Positions 1 to 35,575 of a DNA stretch of 35,575 nucleotides are shown here, in pieces. The DNA comes from Actinomycetota bacterium (GTDB taxonomy: Bacteria; Actinomycetota; Acidimicrobiia; Acidimicrobiales; Acidimicrobilacustridaceae): contig WLGJ01000003.1 of the NCBI GenBank assembly GCA_009703275.1, positions 1-35,575 of the forward strand, given 5' to 3'. The position numbers and the translations under genes were made by a program. How positions within the stretch are numbered: position 1 is the first letter of the stretch; each line of letters starts with the position of its first letter. The notes beneath the pieces are model-generated. The model was not told the DNA's origin. It did no database searches and saw only the letters and a list, made by a program, of their open reading frames with translations.

Positions 1-1248
1 ACGACGGCGATCGGCGGAGACATCCCACAGGACTTGGTGCGTGACCAACTCCTGTTGTCTGAAGCGATGGAAGACGCCGATCACTTCATCGAGAAACTTG
101 TACATACCCAGCGAAGCTGGAGCGTCACGTTCACTCCCGATGAGATCAACGCAATCGTTGCACTGCTTTGCCCCGACGCAGAGTTTTCATGGGATCCCGA
201 TGCGCGCGCGAAACATACACGTGAACAACTCGCGAGTTTGTGCGACGCACAGATCAAGTCGCTTACTTCCCTGTTGAGTAATCGTCGGGTCATTGTTCGT
301 GGTGGTGCGGGAACCGGTAAGACGTTTCTTGGTCTGAAGTGGGCTCGAAGCGCGCGTAATGAGGGCGATCGAGTTCTGCTTACGTGTTACAACGATCCGC
401 TTTCATCCTCGCTGCAAGATCAATTCGGAATTGCGCTTGATGACACGATCACAATCGGGTCGTTCTATGACGTCGCATTGTCTTTAGAAGGAATGCCAGA
501 GCTCGAGATTCCGTCGCTGAGTCCCAAAGAAATGGGGGAGTGGTGGGACACGGTCGCGACCGGTCACATCCTTCACAACTGGGACAAGGTGGGCGAGTAC
601 TTCGACACGATCATCATTGATGAGGCACAGGATTTCAGTCCGGCCTGGATTGCAATGCTCGAAACGTTGCTTGACCCCGACGGCCGCCGTCGCATGCTGT
701 TACTTGCCGATGAAGGCCAAGGCATTTATTCGCGCGGCTTTGTGTTCCCGCAGTCCGACGACGGCTGGGTGCAGGTTGAGTTGGCATCGAACTTCCGAAA
801 CGCGCGCCCGATCGCGCAGGTGCTTCGCCGGGGCCTGGGTGGCGCGCCATCGCCGTTGTATTCGCCAGAAGGGCTTGGCGTGCACTTCCACCCCGCGACC
901 GATATCGACAACGTGGCCGCCGTCGTCGAGGCGGAGCTTGAACGCATCATCGAAGATGAGCTCCGAGACCCCGCTCGAATTGGAATCGTGACGATCCACG
1001 GCAATGATCGAGATGAACTTCGCCGCCGGCTTGAGCTTGTCGCCTGGGAAGATCGAGGGGACGGGGCTGTGGTCTGCGAGACCTTCCGCCGGGCCAAAGG
1101 CCTTGAGTTCGACACCGTGATTCTGGTGGCGCCGAAGGCTCAGGATGCCGCTGAAGTGACACCTCTATATATAGGTGTAAGTCGAGCGGTCTCGGAACTG
1201 GTCGTGGTGGGATCCCCAGAGGTGGCCGACCGCCTGGGAATCGACTGA
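1..1248 (+). CDS. UvrD-like SF1 helicase/ATPase, 5'-truncated by window edge
   Basis: The reading frame is open to base 1, so the true start lies outside the window; a TTG at 34 is only the first possible internal start. Visible motifs fit superfamily 1 helicases: Walker A GGAGTGKT, Walker B IIIDEAQD, a motif III-like LLLADEGQGIY, ASNFRN, the motif V stretch RRAKGLEFDTVIL and a motif VI-like LYIGVSRA. In family terms this matches the helicase half of NERD-domain nuclease-helicases, whose nuclease-related domain would sit in the missing N-terminus; that part is inference. Expected role: ATP-driven DNA unwinding or remodelling in the cytoplasm. It converges on the zinc-ribbon gene, 30 bp away, and has no visible link to the motif-bearing genes that follow. 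The helicase class is secure; the NERD assignment is not. Confidence 0.85.
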   Translation, partial: TTAIGGDIPQDLVRDQLLLSEAMEDADHFIEKLVHTQRSWSVTFTPDEINAIVALLCPDAEFSWDPDARAKHTREQLASLCDAQIKSLTSLLSNRRVIVRGGAGTGKTFLGLKWARSARNEGDRVLLTCYNDPLSSSLQDQFGIALDDTITIGSFYDVALSLEGMPELEIPSLSPKEMGEWWDTVATGHILHNWDKVGEYFDTIIIDEAQDFSPAWIAMLETLLDPDGRRRMLLLADEGQGIYSRGFVFPQSDDGWVQVELASNFRNARPIAQVLRRGLGGAPSPLYSPEGLGVHFHPATDIDNVAAVVEAELERIIEDELRDPARIGIVTIHGNDRDELRRRLELVAWEDRGDGAVVCETFRRAKGLEFDTVILVAPKAQDAAEVTPLYIGVSRAVSELVVVGSPEVADRLGID

Positions 1249-1278
1249 TTTCAGGCAGTTTCGGGGCCGGCTGAGGGC

Positions 1279-1560
1279 TCAGTAGACCTCGTCGTCCTCA
1301 TCGCTGCGGTCTTCCTCAAAATCGTCGGGATCGTTCGCATCGTCGAAGTCTCGGTCTTCCGAGACATCCCAAGCGGAGTCGCTTCCCCTTGCGCCGTCCT
1401 TGCTGAGATATGAGTTGCATCGTCGGCAATAGGTTTCGCCCTCAAGAACCTCGGAACCGCAGACTGGACAGTCGAAGAGTGGTCCGGCGGGTTCGGCACA
1501 GTTCTCGCATCGAGCAACGCCAGGACTGATGAAGTTCGGACAGCAATTGCATACGGGCAT
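1279..1560 (-). CDS. Small zinc-ribbon protein with acidic tail
   Basis: A 93-residue protein with four CxxC-type knuckles in its first half: CNCC, CENC, CPVC and CRRC. This is the pattern of a double zinc ribbon. The second half is extremely acidic, with runs of D and E ending in DEDDEVY, and is probably disordered. It has a good ribosome site (GGAAGGG) 6-8 bases before the ATG. It lies 37 bp downstream of the phosphatase gene on the same strand, so it is probably the last gene of that transcript. Zinc ribbons of this kind usually bind nucleic acid or protein partners; the partner here is unknown. The Cys pattern is seen directly, function is not. Confidence 0.7.
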   Translation of the reverse strand: MPVCNCCPNFISPGVARCENCAEPAGPLFDCPVCGSEVLEGETYCRRCNSYLSKDGARGSDSAWDVSEDRDFDDANDPDDFEEDRSDEDDEVY

Positions 1561-1597
1561 CTGAGTTCCCTTCCGCCGACGGGTATGACAACAGTCT

Positions 1598-2206
1598 TCA
1601 GGATTCCGACTGGCGGATCCGTGATATCACCCAGTAAAGATCAACCGGGTTGTCGTTTAACCAGTTGCGAACCTGCACTTTGCGCTCGGTGGCAGTGAGG
1701 CCGTCGACTCCGTTGCTGCGCAGGTGATGACTGATCGCTGCCGGTGCGTAGATGATCCCGGCAATCGGTCGGGCATCACGGATGAGTTCGAGAGCCTCGA
1801 TGTGGTCATGGCCAGAATCGAGCAACATGCGATAGGCCATCGACGGCGCGCGATTCACGCCCATGTGGCAGTGCACGACCGCTTTGCCGCCGAGTTCTTG
1901 AACGGTGCGAATGGCGTTAAGACCGGCTTCGAACCATTCGTCTTCCTGCCAACCACCGTCGTCATGAGTGCCCAGGTAGTGGTAGTTGATCTCGGGGGCG
2001 TAGGTTGCGACGAAGTTCTCGTCGCTCCACTCGCCGCGCAGGTCGATGATGTCAGTGATGCCCTCGTCGATCCACGCTTGAAGCTGTGCTTTACCGATTT
2101 CGGGGCGGGTCGTGTCGAGGTCGCCGCAAACGGCGAGCCAATTGTTGATATGGCAAAGAGTTCGATGCCAGGCGGCCGGGTCTGAGATGTTCTGTGTTGT
2201 TTTCAT
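1598..2206 (-). CDS. Dual-specificity / tyrosine phosphatase-like protein
   Basis: The 202-residue protein carries the Cys-phosphatase P-loop HCHMGVNR (about residues 112-119, nucleophile C113, R119), followed by AP and a helical MAYRMLL stretch as in dual-specificity phosphatases. The DxxG-like GTHDDGG upstream (about 79-85) may supply the general acid. It could dephosphorylate proteins, but related rhodanese/phosphatase-fold proteins also occur with ADP-ribosylglycohydrolases and may act on ADP-ribose phosphates or nucleotides. I chose the ATG at 2206 (MKTTQN); an upstream in-frame ATG at 2242 would put the conserved promoter-like motif inside the coding region. The chosen start lies only 6 bases from that motif and has no Shine-Dalgarno sequence, suggesting a leaderless message. 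The substrate is unknown. Confidence 0.8.
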   Translation of the reverse strand: MKTTQNISDPAAWHRTLCHINNWLAVCGDLDTTRPEIGKAQLQAWIDEGITDIIDLRGEWSDENFVATYAPEINYHYLGTHDDGGWQEDEWFEAGLNAIRTVQELGGKAVVHCHMGVNRAPSMAYRMLLDSGHDHIEALELIRDARPIAGIIYAPAAISHHLRSNGVDGLTATERKVQVRNWLNDNPVDLYWVISRIRQSES

Positions 2207-2212
2207 ATGAGG

Positions 2213-2242
2213 GGAACGCACGATTGGACGCGAAATGTGCAC
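2213..2242 (-). promoter_or_regulatory. Conserved bipartite motif, copy 1 (phosphatase gene)
   Basis: On the minus strand this reads GTGCACATTT, nine variable bases, then TCGTGCGTTCC. It matches five other copies in the window with identical spacing. As an ECF-like promoter it would be GCACA-N18-GTT. The downstream edge is 6 bases from the phosphatase ATG. Confidence 0.75.
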
Positions 2243-2251
2243 GGCGTGAAA

Positions 2252-3121
2252 TCAATTGCGCGGGGGGTTGAGTTCCCAGGGGGCCAGTGCAGTCATCAGT
2301 GCTCGAGAATGCTCAATGAGTTCGTCGAGTTGTTGAATCGCATCGCCATCAAGCACTCGATCAACCCACACCTGAAAGCCGGTGCCGGCAGTGAGCTCGA
2401 CGAGGAATCCCTCGGGTCGAGTCGGATGATTCACCCATTCGGTGACAACGTCACGCCAGCGGTCGCCATCAAGCTCAACCCCAGCGAGAACGCTGGCAAC
2501 GAGCGGACGTTCAGTGAGTGCAAATGCAGAACGTTCAGCGCTCGAGTCGCGACCGATGAACACATCGAACTCGGCGAGTTGGATCTGGAGCCGACCCTCG
2601 ACGTCGGAAAGTGGTTTCCCGCCGTACGTGTTGATCAGTTGATCGATAAGTGCAGCTTCGACACCAGTTCGCACCATGTTGGGGCGATGGATTGTCCGCC
2701 ACACAGGGCCGTTCTCGTCAAAGGAAAGTTCGATACCGAAGTCGGCAACGATTTCGTCCGTGAGCAGCATCGAACACCAGGTGTCGACCATGACGGTGAT
2801 GACTCGCTGAAGTTCAGAGGGTTCGGATGAGCCGGCGATCTTCGTGACCCATTCGGACACGTGCATGTCGGCCAACACTGCGTCAGTGAGATGGGCAACC
2901 GATACCCATTCACGATTAGGACCGGAGAGCGCATCGATCGTCCAGGTGATGCGAACGAAAGGGCCGTGCGGGTCTTGATCGCCGGTGCGGTCGATGATGC
3001 CGAAACCCCTATTGATAGAGGTCACATTGCTGGCATGGAGATTGGTGACAAAGAGCTTGGCGAATTCGCTGAGCTCCTCGAACGTGATCTGCCCCTCGAA
3101 GTAGGCCTGAATCTCATCCAT
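2252..3121 (-). CDS. Unknown protein of the motif-bearing gene set
   Basis: I do not recognise this 289-residue protein. It is acidic and looks cytoplasmic, with no signal peptide, membrane segment or obvious metal or nucleotide motif. It mixes alternating hydrophobic strands (for example FVRITWTIDAL) with helices, and has a helical C-terminus ending WELNPPRN. I chose ATG 3121 because AAGGGGAAG lies just upstream; a longer frame to 3163 would include the regulatory motif. It sits between the phosphatase and the HD-hydrolase genes on the same strand, with its own copy of the shared motif 33 bases upstream, so it probably belongs to the same response. Coding status is well supported by length, ribosome site and promoter; function is open. 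Confidence 0.75.
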   Translation of the reverse strand: MDEIQAYFEGQITFEELSEFAKLFVTNLHASNVTSINRGFGIIDRTGDQDPHGPFVRITWTIDALSGPNREWVSVAHLTDAVLADMHVSEWVTKIAGSSEPSELQRVITVMVDTWCSMLLTDEIVADFGIELSFDENGPVWRTIHRPNMVRTGVEAALIDQLINTYGGKPLSDVEGRLQIQLAEFDVFIGRDSSAERSAFALTERPLVASVLAGVELDGDRWRDVVTEWVNHPTRPEGFLVELTAGTGFQVWVDRVLDGDAIQQLDELIEHSRALMTALAPWELNPPRN

Positions 3122-3154
3122 GACTTCCCCTTCCGTGTTGTTCGCTTCACTAGG

Positions 3155-3184
3155 GAAACGCACGAATGGGGGAGTGGTGTGCGG
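3155..3184 (-). promoter_or_regulatory. Conserved bipartite motif, copy 2 (unknown 289-residue protein)
   Basis: The minus strand reads CCGCACACCA, nine bases, TCGTGCGTTTC. The upstream half is the most divergent of the six but keeps GCACA; the downstream half is perfect. It lies in the 65-bp gap between the HD-hydrolase stop and the next gene, showing that the downstream gene has its own promoter. Confidence 0.65.
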
Positions 3185-3186
3185 TT

Positions 3187-3885
3187 TCAGCCAGAGAAGG
3201 AATTGACCGCTGCGTCGAGGTCTTCGATCGAAACACCCTCGAGGTCGCTGATGCTCTGTTTGAGGGCAGTCAGTTCGTCCTGAAGATCTCGAGCAAGTTG
3301 GGCCCCATAAGGCTGAACACCCGTAAGTCGTTCATTGAGGACCTTGACAAGTTGGCTTTGATACCAAATCTGCTGTGTGCGCTTGAACTCGATTGGGGCC
3401 TCGACCTTTTGGTCGAAGCGCAGCCAGAGCTGGCCCTTTTCTGACTTGTGGTCACTCACCATGGCCCGGACGTTGTGAAGCTTGTCTGCGGCAGAGATCA
3501 GAAGCACCGCACGGCGTTTCTTGTCGTAGGTCTTGATGTACTTCTGTTTTCTCGGATACCAAGCTTCCTTATTTTCGCTGTCTTCAACAAGGGAATCTGA
3601 GAGGTCTCTCACGTAGCCGGCGATCTTTGAGTCGAATTCCGCTTCGATCACGCTGAGCATGCGCTCGCCGCCATTGTCCTCAGCGACGTCATGAAGCAGC
3701 GCCGCAATGGCCTGGTCCTCGGTGCCGCCATATTGGAGCACGAGCGCGCTTACCCCGATCGAGTGGGAAAGATAGGGAACAGTTCCTCCACCCTTGCGGG
3801 CCTCGCCGTTCTGAAGAGTGCGAACCATCGTCAGCGCTTTGTCATAGCGCGAGGTCAAAATCGTTACTGAGGGTTGCTTTGCCAT
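3187..3885 (-). CDS. RelA/SpoT-type HD hydrolase domain protein
   Basis: A 232-residue stand-alone HD-domain protein. All residues expected of the (p)ppGpp hydrolase site are present: H41, H65-D66 in LLHDVAED, E69/D70 and D134 in AADKLHN. This is the arrangement of the SpoT hydrolase half and of small alarmone hydrolases such as MESH1. No synthetase domain follows; the remaining C-terminus is a charged helix-rich region. Likely reaction: Mn-dependent removal of the 3' phosphate group from (p)ppGpp, or from another nucleotide such as NADPH, as described for MESH1. I chose ATG 3885 because GGAAGG precedes it. It is divergent from the 158-residue gene at 3985, and the intervening region holds a copy of the shared motif pointing the other way. 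I see no copy pointing toward this gene. Confidence 0.85.
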   Translation of the reverse strand: MAKQPSVTILTSRYDKALTMVRTLQNGEARKGGGTVPYLSHSIGVSALVLQYGGTEDQAIAALLHDVAEDNGGERMLSVIEAEFDSKIAGYVRDLSDSLVEDSENKEAWYPRKQKYIKTYDKKRRAVLLISAADKLHNVRAMVSDHKSEKGQLWLRFDQKVEAPIEFKRTQQIWYQSQLVKVLNERLTGVQPYGAQLARDLQDELTALKQSISDLEGVSIEDLDAAVNSFSG

Positions 3886-3915
3886 GTTGTGCCTTCCGCC
3901 GTTGTCGGAATGACC

Positions 3916-3945
3916 GTACACATTTCTTGCGAGTTCGTGCGTTTC
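3916..3945 (+). promoter_or_regulatory. Conserved bipartite motif, copy 3 (158-residue gene)
   Basis: GTACACATTT, nine bases, TCGTGCGTTTC, on the plus strand 39 bases before the ATG at 3985. It sits in the divergent region shared with the HD-hydrolase gene, so a bound regulator could affect both. Confidence 0.75.
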
Positions 3946-3984
3946 CTTCTTCTGGCCCTCGGGCCACGTACGAGAGGAGAACGC

Positions 3985-4461
3985 ATGGAGTTTGAAGACG
4001 AAAAGTGGATGGATTTCATGGACCCCGAAAATTTGGGTCGAACCGATGGCAAGAAGGCCTTTGTCGCAGTATGGCGTGACCACTTCTGGGGTCATGAAAT
4101 TGATGGCTTCACGTATGCACTGACGATGGAAGAAGCCATTGAGCAAGTGCGTGGTCATGAGGCCGAGGGACTCCCGATTCACTCGTTGCAACGGGAGGAC
4201 GAATTCATCGAAGGTTTGTCCGGCGGCTTCACCGTTCGGGCGGCGCGGATCCTCATTGAGGCAGACGATGTCCTGGTCGAGGAAACCATCCCGGCCCTGA
4301 CGGTGTCGATGGCCATCGATTTGGCTCGCGACATGTTCGAGCCCCACTGCAGGGTGATTGCCCTCCAGGAGGGTGGCGAATCGATGGTCTTGGTCGACCG
4401 AGAGATCTACCGAGACAGGGCGGACATCCCGTTGGGCTGGGAACAGGTGCTCAATCGGTAA
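3985..4461 (+). CDS. Unknown 158-residue acidic protein
   Basis: I do not recognise this family. The protein is acidic, rich in E, D and W, and apparently cytoplasmic. The N-terminal half (MEFEDEKWMDFMDPENLG, then KKAFVAVWRDHFWGHEIDGFTYALTMEEA) looks like an alpha-beta domain with a helix carrying paired E residues; no catalytic motif stands out. The start is ATG 3985, supported by GAGGAGAACGC directly upstream; the frame is open further upstream but would run through the motif. It is followed after 5 bases by a further motif copy and then the deacetylase gene, so both may be induced together. Confidence 0.7.
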   Translation: MEFEDEKWMDFMDPENLGRTDGKKAFVAVWRDHFWGHEIDGFTYALTMEEAIEQVRGHEAEGLPIHSLQREDEFIEGLSGGFTVRAARILIEADDVLVEETIPALTVSMAIDLARDMFEPHCRVIALQEGGESMVLVDREIYRDRADIPLGWEQVLNR

Positions 4462-4466
4462 GGCCT

Positions 4467-4496
4467 GTGCACATTTTGGGACGTTTCGTGCGTTTC
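4467..4496 (+). promoter_or_regulatory. Conserved bipartite motif, copy 4 (deacetylase gene)
   Basis: GTGCACATTT, nine bases, TCGTGCGTTTC: a perfect match to the consensus. It begins 6 bases after the preceding stop codon and ends 35 bases before the deacetylase ATG. Confidence 0.8.
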
Positions 4497-4531
4497 ACCA
4501 GTACGAACAACAGCGGCGGAAAGGCGGCTTT

Positions 4532-5422
4532 ATGAATTACCCAATCTTTTACAATGACTCCTACGTGGTCCCGGGGGGAGGACTCGAGACAGTGCGCAAG
4601 GCAGACGAGGTCGCCAGGCGCATCCTCGAACAGTTCCCCGACATCAAGTTGGTGAGCCCAGAGCCGGCAACTGTTGAGCAGCTACTGCTCGCACACACGG
4701 CGGAGTACATCGAGGCCTTCCTTTCGGGAGAGCCCTATTACGTTGCATCGGCCGCACTCGGCGAATGGTCCGAAGAGGTTGTGGCCTCCGTACTTGCATC
4801 GACTGGTGGTGTGATTGAGGCGGCACTCACTGCACTCGAGTCGGGCAAGTCCGGTTCGTTGTCTTCAGGCCTGCATCACGCAGCGAGCGATCACGGCGCC
4901 GGGTTCTGCACAATCAATGGTCTGGCGATTGCCGCACTCGTCGCATTGCAGAATGGCGCAAAGAGCGTCGGCATTCTCGATGTTGATGCACACTGCGGTG
5001 GCGGAACGTTCGACATTCTCGGGAACAATCCGTTGATTCGAATCGGTGACGTTTCAACCAACGGTTACGACGCATGGCGATCGGGCCAGGAGCGTCACAA
5101 GTTGGAGATCACGACAGATCCCGACACGTATCTGGACGTGGTTGCAGAAATGCTCGAGCACATCGGTTCCGTTGACCTGCTTCTGCTGAACGCAGGTATG
5201 GACCCGGCCGAAGGCGGCTCCGCTGGTTCGACTCGTGGATTCACGTCCGAACTACTCGAGCAGCGGGAACTGCTCGTGGCGGAATGGTGCGAGCGCACGA
5301 ACACACCGGTCGCGTTCGTGCTGGCTGGTGGCTACGTCGGGTCGAACCTGACTCTTGGCGGAGTAGCCGATCTGCACATGCACACCGTTGCCGCAATCGC
5401 CGGCGCAACCATCAATCGTTGA
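4532..5422 (+). CDS. Histone-deacetylase-fold (class I/II-like) zinc amidohydrolase
   Basis: A 296-residue protein with the arginase/deacetylase fold. The full catalytic set can be placed: the His dyad in SGLHHA (H115, H116), GFC (about 124-126), the zinc-binding DxDxH in ILDVDAHCGGGT (D150, D152, H154), the third ligand D224 in LLNAGMDPAEGG, and the catalytic Tyr in LAGGY (Y268). It should therefore be an active zinc deacetylase on acetyl-lysine proteins, acetylpolyamines or another acylated small molecule. The usual HHGNG sequence is replaced by HCGGG. Start ATG 4532 follows GGCGGAAAGGCGG. Its own copy of the shared motif places it with the ADP-ribose-related genes; O-acetyl-ADP-ribose is one speculative substrate. 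A Cys-rich small gene follows 12 bases later. Confidence 0.85.
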   Translation: MNYPIFYNDSYVVPGGGLETVRKADEVARRILEQFPDIKLVSPEPATVEQLLLAHTAEYIEAFLSGEPYYVASAALGEWSEEVVASVLASTGGVIEAALTALESGKSGSLSSGLHHAASDHGAGFCTINGLAIAALVALQNGAKSVGILDVDAHCGGGTFDILGNNPLIRIGDVSTNGYDAWRSGQERHKLEITTDPDTYLDVVAEMLEHIGSVDLLLLNAGMDPAEGGSAGSTRGFTSELLEQRELLVAEWCERTNTPVAFVLAGGYVGSNLTLGGVADLHMHTVAAIAGATINR

Positions 5423-5434
5423 GTTGAGCGACTG

Positions 5435-5623
5435 ATGGGTCTGCTGACTGGTGCACTGTTCATTGGGTGGAGGCGCGCTCGAGGTCGTGAACGGCGACTC
5501 GAGCGTGCCTACGTCGCGCAGAACGAAGAACTTCAGGAGCTCATGGCTGCGGTGTTCTGCTGTCAATGCTGCGATTGGTGTGGGTGCTGCACACCGGAGG
5601 ACTGGTGCCCGGACTGCGCGTAG
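5435..5623 (+). CDS. Small Cys-rich protein, probably cotranscribed with the deacetylase
   Basis: A 62-residue frame. It has a short hydrophobic N-terminus (MGLLTGALFIGW), an Arg/Glu-rich middle helix, and a C-terminal tail with nine cysteines in about 22 residues (CCQCCDWCGCC, then CPDC). The tail could bind a metal or form a small zinc knuckle. It begins 12 bases after the deacetylase stop and ends 70 bases before a strong terminator, so it fits the same transcript. There is no clear ribosome site, so translation may depend on coupling. The Cys-dense C-terminus argues for a real product; no family is recognised. Confidence 0.45.
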   Translation: MGLLTGALFIGWRRARGRERRLERAYVAQNEELQELMAAVFCCQCCDWCGCCTPEDWCPDCA

Positions 5624-5695
5624 CGCGGCTTCGGAATTCTGAACAATTTTTGAGATTCGTCTCTGTTTTAAATCTTGCTCTCAGGTCTTTAAGAG

Positions 5696-5738
5696 GAATC
5701 GACCCGGCGCTCCCGCACGCCGGGTCGATTCGCGTTTT
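5696..5738 (+). terminator. Rho-independent terminator after the deacetylase operon
   Basis: A perfect 14-bp inverted repeat (GAATCGACCCGGCG and its complement) with an 8-base loop is followed by GCGTTTT. It closes the plus-strand transcript of the deacetylase and Cys-rich genes. Confidence 0.85.
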
Positions 5739-5822
5739 GCCGCCTTTGCGAATTCGAATTGACTAGCGTTGTCGCCACGCGCTGATGCGAACTCGCTTCA
5801 GCATGATGAACGGCGGAATTAA

Positions 5823-6230
5823 ATGAGCGACGCATCGCAAGGTCCAGGTTGGTGGCAGGCAACTGACGGCAAGTGGTATCCACCGGCACCACCTGCTTCG
5901 CCCGCGCCACCTGTGTATGGGGCGCCGCAGCAGGCGTACTACGCGCCTGCTGGTCCGAAGAACGATGGCATGTCAATTGCTGCACTTGTCTGCGGTATTT
6001 CGGGACTAGCCACACTCGTTCTTTGCGGAATCGGAATTGTCCCAGCAATTCTTGGCGTGATCTTTGGAGTTATCGGCAAGAAGAAGGTCGAAGAGTCCGG
6101 CGGTGCACTTCAAGGCCGAGGCATGGCTCTGGCTGGAGCAATCTGCGGCGCAGTCGCCATCGGACTCTTCCTGATCTGGATGGTGTTGGTGCTCATCGGA
6201 GCGTTTAACTCCGATTCAAGCTCGTACTGA
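5823..6230 (+). CDS. DUF2510/DUF4190-like small membrane protein
   Basis: A 135-residue protein. The N-terminus holds GPGWWQATDGKWYPP, the WW-like actinobacterial module usually called DUF2510, followed by a Pro/Ala-rich linker. The C-terminal half has two hydrophobic helices (about residues 58-82 and 100-128) separated by a basic loop, GKKKVEESGGALQGRG, as in DUF4190 proteins. It should be an inner-membrane protein with a cytoplasmic N-terminus; no enzymatic role is known. Start ATG 5823 is preceded by GGCGGAA. It is convergent with the next gene. Confidence 0.85.
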   Translation: MSDASQGPGWWQATDGKWYPPAPPASPAPPVYGAPQQAYYAPAGPKNDGMSIAALVCGISGLATLVLCGIGIVPAILGVIFGVIGKKKVEESGGALQGRGMALAGAICGAVAIGLFLIWMVLVLIGAFNSDSSSY

Positions 6231-6251
6231 CAACGCACTTCTGCCGGGAAC

Positions 6252-6989
6252 TCAGTTCGCCGGCGGTAATTCTGGCGCGCTCGGCGCCGGGCCAAGCGAG
6301 TTCAGCTGTTCGGTGAGTTGATCAACGTCACTCTGACAATCGGCCTCGAGTGACTCGATGTCACCAGTCGCTCGCGCGACGGCAAGATCGATCCAGAACT
6401 CGAACAGCTCACGGTTCGCGCTATCGACACCAATACCGCTGATCTTCTGACGATTCGACACCGCCATCGCCGTCCAGCCTGGGTCGTAGTTGGTGACGCT
6501 CAGCAGTTTCGACCATGCCCATTCACGCGAATGTTTCTGCCCAGCGAAGATTGCGCGCGTGCTGGTGACGGTGAACGTTCCGGTGTCGATCGGCGTTGGC
6601 GTTTCCTCGCCCTGCTGAAACGATCCCTTCGACGCGCCAACGCGGTACCGCAAGCGTGTGCCAGGGATCGGCATGGAAATGCCCTGACTGCGACCTTTCC
6701 ACTGACCGGGACCTTTGCGTGGTTCAACCAACACCGCATCGGTCACATGGCAATAGATCGACTCGCCGGCTTTCACCACCACGTTGATGTCGTCGGGCTT
6801 GTCGGCACCGGTTACGCCGTGGAAGTTCTTCACCGCATCAAGTCGAGCCTCGGCAAACCCGAGTTCTTCGACGATGTCAGCGCGAATTGCTTCGCGCTCG
6901 GCGGCGAGCTTGGCCGCCCTCGCGGCTTCGGCTCTTGCTTCTCGCTCGGCCTTCGCCGCTGCCCGCTTTGCCTTGAACTTCTCGAACAC
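6252..6989 (-). CDS. Hypothetical protein with N-terminal charged helix and possible PH-like domain
   Basis: A 245-residue protein. Residues 1-45 form a highly charged Ala/Lys/Arg/Glu helix (KAKRAAAKAEREARAEAARAA) that looks like a coiled coil. The rest is a soluble domain. One segment (DTGTFTVTSTRAIFAGQKHSREWAWSKL, split here as strands TFTVTSTRAIFAG and REWAWSKL) resembles the beta-strand pattern of bacterial PH/GRAM-like domains, where a strand ending in TxxR-hydrophobic is followed by a W or I-rich strand. The start is GTG 6989 with GGAGG 6 bases upstream. It may be a membrane- or cell-envelope-associated scaffold, but I do not recognise a specific family. Confidence 0.65.
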   Translation of the reverse strand: MFEKFKAKRAAAKAEREARAEAARAAKLAAEREAIRADIVEELGFAEARLDAVKNFHGVTGADKPDDINVVVKAGESIYCHVTDAVLVEPRKGPGQWKGRSQGISMPIPGTRLRYRVGASKGSFQQGEETPTPIDTGTFTVTSTRAIFAGQKHSREWAWSKLLSVTNYDPGWTAMAVSNRQKISGIGVDSANRELFEFWIDLAVARATGDIESLEADCQSDVDQLTEQLNSLGPAPSAPELPPAN

Positions 6990-7107
6990 CGATGCCTCCG
7001 TCGATCCGCCTCTTTCGAATGTACTTCCGAAGCAGGTCAGCCGGTGATGGGCACGTCGGCATTTGGTCCTTGTGCCCCTTGTGGTCTGAGGAGGGCACCC
7101 GGTAATA

Positions 7108-7125
7108 TGTACAGGAACCTGTACA
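7108..7125. promoter_or_regulatory. Palindromic operator of toxin-antitoxin module 1
   Basis: TGTACAGGAACCTGTACA is an inverted repeat with 8-bp arms and a 2-bp centre. It directly follows TAATAT (7103-7108), a likely -10 box, and ends 11 bases before the antitoxin ATG. This is where an autorepressing antitoxin or toxin-antitoxin complex would bind. Confidence 0.75.
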
Positions 7126-7136
7126 GGAGTTGGGCC

Positions 7137-7412
7137 ATGCCAGAAACGATTTCAAGCGCTCGAGAACAGCTCACCACCCACGTTGCTCGATTCCGAGCCG
7201 AGGGCATCGACGCCGAACCCGTCGTGTTCGGCGACCACCGCCAGGCCGAAGCCGTGCTGCTTCCCTATGCGACCTTCGAGCTGCTGCTCGATGTGGCCGA
7301 AGACATCGCCATTGCAGAACGAATCAGAGAACGACTTGCTGCCGACACCGGCAACCGGACGTCATTGGCCGAGGTCGCGAGCGAACTTGGCATCGATCTC
7401 GAATCTCTGTGA
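7137..7412 (+). CDS. Antitoxin of a RelE/ParE-type module (module 1)
   Basis: A 91-residue protein with the layout of Phd/YefM-like antitoxins: an N-terminal DNA-binding part, a central ..AVLLPYATFELLLDVAEDIAI.. strand-helix unit, and a C-terminal helical toxin-binding tail (LAEVASELGIDLESL). ATG 7137 has AGGAG 7 bases upstream; a longer open frame from 6531 is antisense to the preceding gene and is not used. Its stop overlaps the start of the toxin gene by 4 bases (GTGA), indicating coupled translation. It would neutralise the toxin and repress the operon through the palindrome just upstream. Family assignment rests on layout and partner rather than strong identity. Confidence 0.75.
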   Translation: MPETISSAREQLTTHVARFRAEGIDAEPVVFGDHRQAEAVLLPYATFELLLDVAEDIAIAERIRERLAADTGNRTSLAEVASELGIDLESL

Positions 7413-7864
7413 GCACAAGAAAGTCGCGTTCCTACGCGAACGTCACATTCCTTGATGAGGCGGTGGAGGATCTTCGCCGAATCGCGAAGCGTTCCCCAGA
7501 AGTTGTAAGGGAAGTCTTTCGACTTCTCAAACAACTTGATGCTGGCGAACTCCTGCCGCGTCGGTTGCAGGATTACGCGAAGACCGGCGATCTCACCGAC
7601 TGCGGAAAGATCGTTGTAGAAGTCGAAGGTGAACCCGAACACCGAATTGTTGTGCGCGATGTCGGGAGAGGGAATTTCGAAGTGTGCGAAGTGATCACGG
7701 TTGAAGCGCGCACCGAAGACCTGGCCTATTTGCTGGCCGGAGTGCGTCTCGGTCGAATCAACGACCCTGTTCGTCGATCTGACATCAGTCGTCGAGTCAG
7801 TCGAATTCAGAAAGCCCTTGGCCGCAACGAACTCGATGGCACAGAACCACCACGACCGTTGTGA
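7409..7864 (+). CDS. RelE/ParE-like toxin (module 1)
   Basis: A 151-residue protein starting at GTG 7409, inside the antitoxin stop. The first ~95 residues follow the RelE/ParE pattern: an N-terminal strand with FLDEAVEDLRRIAKRSPEVVREVFRLLKQL helices (split FLDEAVEDLRRIAK and SPEVVREVFRLLKQ), then a sheet with HRIVVRDVG and FEVCEVITVEAR. RelE enzymes cut mRNA on the ribosome, while ParE proteins block gyrase; the sequence alone does not separate the two. A C-terminal extension of about 40 residues, basic and helical, is longer than in typical RelE. The gene ends just before a strong hairpin that belongs mainly to the converging ARPP-1 gene. Confidence 0.75.
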   Translation: MSTRKSRSYANVTFLDEAVEDLRRIAKRSPEVVREVFRLLKQLDAGELLPRRLQDYAKTGDLTDCGKIVVEVEGEPEHRIVVRDVGRGNFEVCEVITVEARTEDLAYLLAGVRLGRINDPVRRSDISRRVSRIQKALGRNELDGTEPPRPL

Positions 7865-7871
7865 AATCAGC

Positions 7872-7915
7872 CTGAAAACGAAAACCGGGCCGCCCCCTCC
7901 GCCGGGGACGGCCCG
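7872..7915 (-). terminator. Terminator of the ARPP-1 gene
   Basis: CGGGCCG-CCCC pairs with GGGG-A-CGGCCCG (one bulge) around a short loop at 7886-7915. On the minus strand the stem is followed by GGTTTTCGTTTTC, a T-rich tract, so it suits the minus-strand ARPP-1 gene ending at 7953. It may also stop the converging toxin transcript. Confidence 0.7.
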
Positions 7916-7952
7916 TCTGGCTCCCGCCAGAGCCATCTCTCAACCTGATGGC

Positions 7953-8855
7953 TCAGGCTGCGAGAGCAAATGCGCTTGCGTGCACCACTGCACCGTCAAG
8001 CACCAGCGCCTGGCCGACCATCTTCGTGGTCTCCAAGTGCAGTTCTTCGCCGAGTCCGACACCAGGGGAGCTGGTGCCGCGAGCCGTGCCGATGCGAGTC
8101 ACGAAACGCAGCGCCCGTGACACCGAAGGACGACCTTCGATGCGTTCTGGTGCGTCAAGCAACGCTGCACGAATCAGCGCTTCCCAGTTCGCCGCAAGCA
8201 GCTCGGGCGTTGCGAAGATTTCTGCCGCAACGATGCGCCTACCGTGACCAAGCACGATGCCGCACTGACCCGGCAAAGGGCCGATGCCGGCCAGTTCCTG
8301 TGCAGCATTGGCCAACTGGTTGTCGGCTTCGAAGAGCAACTCCGACGCGTGAATCGCACGAGTAGAGGAGTCGACCTTCAAACGGTCGAGCTCGTAATCG
8401 ATGCTGTTCCACACCGCACCCTGATCGGAAGACTTCGTTCCGCCGCGTCGGACCGAATCACTCACGGTCATGTTCTTGACTCGGCGCACACGACGCGGTG
8501 CAAAGGTGCGACCACGCTCGAATGCTGAACGGCCGTTCCAACGACCGGCCTCGACACACGACACCGGAACGCTGATGGTTGCGCCACCAGGCACAAGCAC
8601 CGAAACGTTCAGCACTCGGTTCTGCTGACCACCGGTGACGGTTTCGCCTTCCACCAACAGCGCCGGACGCTGCCCGGAGTTGGTGACAGTGATTGTCGGG
8701 ACTTCGGCCGAACCTTGTTCGGTGATCTGGACGTCGGACGGTCGAGCACCAATGTCGATGCCGCCGCCGCCGTGGATATAAATGGGGAAGAGTGACACTC
8801 CACCCCGTGTAATCGGGCGTCCCACCGACGCCCGTTCCAACTGTTCGATCGCCAT
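7953..8855 (-). CDS. ARPP-1 family protein (ARG and rhodanese/phosphatase-associated)
   Basis: A 300-residue protein with the conserved core of the ARPP-1 (ARG and rhodanese-phosphatase-superfamily-associated protein) family: LLVEGETVTGGQQNRVLN (about residues 65-82), a following VPVSCVEAGRW, and a C-terminal HLETTKMVGQALVLDG. The family is known from comparative genomics to travel with ADP-ribosylglycohydrolases and phosphatases in NAD-linked gene sets; its biochemical activity is not established to my knowledge. Start ATG 8855 has GAGGAGG 8 bases upstream. It has its own copy of the shared motif 29 bases before the start, and sits between the two toxin-antitoxin modules. The family call is from memory of the conserved core. 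Confidence 0.8.
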   Translation of the reverse strand: MAIEQLERASVGRPITRGGVSLFPIYIHGGGGIDIGARPSDVQITEQGSAEVPTITVTNSGQRPALLVEGETVTGGQQNRVLNVSVLVPGGATISVPVSCVEAGRWNGRSAFERGRTFAPRRVRRVKNMTVSDSVRRGGTKSSDQGAVWNSIDYELDRLKVDSSTRAIHASELLFEADNQLANAAQELAGIGPLPGQCGIVLGHGRRIVAAEIFATPELLAANWEALIRAALLDAPERIEGRPSVSRALRFVTRIGTARGTSSPGVGLGEELHLETTKMVGQALVLDGAVVHASAFALAA

Positions 8856-8884
8856 GGTGGCAACCTCCTCGCCTTGTTAGATGT

Positions 8885-8914
8885 GAAACGCACGATCGCC
8901 GGCGAAATGTGCAC
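8885..8914 (-). promoter_or_regulatory. Conserved bipartite motif, copy 5 (ARPP-1 gene)
   Basis: The minus strand reads GTGCACATTT, nine bases, TCGTGCGTTTC: a perfect consensus match located 29 bases before the ARPP-1 ATG. Confidence 0.8.
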
Positions 8915-8957
8915 AGCGATGAAATCTTCAAGGTGGGCTTATGGTCTGAGCGACCCA

Positions 8958-8985
8958 TAGAAATCTGTGTAGAAATCTGTATAGT
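8958..8985 (+). promoter_or_regulatory. Direct-repeat operator and -10 box of toxin-antitoxin module 2
   Basis: TAGAAATCTGT occurs twice with a 12-bp period (8958-8968 and 8970-8980), and a TATAGT -10-like box overlaps the end (8980-8985). Transcription would start close to the antitoxin ATG at 8992, giving a leaderless or near-leaderless message; no ribosome site is visible. The repeats fit an autoregulatory site. Confidence 0.65.
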
Positions 8986-8991
8986 GGTCGA

Positions 8992-9333
8992 ATGGCCCCT
9001 CAAGTGAAGTCCAATGCGACGTCGGCTGAATCAGTGACCGTCACCGAGGCCTCGCGTCTTGGCGTCTCCGACCTCGTGCGCCGGGCCAGTCAGGGGCACG
9101 ACATCGTGGTCGAAAAGCACGGCACCCCCGTGGCTGCGGTGATCGGCCTCGCCCGGTTCGAACAACTCGAGGACCTCGAAGCTGACCTTCGCAGTGCGGC
9201 CCTAGTTCTTTCCCGCTTGGCCACCGATAACGGCGTCCGCATCGGACTCGACGAGGTCATCGATTCGCTCGGTTTCAACCGGGCCGAACTGGAAGCAGAA
9301 CTCGACGCGGATCTCCGCGCCGAGCGCACCTGA
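8992..9333 (+). CDS. Phd/YefM-like antitoxin (module 2)
   Basis: A 113-residue protein with the Phd/YefM layout: VTVTEASRLGVSDLVRRASQGHDIVVEKHGTPVAAVIG reads as an N-terminal beta-helix DNA-binding unit (split as VTVTEASRLGVSDLVRRA and DIVVEKHGTPVAAVIG), with the characteristic HGxPVAxV strand. The C-terminal half, helical and acidic (LDEVIDSLGFNRAELEAEL), should bind the toxin. It is followed 16 bases later by the toxin gene on the same strand. It should block the toxin and repress its own promoter through the direct repeats upstream. The start is not supported by a Shine-Dalgarno sequence, but the -10 box position fits leaderless translation. Confidence 0.85.
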   Translation: MAPQVKSNATSAESVTVTEASRLGVSDLVRRASQGHDIVVEKHGTPVAAVIGLARFEQLEDLEADLRSAALVLSRLATDNGVRIGLDEVIDSLGFNRAELEAELDADLRAERT

Positions 9334-9349
9334 ACGTCCTCGTTCGTCG

Positions 9350-9928
9350 ATGACGCAACCTCGAGCCCAAGTTCGGCTGATTGAAGCAGCTGCGCACGAT
9401 CTGACGATGCTTGTTCGGTCGGACCCGCAGATCGTTCGCCAGGTCCTGAAGCGGTTGCTCTACATCGAACGTGAACCAACTGTTGGCGACCCGCTTCTCG
9501 GAGATCTCATCGGATATCGCAAGCTGACTGTGGGTGATCGTCATTGGCGGATCATCTGGCGCGTGGTCACGCAGCCGAATGGTGATCTTGTTGTTGAGAT
9601 CGCTGAAGTATGGGGAGTAGGAGCACGTGCTGAATCAGCGATCTACGCAGAGATGACGCGTCGCGTGGCAACGCTTCCCAAAAATCCTCAGACGATCGCG
9701 CTTGGTGATGTCATCGAATCGCTCGGGCGGACCGCAATGGGTCTCCGGGTGGAGGAGCAACAACGTCGAGAACCACTGCCGGAGTGGCTGCTCTCTCGCC
9801 TTGTTTATACAGCCGGATTTGCACGTCGAGAGGTTGAATCACTTGATGCAGAAGCGGCGATGGAATTGTGGGAGCGCTACATCACAAGCGACAACATCAG
9901 GGACGACGCTGGAGGATCGCCTACCTAA
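9350..9928 (+). CDS. RelE/ParE-like toxin with C-terminal extension (module 2)
   Basis: A 192-residue protein. The N-terminal ~95 residues match the RelE/ParE fold: an N-terminal strand VRLIEAAAHDLTML, helices to VLKRLLYIER, and the typical core IGYRKLTVGDRHWRIIWRVV, where R and W sit in a central strand, then VVEIAEVWGVGARAESAIY. The remaining ~95 residues (helical, charged) are not part of a standard toxin and may adapt it to a partner or target. Expected role: growth inhibition by mRNA cleavage or gyrase poisoning, held in check by the upstream antitoxin. The stop (TAA) abuts the stop of the convergent sigma-like gene with no gap. Confidence 0.8.
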   Translation: MTQPRAQVRLIEAAAHDLTMLVRSDPQIVRQVLKRLLYIEREPTVGDPLLGDLIGYRKLTVGDRHWRIIWRVVTQPNGDLVVEIAEVWGVGARAESAIYAEMTRRVATLPKNPQTIALGDVIESLGRTAMGLRVEEQQRREPLPEWLLSRLVYTAGFARREVESLDAEAAMELWERYITSDNIRDDAGGSPT

Positions 9929-10510
9929 TTACGCCGCGATCACGTACTCGCGGATGAAATTGCGAGCCTTGCCGAGTTCTCGCTGGCAATAGGCGCGGTT
10001 CTTGTCGAGATCGCGTGCGGCCTCGACAACGGTGTAGCCCTCGACGTCGACACGCCACACCAATGTGCGCTGCAATGCAGACAGCATCGAGAGTGCGTCG
10101 CGCACGTCGACCTGTGCCGCAACTGCGTCGGCAAAGTCGTGACCGTTCGTGGTGACGTCGCCGATGCGATCAGTGAGCTCGTCGAGCGAACCCATCTGAC
10201 GCCGAGCAACGCGCTGACCGTCGCGCTCCACCAAGTGTGCGCCCTGGCCACGCTGGATGCGCTCAGTGCGGCGCCAGTCTTCGGCGCGGTTGCGCAGTGA
10301 AACGGCGGCGAACACCTCGGGGGAGTAGGAGGACATCCAACGCTGTGGATCGGACCAGAACTGGAGGAAGACCAACATGGCCATGTCGTGCGCGCCGTTG
10401 TCGGTGCCGCGCTCGAACCGGCCGCGGGCCAAGCCCTGGGCAGTGCTGTAGACCCGAGCCCCGAAGGCTTGAGGGTCGTTGTTGGGGGAAGAGTTGAACT
10501 GATGTGCCAA
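9929..10510 (-). CDS. Sigma-70 family-like (ECF-type) factor
   Basis: A 193-residue protein with two helical regions matching ECF-type sigma factors. Residues ~30-85 resemble region 2 (DMAMLVFLQFW, then SLRNRAEDWRRTERI), and residues ~135-190 resemble region 4, with an HTH in LSALQRTLVWRVDVEGYTVVEAARDL and KNRAYCQRELGKAR (each under 30 residues, split here as helices). It would direct RNA polymerase to special promoters; the shared GCACA-N18-GTT motif in this window is the natural candidate. It starts at TTG 10510, supported by AGGAG 6 bases upstream. A minus-strand promoter (TTGACA-N17-CAATAT) lies about 130 bases upstream. It is divergent from nrtR. No anti-sigma gene is seen nearby. Confidence 0.7.
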   Translation of the reverse strand: MAHQFNSSPNNDPQAFGARVYSTAQGLARGRFERGTDNGAHDMAMLVFLQFWSDPQRWMSSYSPEVFAAVSLRNRAEDWRRTERIQRGQGAHLVERDGQRVARRQMGSLDELTDRIGDVTTNGHDFADAVAAQVDVRDALSMLSALQRTLVWRVDVEGYTVVEAARDLDKNRAYCQRELGKARNFIREYVIAA

Positions 10511-10561
10511 GTAGGGCTCCTATTCTCCGGCCAGCGCCCGCCGCCGGGTTTTGTGGGAAGA

Positions 10562-10579
10562 GCTCTGATTCTTCAGAGC
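10562..10579 (-). other. Small hairpin in the leader of the sigma-like gene
   Basis: GCTCTG and CAGAGC (6-bp arms, 6-base loop) lie between the predicted promoter and the TTG start. A longer GC-rich segment follows. It may structure the ~120-base leader, but no known riboswitch is recognised. Confidence 0.3.
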
Positions 10580-10617
10580 GCCTGTGACAGTCCAGGACCG
10601 ATTTCCGCCGGATACCT

Positions 10618-10640
10618 ATATGCTGTCGACAACTGCATAT
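10618..10640. promoter_or_regulatory. Inverted repeat in the nrtR / sigma divergent region (candidate NrtR operator)
   Basis: ATATGC-N11-GCATAT forms a 23-bp inverted repeat and overlaps the -10 end of the minus-strand promoter of the sigma-like gene. A related half, TATGCTGT, recurs inverted at about 10660-10676 near the nrtR start. Position and symmetry fit an NrtR operator, but the NrtR site of this lineage is not known to me. Confidence 0.5.
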
Positions 10641-10665
10641 TGTCATAGATGTGAATATATGTCAA
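10637..10665 (-). promoter_or_regulatory. Sigma-70-type promoter for the sigma-like gene
   Basis: On the minus strand TTGACA (10660-10665) is followed by exactly 17 bases and CAATAT (10637-10642). The -35 is perfect and the -10 keeps four of six consensus bases. Transcription would begin within the inverted repeat next to it. Confidence 0.55.
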
Positions 10666-10686
10666 GCAACAGCATAAAGTAAGCCT

Positions 10687-11571
10687 GTGACACCGACTTC
10701 GTACGACCCCTCTCAATTCCCACGTTTCGCAGTAACAGTCGACATTGCGGTGTTCACGCTCATGGATCTGCCCGTTCCGCCGAAGTCGGGCCAGGCCCCC
10801 CGGAAGGAACTCGCTGCCGTCCTCATTGTTAGAGGCGGCGACACTGAGGCCGGCCGATATGCACTGCCCGGAGGCTTCGTCCACATCGACGAAGACCTTT
10901 CGGCAGCTGCCCTTCGAGAGTTGCATGAAGAAGCGGGGCTTGAGTTGCCGACCTCGGCCATTCATCAGTTCCGGGCCTATGGCGACCCCGATCGAGACCC
11001 TCGAATGCGAGTCGTGACCGTTGCCCACACGGCCCTCACATCGATTGATGTTGCGCTCGAAGCTGGAACCGATGCGAAAGAAGTTGAGATCGTACCGGTG
11101 CGGAGAATTCTCGACGGTGAGATTTCACTTGCGTTCGATCACGATCAGATTTTGCGAGATGCACTCGAGTTCGTTCAGGTGTTGGTGGAAGAGACCTCTG
11201 CAATTCTCGAGTTGTGCCCGGAATCGTTCACACTCACCGAGCTTCGTCATGCGTGCGAAGCGGTCTGGGGTTATGAAGTTGATCGCGCGACCTTTAACAA
11301 GCGAGTGCTGCACATCGAAGGGTTTCTGGAAGCTGACGACGATGAGTCGTATCGGTCGTCACCGCCTGGCGACTATTTGTTAATGAGCATGGATTCGCCA
11401 TTAATGGAGACGCCCTCGAAGCCGAGCACACGGGGTCGTCCGGCGAAGCAATACCGCCGTGGATGGGCCGAAACGCTGCATCCGCCGTTATTGCGACCGC
11501 GTGATCGATTAAAGCAAACCGACTCTTGGTACGAGAACGTCTCGTTAAAGTCATTAATGACTGACGAGTAA
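10687..11571 (+). CDS. nrtR: NrtR-type Nudix transcriptional regulator
   Basis: A 294-residue protein. An N-terminal Nudix domain (about 15-165) carries a complete Nudix box: G63-x5-E69-x7-R77-E78-L-x-E81-E82-x-G84. A C-terminal winged helix (about 180-280) includes FTLTELRHACEAVWGYEVDR and the GRPAKQYR signature. This is NrtR, which binds ADP-ribose-type ligands and represses NAD-related genes; many NrtR proteins have lost the catalytic Nudix residues, so the intact box is notable. It starts at GTG 10687 with no clear ribosome site; TAAAGT at 10675-10680 could be a -10 box giving a leaderless message. No NAD biosynthesis gene is nearby, unlike typical NrtR loci. The last 60 codons are unusually rich in TTA. 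Confidence 0.85.
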   Translation: MTPTSYDPSQFPRFAVTVDIAVFTLMDLPVPPKSGQAPRKELAAVLIVRGGDTEAGRYALPGGFVHIDEDLSAAALRELHEEAGLELPTSAIHQFRAYGDPDRDPRMRVVTVAHTALTSIDVALEAGTDAKEVEIVPVRRILDGEISLAFDHDQILRDALEFVQVLVEETSAILELCPESFTLTELRHACEAVWGYEVDRATFNKRVLHIEGFLEADDDESYRSSPPGDYLLMSMDSPLMETPSKPSTRGRPAKQYRRGWAETLHPPLLRPRDRLKQTDSWYENVSLKSLMTDE

Positions 11572-11606
11572 TCGCGGCGCACTCAATAATGACCGGCGAT
11601 TAATGC

Positions 11607-11634
11607 ATCGTTAATCGTTAATCGTTAATCGTTA
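11607..11634. repeat. Four tandem copies of ATCGTTA
   Basis: A perfect 7-bp tandem repeat (four units) lies between the convergent stops of nrtR and the ADP-ribosylglycohydrolase gene. It is preceded by a wider inverted repeat (TAATCGC / GCGATTA, 11569-11602). It is AT-rich compared with its surroundings and may be a small replication-slippage tract or a protein-binding array. Confidence 0.8.
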
Positions 11635-11643
11635 ACGGGTCGA

Positions 11644-13110
11644 TTACCACTCGGCTTCGAGTAGCTCGATGAACGACTTCTGGTAGTCCTGATACTGATC
11701 CCAACGTTCGGACAGCCACACATGGGCCTCGCGCTCAGTGAAGCCGTTCGTGCGCATTGCCCAAGCCTTCAACACCAGGCCTGTTCGACTGTGGCCGCCG
11801 TGACAATGCACGACGACGGTGCGACCTTCGGCCAACAACGCGTCGATGGCATCGACAGCGTCGCGCACCGCCGTTACCGGGTCAGCATTTGCCGGCCCGG
11901 ACTGATCGATAAGGAACACTTCGCGCCGCGCAGCGTGGCCGTCGAATGCACCAAATGTTCGACACAGTGACACCACGCCCCACGACACAGGCGCGTCCTG
12001 CGCGCCGAACAAATTCGCGGCGTGCACGCCGGGGGCAACTTCGGTGGGGCCCGCCGACGGCTCGGCTGCTGTGGCCGCAACTGGTCCACGCCCTACTAAG
12101 GCACGGGCCAAATCCTGCAGACCCGCATTGTCGAATCGCACCACACCTTCGGGCGTTTCCAACTCGCCATTGATATAGGTCAACCAACGAGACGGAATGG
12201 CCTGCACGCTGTCTCGCGCGCCAGCAATTGCGCCGGCCACGGTAGCGACCGTGTCGGTGTCGCCGCCTAACTCAATTGCCGCAACCAACACATCTTCGAA
12301 TCGATCGTTATGGCGCACCGCCCAGACCGCCTGGGCCAAACATGTCCACACCGAACCGTTTGAAAGATCATCGGCATTGTTTGGTTCCCATGACACATCG
12401 AGCATTGCCGCGAAACGCTCGCGCTCGTCGGGTTCAACGCGCGCCAACACTTCTGGCAACGCTGCGATGGGGTCTTCCCCCAGCACCGCTCGGCGAATGA
12501 GCGCCGCAGCAATTGCTGCGCCCCAGCCTGCAGCCGCATCGAAGTGCGTGAGTGCTGCTTGCGCTCGAGCAACCGTCATGAGCGTGGCTTCATCGACGCC
12601 ACTCCATGCCAACGCGATTGGCGTAATGCGCATAAGTGCACCGTTTGCTGCACTGCGATTAAGCGCAACGTGTCCGTCATACGCGGCGCCGGGCCAGTCG
12701 CGTCGTGACAACACACGGCCAGTGAGAATCCCGCAGTCCTTCGCTTTACGACGCCAGGCCACGAATCGTGCCCACACATCGTCGGCATCGAATCCGCCAC
12801 TGGCAAGAACCGATTGCGCAAGCGCGAGCGCCATTTGCGTGTCGTCGGTGAATTCGCCAACGCGCCAATTGAATGTTCCGCCGCCGCACATTTCGCCAGT
12901 GCCGCCAAGAACCGGTTCGGGGAAACGTGCTCGATAGGAACCGGCCGGAAGGAACTCGAACGGTGCACCGAGTGCATCGCCAACCGCGGAACCGCACAAT
13001 GCGCCGATCACTCGTTGCACGGTGATCGCATCAAAGCTGGGCGGTTCGGGAAGAGCGATGAAGGCGGGAAGGCCTTCGGCAATGGTGCTGGGTCGTTCGG
13101 GTTCGTTCAT
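11644..13110 (-). CDS. ADP-ribosylglycohydrolase fused to dual-specificity phosphatase
   Basis: A 488-residue two-domain protein. The N-terminal domain (about 30-345) is an ADP-ribosylglycohydrolase: metal-binding EFTDDTQ (T88-D89-D90), and GGDTDT (D284, D286) for the second site, with FEFLP and NGALMR segments typical of DraG-like enzymes. It should remove ADP-ribose from protein, nucleic acid or small molecules. The C-terminal domain (about 360-485) is a Cys phosphatase with the P-loop HCHGGHSR (C436, R442), resembling the separate phosphatase at 1598-2206. The pair could release ADP-ribose and then act on a phosphorylated product. Start ATG 13110 has GAGGAG upstream; a longer frame to 13173 exists. 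It carries the shared motif, 85 bases upstream. Confidence 0.9.
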   Translation of the reverse strand: MNEPERPSTIAEGLPAFIALPEPPSFDAITVQRVIGALCGSAVGDALGAPFEFLPAGSYRARFPEPVLGGTGEMCGGGTFNWRVGEFTDDTQMALALAQSVLASGGFDADDVWARFVAWRRKAKDCGILTGRVLSRRDWPGAAYDGHVALNRSAANGALMRITPIALAWSGVDEATLMTVARAQAALTHFDAAAGWGAAIAAALIRRAVLGEDPIAALPEVLARVEPDERERFAAMLDVSWEPNNADDLSNGSVWTCLAQAVWAVRHNDRFEDVLVAAIELGGDTDTVATVAGAIAGARDSVQAIPSRWLTYINGELETPEGVVRFDNAGLQDLARALVGRGPVAATAAEPSAGPTEVAPGVHAANLFGAQDAPVSWGVVSLCRTFGAFDGHAARREVFLIDQSGPANADPVTAVRDAVDAIDALLAEGRTVVVHCHGGHSRTGLVLKAWAMRTNGFTEREAHVWLSERWDQYQDYQKSFIELLEAEW

Positions 13111-13195
13111 GGGCGACTCCTCAGTCGGGGGATAGGGCGGCTGATCAACGAACTCGTGGCGGGTTCGCAACAAGCTCGGATCAGCCGATGAGGAA

Positions 13196-13225
13196 GAAAC
13201 GCACGATGCGCGCGCAAATGTGCGC
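13196..13225 (-). promoter_or_regulatory. Conserved bipartite motif, copy 6 (ARG-phosphatase gene)
   Basis: The minus strand reads GCGCACATTT, nine bases, TCGTGCGTTTC. It lies in the 181-bp region between the collagen-like gene and the ARG start; the 85-base distance to the ATG is the longest of the six, leaving room for a leader. Confidence 0.75.
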
Positions 13226-13291
13226 GCAAATTTCCGCGCTGAATGAGAGCCGATGGTGATCGGCCCTCAATTCATTGCGTGTGTTGCGGAT

Positions 13292-15385
13292 TTAGCCCGT
13301 GAACTTCGGGGCGGAGGGGTCGTCGGGACCAGTTGGTCCGGTACTCCCGCCTTCAAGTTCGAGCGGAATCGTGTACGACTCGGGGAACAGGACAGGTTCG
13401 CCTGGTGTGGGTGGTTCAGCTTCGAAGGCACCAACACCACCGTTGCCACCATTTCCACCGTTGCCGCCAACGCCACCGGTTCCACCAGCACCGCCGTTGC
13501 CACCGAAGGAGGCGGGAGCAAAGCCGGTCGGGCCCGTCGGGCCTTCGGGTCCGGTATCGCCGATGCCACCGATCATGCCCATCATGCCAGTTTCACCCAT
13601 TGGGCCTTGCGGTCCGGTGGGGCCATCTGGGCCGGTTTCACCAACTGGGCCGGTCGGGCCGGTCGGGCCAGTTGGGCCCCATGGTCCGGTATCGCCGGTG
13701 TCGCCCATTGGGCCTTGCGGTCCGGTGGGACCATCTTCGCCGTTCGGTCCAACGATGCCGGTTCCACCTGCAAAACCGGTGGGGCCAGTTGGGCCAGTCG
13801 TGCCCCTAGCTCCGGTCGGGCCAGTCGTTCCCATGGCGCCGGTCGGGCCAGTGGCACCGGGACTACCGGTCGGGCCATTTGCGCCTGTGGGTCCGGTTGA
13901 ACCATCAGCACCAGGTTGGAGATAACGAGAGTTGGGGTCGGGAACGATCGAAATTGATGCTTGAGTGAATGATGGGCCGGTGGGTCCTTCAGGGCCGGTG
14001 GGGCCAGTGGAACCAAAGTCGCCGGGTAGACCTTCTTCACCTAAGGGACCAGTGGATCCTTCAGGGCCAGTAGGACCTTCCTCGCCCATTGGTCCGGTGG
14101 GTCCTTCAAGGCCGGTGGGGCCAGTGGGGCCCCATGCGCCGGTCGGCCCGGGGTTTCCTTGAGGACCAGTTGGGCCCGTTTCGCCGGCCAAGCCCGTGGG
14201 GCCGGTGATGCCGAGGAAACTCGCCGGGCCGGTTGGGCCTTGCGGGCCCTGTGGTCCAGCGAGACCAGTCGGACCAACGCCTAAAGCGCCGGTCGGGCCG
14301 GGATAACCGGTGATTCCAGGCGGGCCGGTTGGGCCGGTGGGGCCATCTTCGCCAACCGGTCCAGGAGCAGCACCGGGCACATAGTTGAAGAGAACAATTG
14401 ATGGAGAGGGGTTTGATGAACGCAGGGCCGAGAACGAACCGAGCGATACGAAGCCGGCTGGAGCGAAAGCGCCGGTTGGACCCTCGGGACCAGTTGGGCC
14501 TGTTTCGCCGGCGAAGCCCGGGTCACCTGTGGGTCCCATGAGGCCGGTCTCTCCGATGGGTCCGGTCTGACCCATCGGCCCGGTCGGGCCCGTCGGTCCA
14601 TCTGGACCGGTCTCGCCCGTGGGGCCTTGTGCACCGGTTGGGCCGTCGAAACCTTGCGGACCAGTGGGGCCCATGTTTCCTTGTGCGCCGGTGGGGCCGA
14701 TGGAAATTCCCTCGGGACCAGTGGGACCAACAGGGCCGATCGGACCTTGCGGACCAGTTGGACCAAAGCCCATCGCTCCGGTCGGACCGAAAGGACCAGT
14801 CACACCCCAGGAGCCGGCTGGGCCAGTTGCGCCTGGCAAACCTTGCGGCGGAGTTGGCGTCACGATTGCGCCAATGAGGTAGTAGCCCTGCGCGTCGGGA
14901 GCGGTTTCGAGTTCGAGTGTGAACTGATTCGCGTTGTCGTTCGTTGCGCCGCTGAACGTTGCGGTGGTGGTGAACGAACCGTCGACAGTGGTTGTGGCGG
15001 TGACAACACGCGTTGCTGACGAATCGCCCGGAGGCATCAAAACGCCGTTCAAATAGGCGGTAATTGTGATTCCAACTGAGGTGCCCGCGGGAAGTGAGCT
15101 GAGACCATCGATGGTGATGTCGCCGTTGACGAATTCAAATGTCGCGGTGATAGAGCCGGCAGGTTCGTCGCCGGCTGCGGTCGCGGCAGCAACACTTTGG
15201 ATGATGTTGAGGTTGCCCGGAAGAAATGTGCGAGCGACAAACAAACCGCCAACACCGGCCAAACCGGTAATGACGCTTCGGCGAGAAAGCGGTCTGGTGT
15301 TGATCTTCTCGCGAGTGGAGAGCTCCTCGTTCGAGGGCGCGTTGCTGTCTTCGGGAACAGAGGAAGCCGAATCAGAACGTTCCAT
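13292..15385 (-). CDS. Tat-exported collagen-like protein
   Basis: A 697-residue protein. Residues 1-55 form a long twin-arginine signal (SRRSVITG with R35-R36, then a hydrophobic stretch [11 protein letters not shown]). A beta-rich domain of about 130 residues follows, then some 420 residues of Gly-X-Y repeats dominated by GPT, GPx and GPTGP triplets, and a Gly/Asn-rich end ([17 protein letters not shown]). Two non-repetitive inserts interrupt the collagen-like part (around residues 310-350 and 480-505). This looks like a trimeric triple-helix surface fibre, comparable in design to the spore-surface BclA proteins, where GPT threonines carry O-glycans. There is no cell-wall anchor motif. Start ATG 15385 has GGAG upstream. 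The glycosyltransferase gene lies 55 bases upstream on the same strand. Confidence 0.9.
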
Positions 15386-15406
15386 AGCGTGTGGGTCTCC
15401 ACCCTG

Positions 15407-15431
15407 ATCTCGAACAGTGCAAGAACGAGAT
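15407..15431. repeat. Inverted repeat before the collagen-like gene
   Basis: ATCTCG-N13-CGAGAT in the 55-bp gap between the glycosyltransferase stop and the collagen-like start. It could be an operator or a weak hairpin; there is no T-tract, so it is not a clear terminator. Confidence 0.35.
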
Positions 15432-15440
15432 GTTCTAAAT

Positions 15441-18400
15441 CTAGTCGGGCTGTGAAGAACGAGTTGGTCTATCGGAGTTGCTCGACAGTGGCAGTTCGGT
15501 CGCTACCGGCTCGAAATCGTGCTGGATGTCGGAATCGCCCGTTCGGCCAGGCCACGCCATGGTGGCGGAAGCGACTGCGGGAAGAGTTTCGAGCGCTCGC
15601 AACTCAGAACCGTGACGCATCGGGAACCAATCGATGCCGTTCTGGATGCCGTCGCGTTCGACGAGCTCAAGGAGATTGCGGGCGCCGGTTTTGGTAACGA
15701 GGTACGCGAACGTGCCGCCGAGGAACTCGGGCCACACCATGGGGCGCCAGCGATCCCGAGGCGCGAGGCCGGTGCGATCAGGGGCGGTGTCCCACTGCAG
15801 TGACCCTAAGAACGCGAGATCGAACTCCGTGGCTTGGGGGAGGTGCCCAAGCGCATCGACCAGTTCGTTCCGAAGGTGCGGAACGAAGGTGGTGTCGTCC
15901 TCGACGATCAACATCATGTCGTCGTCGCCGTCCGCGACCTGTTGCCACAAGTCGATGTGGCTGAGCGCGCATCCGATCAACCCGCGACGGAAATTGAAAT
16001 CGTTGTTGCGGAAGAGATGCTCGATCTCAGGAGTCATCACGAGATCGTGACCGTCGGTACCTTCAACGTGCAGAAACTTTGTTGCGGTTTCGGCATCGGC
16101 TGATGCAGAAAGTCGTTCAGTGAAGTCAGCCCAGCGATCGGGACGCCGCTCAAGATTGATGACACGAATAGGGAGCTTGTCGAAGCGCTTCAGGCCGGTG
16201 AGGACGCGTTCGATCGTTGGGAAGAGCTGGTACTCATCAAGTATCCGCTGCTTTTCGAGTCGGATGGCATCGATACGTTGACTCCATAAATCATCAGCGA
16301 TCGCTTGTTCAATGATGCGCTGAGCCTCAGCAGGGTCTTCGAGTGGAAGTCGAACGAACACATCAGGATCAACGAGTTGTTCAAGGTTGGGACAACCCCA
16401 ATAGAAGCAGAGGCATTCAGAGAGAATCGCGTCAAAAAACTTTTCGGTGACGTAATTGTGCTCGGAGAAATTTTCGACAGCGATTGTGTAGCGATAGGGA
16501 AAGAGTCCGTCGCGCTTATCCCATTCCGGTAGTTCACCCTTGTGTTTGGGCACACCATCGATTGCGCCGCGGCCAAACACATCGATATCGACGTTGTTCG
16601 ACGCGAGGTGTTGCACAAACGCAAGGCGAAGTTTGTGTCCGGGATCAAATGCTTTGTTCGAAACCACCACCGAAAGATCGCGAGTCTTTTCAATAGTTGA
16701 TGGGGTGTTGTTGCCACCACCGAGTTCGGCCCATGTTGAACCGAGATGCCACTCGGCAACGTTCGGAAACTGAGAGTGGGTGCGGACATGCAGTAAGTCG
16801 TCAGGGTTGGGCTCTGACCAATTTCCCCATGTGGCAACTCCGGCGAGCGGTTCCATGTGCAGAACAATGGACCGCTCAGGTTGCACGTCGGTCGGGCCTG
16901 GATGATTCAGGATGACGGTGACGTCAGCATCGGGATCATCAGTGAGGTGAATGCCATTCCACTTGTCATCGCCTTTGGTTTGCCGGGAGAAATGACTGGC
17001 GATGTTTGATGGATCACCCCAGAAGCTAACGAGGCGAACGGTGGTCGTCTCTGTTTGGGGGAGCGTGCGACCAAATTGCGCTTCACCGTTGAGTTCGTAC
17101 GCGTTTGGCCTGCGATTGGGGCCAGTTTCCGATGTGAGCGTTCCAATGTTGACATTGCAGATGTTGTCGAAGAACGCGCTGTGCAATCCGGCGGCGGTGA
17201 ATCGCTTTGCGAACTCAAGCTCAAAGTGAATTGGTTCAGTGCTGAACGCACCGATCTCGTTGATTGCGGATGTGCGCAACATTGACGGCCGAAACGAAAA
17301 GTTCGGCCACCACGAGTTGGTCGGACGGTTCTTTCCGATGTCTCGGTTGAAGATTTCGAAAGCTTCGGTTCCGGGCTCAGCATGGATGTGCACTCGGTAG
17401 GGCTGTTTGCCGCGTGCAGTCGTGCGCAGCTCGCCACCGGGAATGTCCCATTCGCTGGCTAGCTCTGCATAATTCCGATTGAACAACACCTGCCCAATGG
17501 ATAGATCATCTTCAAGGATGGCGATTGCACGGCTGACGTAGGAATCGGGGGCAAAAAACTCCCAGTCGTCTTCAAGGTGCATCCAATAGGGCGAAGAAAC
17601 CTCAGCGCGCAGTATTTCCATACTGCGCGCGTGACCCTTATTGGTGTTGTCCTTCCAAATGAATTCAAAGAACGGGTACCGCTCGGCCATCGCGGCGCGG
17701 TCTTGGTCGCTGGAACCATCGTCGATGCAGATCCATCGATCAATCGCATCGACATCAGTGCAATTGCGCAGGAACGAATCCATCGATCGGTCGAACAGGT
17801 CGCGACGCCGACAGGTGGTAATCGTGAGCGTGACATTGGGATCAACCGCAGGTGATTCGAATCGCTCGGTCAGCCTGGCAATGACATCGAGAGGACGTAT
17901 GCGCTCTTCAGCCAGAAGGTAGGGAAGGCAGAAGTCGCGATTGGAAAGCACCCGATCACGCTGGTCGAGCGGAAGCTTCGAATCGTTGAGCAATTTGGTG
18001 CACTGATCGAAGCTCTCTTGGTAGTTGCCGATGTAATAGGCGGCCATCGAACGCTCATCAGCAGCCTGCCAATTGTGGGCGTCGGCCGACACAAAGAGAA
18101 GGTCGCCATCGGGAAAGTCGATGTCAGTTGCGCGCGCCGCAAAGAGGTGTGCGAGCTGCCATTCGCTGGTTGATCGATAGTGGCGTGCGATTTCCACAAG
18201 AGGTTCGACGCGAGTTGGCCGGGTATTCCACGCATCGAGATACGCAGTGAGCACGCGATCCCACGATGTGCCCATTCGTTGAAGCGCTCGAGCGCGTTGC
18301 ATATGGGAATAGAAAATCTCTTCGTTCCAGCCGCCCATTTGGGTACGCCGCGTGTAGAGGTCGTAGGCCTCGTGCGGGTCGCCAGCGTCCATGCGGCTCT

Positions 18401-19040
18401 GAGCCAAATAGAAAACGGTTCGAGAATCGTCGGGATCGCGTTCGAGTTCGTCACGCAACACCGCGCTATCGCGTTCGTACTTATCGTCAGCGAGATTGCG
18501 TCCGCCCAGTCGACGGGACTCAAGGTGGTACTCGCCGCCCAGTCGCTCAATAGGTCCGCACGGTTCGGTGCAAACCGCGTATTCATGCAGGACGCCGCGA
18601 TATTCCCAGGGGCGTTCGAGTTTGAACAGTTGTGTGCGCCAGTAAGTGAAGCCTGTGCCGATGCGCATTATGTACGCGTCGGCATCGAGCGCATCGAAGT
18701 CAGGTTCGCCAACAAGAAGATCGTCAGCATCCATCATCAACGCGTACTCGGCACTTCCACGGCTGAGTTGAAGCGCTTCAGTTCGGTTGTGAGCGAAGTC
18801 CACCCATTCGCGTTCGTGAAGTTCTCCGGGGATTCCAGCTTCGGCAAAGTAGGAACGGATGAGGTCTTGGGTGCCGTCGGTGGATCCGGTGTCGACAATG
18901 CACCATGAATCAATGAAGGCTCGGACCGAGTCAAAGGCCTCGGTAACGACGTGGGCCTCGTCCTTGACGATCATGACAAGCGCAATGGTGGCGCGCGGGG
19001 GTTCAGCAGAGGTTGCCCTGATTTCTGCCTCACCGGTCAT
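15441..19040 (-). CDS. Four-module glycosyltransferase (GT2-TPR-GT2-GT10-GT25)
   Basis: A 1199-residue cytoplasmic-looking protein. Module 1 (about 18-130) is a GT2 glycosyltransferase with VDTGSTDGT and the MMDADD metal motif, followed by a helical repeat region (about 150-395). Module 2 (about 395-640) is a second GT2, with [10 protein letters not shown] and HLEDDWEF. Module 3 (about 680-950) resembles GT10 fucosyltransferases: [19 protein letters not shown] and the following CFYWGCPN. Module 4 (about 955-1160) is GT25-like, with [20 protein letters not shown] and [10 protein letters not shown]25 contains the animal collagen galactosyltransferases. It sits directly upstream of the collagen-like gene, so building a branched glycan on that protein is likely (inference). 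There is no ribosome site at ATG 19040, so the start is uncertain. All four modules keep their DxD/EDD-type motifs or signature. Confidence 0.85.
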
Positions 19041-19111
19041 GGGGCGACGTTAGCGGCGACTGCGCGCAGCGTTCTTGGGCAAACGCCCGATGTGTGGCTC
19101 AATAGAGAGGT

Positions 19112-19480
19112 ATGAATCACGCGGAATCGATCAGCGCCATCACGTTGGTAACAGCCGATATGGCAGCGTCGGTCGCGTTCTATGGGGTGCTGGGCTCGGA
19201 GGTGGTGTTCGGCGGAGTGGAAGCCTCGTTCACCACATTGAAGTTGAACGATGAGCAGTTCTTAAATCTGCAGTTCGATGCGACGTGGGTGCTGCCTGAA
19301 CGCGTATGGGGTCGCTTCATTCTTTGGGTCGACAATGTTGATGCGATGCACAAGGCGTTCATTGCCGCCGGCTTCACGCCGTTGATGGGGCCGTCAGATG
19401 CTGTCTGGGGCGAGCGGTACTTCCATATTCTTGACCCCGCCGGTCACGAGGTCAGCATCGCTCGTCAGATCAGTTCCTGA
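19112..19480 (+). CDS. VOC / glyoxalase-like protein
   Basis: A 122-residue protein of the vicinal-oxygen-chelate fold: ITLVTADMAASVAFYGVLGSEVVFG at the N-terminus (in two strand-helix pieces), a NLQFDATW central strand, and the C-terminal YFHILDPAGHEVSIARQ typical of glyoxalase/bleomycin-resistance proteins. It may bind a metal and act on, or sequester, a small molecule. Start ATG 19112 follows AGAGAGG closely. Its last 87 bases overlap the end of the convergent PQ-loop gene. Confidence 0.85.
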   Translation: MNHAESISAITLVTADMAASVAFYGVLGSEVVFGGVEASFTTLKLNDEQFLNLQFDATWVLPERVWGRFILWVDNVDAMHKAFIAAGFTPLMGPSDAVWGERYFHILDPAGHEVSIARQISS

Positions 19481-20071
19481 GAAGTTGGTTGCTGGGCGTA
19501 CGAGCAACGCCACAACTGCTGTGGTGCCGAGCAATGCTGCGATACCGGAATTGATGATCACGGGGACTTCCCCTGCACCAATTCCATAGGTGAACCACAG
19601 ATAGGAACTCGTAGCGAGAAACGCCCACGCGGCAACGGAAATGCCTGGACCTCGCCCGTGTTGAATTGTGTAGCGAATCTGCGGAAGGTTCACGAGAATC
19701 GAAGCCGGCATTCCTATGTATGCGGGAATGTTCTCGTTGAGAACGCCGAGGCCAAGAAGTACGAGAAGTGAAAAGGCAATGAGGAGTTGCGCGCCGAGAC
19801 GCGTGCGCAGTGGTTTGTCATGAAGCATGAACCAGGAGAGCGGAATCACAAGGATGACCCATGTGCCGTTGGCAATGATTTGCTGCGGTGAGCGCACCGA
19901 AACGCCGTAGGCGAACCACGCCAATGAAGATGTGGCGAGCAGGAGCCATGTAGATGGCGCGATTCCCGCAGCGGTTCGAACCCTTAAAAGGCGAGTGGTC
20001 TGGGTGGATGAACTGACGATCGATGCAACGGCGGCGGCGCCACCAGCAATCTGGGCCCAGAGCGGAATCAC
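19394..20071 (-). CDS. PQ-loop / SWEET-like membrane protein
   Basis: A 225-residue membrane protein with about seven hydrophobic helices. Two related halves carry PQ-loop-like segments: STQTTRLLRVRTAAGIAPSTWLLLATSSLAWFAYG and LVNLPQIRYTIQHGRGPGISVAAWAFLATSSYLWFTYG (only the shared cores LLATSSLAWFAYG and FLATSSYLWFTYG are diagnostic). The repeated core shows internal duplication as in SWEET and related transporters, which move sugars or other small solutes. The tail of about 30 residues (NFSGTDLTSDADLVTGG) is hydrophilic and is encoded opposite the VOC gene. Divergent from the luciferase-like gene. Confidence 0.8.
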   Translation of the reverse strand: MIPLWAQIAGGAAAVASIVSSSTQTTRLLRVRTAAGIAPSTWLLLATSSLAWFAYGVSVRSPQQIIANGTWVILVIPLSWFMLHDKPLRTRLGAQLLIAFSLLVLLGLGVLNENIPAYIGMPASILVNLPQIRYTIQHGRGPGISVAAWAFLATSSYLWFTYGIGAGEVPVIINSGIAALLGTTAVVALLVRPATNFSGTDLTSDADLVTGGVKNMEVPLAPDSI

Positions 20072-20145
20072 CGAGATTTTCTAGACGATGCTTCGTGCTT
20101 TTTGCGACATCTGCGCGGGGGGATTTGGCATGGCAGCATGAGTCC

Positions 20146-21075
20146 ATGACGTCGCCTCAGGTCTCCATCCAACTCCGCACATTCCGCCAGGACGATCCCG
20201 GTTCGTTTCAGTACGTGCTTGATCAAGCCCGTGCCGCCGATCTTGCAGGTATCGACCGCATTGCCGTCAGTGATCACGTGGCTTATGGCGAAAATCTCGA
20301 GGCCTACGGCGACCCAAAGAAGGGTGGTTCGGCGGGCGGCAAGCAGCCCACCGATTCCGACGGCAATTGGCTTGAACCCCTTACGGTGCTCACCGCAATA
20401 GGTGCACTCACCGAACGAGTGCGCCTGAACACCGCAATTCTCATCGCCGCGTTGCGCACTCCGACCGTGCTCGCAAAGCAGGCCGCAACCATTGATGTGC
20501 TTTCAGGCGGACGTCTCGAACTTGGCGTTGGTGTCGGTTGGCAGAAAGAGGAATACGACGCCTGCGGTCTTGATTACGACAACCGCGGTCGTCTGCTCGA
20601 TCACACGATTGAGGTTTGCCAGTTGCTGTGGCGCGAACAGGTGGCCACCTACTCCTCGCCCGAGCTTTCGTTCGAAAAGATTCACCAGATGCCGAAGCCT
20701 CGTCAGGCGGGCGGTGTGCCGATCTGGATCAGCGGAACGATCAACGCCCGCGTGATCCGTCGCATCGCTGCGTTCGGGTCAGGTTGGATTCCGTGGGGTG
20801 CCGACGGCGGCGATCTCGTCAACGCCATTCCGAAACTGCGCGCTGCAGTCGAGAAGGCCGGGGGAGATCCGTCGTTTCAGGTGCAGGGTCACGCTGCTGC
20901 AGTGCGCGATGGCGATGGAAACCTTGACCTCGTTGCCACGATGGCAGCATCACGGCCGATGATTGAAGCCGGTGTCACTGACTTGCGCGTCACGATCAAT
21001 CATCCCGAGCAGTACGAAGAAGCGCTCGAGGCGTACTCCGACGTTGTGCGCGCGTTCCGCCACGAATTCGGCTGA
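20146..21075 (+). CDS. LLM-class F420/flavin-dependent oxidoreductase
   Basis: A 309-residue luciferase-like TIM-barrel protein: IDRIAVSDHVAYGENLEAYG (split IDRIAVSDH and VAYGENLEAYG), LTERVRLNTAILI, VLSGGRLELGVGVGWQKEEYDACG and the final VPIWISG. This is the actinobacterial LLM class, most members of which use coenzyme F420 or FMN to oxidise or reduce small molecules. Start ATG 20146; GCGGGGGGA lies a little far upstream, and an out-of-frame ATG precedes it. The divergent PQ-loop gene and the convergent SnoaL-like gene give no operon link. Confidence 0.9.
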   Translation: MTSPQVSIQLRTFRQDDPGSFQYVLDQARAADLAGIDRIAVSDHVAYGENLEAYGDPKKGGSAGGKQPTDSDGNWLEPLTVLTAIGALTERVRLNTAILIAALRTPTVLAKQAATIDVLSGGRLELGVGVGWQKEEYDACGLDYDNRGRLLDHTIEVCQLLWREQVATYSSPELSFEKIHQMPKPRQAGGVPIWISGTINARVIRRIAAFGSGWIPWGADGGDLVNAIPKLRAAVEKAGGDPSFQVQGHAAAVRDGDGNLDLVATMAASRPMIEAGVTDLRVTINHPEQYEEALEAYSDVVRAFRHEFG

Positions 21076-21077
21076 AC

Positions 21078-21458
21078 CTATTCAGCAGGGCGTAGTTCGG
21101 AGTAATCGAAAAACGCGCGCAGGCTCGCAAACTTCGTACCTTCATCGTTGAGCAGGATGTGATCAACGATGCGCGGAAGTTCCATCTTCTGATCGCCCAT
21201 CATGATGTCGACGCGCAGAAAGGCGATGACCTCATTCCCCACAACGATTGGGGGAGCGGTAACGGAGAGGGTCAGGTCAGTGACGTTCTCATCGAAGAAC
21301 TTGCCGATGGCTTCGCGCCCAATGTTCACGGGAGCGCCTACTGGGTCTTCTTGTCGAGCATCGTCGGTGAAGCAGTCGAGCCAAGCTTCGCGATCTTGGC
21401 TGGTCATTGCGGCGCAGTAGCGCTCGAGGAGCGGAAGAACGTCGGCACTTGTAGGCAT
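21078..21458 (-). CDS. SnoaL-like / NTF2-fold protein
   Basis: A 126-residue protein with the NTF2-like alpha+beta pattern: LLERYCAAMTSQDREAWLDCFTDDARQEDPVG at the start (helix then strand), GREAIGKFFDENV and a closing sheet with VIAFLRVDIMM. Family members include polyketide cyclases and small ketosteroid-type isomerases; many have no known reaction. It has a strong AAGGAG ribosome site. Its stop is 2 bases from the stop of the convergent LLM gene. Confidence 0.8.
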   Translation of the reverse strand: MPTSADVLPLLERYCAAMTSQDREAWLDCFTDDARQEDPVGAPVNIGREAIGKFFDENVTDLTLSVTAPPIVVGNEVIAFLRVDIMMGDQKMELPRIVDHILLNDEGTKFASLRAFFDYSELRPAE

Positions 21459-21588
21459 GGAAACTCCTTGAAGTGGGCACCGTGAAGAGTGGTGACCGAA
21501 GGTTGAACCGGTACAGGTAACTGGGTCACGAAGGTACTCACCTAAGCGGCCGTATGCCGCCTCATTCAGCGATAACGACTACCTGATC

Positions 21589-22680
21589 TCACGAAGCAAG
21601 GGTGAGTGGCTGCTCGCGGCCTTCATCCTGACGCTTCTTCCCCCAACCTGGATGAGCAAAGACATAACCGAGGCGCTCTTTCCAACTTGACGCTTTGGCG
21701 ACATCACGAATGATGTCGGCGTACTCGTGGGTCGCGATGCGAACCGGGTTGAACGTGTTGATGTTCTTGGTGAGGCCATAACGAACTCGTTCGCCTTCGC
21801 GTTGGAAGGTGCCAAAGAGGCGATCCCAGGTAATGAGGATGCCGCCATAGTTCTTATCGAGATACTCCTGCTGTGCGCCGTGGTGTACGCGATGGTGCGA
21901 TGGCGTGTTGAGAACCTCTTCGGCCTTACCGAGACGATCAATTGCTTCGGTATGGATCCAGAATTGGTAGATCAAGTTGATTGCTCGAGCGTTTTCGATC
22001 ACGCGGGGTCGGAACCCGAGCCAGGCCATGAGTCCGTAGGGAACGAACATTCCAAAGACATCGGCGACTGGTTGACGAAGCGCAGTCGTCAGGTTGTAGC
22101 GCTCGCTCGAATGGTGAACAACATGAATCGCCCATAACCAGCGACTCTCGTGCTGAATCCTGTGATTCCAGTAATAGATGAAATCCCACGCCACGAGTGC
22201 GCCAGCAGTTGCAGCGATTCCCGCGCCGAGGTCGCGCTTTGAACCGCCCGCGTTCCACATGCGCTTTGCCGATGTGCGCGCTGCCCAAGTTGTCGACCCA
22301 GTAACAACGCCAGCAGCAACTGCAGCGACTCCGCTTGAAGGCCGAATGCGCTTTGCGAAGCGTGTGAGTTTTGAATCGTCGTCACGCTTGGCCAGAGCGT
22401 CGGCAACAGTGGTGAGCGCAGCGGCACCGACGGCTGTTCCCACAAGAACTTTTCGGTACTTGCCTTTTCCGGGCCCAACAGGAGCGAGGAGCGCATTCAG
22501 CGCAATTGGCATATAGAGACTTGCTGTGCCCATCACGAGGCTGGCGATGGAATCACGCTTCTCAAATCCAATAGCGGTGTCATTCCCTGCAGCTGCTTGC
22601 CGGTCAAGTGCGACCTTCTCAAGACCCATCGCCGCGAAGAATCCCGGAGTGGCAATTTGGATGAGATCGATCTCACTCAT
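21589..22680 (-). CDS. Fatty acid hydroxylase / sterol desaturase-like membrane enzyme
   Basis: A 363-residue membrane protein with the di-iron His clusters of the superfamily: HRIQH, HVVHH and HHRVHH, plus a further WIHTE. The N-terminal ~150 residues are longer than usual and include two hydrophobic segments. Such enzymes hydroxylate or desaturate fatty acids, sterols or carotenoid-like lipids using O2. Its ATG overlaps the stop of the kinase-like gene by 4 bases (ATGA), so translation is coupled and the two are in one operon. Confidence 0.85.
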   Translation of the reverse strand: MSEIDLIQIATPGFFAAMGLEKVALDRQAAAGNDTAIGFEKRDSIASLVMGTASLYMPIALNALLAPVGPGKGKYRKVLVGTAVGAAALTTVADALAKRDDDSKLTRFAKRIRPSSGVAAVAAGVVTGSTTWAARTSAKRMWNAGGSKRDLGAGIAATAGALVAWDFIYYWNHRIQHESRWLWAIHVVHHSSERYNLTTALRQPVADVFGMFVPYGLMAWLGFRPRVIENARAINLIYQFWIHTEAIDRLGKAEEVLNTPSHHRVHHGAQQEYLDKNYGGILITWDRLFGTFQREGERVRYGLTKNINTFNPVRIATHEYADIIRDVAKASSWKERLGYVFAHPGWGKKRQDEGREQPLTLAS

Positions 22681-23390
22681 GTTGGCTCCTGGATGGTGAT
22701 GGAACGGATGGCGTGGTCAGCCTCCCACTCAATCACCGCGTGAGCCAACGGTCGGGTCGGCTCAATGTGTTCGAGGAGATTCGGCAGGTTCACGAGTTCC
22801 CACGCACCGTTCACCATTTCGAGGAAGAGATCTTCGGGAACGTCAGTCCACGGGTCGAAGAAGGGTGAGTAATCGGTGCGCGCTGCATCTCGGAGGGTGC
22901 TGGTTCGTTGAATGAACCACTCGCGCATGACGGGTTCATCTGCGTGGAGATAGAGACTGACGTCGAAGTGGTCATGGAACTGAAGTGCATTGACGCCCTC
23001 GAAGATCAAAACGTCGACCGTAGGAACTTCGACCACCTCATCGATGATGTCGTAGGTGTGATGGTCGTAGACCGGAACCGAGACGGGTTTCGAAGATCGA
23101 ACGTCGTCGAGGAATGTCGTGATTGCGGCAGTGTCGTAGCTCTCGGGGAACCCCTTGCGGTCTGCGAGACCTTTCTCGGCGAGAGCGGCGTTGGAATGAA
23201 GAAACCCGTCACTTGCAATGACGGCAACGTCGAGGCCCGTATCTTCGGAGAGCAGCGTGGCGATGGTGGAGCTGAATGTGCTCTTTCCCACGGCGACGCC
23301 GCCGGTTACGCCGATGACAACGGTCGAACCCTTGATCGCGTGGGCTTCGATGATGAGCGACAGGACTGTGTCGAGGTTGGGCGCCGCCAT
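22677..23390 (-). CDS. CoaA/uridine-kinase-like P-loop kinase
   Basis: A 237-residue P-loop kinase. Walker A is GVTGGVAVGKST; ASDGFLHSN and LADRKGFPESYD are hallmarks of type I pantothenate kinase (CoaA) and close uridine-kinase relatives. A type I pantothenate kinase is normally about 310 residues, so the C-terminal substrate part is reduced and the substrate is uncertain. It would phosphorylate pantothenate or a related alcohol in the cytoplasm. Start ATG 23390 lacks a ribosome site. It is coupled to the sterol-desaturase-like gene. Confidence 0.75.
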   Translation of the reverse strand: MAAPNLDTVLSLIIEAHAIKGSTVVIGVTGGVAVGKSTFSSTIATLLSEDTGLDVAVIASDGFLHSNAALAEKGLADRKGFPESYDTAAITTFLDDVRSSKPVSVPVYDHHTYDIIDEVVEVPTVDVLIFEGVNALQFHDHFDVSLYLHADEPVMREWFIQRTSTLRDAARTDYSPFFDPWTDVPEDLFLEMVNGAWELVNLPNLLEHIEPTRPLAHAVIEWEADHAIRSITIQEPT

Positions 23391-23502
23391 GGGGCAACGG
23401 TAGAGCGGTGTGACCGTGTTCGTGAAGCCGAAGTCTTCATCGTCCTACACTCAACCGACTGCCCGATCATCGGATCGGCGCACCGCCGCAGGGGGACAAA
23501 TC

Positions 23503-24384
23503 ATGGCTATGCCGACAGATATCGGCATCGTGGATCTCGGTATGGGATTCCCGTTCACGAGCATCGAAGAGAAGAAGTCCGCTTACGACTTCTTCAAGGC
23601 CAATCTGAAGGACAACGAATCGCTGAAGGAAATGGAATTCCCAGCGCAGTACATGTTCAAAGACGTCCCCGATGTTGTGTCACCCGATACCGACGTTGTT
23701 GCTTGGATCGTCGAGAAGATGGACGCGTTCAACATCGAACAGTGCATGACCGGCGTGAACGAACATTCGATTCGCGCCAAGGCTGAACACCCTGGCCGCT
23801 TTCACCTGTGCGCACAGGCCGATCCCAACAAGGGAATGGAAACCGTTCGCAACCTGAAGCGACTCAAGGCCGAGAACAACATCGTTGCTGCCATGACATT
23901 CCCCAGTGGAATGGTTCCGCAGGTCGGTATCGGCGACAAGAAGATGTACCCCATTTATGCGACGTGTTGTGAACTCGACATTCCGATCTGCATCAACGGC
24001 GGAATTGTTGGCCCACGCATGCCCAGTTGGCCACAACACGTTGAACAGTTCGATGAAGTTCTTTACGACTTCCCCGACCTGACGATGGTCATGATGCACG
24101 GTGGTGAACCATGGACCGAACTTGCAGTGAAGCTCATGCTCAAGTGGCCAGGCTTGCACTACATGACAAGCGCGTTCGCTCCGAAGCACTATCCCAAGGA
24201 CATCATTAAGTACGCGAACACGCGTGGTAGCGACAAGATCATGTACTGCGGTTATTTCCCCGCTGGTCTTTCACTCGAGCGTCAGTTCTCTGACATGCCC
24301 AACGTTCCGTTCAACGACAACGTCTGGCCGAAGTTCCTGCGCGAAAATGCATTGCGCGTTTTCAAACTCGATCAAGACAAGTAG
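23503..24384 (+). CDS. Amidohydrolase-2 family metal-dependent hydrolase
   Basis: A 293-residue TIM-barrel protein: IGIVDLGMGFPFTS near the start, HPGRFHLCAQADPNKG in the middle, MMHGGEPWTELAVKLM and the late KIMYCGYFPAG. This is the amidohydrolase-2 pattern of decarboxylases and ring-cleavage hydrolases. The first strand has VDLGMG where the metal-binding HxH is often found, so the active site may be altered. Start ATG 23503 follows AGGGGGAC. It is 6 bases upstream of the SDR gene and probably in one operon with it. Confidence 0.8.
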   Translation: MAMPTDIGIVDLGMGFPFTSIEEKKSAYDFFKANLKDNESLKEMEFPAQYMFKDVPDVVSPDTDVVAWIVEKMDAFNIEQCMTGVNEHSIRAKAEHPGRFHLCAQADPNKGMETVRNLKRLKAENNIVAAMTFPSGMVPQVGIGDKKMYPIYATCCELDIPICINGGIVGPRMPSWPQHVEQFDEVLYDFPDLTMVMMHGGEPWTELAVKLMLKWPGLHYMTSAFAPKHYPKDIIKYANTRGSDKIMYCGYFPAGLSLERQFSDMPNVPFNDNVWPKFLRENALRVFKLDQDK

Positions 24385-24390
24385 GAACTC

Positions 24391-25236
24391 ATGAAAATCG
24401 AAGCCGGACAGGTTGCAGTCATCACCGGCGCGGGCAGTGGTATCGGTCGCGCCTTGGCCGAGAAAGCCGCGCAGTCGGGTATGCGTGTTGTTGCCGCCGA
24501 TATCGAACAACCGCGTCTGGATGACACCGTTGCTGCTCTTGGTCAGATCGGAGCAGAAGCGATCGGCGTACGCACCGATGTCTCGGTTGAAGAAGATGTT
24601 CAGCGTCTGGCCGATACCGCTTTCGCTGAGTTCGGACACGTCAATCTGCTGTGCAATAACGCTGGTGTGTTCAGCGGCGGCCTGATGTGGGAACGCACGA
24701 TGGCCGACTGGAAGTGGGTCATGGGTGTCAATGTCGACGGACTCATCCACGCAGTGCGCGCATTCGTGCCGCGCATGCTCGAGGACGATGCTCCAGGCCA
24801 CATCGTGAATACCGCCTCGATGGGCGGCCTTGTCACCGGCGCCTATTCAGGTCCGTATTTCACTTCGAAGTTCGCAGCCGTTGGTCTCACTGATTGCTTG
24901 GCCCAGGATCTTCGAACAACAGGAAAGAACGTTGCGGCTTCCGTTCTCGTCCCAAGTTTGATTAACACCGACATTGGTACGTCGGGCCGCAACCGCCAAG
25001 AACGCTGGATCGATCGTGGTCGCGAAGCAACTCCTGATGCGGAGTTCGTCGAAGCAATGCTCGTCGATTCAACTGCCGCCGGAATGTCACCAACTGAAGT
25101 TGCTGACCTTGTGTTTGATGCGGTTGAAGCCGGGAATTTCTGGATTCCTACGCAGCCGAGTTTTCACGACCAAATCCGCGCTCGTCACGAAGACATGCAG
25201 GGATTGCGTCTGCCGGTGTCGCCGGCGCTCGATTAG
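24391..25236 (+). CDS. Short-chain dehydrogenase/reductase
   Basis: A 281-residue classical SDR. The NAD(P) motif is VITGAGSGIGRALAE, NNAGVF follows, and the catalytic set is S in NTASMGG with YFTSK (YxxxK). An acidic residue after the second strand (AADIE) favours NAD. It would oxidise or reduce a secondary alcohol or ketone. AGGA precedes the ATG. Gene order links it to the amidohydrolase just before and the alkylsulfatase after. Confidence 0.9.
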   Translation: MKIEAGQVAVITGAGSGIGRALAEKAAQSGMRVVAADIEQPRLDDTVAALGQIGAEAIGVRTDVSVEEDVQRLADTAFAEFGHVNLLCNNAGVFSGGLMWERTMADWKWVMGVNVDGLIHAVRAFVPRMLEDDAPGHIVNTASMGGLVTGAYSGPYFTSKFAAVGLTDCLAQDLRTTGKNVAASVLVPSLINTDIGTSGRNRQERWIDRGREATPDAEFVEAMLVDSTAAGMSPTEVADLVFDAVEAGNFWIPTQPSFHDQIRARHEDMQGLRLPVSPALD

Positions 25237-25336
25237 TCAGTCTGGGATTGGAACGACTCGTCAACGATTGTTGAAGCACCTCGCGGACTACGGTCGGACG
25301 AACAACTTCCACACCAGTCTTGATCGAGGTTGCACG

Positions 25337-27211
25337 ATGTCAGTCTCCGAACACACTGCGGCACATCAGCACGCAGTCACTATGGATCTTCCATTCGACG
25401 ATGAACAGGATTTCGTTGATGCGCAGCGTGGCTTCCTCGCCGCACTCGACGACACGCTGATTGAAGCGACCGACGGCCGTGTTGTCTGGGACCTCGGCCC
25501 CTACGGCGACACGTCTGGTGACGCTCCGACAACAGTGAATCCAAGTTTGTGGCGACAGGCTCAACTCAATCTCATCCACGGTCTCTTCGAGGTTGTCCCG
25601 GGTATCTATCAAGTTCGCGGTCTTGATATTTCAAGCATGACGATGATTGAAGGCGATGAGGGCGTCATCGTCATTGACCCACTTGTCTCCTGTGAAACAG
25701 CGGCTGCTGCGCTTGCTCTCTATCGATCGGTACGTGGTGATCGTCCGGTAACGGCACTCATCTATACACACAGCCACATCGACCATTTCGGTGGCGCCGG
25801 GGGAGTAGTTCCCAACGGCGACCCTGGCGACATTCCGATTGTTGCACCGGAACATTTTCTCGAACACGCAGTCAGCGAAAATCTTCAGGCCGGAACGGCC
25901 ATGAGCCGTCGCGCTACCTATATGTACGGAACGCTTTTGCCGCGCGGCCCTGAGGGACAGATGACCTGTGGTCTCGGTCCGGCCCCTTCCAATGGCACGT
26001 TGTCATTGCTGCCACCAACGATCGATATCACTCACACCGGACAAGAACTTGTGCTCGATGGTGTGCGCATCGTGTTCCAAATGACTCCGGGCACCGAAGC
26101 TCCGGCCGAGATGAACTTTTACTTCCCCGATTTTCGAGCCCTCTGCATGGCCGAGAATGCAACGCACAACTTGCACAACGTCGTGACGTTGCGTGGTGCA
26201 CTCGTACGCGACGCACATGCGTGGGCAGGTTTTCTCGACGAAAGCATTGCGATGTTCGCTGCCGGCAGTGATGTTTCGTTTGCCTCGCATCATTGGCCAA
26301 CATGGGGAACCGACAACATCGTCGACTACCTCTCCAAACAGCGTGATCTCTATGCGTACCTGAATGATCAAACGCTTCGCTATCTCAATCGCGGATTCAC
26401 CGGTACTGAGATTGCCGAAATGATTGAACTTCCACCAACGCTCGCTTCGTCATGGCATTGCCGCGGTTATTACGGATCAGTCAGTCACAACGTAAAGGCC
26501 GTTTACCAGCGCTACATGGGTTGGTTCGACGGAAACCCTGCACACCTTTGGCCGCATCCGCCTGAGGAAGCGGCGGTCCGCTATGTCGAGTTCATGGGTG
26601 GTGCCGAGTCCGTATTGGAGAAAGCGCAGCAGAGCTTCGACAGCGGCGACTATCGCTGGGTTGCCGAAGTCGTGAACCACGTCGTGTTCGCTGACCCATC
26701 CAACATGGCTGCGCGCGAACTACTCGCTCGCACCTACACACAGATGGGCTATTCGCAAGAGAACGCGACTTGGAGAAATTTCTTTCTCACCGGTGCGCAA
26801 GAGCTGCGAGGCATTGAGGTCGCAGGGCCTGCGGGGCAGAACGCGCTCGCACTCATGGCCCATATCTCCGTCACCCAGGTGTTTGATGCGATTGCAATTC
26901 GAATTGATGGGATGAAGGCTGCAGGACAGCGTTTCGCCATCAACTGGACGATTGCCGAGACCGGCGAACGCCATCTGCTTCGCCTCGAAAATGGTGTCCT
27001 GTCGAATGCGGTCAATCGGCATGCCGATGATGCCGTTTTGTCGGTGACTGTTCCGCGTTCACAACTGCTACTTCTTGTCATCGGTTTGGTGACACTCGAG
27101 GCGTTGATTGAACAGGGCGTTGCAACTGCTGAAGGCGATCTCAGCGCGCTTGATTCCATTCGGGTCCTTCTTGATCCACCCGACCCGAAGTTCTCGATCG
27201 TGCTGCCCTGA
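25337..27211 (+). CDS. Alkylsulfatase of the metallo-beta-lactamase fold (SdsA1/BDS1-like)
   Basis: A 624-residue protein, close to the family's usual length. The MBL zinc motif is THSHIDHFGG; AENATHNLHNVVTLRGALVRDAHAW and SFASHHWPTWG are typical of the SdsA1/BDS1 group. A central helical dimerisation region and a C-terminal SCP2-like lipid-binding domain (about 500-624) follow. The reaction is hydrolysis of sulfate esters of alkyl chains, for example SDS. Most relatives are periplasmic, but here no signal peptide is seen after the ATG 25337 start. It lies 100 bases after the SDR gene, so co-transcription is possible. Confidence 0.9.
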   Translation: MSVSEHTAAHQHAVTMDLPFDDEQDFVDAQRGFLAALDDTLIEATDGRVVWDLGPYGDTSGDAPTTVNPSLWRQAQLNLIHGLFEVVPGIYQVRGLDISSMTMIEGDEGVIVIDPLVSCETAAAALALYRSVRGDRPVTALIYTHSHIDHFGGAGGVVPNGDPGDIPIVAPEHFLEHAVSENLQAGTAMSRRATYMYGTLLPRGPEGQMTCGLGPAPSNGTLSLLPPTIDITHTGQELVLDGVRIVFQMTPGTEAPAEMNFYFPDFRALCMAENATHNLHNVVTLRGALVRDAHAWAGFLDESIAMFAAGSDVSFASHHWPTWGTDNIVDYLSKQRDLYAYLNDQTLRYLNRGFTGTEIAEMIELPPTLASSWHCRGYYGSVSHNVKAVYQRYMGWFDGNPAHLWPHPPEEAAVRYVEFMGGAESVLEKAQQSFDSGDYRWVAEVVNHVVFADPSNMAARELLARTYTQMGYSQENATWRNFFLTGAQELRGIEVAGPAGQNALALMAHISVTQVFDAIAIRIDGMKAAGQRFAINWTIAETGERHLLRLENGVLSNAVNRHADDAVLSVTVPRSQLLLLVIGLVTLEALIEQGVATAEGDLSALDSIRVLLDPPDPKFSIVLP

Positions 27212-27237
27212 TCGCTGGGCGTTCGTGCGCAGCGATC
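27210..27237. terminator. Hairpin between convergent alkylsulfatase and bicupin genes
   Basis: GATCGCTG and CAGCGATC form an 8-bp stem extended by a mismatched inner part with a TTCG loop. No T-tract follows on either strand, so termination would be weak or factor-assisted. Confidence 0.5.
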
Positions 27238-27246
27238 CAAAAAGAG

Positions 27247-28257
27247 TTAGTGAGTGGCGTCGATCATTACCGTTGCCATTGCAAATTGTTCATCGCCGAT
27301 TGCGGTCCAGCGATGATTCGTTCCGCGCTGGATGACAACATCGCCGGGTCCAAGTTCGGTCTGGACCCCATCGGGCAGTTCGAGCAATACGCGTCCACGT
27401 AACACGACATCGACATCGACCGTCGGTGTGGCATGCCAACCTTCCTCGGAGGGCGGCGCGGGCGTCAGTTCAACGAGGCGGAACCACAAGCCACCAGTTG
27501 GAGGAACAAGCGACCACGGTCCGTCAGGGTCGCCACCTTGTTCAACCGATTGCAGTGGGCCACCGGTATGCCAAAGGTCGGTGATTGTTGTTGTCGGCGA
27601 GGACATTGCATCGGCAGCACCACCATCGACAACAGGGGGACCGGTAACAACGCGACGATCGGCGGAACCACCATCAACTACTGGCGAACCTGTGACGACG
27701 CGTCGAATTGGTGTATCGCCTGCTGTCGCTGGCTTCACGTTGACAGGTTCGGCGCTCACCTCAACATCGGGTCGGAGCATCGTGACGAAGTAGGTCCAGC
27801 CGTGTTCATCGGCTGGTCGCCAACGATGGAGTGTTCCCCGTTGAATGACGAATTCGCCAGGCCCAATGATGCGCTCGCCATCTTCAAGACCCATAACGAC
27901 TGACCCTTTAAGAACAACCATGAGGTCGAGCGTGTCGGTCGCATGCATTCCGGGCGTGTTCGGATCATCACCAGCAACACGTAACCACGTGCTGTCAGGA
28001 TCGGCCCCATGCGGAATGCCGGGCATGCGAATGATTCGCGCACTCACGCCGCCAGGCGGAGGCTCTAACGCAAAGCCGGAGTCACTCTTGTCTGGGCCAT
28101 CAGCGATTGATGGCAGCGGCCCGTCAAGCCACAGCACTTCGCTCACGGCAACGGTGTCGGTCACGATCGTGTTGGGTGCAGCGCCATCGCTCGTAATCAC
28201 GTGACGACCGGTGGCATCGATGCCAGTGACCACCCGCCGCACAAAGGTTTGACTCAT
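27247..28257 (-). CDS. Bicupin protein
   Basis: A 336-residue protein with two cupin barrels. Cupin 1 (about 90-165) shows GMHATDTLDLMVVLKGSVVMGLEDG and FVIQRGTLHRW; cupin 2 (about 268-320) shows GWHATPTVDVDVVLRGRVLLELPDG and VVIQRGTNHRW. Each ends in RGTxHRW. The two halves are clearly a duplication. Around residues 185-217 the linker repeats RRVVTG-PPVVDGG twice, echoing RRVVTG at residues 7-12, so short repeats were also amplified. Cupins of this kind bind a metal and small acids; no reaction is certain. The start is ATG 28257; a longer frame to 28326 exists. Confidence 0.8.
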   Translation of the reverse strand: MSQTFVRRVVTGIDATGRHVITSDGAAPNTIVTDTVAVSEVLWLDGPLPSIADGPDKSDSGFALEPPPGGVSARIIRMPGIPHGADPDSTWLRVAGDDPNTPGMHATDTLDLMVVLKGSVVMGLEDGERIIGPGEFVIQRGTLHRWRPADEHGWTYFVTMLRPDVEVSAEPVNVKPATAGDTPIRRVVTGSPVVDGGSADRRVVTGPPVVDGGAADAMSSPTTTITDLWHTGGPLQSVEQGGDPDGPWSLVPPTGGLWFRLVELTPAPPSEEGWHATPTVDVDVVLRGRVLLELPDGVQTELGPGDVVIQRGTNHRWTAIGDEQFAMATVMIDATH

Positions 28258-28342
28258 TGCGTGATCGTAGGTCTGAGCCGACATTGCATGCAGAGCGTGT
28301 GGAATGATGTGGGCGTTGATCAACAACGGTCCGGGGGGAACG

Positions 28343-29902
28343 ATGCGTTACAAATCTTCTTTACGTTTCATTGCTGCGGCAGTCGCGCTTGTGACGCTCG
28401 GAGGAACAGCAGCTGCGTGCTCCTCATCGAATGATTCGTCCTCAACGACAACAACTGTGTTCTCGAGTCCTGTTGCTGAAGCAACAGTCAAGGGACCAGT
28501 CACCGGCGGCAAAGGGTTTGTTGTGCTTGCTCCGTCGCCGCCACAAGACGGTCAGCAGCCGACGGTGTTTGATCTCAAGACTGTTGGCTATCAAGAGGAC
28601 GAATATTTCTTCTCTGGTAACGCAACTGCATACACGAGTGACGCGCCATTAACGGCAGACGGAATGTGGACGACTCGCGCCGCAGGAACAGCACCATATG
28701 CCTCGCGAATGGTGGTTCGTCGTCCGAGCGATCCGAAGAAGTTCAACGGCACTGTCATCGTTGAATGGCTCAACGTCACTGCCGGTCTTGATACCGCCCC
28801 CGACTGGACCTACTTGGCGCCAGAAATCATTCGATCGGGATTTGCATGGGTAGGAGTTTCAGCTCAGAGGGTTGGAATCGAAGGTGGCGGCATGTCGCTG
28901 GGTATCGATCGCGTTCTGAAGTCATTCGATCCGGCGCGCTATTCGTCACTCTCACATCCTGGCGATAACTACTCCTATGACATCTTCAGCCAAGCCGGTG
29001 CCGCGGTTCGTCGAAACAGTTCAACGGTGCTCGGAGATCTAAAACTTAAAAACGTCATCGGAATGGGTGAGTCACAGTCGGCAAGCCGCCTCACCACCTA
29101 TGTGAATGCAGTTGCGCCGACTGCGAACGTGTTCGACGGTTACTTCGTTCACAGTCGCAGCGGGAACGCTGCTCCGCTCTCTGTCGATCCGTTGCCGGCG
29201 GTGACACCAGTTCTAGGAACGACGATTCGGACCGATTTCGGTAAACCCGTGTTGACCTTCAGCGCCGAAACCGACGTTGCTGGTGCGAGGGGTTATGTCA
29301 AAGCTCGGCAGCCTGATACCGATACGTTCCGCGGCTGGGAAGCCACCGGAACTGCGCACGCCGATTACTACAACCTCGGCGGCGGTGGTTTTGATACCGG
29401 CGACGGCAAGAACGACATCACCTATTTCAACTCGATGATGGCTCCACCGAAGAGTGTGTACGACAACCTCATTACGTGTGCTGATGGAATCAACACTGGG
29501 CCACACACGTACATCCTTCGGGCCGCACTGCGCGACCTGAATCTCTGGATCACCAAGAATCAGATCCCTGCGTCGCAGCCGCGTCTTGAAGTTGATGCTG
29601 CCGGCACCGGCTACAACGTCGATGAACTCGGAATTGCGAAGGGCGGAATTCGAACCCCGCATGTCGATGTACCCATTGCCGTGTTGACAGGCCTGGGACA
29701 GAAAGGCAACGCCTTCTGTTCATTGTTTGGCGGCACGGTTCCGTTGACCTCGACAGCTCTCACCGCGAAGTACGGAACCCACGACGCATTCGTTGCCAAG
29801 TTCACCGAAGCAACGAAGAACGCCGCCAAGGCTGGGGCAATTCTTAACGACGATGTCGATCACTTGATTGCCGCGGCGAAAGCATCAAAGGTTCTGCAGT
29901 AA
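28343..29902 (+). CDS. Exported lipoprotein of the alpha/beta-hydrolase type (copy 1)
   Basis: A 519-residue protein. Residues 1-24 form a lipoprotein signal (FIAAAVALVTLGGTAAAC), with C as the lipidated residue, then a Ser/Thr-rich linker. The mature part has VIVEWLNVTAGLDTAPDWTYL, a nucleophile-elbow-like IGMGESQSASRLTTY (GESQS) and a later TAHADYYN that may bring the His. This is the group of large secreted alpha/beta hydrolases called Abhydrolase_10-like. It would be anchored to the outer face of the membrane and hydrolyse esters. ATG 28343 follows GGGGGGAAC. A paralogue follows 35 bases later. Confidence 0.8.
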   Translation: MRYKSSLRFIAAAVALVTLGGTAAACSSSNDSSSTTTTVFSSPVAEATVKGPVTGGKGFVVLAPSPPQDGQQPTVFDLKTVGYQEDEYFFSGNATAYTSDAPLTADGMWTTRAAGTAPYASRMVVRRPSDPKKFNGTVIVEWLNVTAGLDTAPDWTYLAPEIIRSGFAWVGVSAQRVGIEGGGMSLGIDRVLKSFDPARYSSLSHPGDNYSYDIFSQAGAAVRRNSSTVLGDLKLKNVIGMGESQSASRLTTYVNAVAPTANVFDGYFVHSRSGNAAPLSVDPLPAVTPVLGTTIRTDFGKPVLTFSAETDVAGARGYVKARQPDTDTFRGWEATGTAHADYYNLGGGGFDTGDGKNDITYFNSMMAPPKSVYDNLITCADGINTGPHTYILRAALRDLNLWITKNQIPASQPRLEVDAAGTGYNVDELGIAKGGIRTPHVDVPIAVLTGLGQKGNAFCSLFGGTVPLTSTALTAKYGTHDAFVAKFTEATKNAAKAGAILNDDVDHLIAAAKASKVLQ

Positions 29903-29937
29903 TCAGTTTTTTGTCGACCCCATTGAAAGTGACTCGA

Positions 29938-31467
29938 ATGAATACTCGGCGACGCTTGTATGCCCTTTTCGCTGTCTCTCTCTTGGGGGTTGGGCTCCTG
30001 GCCTGTTCATCGGATAGTTCGTCGTCGAAAGGCCCCAAAGTGGTTGCACCCTCGCCACCATCACGCGATTCGGTCACAGTGCCAACGGTTGTTCCAGCAA
30101 CCGGCGGTCGAGGCCAAGCGTTTATTGCTGCTGCGAGCGGCGACCTTGCCGCTGCCGGTTACGAGCAGTCGGAGTTCTATATAAGTGGAACAGCGACGGC
30201 GTATCAGTCAGGGGAACCGCTGACAGCTGACGGCAACTGGTCAGTCGACCCAGCGACAACTGCCGCGTACAAGACCCGCGCCATCGTTCGTCGTCCAACC
30301 GATCCGGCCAATTTCAATGGCAACGTCATCATTGAATGGTTGAACGTGTCCGGTGGTCTCGACGCTGCACCGGACTGGACCTACACCCACGTCGAACTCA
30401 TTCGTGAGGGTTACGCGTGGGTTGGTTTGTCGGCGCAGGTGGTTGGCATTGACGGCGGACCATCAATGGGACTCGTTGCTGGTTACACACTGAAAGCTGC
30501 TGATCCCGGCCGCTACGGATCGCTTGTGCATCCTGGAGATCAGTACTCCTATGACATGTACACACAAACTGGTGCGGCTGCGTGGTTCGAGAACGATCTG
30601 ATGTTGGGTGGACTGCAGCCCGAACGCGTCATCGCCATTGGTGAATCGCAATCCGCCTTCAGACTCACGACCTATGTCAATGCAATCGGACCGAAGACAG
30701 ACGTTTGGGATGGCTATCTCATTCACAGTCGCGGCAATGCAGGCGCGGCGCTGAATGTCGATGTGAAGATGCCGGTCGATCAACGCATCCGAACTGATCT
30801 CAAGGTTCCCGTTCTGCAGTTCCAGGCCGAGACCGACATGTTGGGCAGAGGGCTTAATTCAATTGGCGCCCGTCAACCCGATACCGACCTGATTCGCACC
30901 TGGGAAGTCGCGGGCACTGCACACGCTGATGCCTACAACTTGGGTATTGGCGATACCGACAACGGCGATGGTGTGGGCGATGCCGCCTTGTTCCAAGCAA
31001 TGCTCACCCCGCCGGCGTCGGTTTACGGCGGATTGTTGGCGTGCACGACGCCAATCAACACTGGCCCCCATACCTATGTCTTGCGATCGGCGTTGAACTC
31101 GCTCGACAACTGGATTCGGACTGGTGAAGCTCCTGAGTCGCGTCCGACGCTCGATATCAACAACGGTGCATTCATGCTCGACGCGAAGGGGAACGTGACC
31201 GGCGGTATTCGCACGCCGCACGTCGATGTTCCCGTTGCGATCTTGTCGGGGCTTGGCCAAACCGGTTCGGCATTCTGCGGATTGTTTGGCACAACGGTGG
31301 CACCACCTCCGGCGGCGTTTGCATCGTGGGCACTTCCGAACGGTCGTGCGGCATTCGACGCCGCTTGGATTGCATCGCTTGATGACGCAGTAGCCAAGGG
31401 CAACATCCTCGAAGCCGATGCCGTCAACCTCCGCACTGTTGTGAAGAACGCCCAACTTCCATCGTGA
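29938..31467 (+). CDS. Exported lipoprotein of the alpha/beta-hydrolase type (copy 2)
   Basis: A 509-residue paralogue of the preceding lipoprotein, sharing the lipobox LLACSS, YISGTATAYQSGEPLTADG, VIIEWLNVSGGLDAAPDWTY, the nucleophile elbow AIGESQSAFRLTTYVNAI, and GTAHADAYN. The two are clearly a tandem duplication with diverged middle parts. I chose ATG 29938 over the TTG at 29911 because the Arg-rich MNTRRRLYALF start and the lipobox fit a lipoprotein signal better. Its stop overlaps the GTG start of the next gene by 4 bases, indicating coupled expression of the lactonase-like enzyme. Confidence 0.8.
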   Translation: MNTRRRLYALFAVSLLGVGLLACSSDSSSSKGPKVVAPSPPSRDSVTVPTVVPATGGRGQAFIAAASGDLAAAGYEQSEFYISGTATAYQSGEPLTADGNWSVDPATTAAYKTRAIVRRPTDPANFNGNVIIEWLNVSGGLDAAPDWTYTHVELIREGYAWVGLSAQVVGIDGGPSMGLVAGYTLKAADPGRYGSLVHPGDQYSYDMYTQTGAAAWFENDLMLGGLQPERVIAIGESQSAFRLTTYVNAIGPKTDVWDGYLIHSRGNAGAALNVDVKMPVDQRIRTDLKVPVLQFQAETDMLGRGLNSIGARQPDTDLIRTWEVAGTAHADAYNLGIGDTDNGDGVGDAALFQAMLTPPASVYGGLLACTTPINTGPHTYVLRSALNSLDNWIRTGEAPESRPTLDINNGAFMLDAKGNVTGGIRTPHVDVPVAILSGLGQTGSAFCGLFGTTVAPPPAAFASWALPNGRAAFDAAWIASLDDAVAKGNILEADAVNLRTVVKNAQLPS

Positions 31468-32345
31468 GCCCCACCATCCTTCGGGACGGATTGTTCTTCG
31501 GGGAAGGCCCTCGGTGGCACGAGGGCCGACTTTGGTATTCCGACTTTTATGACCACGCGGTGCACGCCATTGACATTGATGGCAACGACGAACGCATTGT
31601 CGAAGTGGAATCGCAGCCTTCGGGCCTTGGCTGGTTACCCAATGGCGACCTGCTCGTTACGTCGATGCTCGATCGCAAGCTCATGCGTTGGAATGGCAGC
31701 AAACTGACAACGCATGCCGATCTCGGCAATCACTTCACCTGGCATGCCAACGATCTCCTTGTCGATCAGCAAGGGCGCGCCTACATCGGCAACTTCGGTT
31801 TCGATTACGAAGTGTTCTTAGATGAGCAGGGGATCGAAGGATTGTTTGCCGATCCCGACTCACTCACAACCGTGATGTGTCGCGTTGATCCTGACGGAAC
31901 AATCAACGTTGCATCCGATGGTCTGATCTTTCCGAACGGGATGGTCATTACGCCTGACGGAAAAACAATGATCGTGGCCGAAACGCTTGCGCTTCGACTG
32001 ACTGCGTTCGACATTGCGCCCGATGGTTCACTTTCGAATCGTCGAGTGTGGGCCGACCTCTCTGCGCACATGGCCGCGCCCGATGGCATTTGTCTCGATG
32101 CTGAAGGTGCGGTGTGGATCGCGAATGCGCTTGCGCCGCGTCTCATGCGCATTGGCGAAGGTGGCGTCGTGCTCGACGAGGTCGAAACAACAATGAACAC
32201 CTATGCATGCATGCTTGGTGGTCCCGAGGGCAAGCATCTCTTTGCGATGACCGCGCCAACCTCTGATTCACGTCATGCACCGCTCGCACGCAATGGCGCG
32301 ATCGAGGTCATCGAAGTTGCTGTACCGCATGCTGGTTTGCCATAG
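31464..32345 (+). CDS. SMP-30/gluconolactonase-like beta-propeller enzyme
   Basis: A 293-residue protein of the SMP-30 / gluconolactonase family: GEGPRWHEGRLWYSDF at the start (metal-binding E in GEGPRW), LGWLPNGDLLVTSM, IFPNGMVITPDGKTMIVAET and DGICLDAEGAVWIANA. These are the propeller strands of Ca-dependent lactonases. The likely reaction is opening of a lactone or ester. It starts at GTG 31464, inside the preceding stop, so it is translationally coupled to the lipoprotein gene. Extracellular esterase and cytoplasmic lactonase may work on one substrate. Confidence 0.9.
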   Translation: MSPTILRDGLFFGEGPRWHEGRLWYSDFYDHAVHAIDIDGNDERIVEVESQPSGLGWLPNGDLLVTSMLDRKLMRWNGSKLTTHADLGNHFTWHANDLLVDQQGRAYIGNFGFDYEVFLDEQGIEGLFADPDSLTTVMCRVDPDGTINVASDGLIFPNGMVITPDGKTMIVAETLALRLTAFDIAPDGSLSNRRVWADLSAHMAAPDGICLDAEGAVWIANALAPRLMRIGEGGVVLDEVETTMNTYACMLGGPEGKHLFAMTAPTSDSRHAPLARNGAIEVIEVAVPHAGLP

Positions 32346-32435
32346 AGGAATTGGCTACCGGAACCGCACTCGTAAGCGGCGTCTGAGCTTCTCGCTAGGG
32401 CGATGACTGGTGGCGGATCATCCCAGGAGAGGACT

Positions 32436-32465
32436 ACAGAGTTAGATGTAACAGAGTTAGATGTA
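32436..32465. repeat. Two tandem copies of ACAGAGTTAGATGTA
   Basis: A perfect 15-bp direct repeat in the 178-bp gap before the secreted peptidase gene. It is near a likely promoter region (GTAGTTTTTTATTTAGG follows) and may be a regulator site or simple duplication. Confidence 0.75.
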
Positions 32466-32523
32466 ATGGTGTAGTTTTTTATTTAGGCGTGAAGAATCCG
32501 CCATCGAGGAAAAGAGCAATCCA

Positions 32524-35076
32524 ATGCGGGGTTTGGGTGCGGGTCGTAGAGGTTCTGGTCGTAGTGCCGTCAGGTTGGTTGGTGTTGTTGCGGTAGCGGC
32601 AGTGATGGTGGGGTTGACGTTTGTTCCCATTGCACCGGTGCAGGCGAACGATGAATTGGTTCCTACGAGCGGGTCTCCCACGGTGGCTCTCAGTATTGAC
32701 CTCGATGACGTGACCTGTGTTCCCAATGGGGTCGCAATTAACGGTCAATTCAACGCAGATCTAACGGCATTTACGTCATTCATGAGTCTTACCGATGTGC
32801 CTGACGGTTGGACTGTTCGCAGCTCTTGGGTTGTGTCATCAGGTACTCCTGCTGTCGAGACGTCTTTGGGCAGCGTCGACACTCCGGTGATACGTCCATT
32901 GCCAACCGAGGACCCGCCGCCAGCACCCTATGTAGATGATGTTTGGTTCGGTGATTTGGTAGATGCGGGTGCGACGTTCACTTACACGGTGACGCTGCAA
33001 TTATTCGATAGCGATTCTGCGTGGGTCCAAGCAACACAGGTCGCCATTTCGTGCAGCGGCAACAGCTCGGGAGTTAGCGTGTCGACCCCTCTTGTAGAGG
33101 TGGTGTCAGCCCCACAGCCGACGAAGGCTTCCCTCACACCCGACGACATCGTTTGGGGTGCGTGTGACAGCGAGGCGGCCATCGAAGGTGAGCAGTGTGC
33201 GACAGTGTCGGTGCCGCTCGATCATTTCGGATCACGGGGCACAGTCATTGACATCGCGGTGAACCGGTTCCCGGCCACGAGCGGTCAAAGTAACGGTGCT
33301 CTGCTGACGAACCCCGGTGGCCCAGGAGGTCCCGGCCTGTCGTTCGCTCGCGCTATGTCTCAGATTTACGCCGGCACTGCTCTTGCCGAGGACTACGACA
33401 TCATTGGTTTCGATCCCCGGGGCATCGGGGAAAGTTCCCCGGCGCCATACTGCCTCTCTCCAGCCGATGGTTCCGACAGCCTTGGCAATGTTCTGGATCC
33501 CGACTGGTCGAGTTATTTTGCTGCAGTCGTCCCAGCGATCGGGACATATCAGTCGATGTGTTCGGCAGCGACCGCGAGGTACCTCGGATTTTTGGGTACG
33601 AGGCAGGTAGCGGCAGATATGGACTGGATCCGGCGAGCAGAAGATATTGGTCGGGGTAGCGAAAAGAAGCTGGCATACTTCGGTGGTTCATACGGGACTC
33701 GCCTCGGTGAGGTCTACCTGCAGCATTTCGGGGACCACGCCGGCGCCTTCCTGCTCAGCGGGGCAGTGGATCCCTCATCTACCTACGTTGACTTCTTCAT
33801 CGAGCGCACCGGTCCGCCCGACACAGAATTCGATATTCAATTCGCCCCCGCCGCTCCTGACGGTATCGGTGAAAAGTTCTACGCGGTTGTTGCTGCTCTT
33901 ACTCCGCTTGCTCCCGTTGGGTTAGATCCCGCTGCCGGTGCTGTTGAAGGGGTGGTGGTTCCGGCCACTGTCGACGGCCAAGAGGCTGAAGTCACTCTTG
34001 CGAGCTTTACCGGGGAGGTTTCGGGTGCGCTTCGAAGTGAACCCTCGTGGCCCAAGACTGCCCGCTACATCTCCGATACCTACGACGTTGTCGTTAATGG
34101 TCTCAATGTTGCAATCGAAACCCCTCCCGACCCTCTCGTCGGCGAACCGATGCTGGATGGTCTGCCCAATGCCCCAGAGACAGCCAGCCCTAGCGAGATT
34201 CGTGCCTCCTTCAATTCAAGTCTTATAAATCATGTCGTGAATTGCCTTGATCTGCCTGGGGTTCCCTCCGGCGCGGCGGAGATGGTCCAGGAAGCCGAGG
34301 GTTCCGTACCCGGTGACCCAGTGAATTATCTGGGATGGGTTTATCCAGTTTACCTAGGTGACTGTGAGGGGCTGTTCCCCAGCGGCATCGATGTCACCGA
34401 TGACACAAAGCCCGTCAAGGTATGGCCGGCATTGCCACTGCCGGTAGGCACACCGGCGCCATTGATCATCGGAAGTTTTGGAGATACCGCCACTCCATAC
34501 GCGTGGAGTGTGGCAATGCACGAGTACTACGTCGCTAACAACATTGATGCCTCGTTGGTGTATTACGAGGGTGGAGAACACGTCGCTGGCGCAGGGTGGC
34601 CACCCCCAGTTTGTCTCACCAACATCATCATTGAGTTGTTTGCCGGCGGAGTTCTTCCCATCTCGGGGTCAGGGTGCAATTTCGTCTCACCGTTTTCACG
34701 TAAACCGCCCACCAATGTGGTGGCAGCCGCAGGGGACACCAAGGTCGCCATGTCGTGGACGAATCCGACCCAACGACTCGGTGGGAACGTTGACGGGTTC
34801 CTCATGCAAGTCCGCGAGGTCTCTGAGGGTCTTAGCGTCTCCAGCGAGAATGACGGTTGGGTGAATGTCGCACAAGGCTCGTGTGGTGATATTGATTTTG
34901 AGGACTACACCGAATGCGAGGTACTCGGCCTCACCAATGGTGTTTCCTACGAGTTCCGAATGTTGACATTGCCGGAATACGACATAGCTGAATTTTCTGA
35001 GGTGTCGGCCGCGGTAACGCCTGAGGCTTTCGTTCCGGTTGATCCCGTCCCGGTGGTGCCCATATTCACTGGCTGA
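32524..35076 (+). CDS. Secreted TAP-like alpha/beta-hydrolase peptidase with FN3 tail
   Basis: An 850-residue exported protein. Residues 1-41 are a signal peptide (SAVRLVGVVAVAAVMVGLTFVPIAPVQA), followed by an N-terminal beta domain of about 150 residues. The hydrolase core starts near residue 200: NPGGPGGPG is the oxyanion region, YFGGSYGTRLGEVY carries the nucleophile Ser, IIGSFGDTATPYAWS the Asp, and GGEHVAGAG the His. This is the pattern of tripeptidyl aminopeptidases. About 90 residues at the C-terminus look like a fibronectin type III domain (TNVVAAAGDTKVAMSW ... GVSYEFRMLTL). It probably trims peptides outside the cell. ATG 32524 follows GAGGAAAAGAG. Confidence 0.9.
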   Translation: MRGLGAGRRGSGRSAVRLVGVVAVAAVMVGLTFVPIAPVQANDELVPTSGSPTVALSIDLDDVTCVPNGVAINGQFNADLTAFTSFMSLTDVPDGWTVRSSWVVSSGTPAVETSLGSVDTPVIRPLPTEDPPPAPYVDDVWFGDLVDAGATFTYTVTLQLFDSDSAWVQATQVAISCSGNSSGVSVSTPLVEVVSAPQPTKASLTPDDIVWGACDSEAAIEGEQCATVSVPLDHFGSRGTVIDIAVNRFPATSGQSNGALLTNPGGPGGPGLSFARAMSQIYAGTALAEDYDIIGFDPRGIGESSPAPYCLSPADGSDSLGNVLDPDWSSYFAAVVPAIGTYQSMCSAATARYLGFLGTRQVAADMDWIRRAEDIGRGSEKKLAYFGGSYGTRLGEVYLQHFGDHAGAFLLSGAVDPSSTYVDFFIERTGPPDTEFDIQFAPAAPDGIGEKFYAVVAALTPLAPVGLDPAAGAVEGVVVPATVDGQEAEVTLASFTGEVSGALRSEPSWPKTARYISDTYDVVVNGLNVAIETPPDPLVGEPMLDGLPNAPETASPSEIRASFNSSLINHVVNCLDLPGVPSGAAEMVQEAEGSVPGDPVNYLGWVYPVYLGDCEGLFPSGIDVTDDTKPVKVWPALPLPVGTPAPLIIGSFGDTATPYAWSVAMHEYYVANNIDASLVYYEGGEHVAGAGWPPPVCLTNIIIELFAGGVLPISGSGCNFVSPFSRKPPTNVVAAAGDTKVAMSWTNPTQRLGGNVDGFLMQVREVSEGLSVSSENDGWVNVAQGSCGDIDFEDYTECEVLGLTNGVSYEFRMLTLPEYDIAEFSEVSAAVTPEAFVPVDPVPVVPIFTG

Positions 35077-35077
35077 A

Positions 35078-35446
35078 CTACTCGCCAGGGATGCACACCC
35101 AGCCGCGGCGCACGAGTTCGTCGGCCAGAACTTCGTCGGGCAACGCAGCAACAGCTTCGGCCTGACGATTGGCGGCGCGCTTTGCCGCCCGTTCGTTGGC
35201 ATCGGATGACGAAGCAATTGCGCGCTCGGCCTGTTCGACATTGAGTTCGCCTTCGCCAGCAGCAAGGCGAGCAATGAGCTCGTCGGCCTCAGTGCGGGTG
35301 AACTTTCCGCCGGCCTGACGTTGCGTGAGCCCATAGATATGGCGCGCTTCACGGAACGAGGAATAGCCCGCACCTTTAAACAACGCGAGAAGTTCCTCGA
35401 CCTGTTTCGACGATGCTGGTGGGCCTGATTGCTGTCCGAATGCCAT
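35078..35446 (-). CDS. Unknown small charged protein
   Basis: A 122-residue protein. Its Ala/Glu/Arg-rich middle (VEQAERAIASSSDANERAAKRAANRQAEA) is helical, and the N-terminus holds VEELLALFKGAGYSSFREAR. No family recognised. Start ATG 35446 is chosen over upstream frames because no ribosome site supports a longer form. A partial resemblance to the shared motif (CCTGCGTTTTCC on the minus strand near 35490) has shifted spacing. It converges with the peptidase gene, one base apart. Confidence 0.6.
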   Translation of the reverse strand: MAFGQQSGPPASSKQVEELLALFKGAGYSSFREARHIYGLTQRQAGGKFTRTEADELIARLAAGEGELNVEQAERAIASSSDANERAAKRAANRQAEAVAALPDEVLADELVRRGWVCIPGE

Positions 35447-35575
35447 GGTCTGAGCCTCGCACGCGCTACTGACACTGGGGGCGATGAGGGAAAACGCAGG
35501 TCGCCGCACTAGAGTGACTCTGTCGTTCCAGTTCCGGAGCGGCGCCGCTGAACCGCTTCAGGCCCCAGCACCCCG

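Follow-up and report, generated by a model that had tools for sequence, protein, structure and literature searches.

A divergent ECF-type sigma factor, a shared promoter motif and a recA-type promoter element at an ADP-ribosylglycohydrolase-centred locus of Acidimicrobiia

The window, a stretch of 35,575 nucleotides corresponding to contig C152 in a genome of 1.9 Mb and 78% completeness whose relatives belong to the Acidimicrobiia, carries the gene of a 193-aa ECF-type sigma factor (9929..10510, minus strand) and, divergent from it across a gap of 176 bp, that of an NrtR-type Nudix regulator (10687..11571, plus strand). This arrangement had been proposed in a preliminary description of the DNA and is borne out. 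The same stretch encodes an ADP-ribosylglycohydrolase (ARG) fused to a DSP phosphatase (11644..13110, minus strand; ADP_ribosyl_GH 6.8e-62, DSPc 3e-9), an ARPP-1 protein (7953..8855, minus strand; PF20208 7.9e-70), a histone-deacetylase-fold protein (4532..5422, plus strand; Hist_deacetyl 1.1e-27), an HD_4 or SpoT-like HD hydrolase (3187..3888, minus strand; HD_4 7.7e-15) and a dual-specificity-type phosphatase whose DSPc match lies just below the cutoff (1598..2206, minus strand; 4.7e-8). Two further proteins, of 289 aa (2252..3121, minus strand) and 158 aa (3985..4461, plus strand), have no Pfam match. The cluster is bounded by a UvrD-like helicase gene cut by the contig end (1..1248, plus strand; UvrD_C_2 1.8e-7), which resembles a NERD-helicase in PADLOC (4e-19). 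PADLOC returned nothing else for the window, and an Rfam search of it found no known RNA elements.

The ARG-phosphatase, ARPP-1, HD, phosphatase and helicase genes, together with the vWA and TY-Chap3 genes considered below, constitute an ARG-centred system of the type that Iyer, Burroughs, Anantharaman and Aravind (2022) predicted to reverse phage-imposed ADP-ribosylation (PMC9503650, section 3.8). ARG is coupled here to a phosphatase, in the form of the ARG-DSP fusion, and none of the cluster's annotated ORFs has an ART or sirtuin domain. Associates described by the same authors are present as well: NrtR and ARPP-1 in the window, and vWA and NYN genes on contig C65, where they lie under the same promoter motif as the window genes. 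Regulation of ARG systems has been assigned to Nudix or WYL proteins acting negatively (PMC9503650), and neither "sigma" nor "regulon" occurs in the main text of that study. In the literature collection searched, nothing paired ARPP-1 with an ADP-ribosylglycohydrolase, and publications retrieved for NrtR plus an ECF sigma factor concerned other topics, as judged by title.

The 193-aa protein falls below the curated thresholds of both sigma families that it matches, TIGR02937 (sigma70-ECF; E=1.2e-9, 38.0 bits, cutoff 42.9) and Pfam Sigma70_r4_2 (E=2.9e-5, 24 bits, cutoff 25.7), which marks it as a divergent member. Searched against the PDB as a single sequence it gave no match; a profile built from 14 relatives matches the ECF sigma factors SigE, SigL and SigH, mainly in region 4. 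An AF2 model of moderate confidence (pLDDT 67) places helices at residues 13-86 and 126-192, forming two helical domains separated by a low-confidence linker, and its top Foldseek matches are the Mtb SigE, SigL and SigH initiation complexes (E 2e-5 to 2e-4). Over the full two-domain length the superposition is poor, since the model does not predict how the domains are placed relative to each other. Model, Foldseek and profile matches all point to an ECF architecture of sigma2 and sigma4 domains only and support the earlier reading of the protein as such a factor. It is a divergent ECF-type sigma factor, recognisable in sequence by region 4 and in the predicted structure by two sigma domains. 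Members of this family have an invariant QxGxGA stretch after region 2, and the TTG start codon is kept in six orthologues. No anti-sigma gene was found beside the sigma gene.

Genes of the window are preceded by a sigma-type motif, GCACATTT-N9-TCGTGCGTT, with the core GCACA-N18-GTT. At up to three mismatches the window contains six copies of the full motif, where 0.07 would be expected and 0 of 100 shuffles did as well; in the genome the motif has 16 matches versus 0 for the reversed pattern. Across the genome the minimal GCACA-N18-GTT is no more frequent than its control (64 matches each) and was rejected as a genome-wide signature. All six window copies are in sense orientation and precede a start codon by 8-87 bp: 8 bp before the phosphatase ATG (2215..2240, minus strand), 35 bp before that of the 289-aa protein (3157..3182, minus strand, three mismatches), 41 bp before that of the 158-aa protein (3918..3943, plus strand, one mismatch), 37 bp before that of the HDAC-like gene (4469..4494, plus strand), 31 bp before that of ARPP-1 (8887..8912, minus strand) and 87 bp before that of the ARG-phosphatase (13198..13223, minus strand). 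A relative of the 289-aa protein in genome G005 likewise appears to be motif-driven, and two further copies on contig C65 lie upstream of its NYN and vWA genes. Across the genus a sense start codon follows within 120 bp at 30 of 33 distinct motif sites. Spacings to start codons are mostly 8-90 bp, falling into a short class of 8-10 bp ("leaderless") and a longer, leadered one of 20-90 bp. Several sites stand 8-10 bp before an ATG, a distance that suits leaderless transcripts if GTT lies in the -10 element. GCACA-N18-GTT thus has the features of a cognate promoter with fixed -35/-10 spacing upstream of a regulon.

The distribution of the sigma family was surveyed in 21 genomes of the genus and 395 sampled genomes of the class, a survey of incomplete genomes. 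Full-length members occur in 11 of the 21 genus genomes, with a fragment in G008, and are rare elsewhere (11/395). Within the genus ARPP-1 and sigma co-occur (10 genomes with both, 2 with sigma only, 0 with ARPP-1 only, 9 with neither; Fisher p=2e-4), and promoter-like motif copies are present in 11/11 genomes with full-length sigma versus 4/9 without it (Fisher 0.008). For several of the tests the six orthologues of window type, which are closely related, represent a single lineage. Distant homologues, at 24-46% identity, adjoin ARG in G005, G020 and G021, ARPP-1 in G009, G011, G031 and G305, phosphatase, HD, HDAC or TY-Chap3 genes in G034 (two copies) and G008, and vWA and helicase genes in G271; those of G055 and G413 have no ARG-system neighbour on their short contigs. 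Nine sigma regions from outside the genus, 114 kb in all, contain GCACA-N18-GTT nine times, whereas each alternative spacing gives about two matches. Eight of these nine sites lie directly before a start codon. Core sites precede HDAC, NYN and ARPP-1 in G305, HDAC, phosphatase, a 306-aa ORF and also a 300-aa ORF in G034, and ARG in G021. G005 and G020, both with divergent sigma factors, have a shifted motif in common, GCACAC. In these two genomes and in G021 the sigma gene is found downstream of ARG, and in G005 and G020 it sits behind its own target promoter, which implies positive autoregulation there.

Sigma and motif persist where NrtR is absent or non-adjacent, in G011, G005, G020, G021, G031, G034, G271 and G305; the G011 genome, in which NrtR was not found, retains sigma together with a perfect motif. 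The sequence comparisons support the view that the motif goes with sigma and not with NrtR. The proposed link between sigma and GCACA-N18-GTT, one half of the earlier model, is supported by this retention of the motif beside NrtR-less sigma homologues, by the -35/-10-like core and by the spacing to start codons.

Upstream of the sigma gene lies an element of a different kind, CTGTCACA[G/C]-N8-nAnnnT, found in 10/10 genus members in which sigma has its own promoter (null 0.0026 per upstream region) and also before sigma in G031 and G305; it is absent from the sigma genes of G005, G020 and G021. Phylogenetic footprinting recovered its ten-base core, CCTGTGACAG, in 8/8 sigma-NrtR intergenic regions, two of them distant (0/500 shuffles), and on the sigma strand this core reads CTGTCACAG, followed by 8 bases and then an nAnnnT hexamer. 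The window has two such sigma-facing elements, both on the minus strand. The proximal one (10568..10590), CTGTCACAG-N8-AAGAAT, has a weak -10, AAGAAT, that departs from YAnnnT. The distal one (10671..10693), TGTCACAG-N8-TATGCT, is exact and overlaps the nrtR start codon; in this exact form it is present only in G000 and G002, and together with the copies at recC and dnaB it accounts for all exact matches in the genome, three in total. TGTCACAG-N8-YAnnnT has 59 matches in the 21 genomes versus 8 for the reversed control, and the inspected matches precede, among others, genes for DnaB, RecC, SbcD and RecA, as identified from their protein sequences. A variant, CTGTCACAC-N8-TAGGTT, stands before recA at all 12 loci of the genus and has additional copies in G009, G013, G021 and G055.

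These elements fit the actinobacterial recA P1/PafBC consensus, tTGTCRgtg-N8-TannnT (PMC5656591), which defines the PafBC or RecA-NDp promoter class activated by single-stranded DNA (PMC11804915). Judged by its sequence, CTGTCACA[G/C]-N8-nAnnnT is a DNA-damage promoter of this class, through which PafBC would control the sigma gene. Proteins with a PafC-type HTH (HTH_PafC) occur in 16/21 genus genomes; the genome of the window, which is 78% complete, yielded none.

NrtR carries NUDIX (PF00293, 8e-14) and NrtR_WHD (PF21906, 6e-11) domains above cutoff, with an intact Nudix box, GFVHIDEDLSAAALRELHEEAGL, and matches PDB entry 3gz5, the SoNrtR structure. The sigma and nrtR genes are divergent in 8/8 loci holding both, and a sigma-ward TTGAC-type promoter is present in all eight and absent in G011, which is without NrtR. 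In the window it is the sigma-facing housekeeping-type promoter TTGACA-N17-CAATAT (10637..10665, minus strand) that had been described previously. The imperfect 23-bp inverted repeat ATATGCTGTCGACAACTGCATAT (10618..10640, no strand assigned), proposed earlier as an NrtR site, does exist, with 9/11 pairs and a 4-bp overlap with the -10, but finds no support as an NrtR operator. Only the nearest relative retains it, and it is broken in four of five orthologues (G015, G007, G013 and G012), and 15% of shuffles of the intergenic region hold a palindrome at least as good, so that in this role it amounts to no more than chance and was rejected. No conserved palindrome was found in the sigma-nrtR intergenic regions of the orthologues, and an NrtR operator could not be assigned there. 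The intergenic sequence also lacks the MsNrtR site, GTTTTCGA-N7-TCGAAAAC (PMC6800001). None of the window's annotated genes near NrtR is a NAD-synthesis gene, and at other NrtR loci of the family the neighbours are not ARG-system genes. The case for NrtR control of sigma is thus circumstantial, with the divergent arrangement and the TTGAC-type promoter in its favour and no conserved operator identified; such control is plausible.

That NrtR alone represses sigma through the 10618-10640 repeat, with ADP-ribose releasing it and sigma then activating the motif promoters, is the circuit originally proposed and now appears unlikely. The constant divergence of paired genes and the TTGACA promoter with its overlapping repeat would suit it, as would the sensing of ADP-ribose by NrtR proteins (PMC6800001) and the Nudix negative regulators of Iyer et al. 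(PMC9503650), but the repeat is neither conserved nor better than chance, and sigma and motif occur without an adjoining NrtR in the eight genomes named above. The circuit also leaves out the recA-type element before the sigma gene, an omission that makes it incomplete at best. This element might itself be read as an NrtR operator or leader structure, and CCTGTGACAG was at first favoured as the operator because of its recurrence in all eight sigma-NrtR intergenic regions; CTGTGACAG is itself palindromic. This reading is improbable and was dropped, as the CTGTCACAG element also precedes the sigma genes of G011 and G008, both without a detected NrtR, and the recA, recC, dnaB and sbcD genes, is absent from six other NrtR loci and keeps its N8 spacing to nAnnnT.

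The GCACA motif, too, could in principle be an operator, bound by NrtR or another dimeric repressor, since its genus form contains the imperfect palindrome GCAC-N15-GTGC and the literature assigns NrtR regulators to ARG systems. The GTGC half is gone in G034, G305 and G021, where GCACA-N18-GTT and the start-codon spacing are kept, which argues against a palindromic operator. The motif also persists in NrtR-less G011, is consistently oriented to genes, and is missing from the nrtR promoter even though MsNrtR auto-represses (PMC6800001); of the explanations considered this is the least probable. There is a similarly slight chance that another factor, such as a WYL regulator or a different ECF sigma, reads the motif and that sigma is merely co-inherited. 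In G010, G017, G018 and G019 (78-96% complete) sigma was not found, yet promoter-like copies precede TY-Chap3, vWA, GGACT and orphan genes, so another factor may read the motif. Against co-inheritance stand the excess of the motif in genomes with full-length sigma, motif variants that track the sigma clade, and the reappearance of the motif beside distant sigma factors in other genera. Because of these four sigma-less carriers, the unassigned NrtR operator and a PafBC control read from promoter sequence, the earlier model counts as partly supported.

The explanation we favour, and consider probable, is that in freshwater Acidimicrobiia the ECF sigma factor drives a GCACA-N18-GTT regulon and is itself expressed from a recA-type damage promoter and, where paired with NrtR, also from a housekeeping-type promoter within the intergenic space that sigma and nrtR have in common. 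Replication problems or DNA damage, for example from ADP-ribosylated DNA, would yield single-stranded DNA, activate PafBC and raise sigma levels, while NrtR probably represses the other sigma promoter until its presumed ligand, ADP-ribose, builds up. Sigma would then transcribe enzymes that strip and degrade ADP-ribose adducts, the presumed physiological substrate: the ARG-phosphatase, ARPP-1, phosphatase and HDAC-fold proteins and, on other contigs, vWA, NYN, TY-Chap3 and GGACT-type proteins. NrtR, through its intact Nudix box, could degrade its own inducer. In its fuller form, with sigma integrating single-stranded DNA (via the PafBC-type promoter) and ADP-ribose (via NrtR) to control a dispersed ADP-ribose-removal regulon, the scheme amounts to an "ADP-ribosylation-damage response" layered on the DNA-damage response, a tentative proposal with slightly less than even prospects. 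Precedents for the favoured explanation are the triggering of SOS by DNA ADP-ribosylation (PMC7003065) and, in Streptomyces, a RecA-NDp promoter that governs the ADP-ribosyl-DNA hydrolase SCO6735 (PMC9411070).

A sigma factor with a readable promoter would delimit the whole regulon, non-neighbouring members included, and would turn guilt by association into a searchable signature. The recA-type promoter would couple DNA damage to ADP-ribose reversal, which fits the idea that cells perceive ADP-ribosylated DNA, as made by DarT-type toxins and phage enzymes, as DNA damage. The sigma factor also offers a candidate switch for the ARG-centred systems proposed to act against phage-imposed ADP-ribosylation.

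SigR/SigH-type ECF sigma factors recognise the promoter GGAAT-N18-GTT. The present factor shares with them two sigma domains, the 18-bp -35/-10 spacing and GTT in the -10, and differs in GCACA in place of GGAAT, in the lack of a detected adjoining anti-sigma gene, in the QxGxGA stretch and in expression apparently governed by a DNA-damage promoter together with a Nudix regulator. MsNrtR of NAD metabolism likewise combines Nudix and winged-helix domains in a divergent gene pair, but neighbours nadABC and has a degenerate Nudix box (PMC6800001), whereas the NrtR described here adjoins sigma and ADP-ribose genes and has an intact box. The sigma-upstream element matches the consensus of PafBC/RecA-NDp promoters (PMC5656591, PMC11804915), also seen here at recA, recC and sbcD, with the difference that it precedes a sigma factor gene and would thereby add a second regulatory tier; the literature collection searched had nothing pairing PafBC with an ECF sigma factor. 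SCO6735 (PMC9411070) is a precedent for placing ADP-ribose hydrolase logic under a RecA-NDp promoter, in that case without a sigma tier and with direct control of one enzyme, in contrast to the putative sigma-controlled regulon at this locus. The ARG-centred systems (PMC9503650) themselves share the ARG-phosphatase, ARPP, HD phosphatase, vWA/TY-Chap chaperones, helicase and Nudix-HTH regulator with the present case, which differs in having a dedicated ECF sigma factor and promoter that would join separate operons and contigs.

Copies of the promoter motif with the core GCACA-N18-GTT, attributed to the putative ECF-type sigma factor, also occur detached from the ADP-ribosylglycohydrolase-DSP phosphatase fusion gene or from the sigma gene itself. 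In one relative (L089, on G007:C56), the fusion gene is gone from an otherwise syntenic locus, and its orphan promoter motif persists at L089:6462-6487, between nrtR and the collagen-like gene. The motif lies upstream of TY-Chap3, GGACT-type or orphan genes in L105 (G018), L106 (G017), L104 (G010) and L118 (G019), and none of these four motif-bearing genomes yielded a sigma-family protein. A motif-related sequence resembling GCACC(T/G)TTCC-N8-TGGTGCGTT, a more perfect inverted repeat than the motif, precedes sbcD in L122, L124 and L125; sigma-less genomes also carry this repeat before sbcD.

The sigma leader (window 10511-10560, minus strand) contains a conserved GC-rich CCGGCGGCGG-CGCTGGCCGG element, possibly a hairpin, immediately 5' of the ribosome-binding site. 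The divergent nrtR looks leaderless, with six bases from the end of TAAAGT to its GTG start (10672-10687); the start arrangement in G006 is similar, with TAGGGT. Short TTAATCG tandem repeats (11597-11636) lie immediately 3' of nrtR.

Between the ARPP-1 and sigma genes (8992-9928), a PhdYefM-type antitoxin gene is followed by a 192-aa gene whose product is possibly RelE/ParE-like, a pair kept in several relatives. A large collagen-repeat protein is encoded at 13292-19040 beside a multi-domain glycosyltransferase of 1199 aa, and the two may form a glycosylated surface collagen module. This Acidimicrobiia locus is also present in GenBank MAG records titled Bifidobacterium breve (L158, L163), which are apparently mislabelled.

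What the first reader, a model, noticed from the sequence alone, without database searches (positions are those of the whole stretch)
15441..19040. Four glycosyltransferase modules in one polypeptide
Two GT2 domains with intact DxD/EDD motifs, a helical repeat, a GT10 fucosyltransferase-like domain and a GT25-like domain are joined in a single protein. Each module keeps its recognisable motifs, so it is not a degraded fusion. It suggests assembly-line synthesis of one glycan.
Basis: seen in the sequence. Interest (0 to 1): 0.65.

Follow-up and report, generated by a model that had tools for sequence, protein, structure and literature searches.

The report
One-protein glycan factory for bacterial collagen
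A freshwater actinobacterium carries a single protein made of four sugar-attaching enzymes; its gene sits beside a gene for an exported collagen-like protein, and relatives in other bacteria keep the same pairing, so it most likely builds the sugar chains that decorate bacterial collagen.

Summary
In detail: window 15441-19040 (minus strand) is one 1199-aa protein with GT2 + TPR, a divergent second GT-A/GT2 domain, GT10 and GT25 modules. It is not an assembly artefact. The same order occurs at 46-91% identity in independent assemblies of Acidimicrobiia and two betaproteobacterial MAGs, and every module is under strong purifying selection.

Fifty-five bases downstream lies a 697-aa collagen-like protein with a Tat-type signal, rich in Gly-Pro-Thr and with no lysine in its collagen region. 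In 12 of 12 informative multi-GT loci the enzyme lies beside a collagen-like gene (three are gene starts at contig ends), in at least four arrangements. The N-terminal module is of the type of C. difficile SgtA (GT2+TPR), shown in vitro to put beta-GlcNAc on Thr of its neighbour BclA3. The GT25 module resembles human procollagen galactosyltransferase and mimivirus R655.

Best explanation: a cytoplasmic multi-enzyme that starts an O-glycan on collagen Thr with GT2-TPR and extends it with GT2b, GT10 (probably fucose) and GT25 before Tat export. The acceptor is well supported; sugars and order are inferred. Both ingredients were known separately; the fused synthase is a new variant.

The parts
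15441..19040 (-). multi-glycosyltransferase ORF, 1199 aa (ATG start); no predicted membrane segment (highest 19-residue hydropathy 1.09)
   Evidence: homologues
18501..18989 (-). GT2a catalytic domain (residues 18-180), SunS/ThuS/GmaR-like peptide glycosyltransferase type
17871..18500 (-). TPR-type helical repeats (residues 181-390)
   Evidence: profile matches to TPR chains; helices in model
17073..17843 (-). GT2b: divergent GT-A glycosyltransferase domain (residues 400-656)
   Evidence: Pfam GT2 E 0.001, below cut-off; GT-A fold; relatives in giant viruses at 38-40% identity
16197..17045 (-). GT10 (fucosyltransferase-like) module (residues 666-948)
15495..16178 (-). GT25 module (residues 955-1182), closest solved relatives mimivirus R655 and procollagen galactosyltransferase 1
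15396..15405 (-). purine-rich AGGGTGGAGA upstream of the collagen gene's ATG, possible ribosome binding site; GT stop to collagen start is 55 nt
   Evidence: read by eye
13292..15385 (-). collagen-like protein, 697 aa, proposed acceptor
   Evidence: Pfam Collagen 1.4e-42; only collagen-family locus found in this genome assembly
15176..15295 (-). Tat-type signal ([19 protein letters not shown] at residues 35-36)
   Evidence: sequence; recurs in most partner collagens
13424..14842 (-). interrupted Gly-X-Y region (residues 182-654): 136 triplets, 37 GPT, 59 Thr in Y, no Lys
13295..13309 (-). C-terminal PKFTG, recurring PxF(T/A)G ending of several partner collagens; function unknown

Best explanation
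The protein is a cytoplasmic, single-chain collagen O-glycan synthase. The N-terminal GT2-TPR module (SgtA type) recognises the unfolded or nascent collagen-like protein encoded next door and attaches the first sugar to threonines in the Y position of Gly-Pro-Thr triplets. GT2b, GT10 (probably L-fucose from GDP-fucose) and GT25 then add further sugars while the growing glycan stays close to the same enzyme. The glycosylated collagen trimer is exported folded by the Tat pathway and forms a surface or secreted glycoprotein fibre; the sugars probably stabilise and hydrate the triple helix in place of hydroxyproline. Shown here: domain content, conservation, purifying selection, adjacency to Thr-rich collagen genes, Tat-type signals, and that gene neighbours in one phylum are fused modules in another. 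Inferred: acceptor identity, sugar identities, order of addition, and function of the coat.
For: (1) Adjacency: collagen-like gene beside the multi-GT in window, L041, L043, L044, L046, L061, L062, L063, L064; in L040, L042 and L008 the contig ends in the first part of the collagen gene, and for L008 its end and the start of another contig (L188) share the same peptide. Arrangements differ (downstream same strand, downstream convergent, upstream divergent, upstream same strand). One collagen locus in 1.89 Mb gives about 0.6% chance per locus. (2) Precedent: SgtA (GT2 + TPR, 358 aa), encoded immediately upstream of bclA3, adds beta-O-GlcNAc to Thr of its collagen-repeat peptides in vitro (PMC7157674). 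(3) GT25 module: best PDB relatives are R655 (1.3e-33) and procollagen galactosyltransferase 1 (5e-20). (4) Collagens linked to these GTs have more Thr in Y (median 0.55 against 0.21 in unlinked; Mann-Whitney p 9e-7, Actinomycetota only 1.4e-5); no Lys in the window's collagen region. (5) Paralogue control: a 686-705-aa GT2-TPR protein of the same genus never has a collagen neighbour (8 loci). (6) Fusion evidence: a GT10 + unknown-domain protein is a divergent neighbour in G003 and G004 but is fused to the N-terminus in betaproteobacteria; in G003 the fused GT10 is missing and the neighbouring one remains. (7) gmd (GDP-mannose 4,6-dehydratase) is present in this genome.
Against: No biochemistry; sugars and order unknown. 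G161 encodes a close GT2a-TPR plus partial GT2b protein with no collagen gene in 14 kb, and some shorter GT2-TPR relatives also lack one (L048, L074, L075, L248), so the initiating module is not exclusive to collagen. Loci are related, so counts are not independent, and the Thr comparison is not corrected for descent. The second enzyme of GDP-fucose synthesis was not clearly identified. The full-length model is weak (pTM 0.44), so module arrangement is not evidence of channelling.
Confidence: 0.78

Rival explanations
1. The protein builds a glycan on another acceptor (a cell-wall or capsular polysaccharide, a flagellin or S-layer protein), and the collagen gene is only a neighbour.
For: GT2, GT10 and GT25 families include polysaccharide and LPS enzymes; one close relative (G161) and several shorter ones have no collagen gene nearby.
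Against: Adjacency in 12 of 12 informative multi-GT loci in several arrangements and two phyla; no polysaccharide export or polymerase gene among the ten window proteins scanned; SgtA precedent.
Confidence: 0.12
2. It glycosylates the collagen, but the modules work in parallel on different sites rather than as one assembly line: for example GT2a on Thr and the COLGALT-like GT25 directly on another collagen residue.
For: Both GT2a-TPR and GT25 have relatives linked to collagen peptides; human COLGALT1 acts directly on hydroxylysine.
Against: The window's collagen region has no lysine; the G136 homologue lost GT10 together with GT2b's DD and EDD residues, which suggests those two work in one pathway.
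Confidence: 0.25
3. The fusion is an assembly artefact or a decaying fusion with one or more dead modules.
For: Metagenome assembly with 228 contigs, 78% complete.
Against: Same order in many independent assemblies; motifs invariant in 10 sequences; dN/dS 0.06-0.11 in every module.
Confidence: 0.02

Closest known systems
Clostridioides difficile SgtA/BclA3
   Same: GT2 + TPR enzyme encoded next to a GPT-rich collagen-like protein; adds beta-O-GlcNAc to collagen Thr in vitro (PMC7157674)
   Different: SgtA is 358 aa with one GT; the enzymes that cap its GlcNAc were not found. Here three more GT modules are in the same chain and the collagen carries a Tat-type signal. SgtA itself was not aligned here
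SunS/ThuS and GmaR (GT2 peptide glycosyltransferases)
   Same: Best structural and profile matches of the N-terminal module
   Different: SunS and ThuS are S-glycosyltransferases; NCBIfam SunS match is far below cut-off (20.5 against 350 bits)
Procollagen galactosyltransferase 1 (GLT25D1/COLGALT1) and mimivirus R655
   Same: GT25 module homologous over about 170-230 residues
   Different: COLGALT1 uses hydroxylysine; no lysine acceptor here. R655 is only a putative collagen enzyme (PMC9546862)
Chlorovirus PBCV-1 A111/114R and A064R
   Same: Several GT domains in one protein making successive parts of one glycan (PMC9614988)
   Different: Viral capsid N-glycan; different domain families and acceptor
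Giant-virus GT2 proteins (Homavirus, Harvfovirus, Pithovirus LCPAC104)
   Same: GT2b domain 38-40% identical with matching fold, in proteins of 713-825 aa
   Different: Their other domains and neighbours could not be read here

Membership tests
SgtA-type collagen Thr O-glycosyltransferase | GT-A/GT2 domain followed by TPR repeats | tested here: met
SgtA-type collagen Thr O-glycosyltransferase | encoded next to a GPT-rich collagen-like gene | tested here: met
SgtA-type collagen Thr O-glycosyltransferase | transfers GlcNAc to collagen Thr | not testable with these tools
   needs an enzyme assay
GT2 (second domain, GT2b) | Pfam GT2 score above the curated cut-off | tested here: not met
   19.3 against 23.3 bits; fold is GT-A, so it is called a divergent GT-A domain
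GT10 fucosyltransferase | GT10 C-terminal signature above cut-off, with conserved EN...NYVTEK | tested here: met
   32 against 23.9 bits; E856, N857, N862, Y863, T865, E866, K867 invariant in the 10 aligned homologues
GT10 fucosyltransferase | uses GDP-fucose | tested here: inconclusive
   gmd above cut-off in the genome, second enzyme not clearly identified
GT25 | GT25 profile above cut-off, NLxRRxDR and EDD | tested here: met
   52.7 against 24 bits
Collagen hydroxylysine galactosyltransferase (COLGALT) | acceptor Lys/Hyl in Gly-X-Y repeats | tested here: not met
   no Lys in the partner's Gly-X-Y region; so not filed as a COLGALT
Bacterial collagen-like protein (partner) | Gly-X-Y repeats above Pfam Collagen cut-off | tested here: met
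   143.7 against 27.2 bits
Sequential multi-domain GT (A111/114R type) | several GT domains in one chain that build one glycan | tested here: inconclusive
   domains met; single product not testable by sequence

The most novel reading that the evidence does not exclude
A modular family of single-chain collagen O-glycan synthases exists across Actinomycetota, Betaproteobacteria and giant viruses. The string of fused modules encodes the sugar sequence, starting from one SgtA-like GT2-TPR initiator with exchangeable extension modules (GT2b, GT10, GT25, an Anp1-like domain in Mesorhizobium, an unnamed 220-aa domain in betaproteobacteria), and it decorates Tat-exported collagens before secretion.
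Probability: 0.45. Interest if true: 0.75.

Novelty: new variant of a known kind. Interest (0 to 1): 0.62.

Why it matters
Threonine-rich collagens are common in bacteria, but how they are glycosylated is known for very few; for C. difficile BclA3 only the first enzyme is known. A one-gene pathway beside its substrate makes the whole modification testable with two genes, could supply Thr-glycosylated collagen as a material, and offers a natural case of enzyme fusion encoding a glycan. It also gives a concrete hypothesis for collagen-like fibres and GT2-TPR genes on phage and giant-virus genomes.

Tried and rejected
Assembly artefact or decay: rejected. COLGALT-type lysine modification: rejected for the window's partner, whose collagen region has no lysine. 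Full-length copies on plasmids or named phages: plasmids gave only the N-terminal third at under 60% identity, phages 9 records of the N-terminal module at under 60% identity. Viral scans with GT2b and GT25 single sequences found nothing; the GT2b profile found only 24-34% relatives without collagen. Promoter and terminator pattern scans: no excess over shuffles. Identity of the unnamed betaproteobacterial domain: no clear Pfam or PDB relative. L188 was first counted as an unlinked collagen and moved to linked.

Full report
Observation. Window 15441-19040, minus strand, is one uninterrupted 1199-aa ORF. Pfam recognises GT2, GT10 and GT25; profile and fold searches place residues 18-390 with the GT2 peptide glycosyltransferases SunS, ThuS and GmaR plus a TPR array. 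Residues 400-656 are only a marginal Pfam GT2, but a model with pTM 0.87 has a GT-A fold. The protein has no strong hydrophobic segment, so it is probably cytoplasmic. The full-length model has mean pLDDT 71 and pTM 0.44 and says nothing reliable about how the modules are arranged.

Real or artefact. Five other genomes of the genus hold the same full-length order at 91, 71, 69, 69 and 53% identity, and a sixth has the first 650 residues at 98% before its contig ends. Four more MAGs, two labelled Actinomycetota/Acidimicrobiia and two betaproteobacterial, hold it at 46-49%. Identity is fairly even across modules, so they have travelled together. dN/dS against the 91% homologue is 0.06-0.11 for each module. 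Motif residues of all four modules are invariant in ten sequences. The order is rare: 5 of 397 genomes sampled in the taxonomic order carry a GT2b domain, which fits horizontal spread.

The neighbour. Fifty-five bases after the stop codon, behind a purine-rich AGGGTGGAGA, starts a 697-aa collagen-like protein (13292-15385, Pfam Collagen 1.4e-42). It begins with a Tat-type signal ([11 protein letters not shown]...), has 136 Gly-X-Y triplets of which 37 are GPT, Thr in 59 Y positions, and no lysine in the collagen region. It is the only collagen locus found in this assembly.

Adjacency. Nine multi-GT loci have a collagen-like gene next to them on the same contig: window, L041, L043, L044, L046, L061, L062, L063, L064. 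Three more contigs end in the first part of such a gene (L040, L042, L008); for L008 the contig end and the start of another contig (L188, a Thr-rich collagen ending PKFTG) carry the same peptide. That is 12 of 12 informative loci; L007 and L045 end inside the enzyme gene. The arrangement differs between lineages, so this is not one inherited pair. A GT2-TPR paralogue of the same genus (686-705 aa) has no collagen in any of 8 loci. The reverse look is also informative: 20 collagen loci chosen by Pfam score had none of these GT modules within the fetched flanks (one, L188, was later linked), and their Y-position Thr content is lower (median 0.21 against 0.55, p 9e-7; Actinomycetota only 1.4e-5). 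These counts are not corrected for shared descent, and Thr in Y is common in bacterial collagens generally (PMC8968730).

Mechanism. C. difficile SgtA is a 358-aa GT2 + TPR protein encoded immediately upstream of bclA3; purified, it adds beta-O-GlcNAc to Thr of BclA3 collagen peptides, and native peptides carry further capping sugars whose enzymes were not found (PMC7157674). The N-terminal module here has that architecture and that kind of neighbour. The C-terminal GT25 module is related to procollagen galactosyltransferase 1 and mimivirus R655; R655 is so far only a putative collagen enzyme (PMC9546862). GT10 enzymes are usually fucosyltransferases (general knowledge), and gmd is present in the genome, but the second fucose enzyme was not clearly identified. 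Tat exports folded proteins (general knowledge), which fits glycosylation and trimer formation in the cytoplasm first.

Modularity. G136 has GT2a-TPR-GT2b-GT25 without GT10, and its GT2b has lost the DD and EDD residues, as if these two modules were lost together. In G003 the fused GT10 is absent, while a separate GT10 + unknown-domain protein is encoded divergently next door; G004 has both (L045 and L046 overlap by 363 bases at 98.9%, so they are read as one gene). The same GT10 + unknown-domain pair is fused to the N-terminus in the betaproteobacterial L061 and L064. Mesorhizobium L181 has GT2-TPR, an Anp1-like domain and GT25 beside a Thr-rich collagen. This points to a common initiator with exchangeable extension modules.

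Against. G161, with a close GT2a-TPR and a partial GT2b, has no collagen within 14 kb; several shorter relatives also lack one. The initiator therefore can serve other acceptors. No sugar, linkage or order is shown.

Novelty. Collagen Thr glycosylation by GT2-TPR enzymes and multi-domain GTs that build one glycan (PBCV-1 A064R and A111/114R, PMC9614988) are both known. I found no description of the two combined in the papers searched. I file it as a new variant of a known kind.

Noticed in passing
L087-L166 (IMG/VR), e.g. L091:5998-7215 with L091:13-3313: Over 200 viral contigs match the query profile; the 80 fetched encode the GT2-TPR module at 39-52% identity, and about half have Gly-X-Y runs within roughly 6 kb, including fibre-like proteins with GPTGPTG. 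Suggests phages glycosylate collagen-like fibres.
   Followed up: partly
window 13295-13309; L041, L043, L046, L051, L066, L188: Partner collagens, most with Tat-type signals, share a C-terminal PxF(T/A)G ending after a conserved (V/L)x(F/W)PxxF-like stretch; possible anchoring or trimerisation tag.
   Followed up: partly
BFVD A0A3G5A8V8, A0A481Z4C0, A0A3G5A4J5: Giant viruses (Homavirus, Pithovirus LCPAC104, Harvfovirus) have GT2b domains 38-40% identical to the window's, in 713-825-aa proteins.
   Followed up: partly
L061:8937-9581 and L045:742-2442: A ~220-aa domain with YLHTKG and HFSGNFWWA motifs, no clear Pfam or PDB relative, is fused behind GT10 beside collagen genes; may be an unnamed glycosyltransferase.
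   Followed up: partly
L179, L180, L181, L068: GT2-TPR genes next to Thr-rich collagen-like proteins in the Cupriavidus metallidurans CH34 megaplasmid, an Enterobacter IncR plasmid and Tatumella (both autotransporter-like), and Mesorhizobium plasmid pWSM1497.
   Followed up: partly
L060/L008: The record titled Bifidobacterium breve (CAMCTY010000043.1) is listed as the same genus as the window's Acidimicrobiia-like genome and carries the multi-GT at 53% identity; the species label is probably wrong.
   Followed up: no
window 11644-13173: 509-aa protein joining ADP-ribosylglycohydrolase and dual-specificity phosphatase domains, downstream of the collagen gene on the same strand.
   Followed up: no
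window 19394-20071: 225-aa protein with two SemiSWEET/PQ-loop-like stretches upstream of the multi-GT on the same strand.
   Followed up: no
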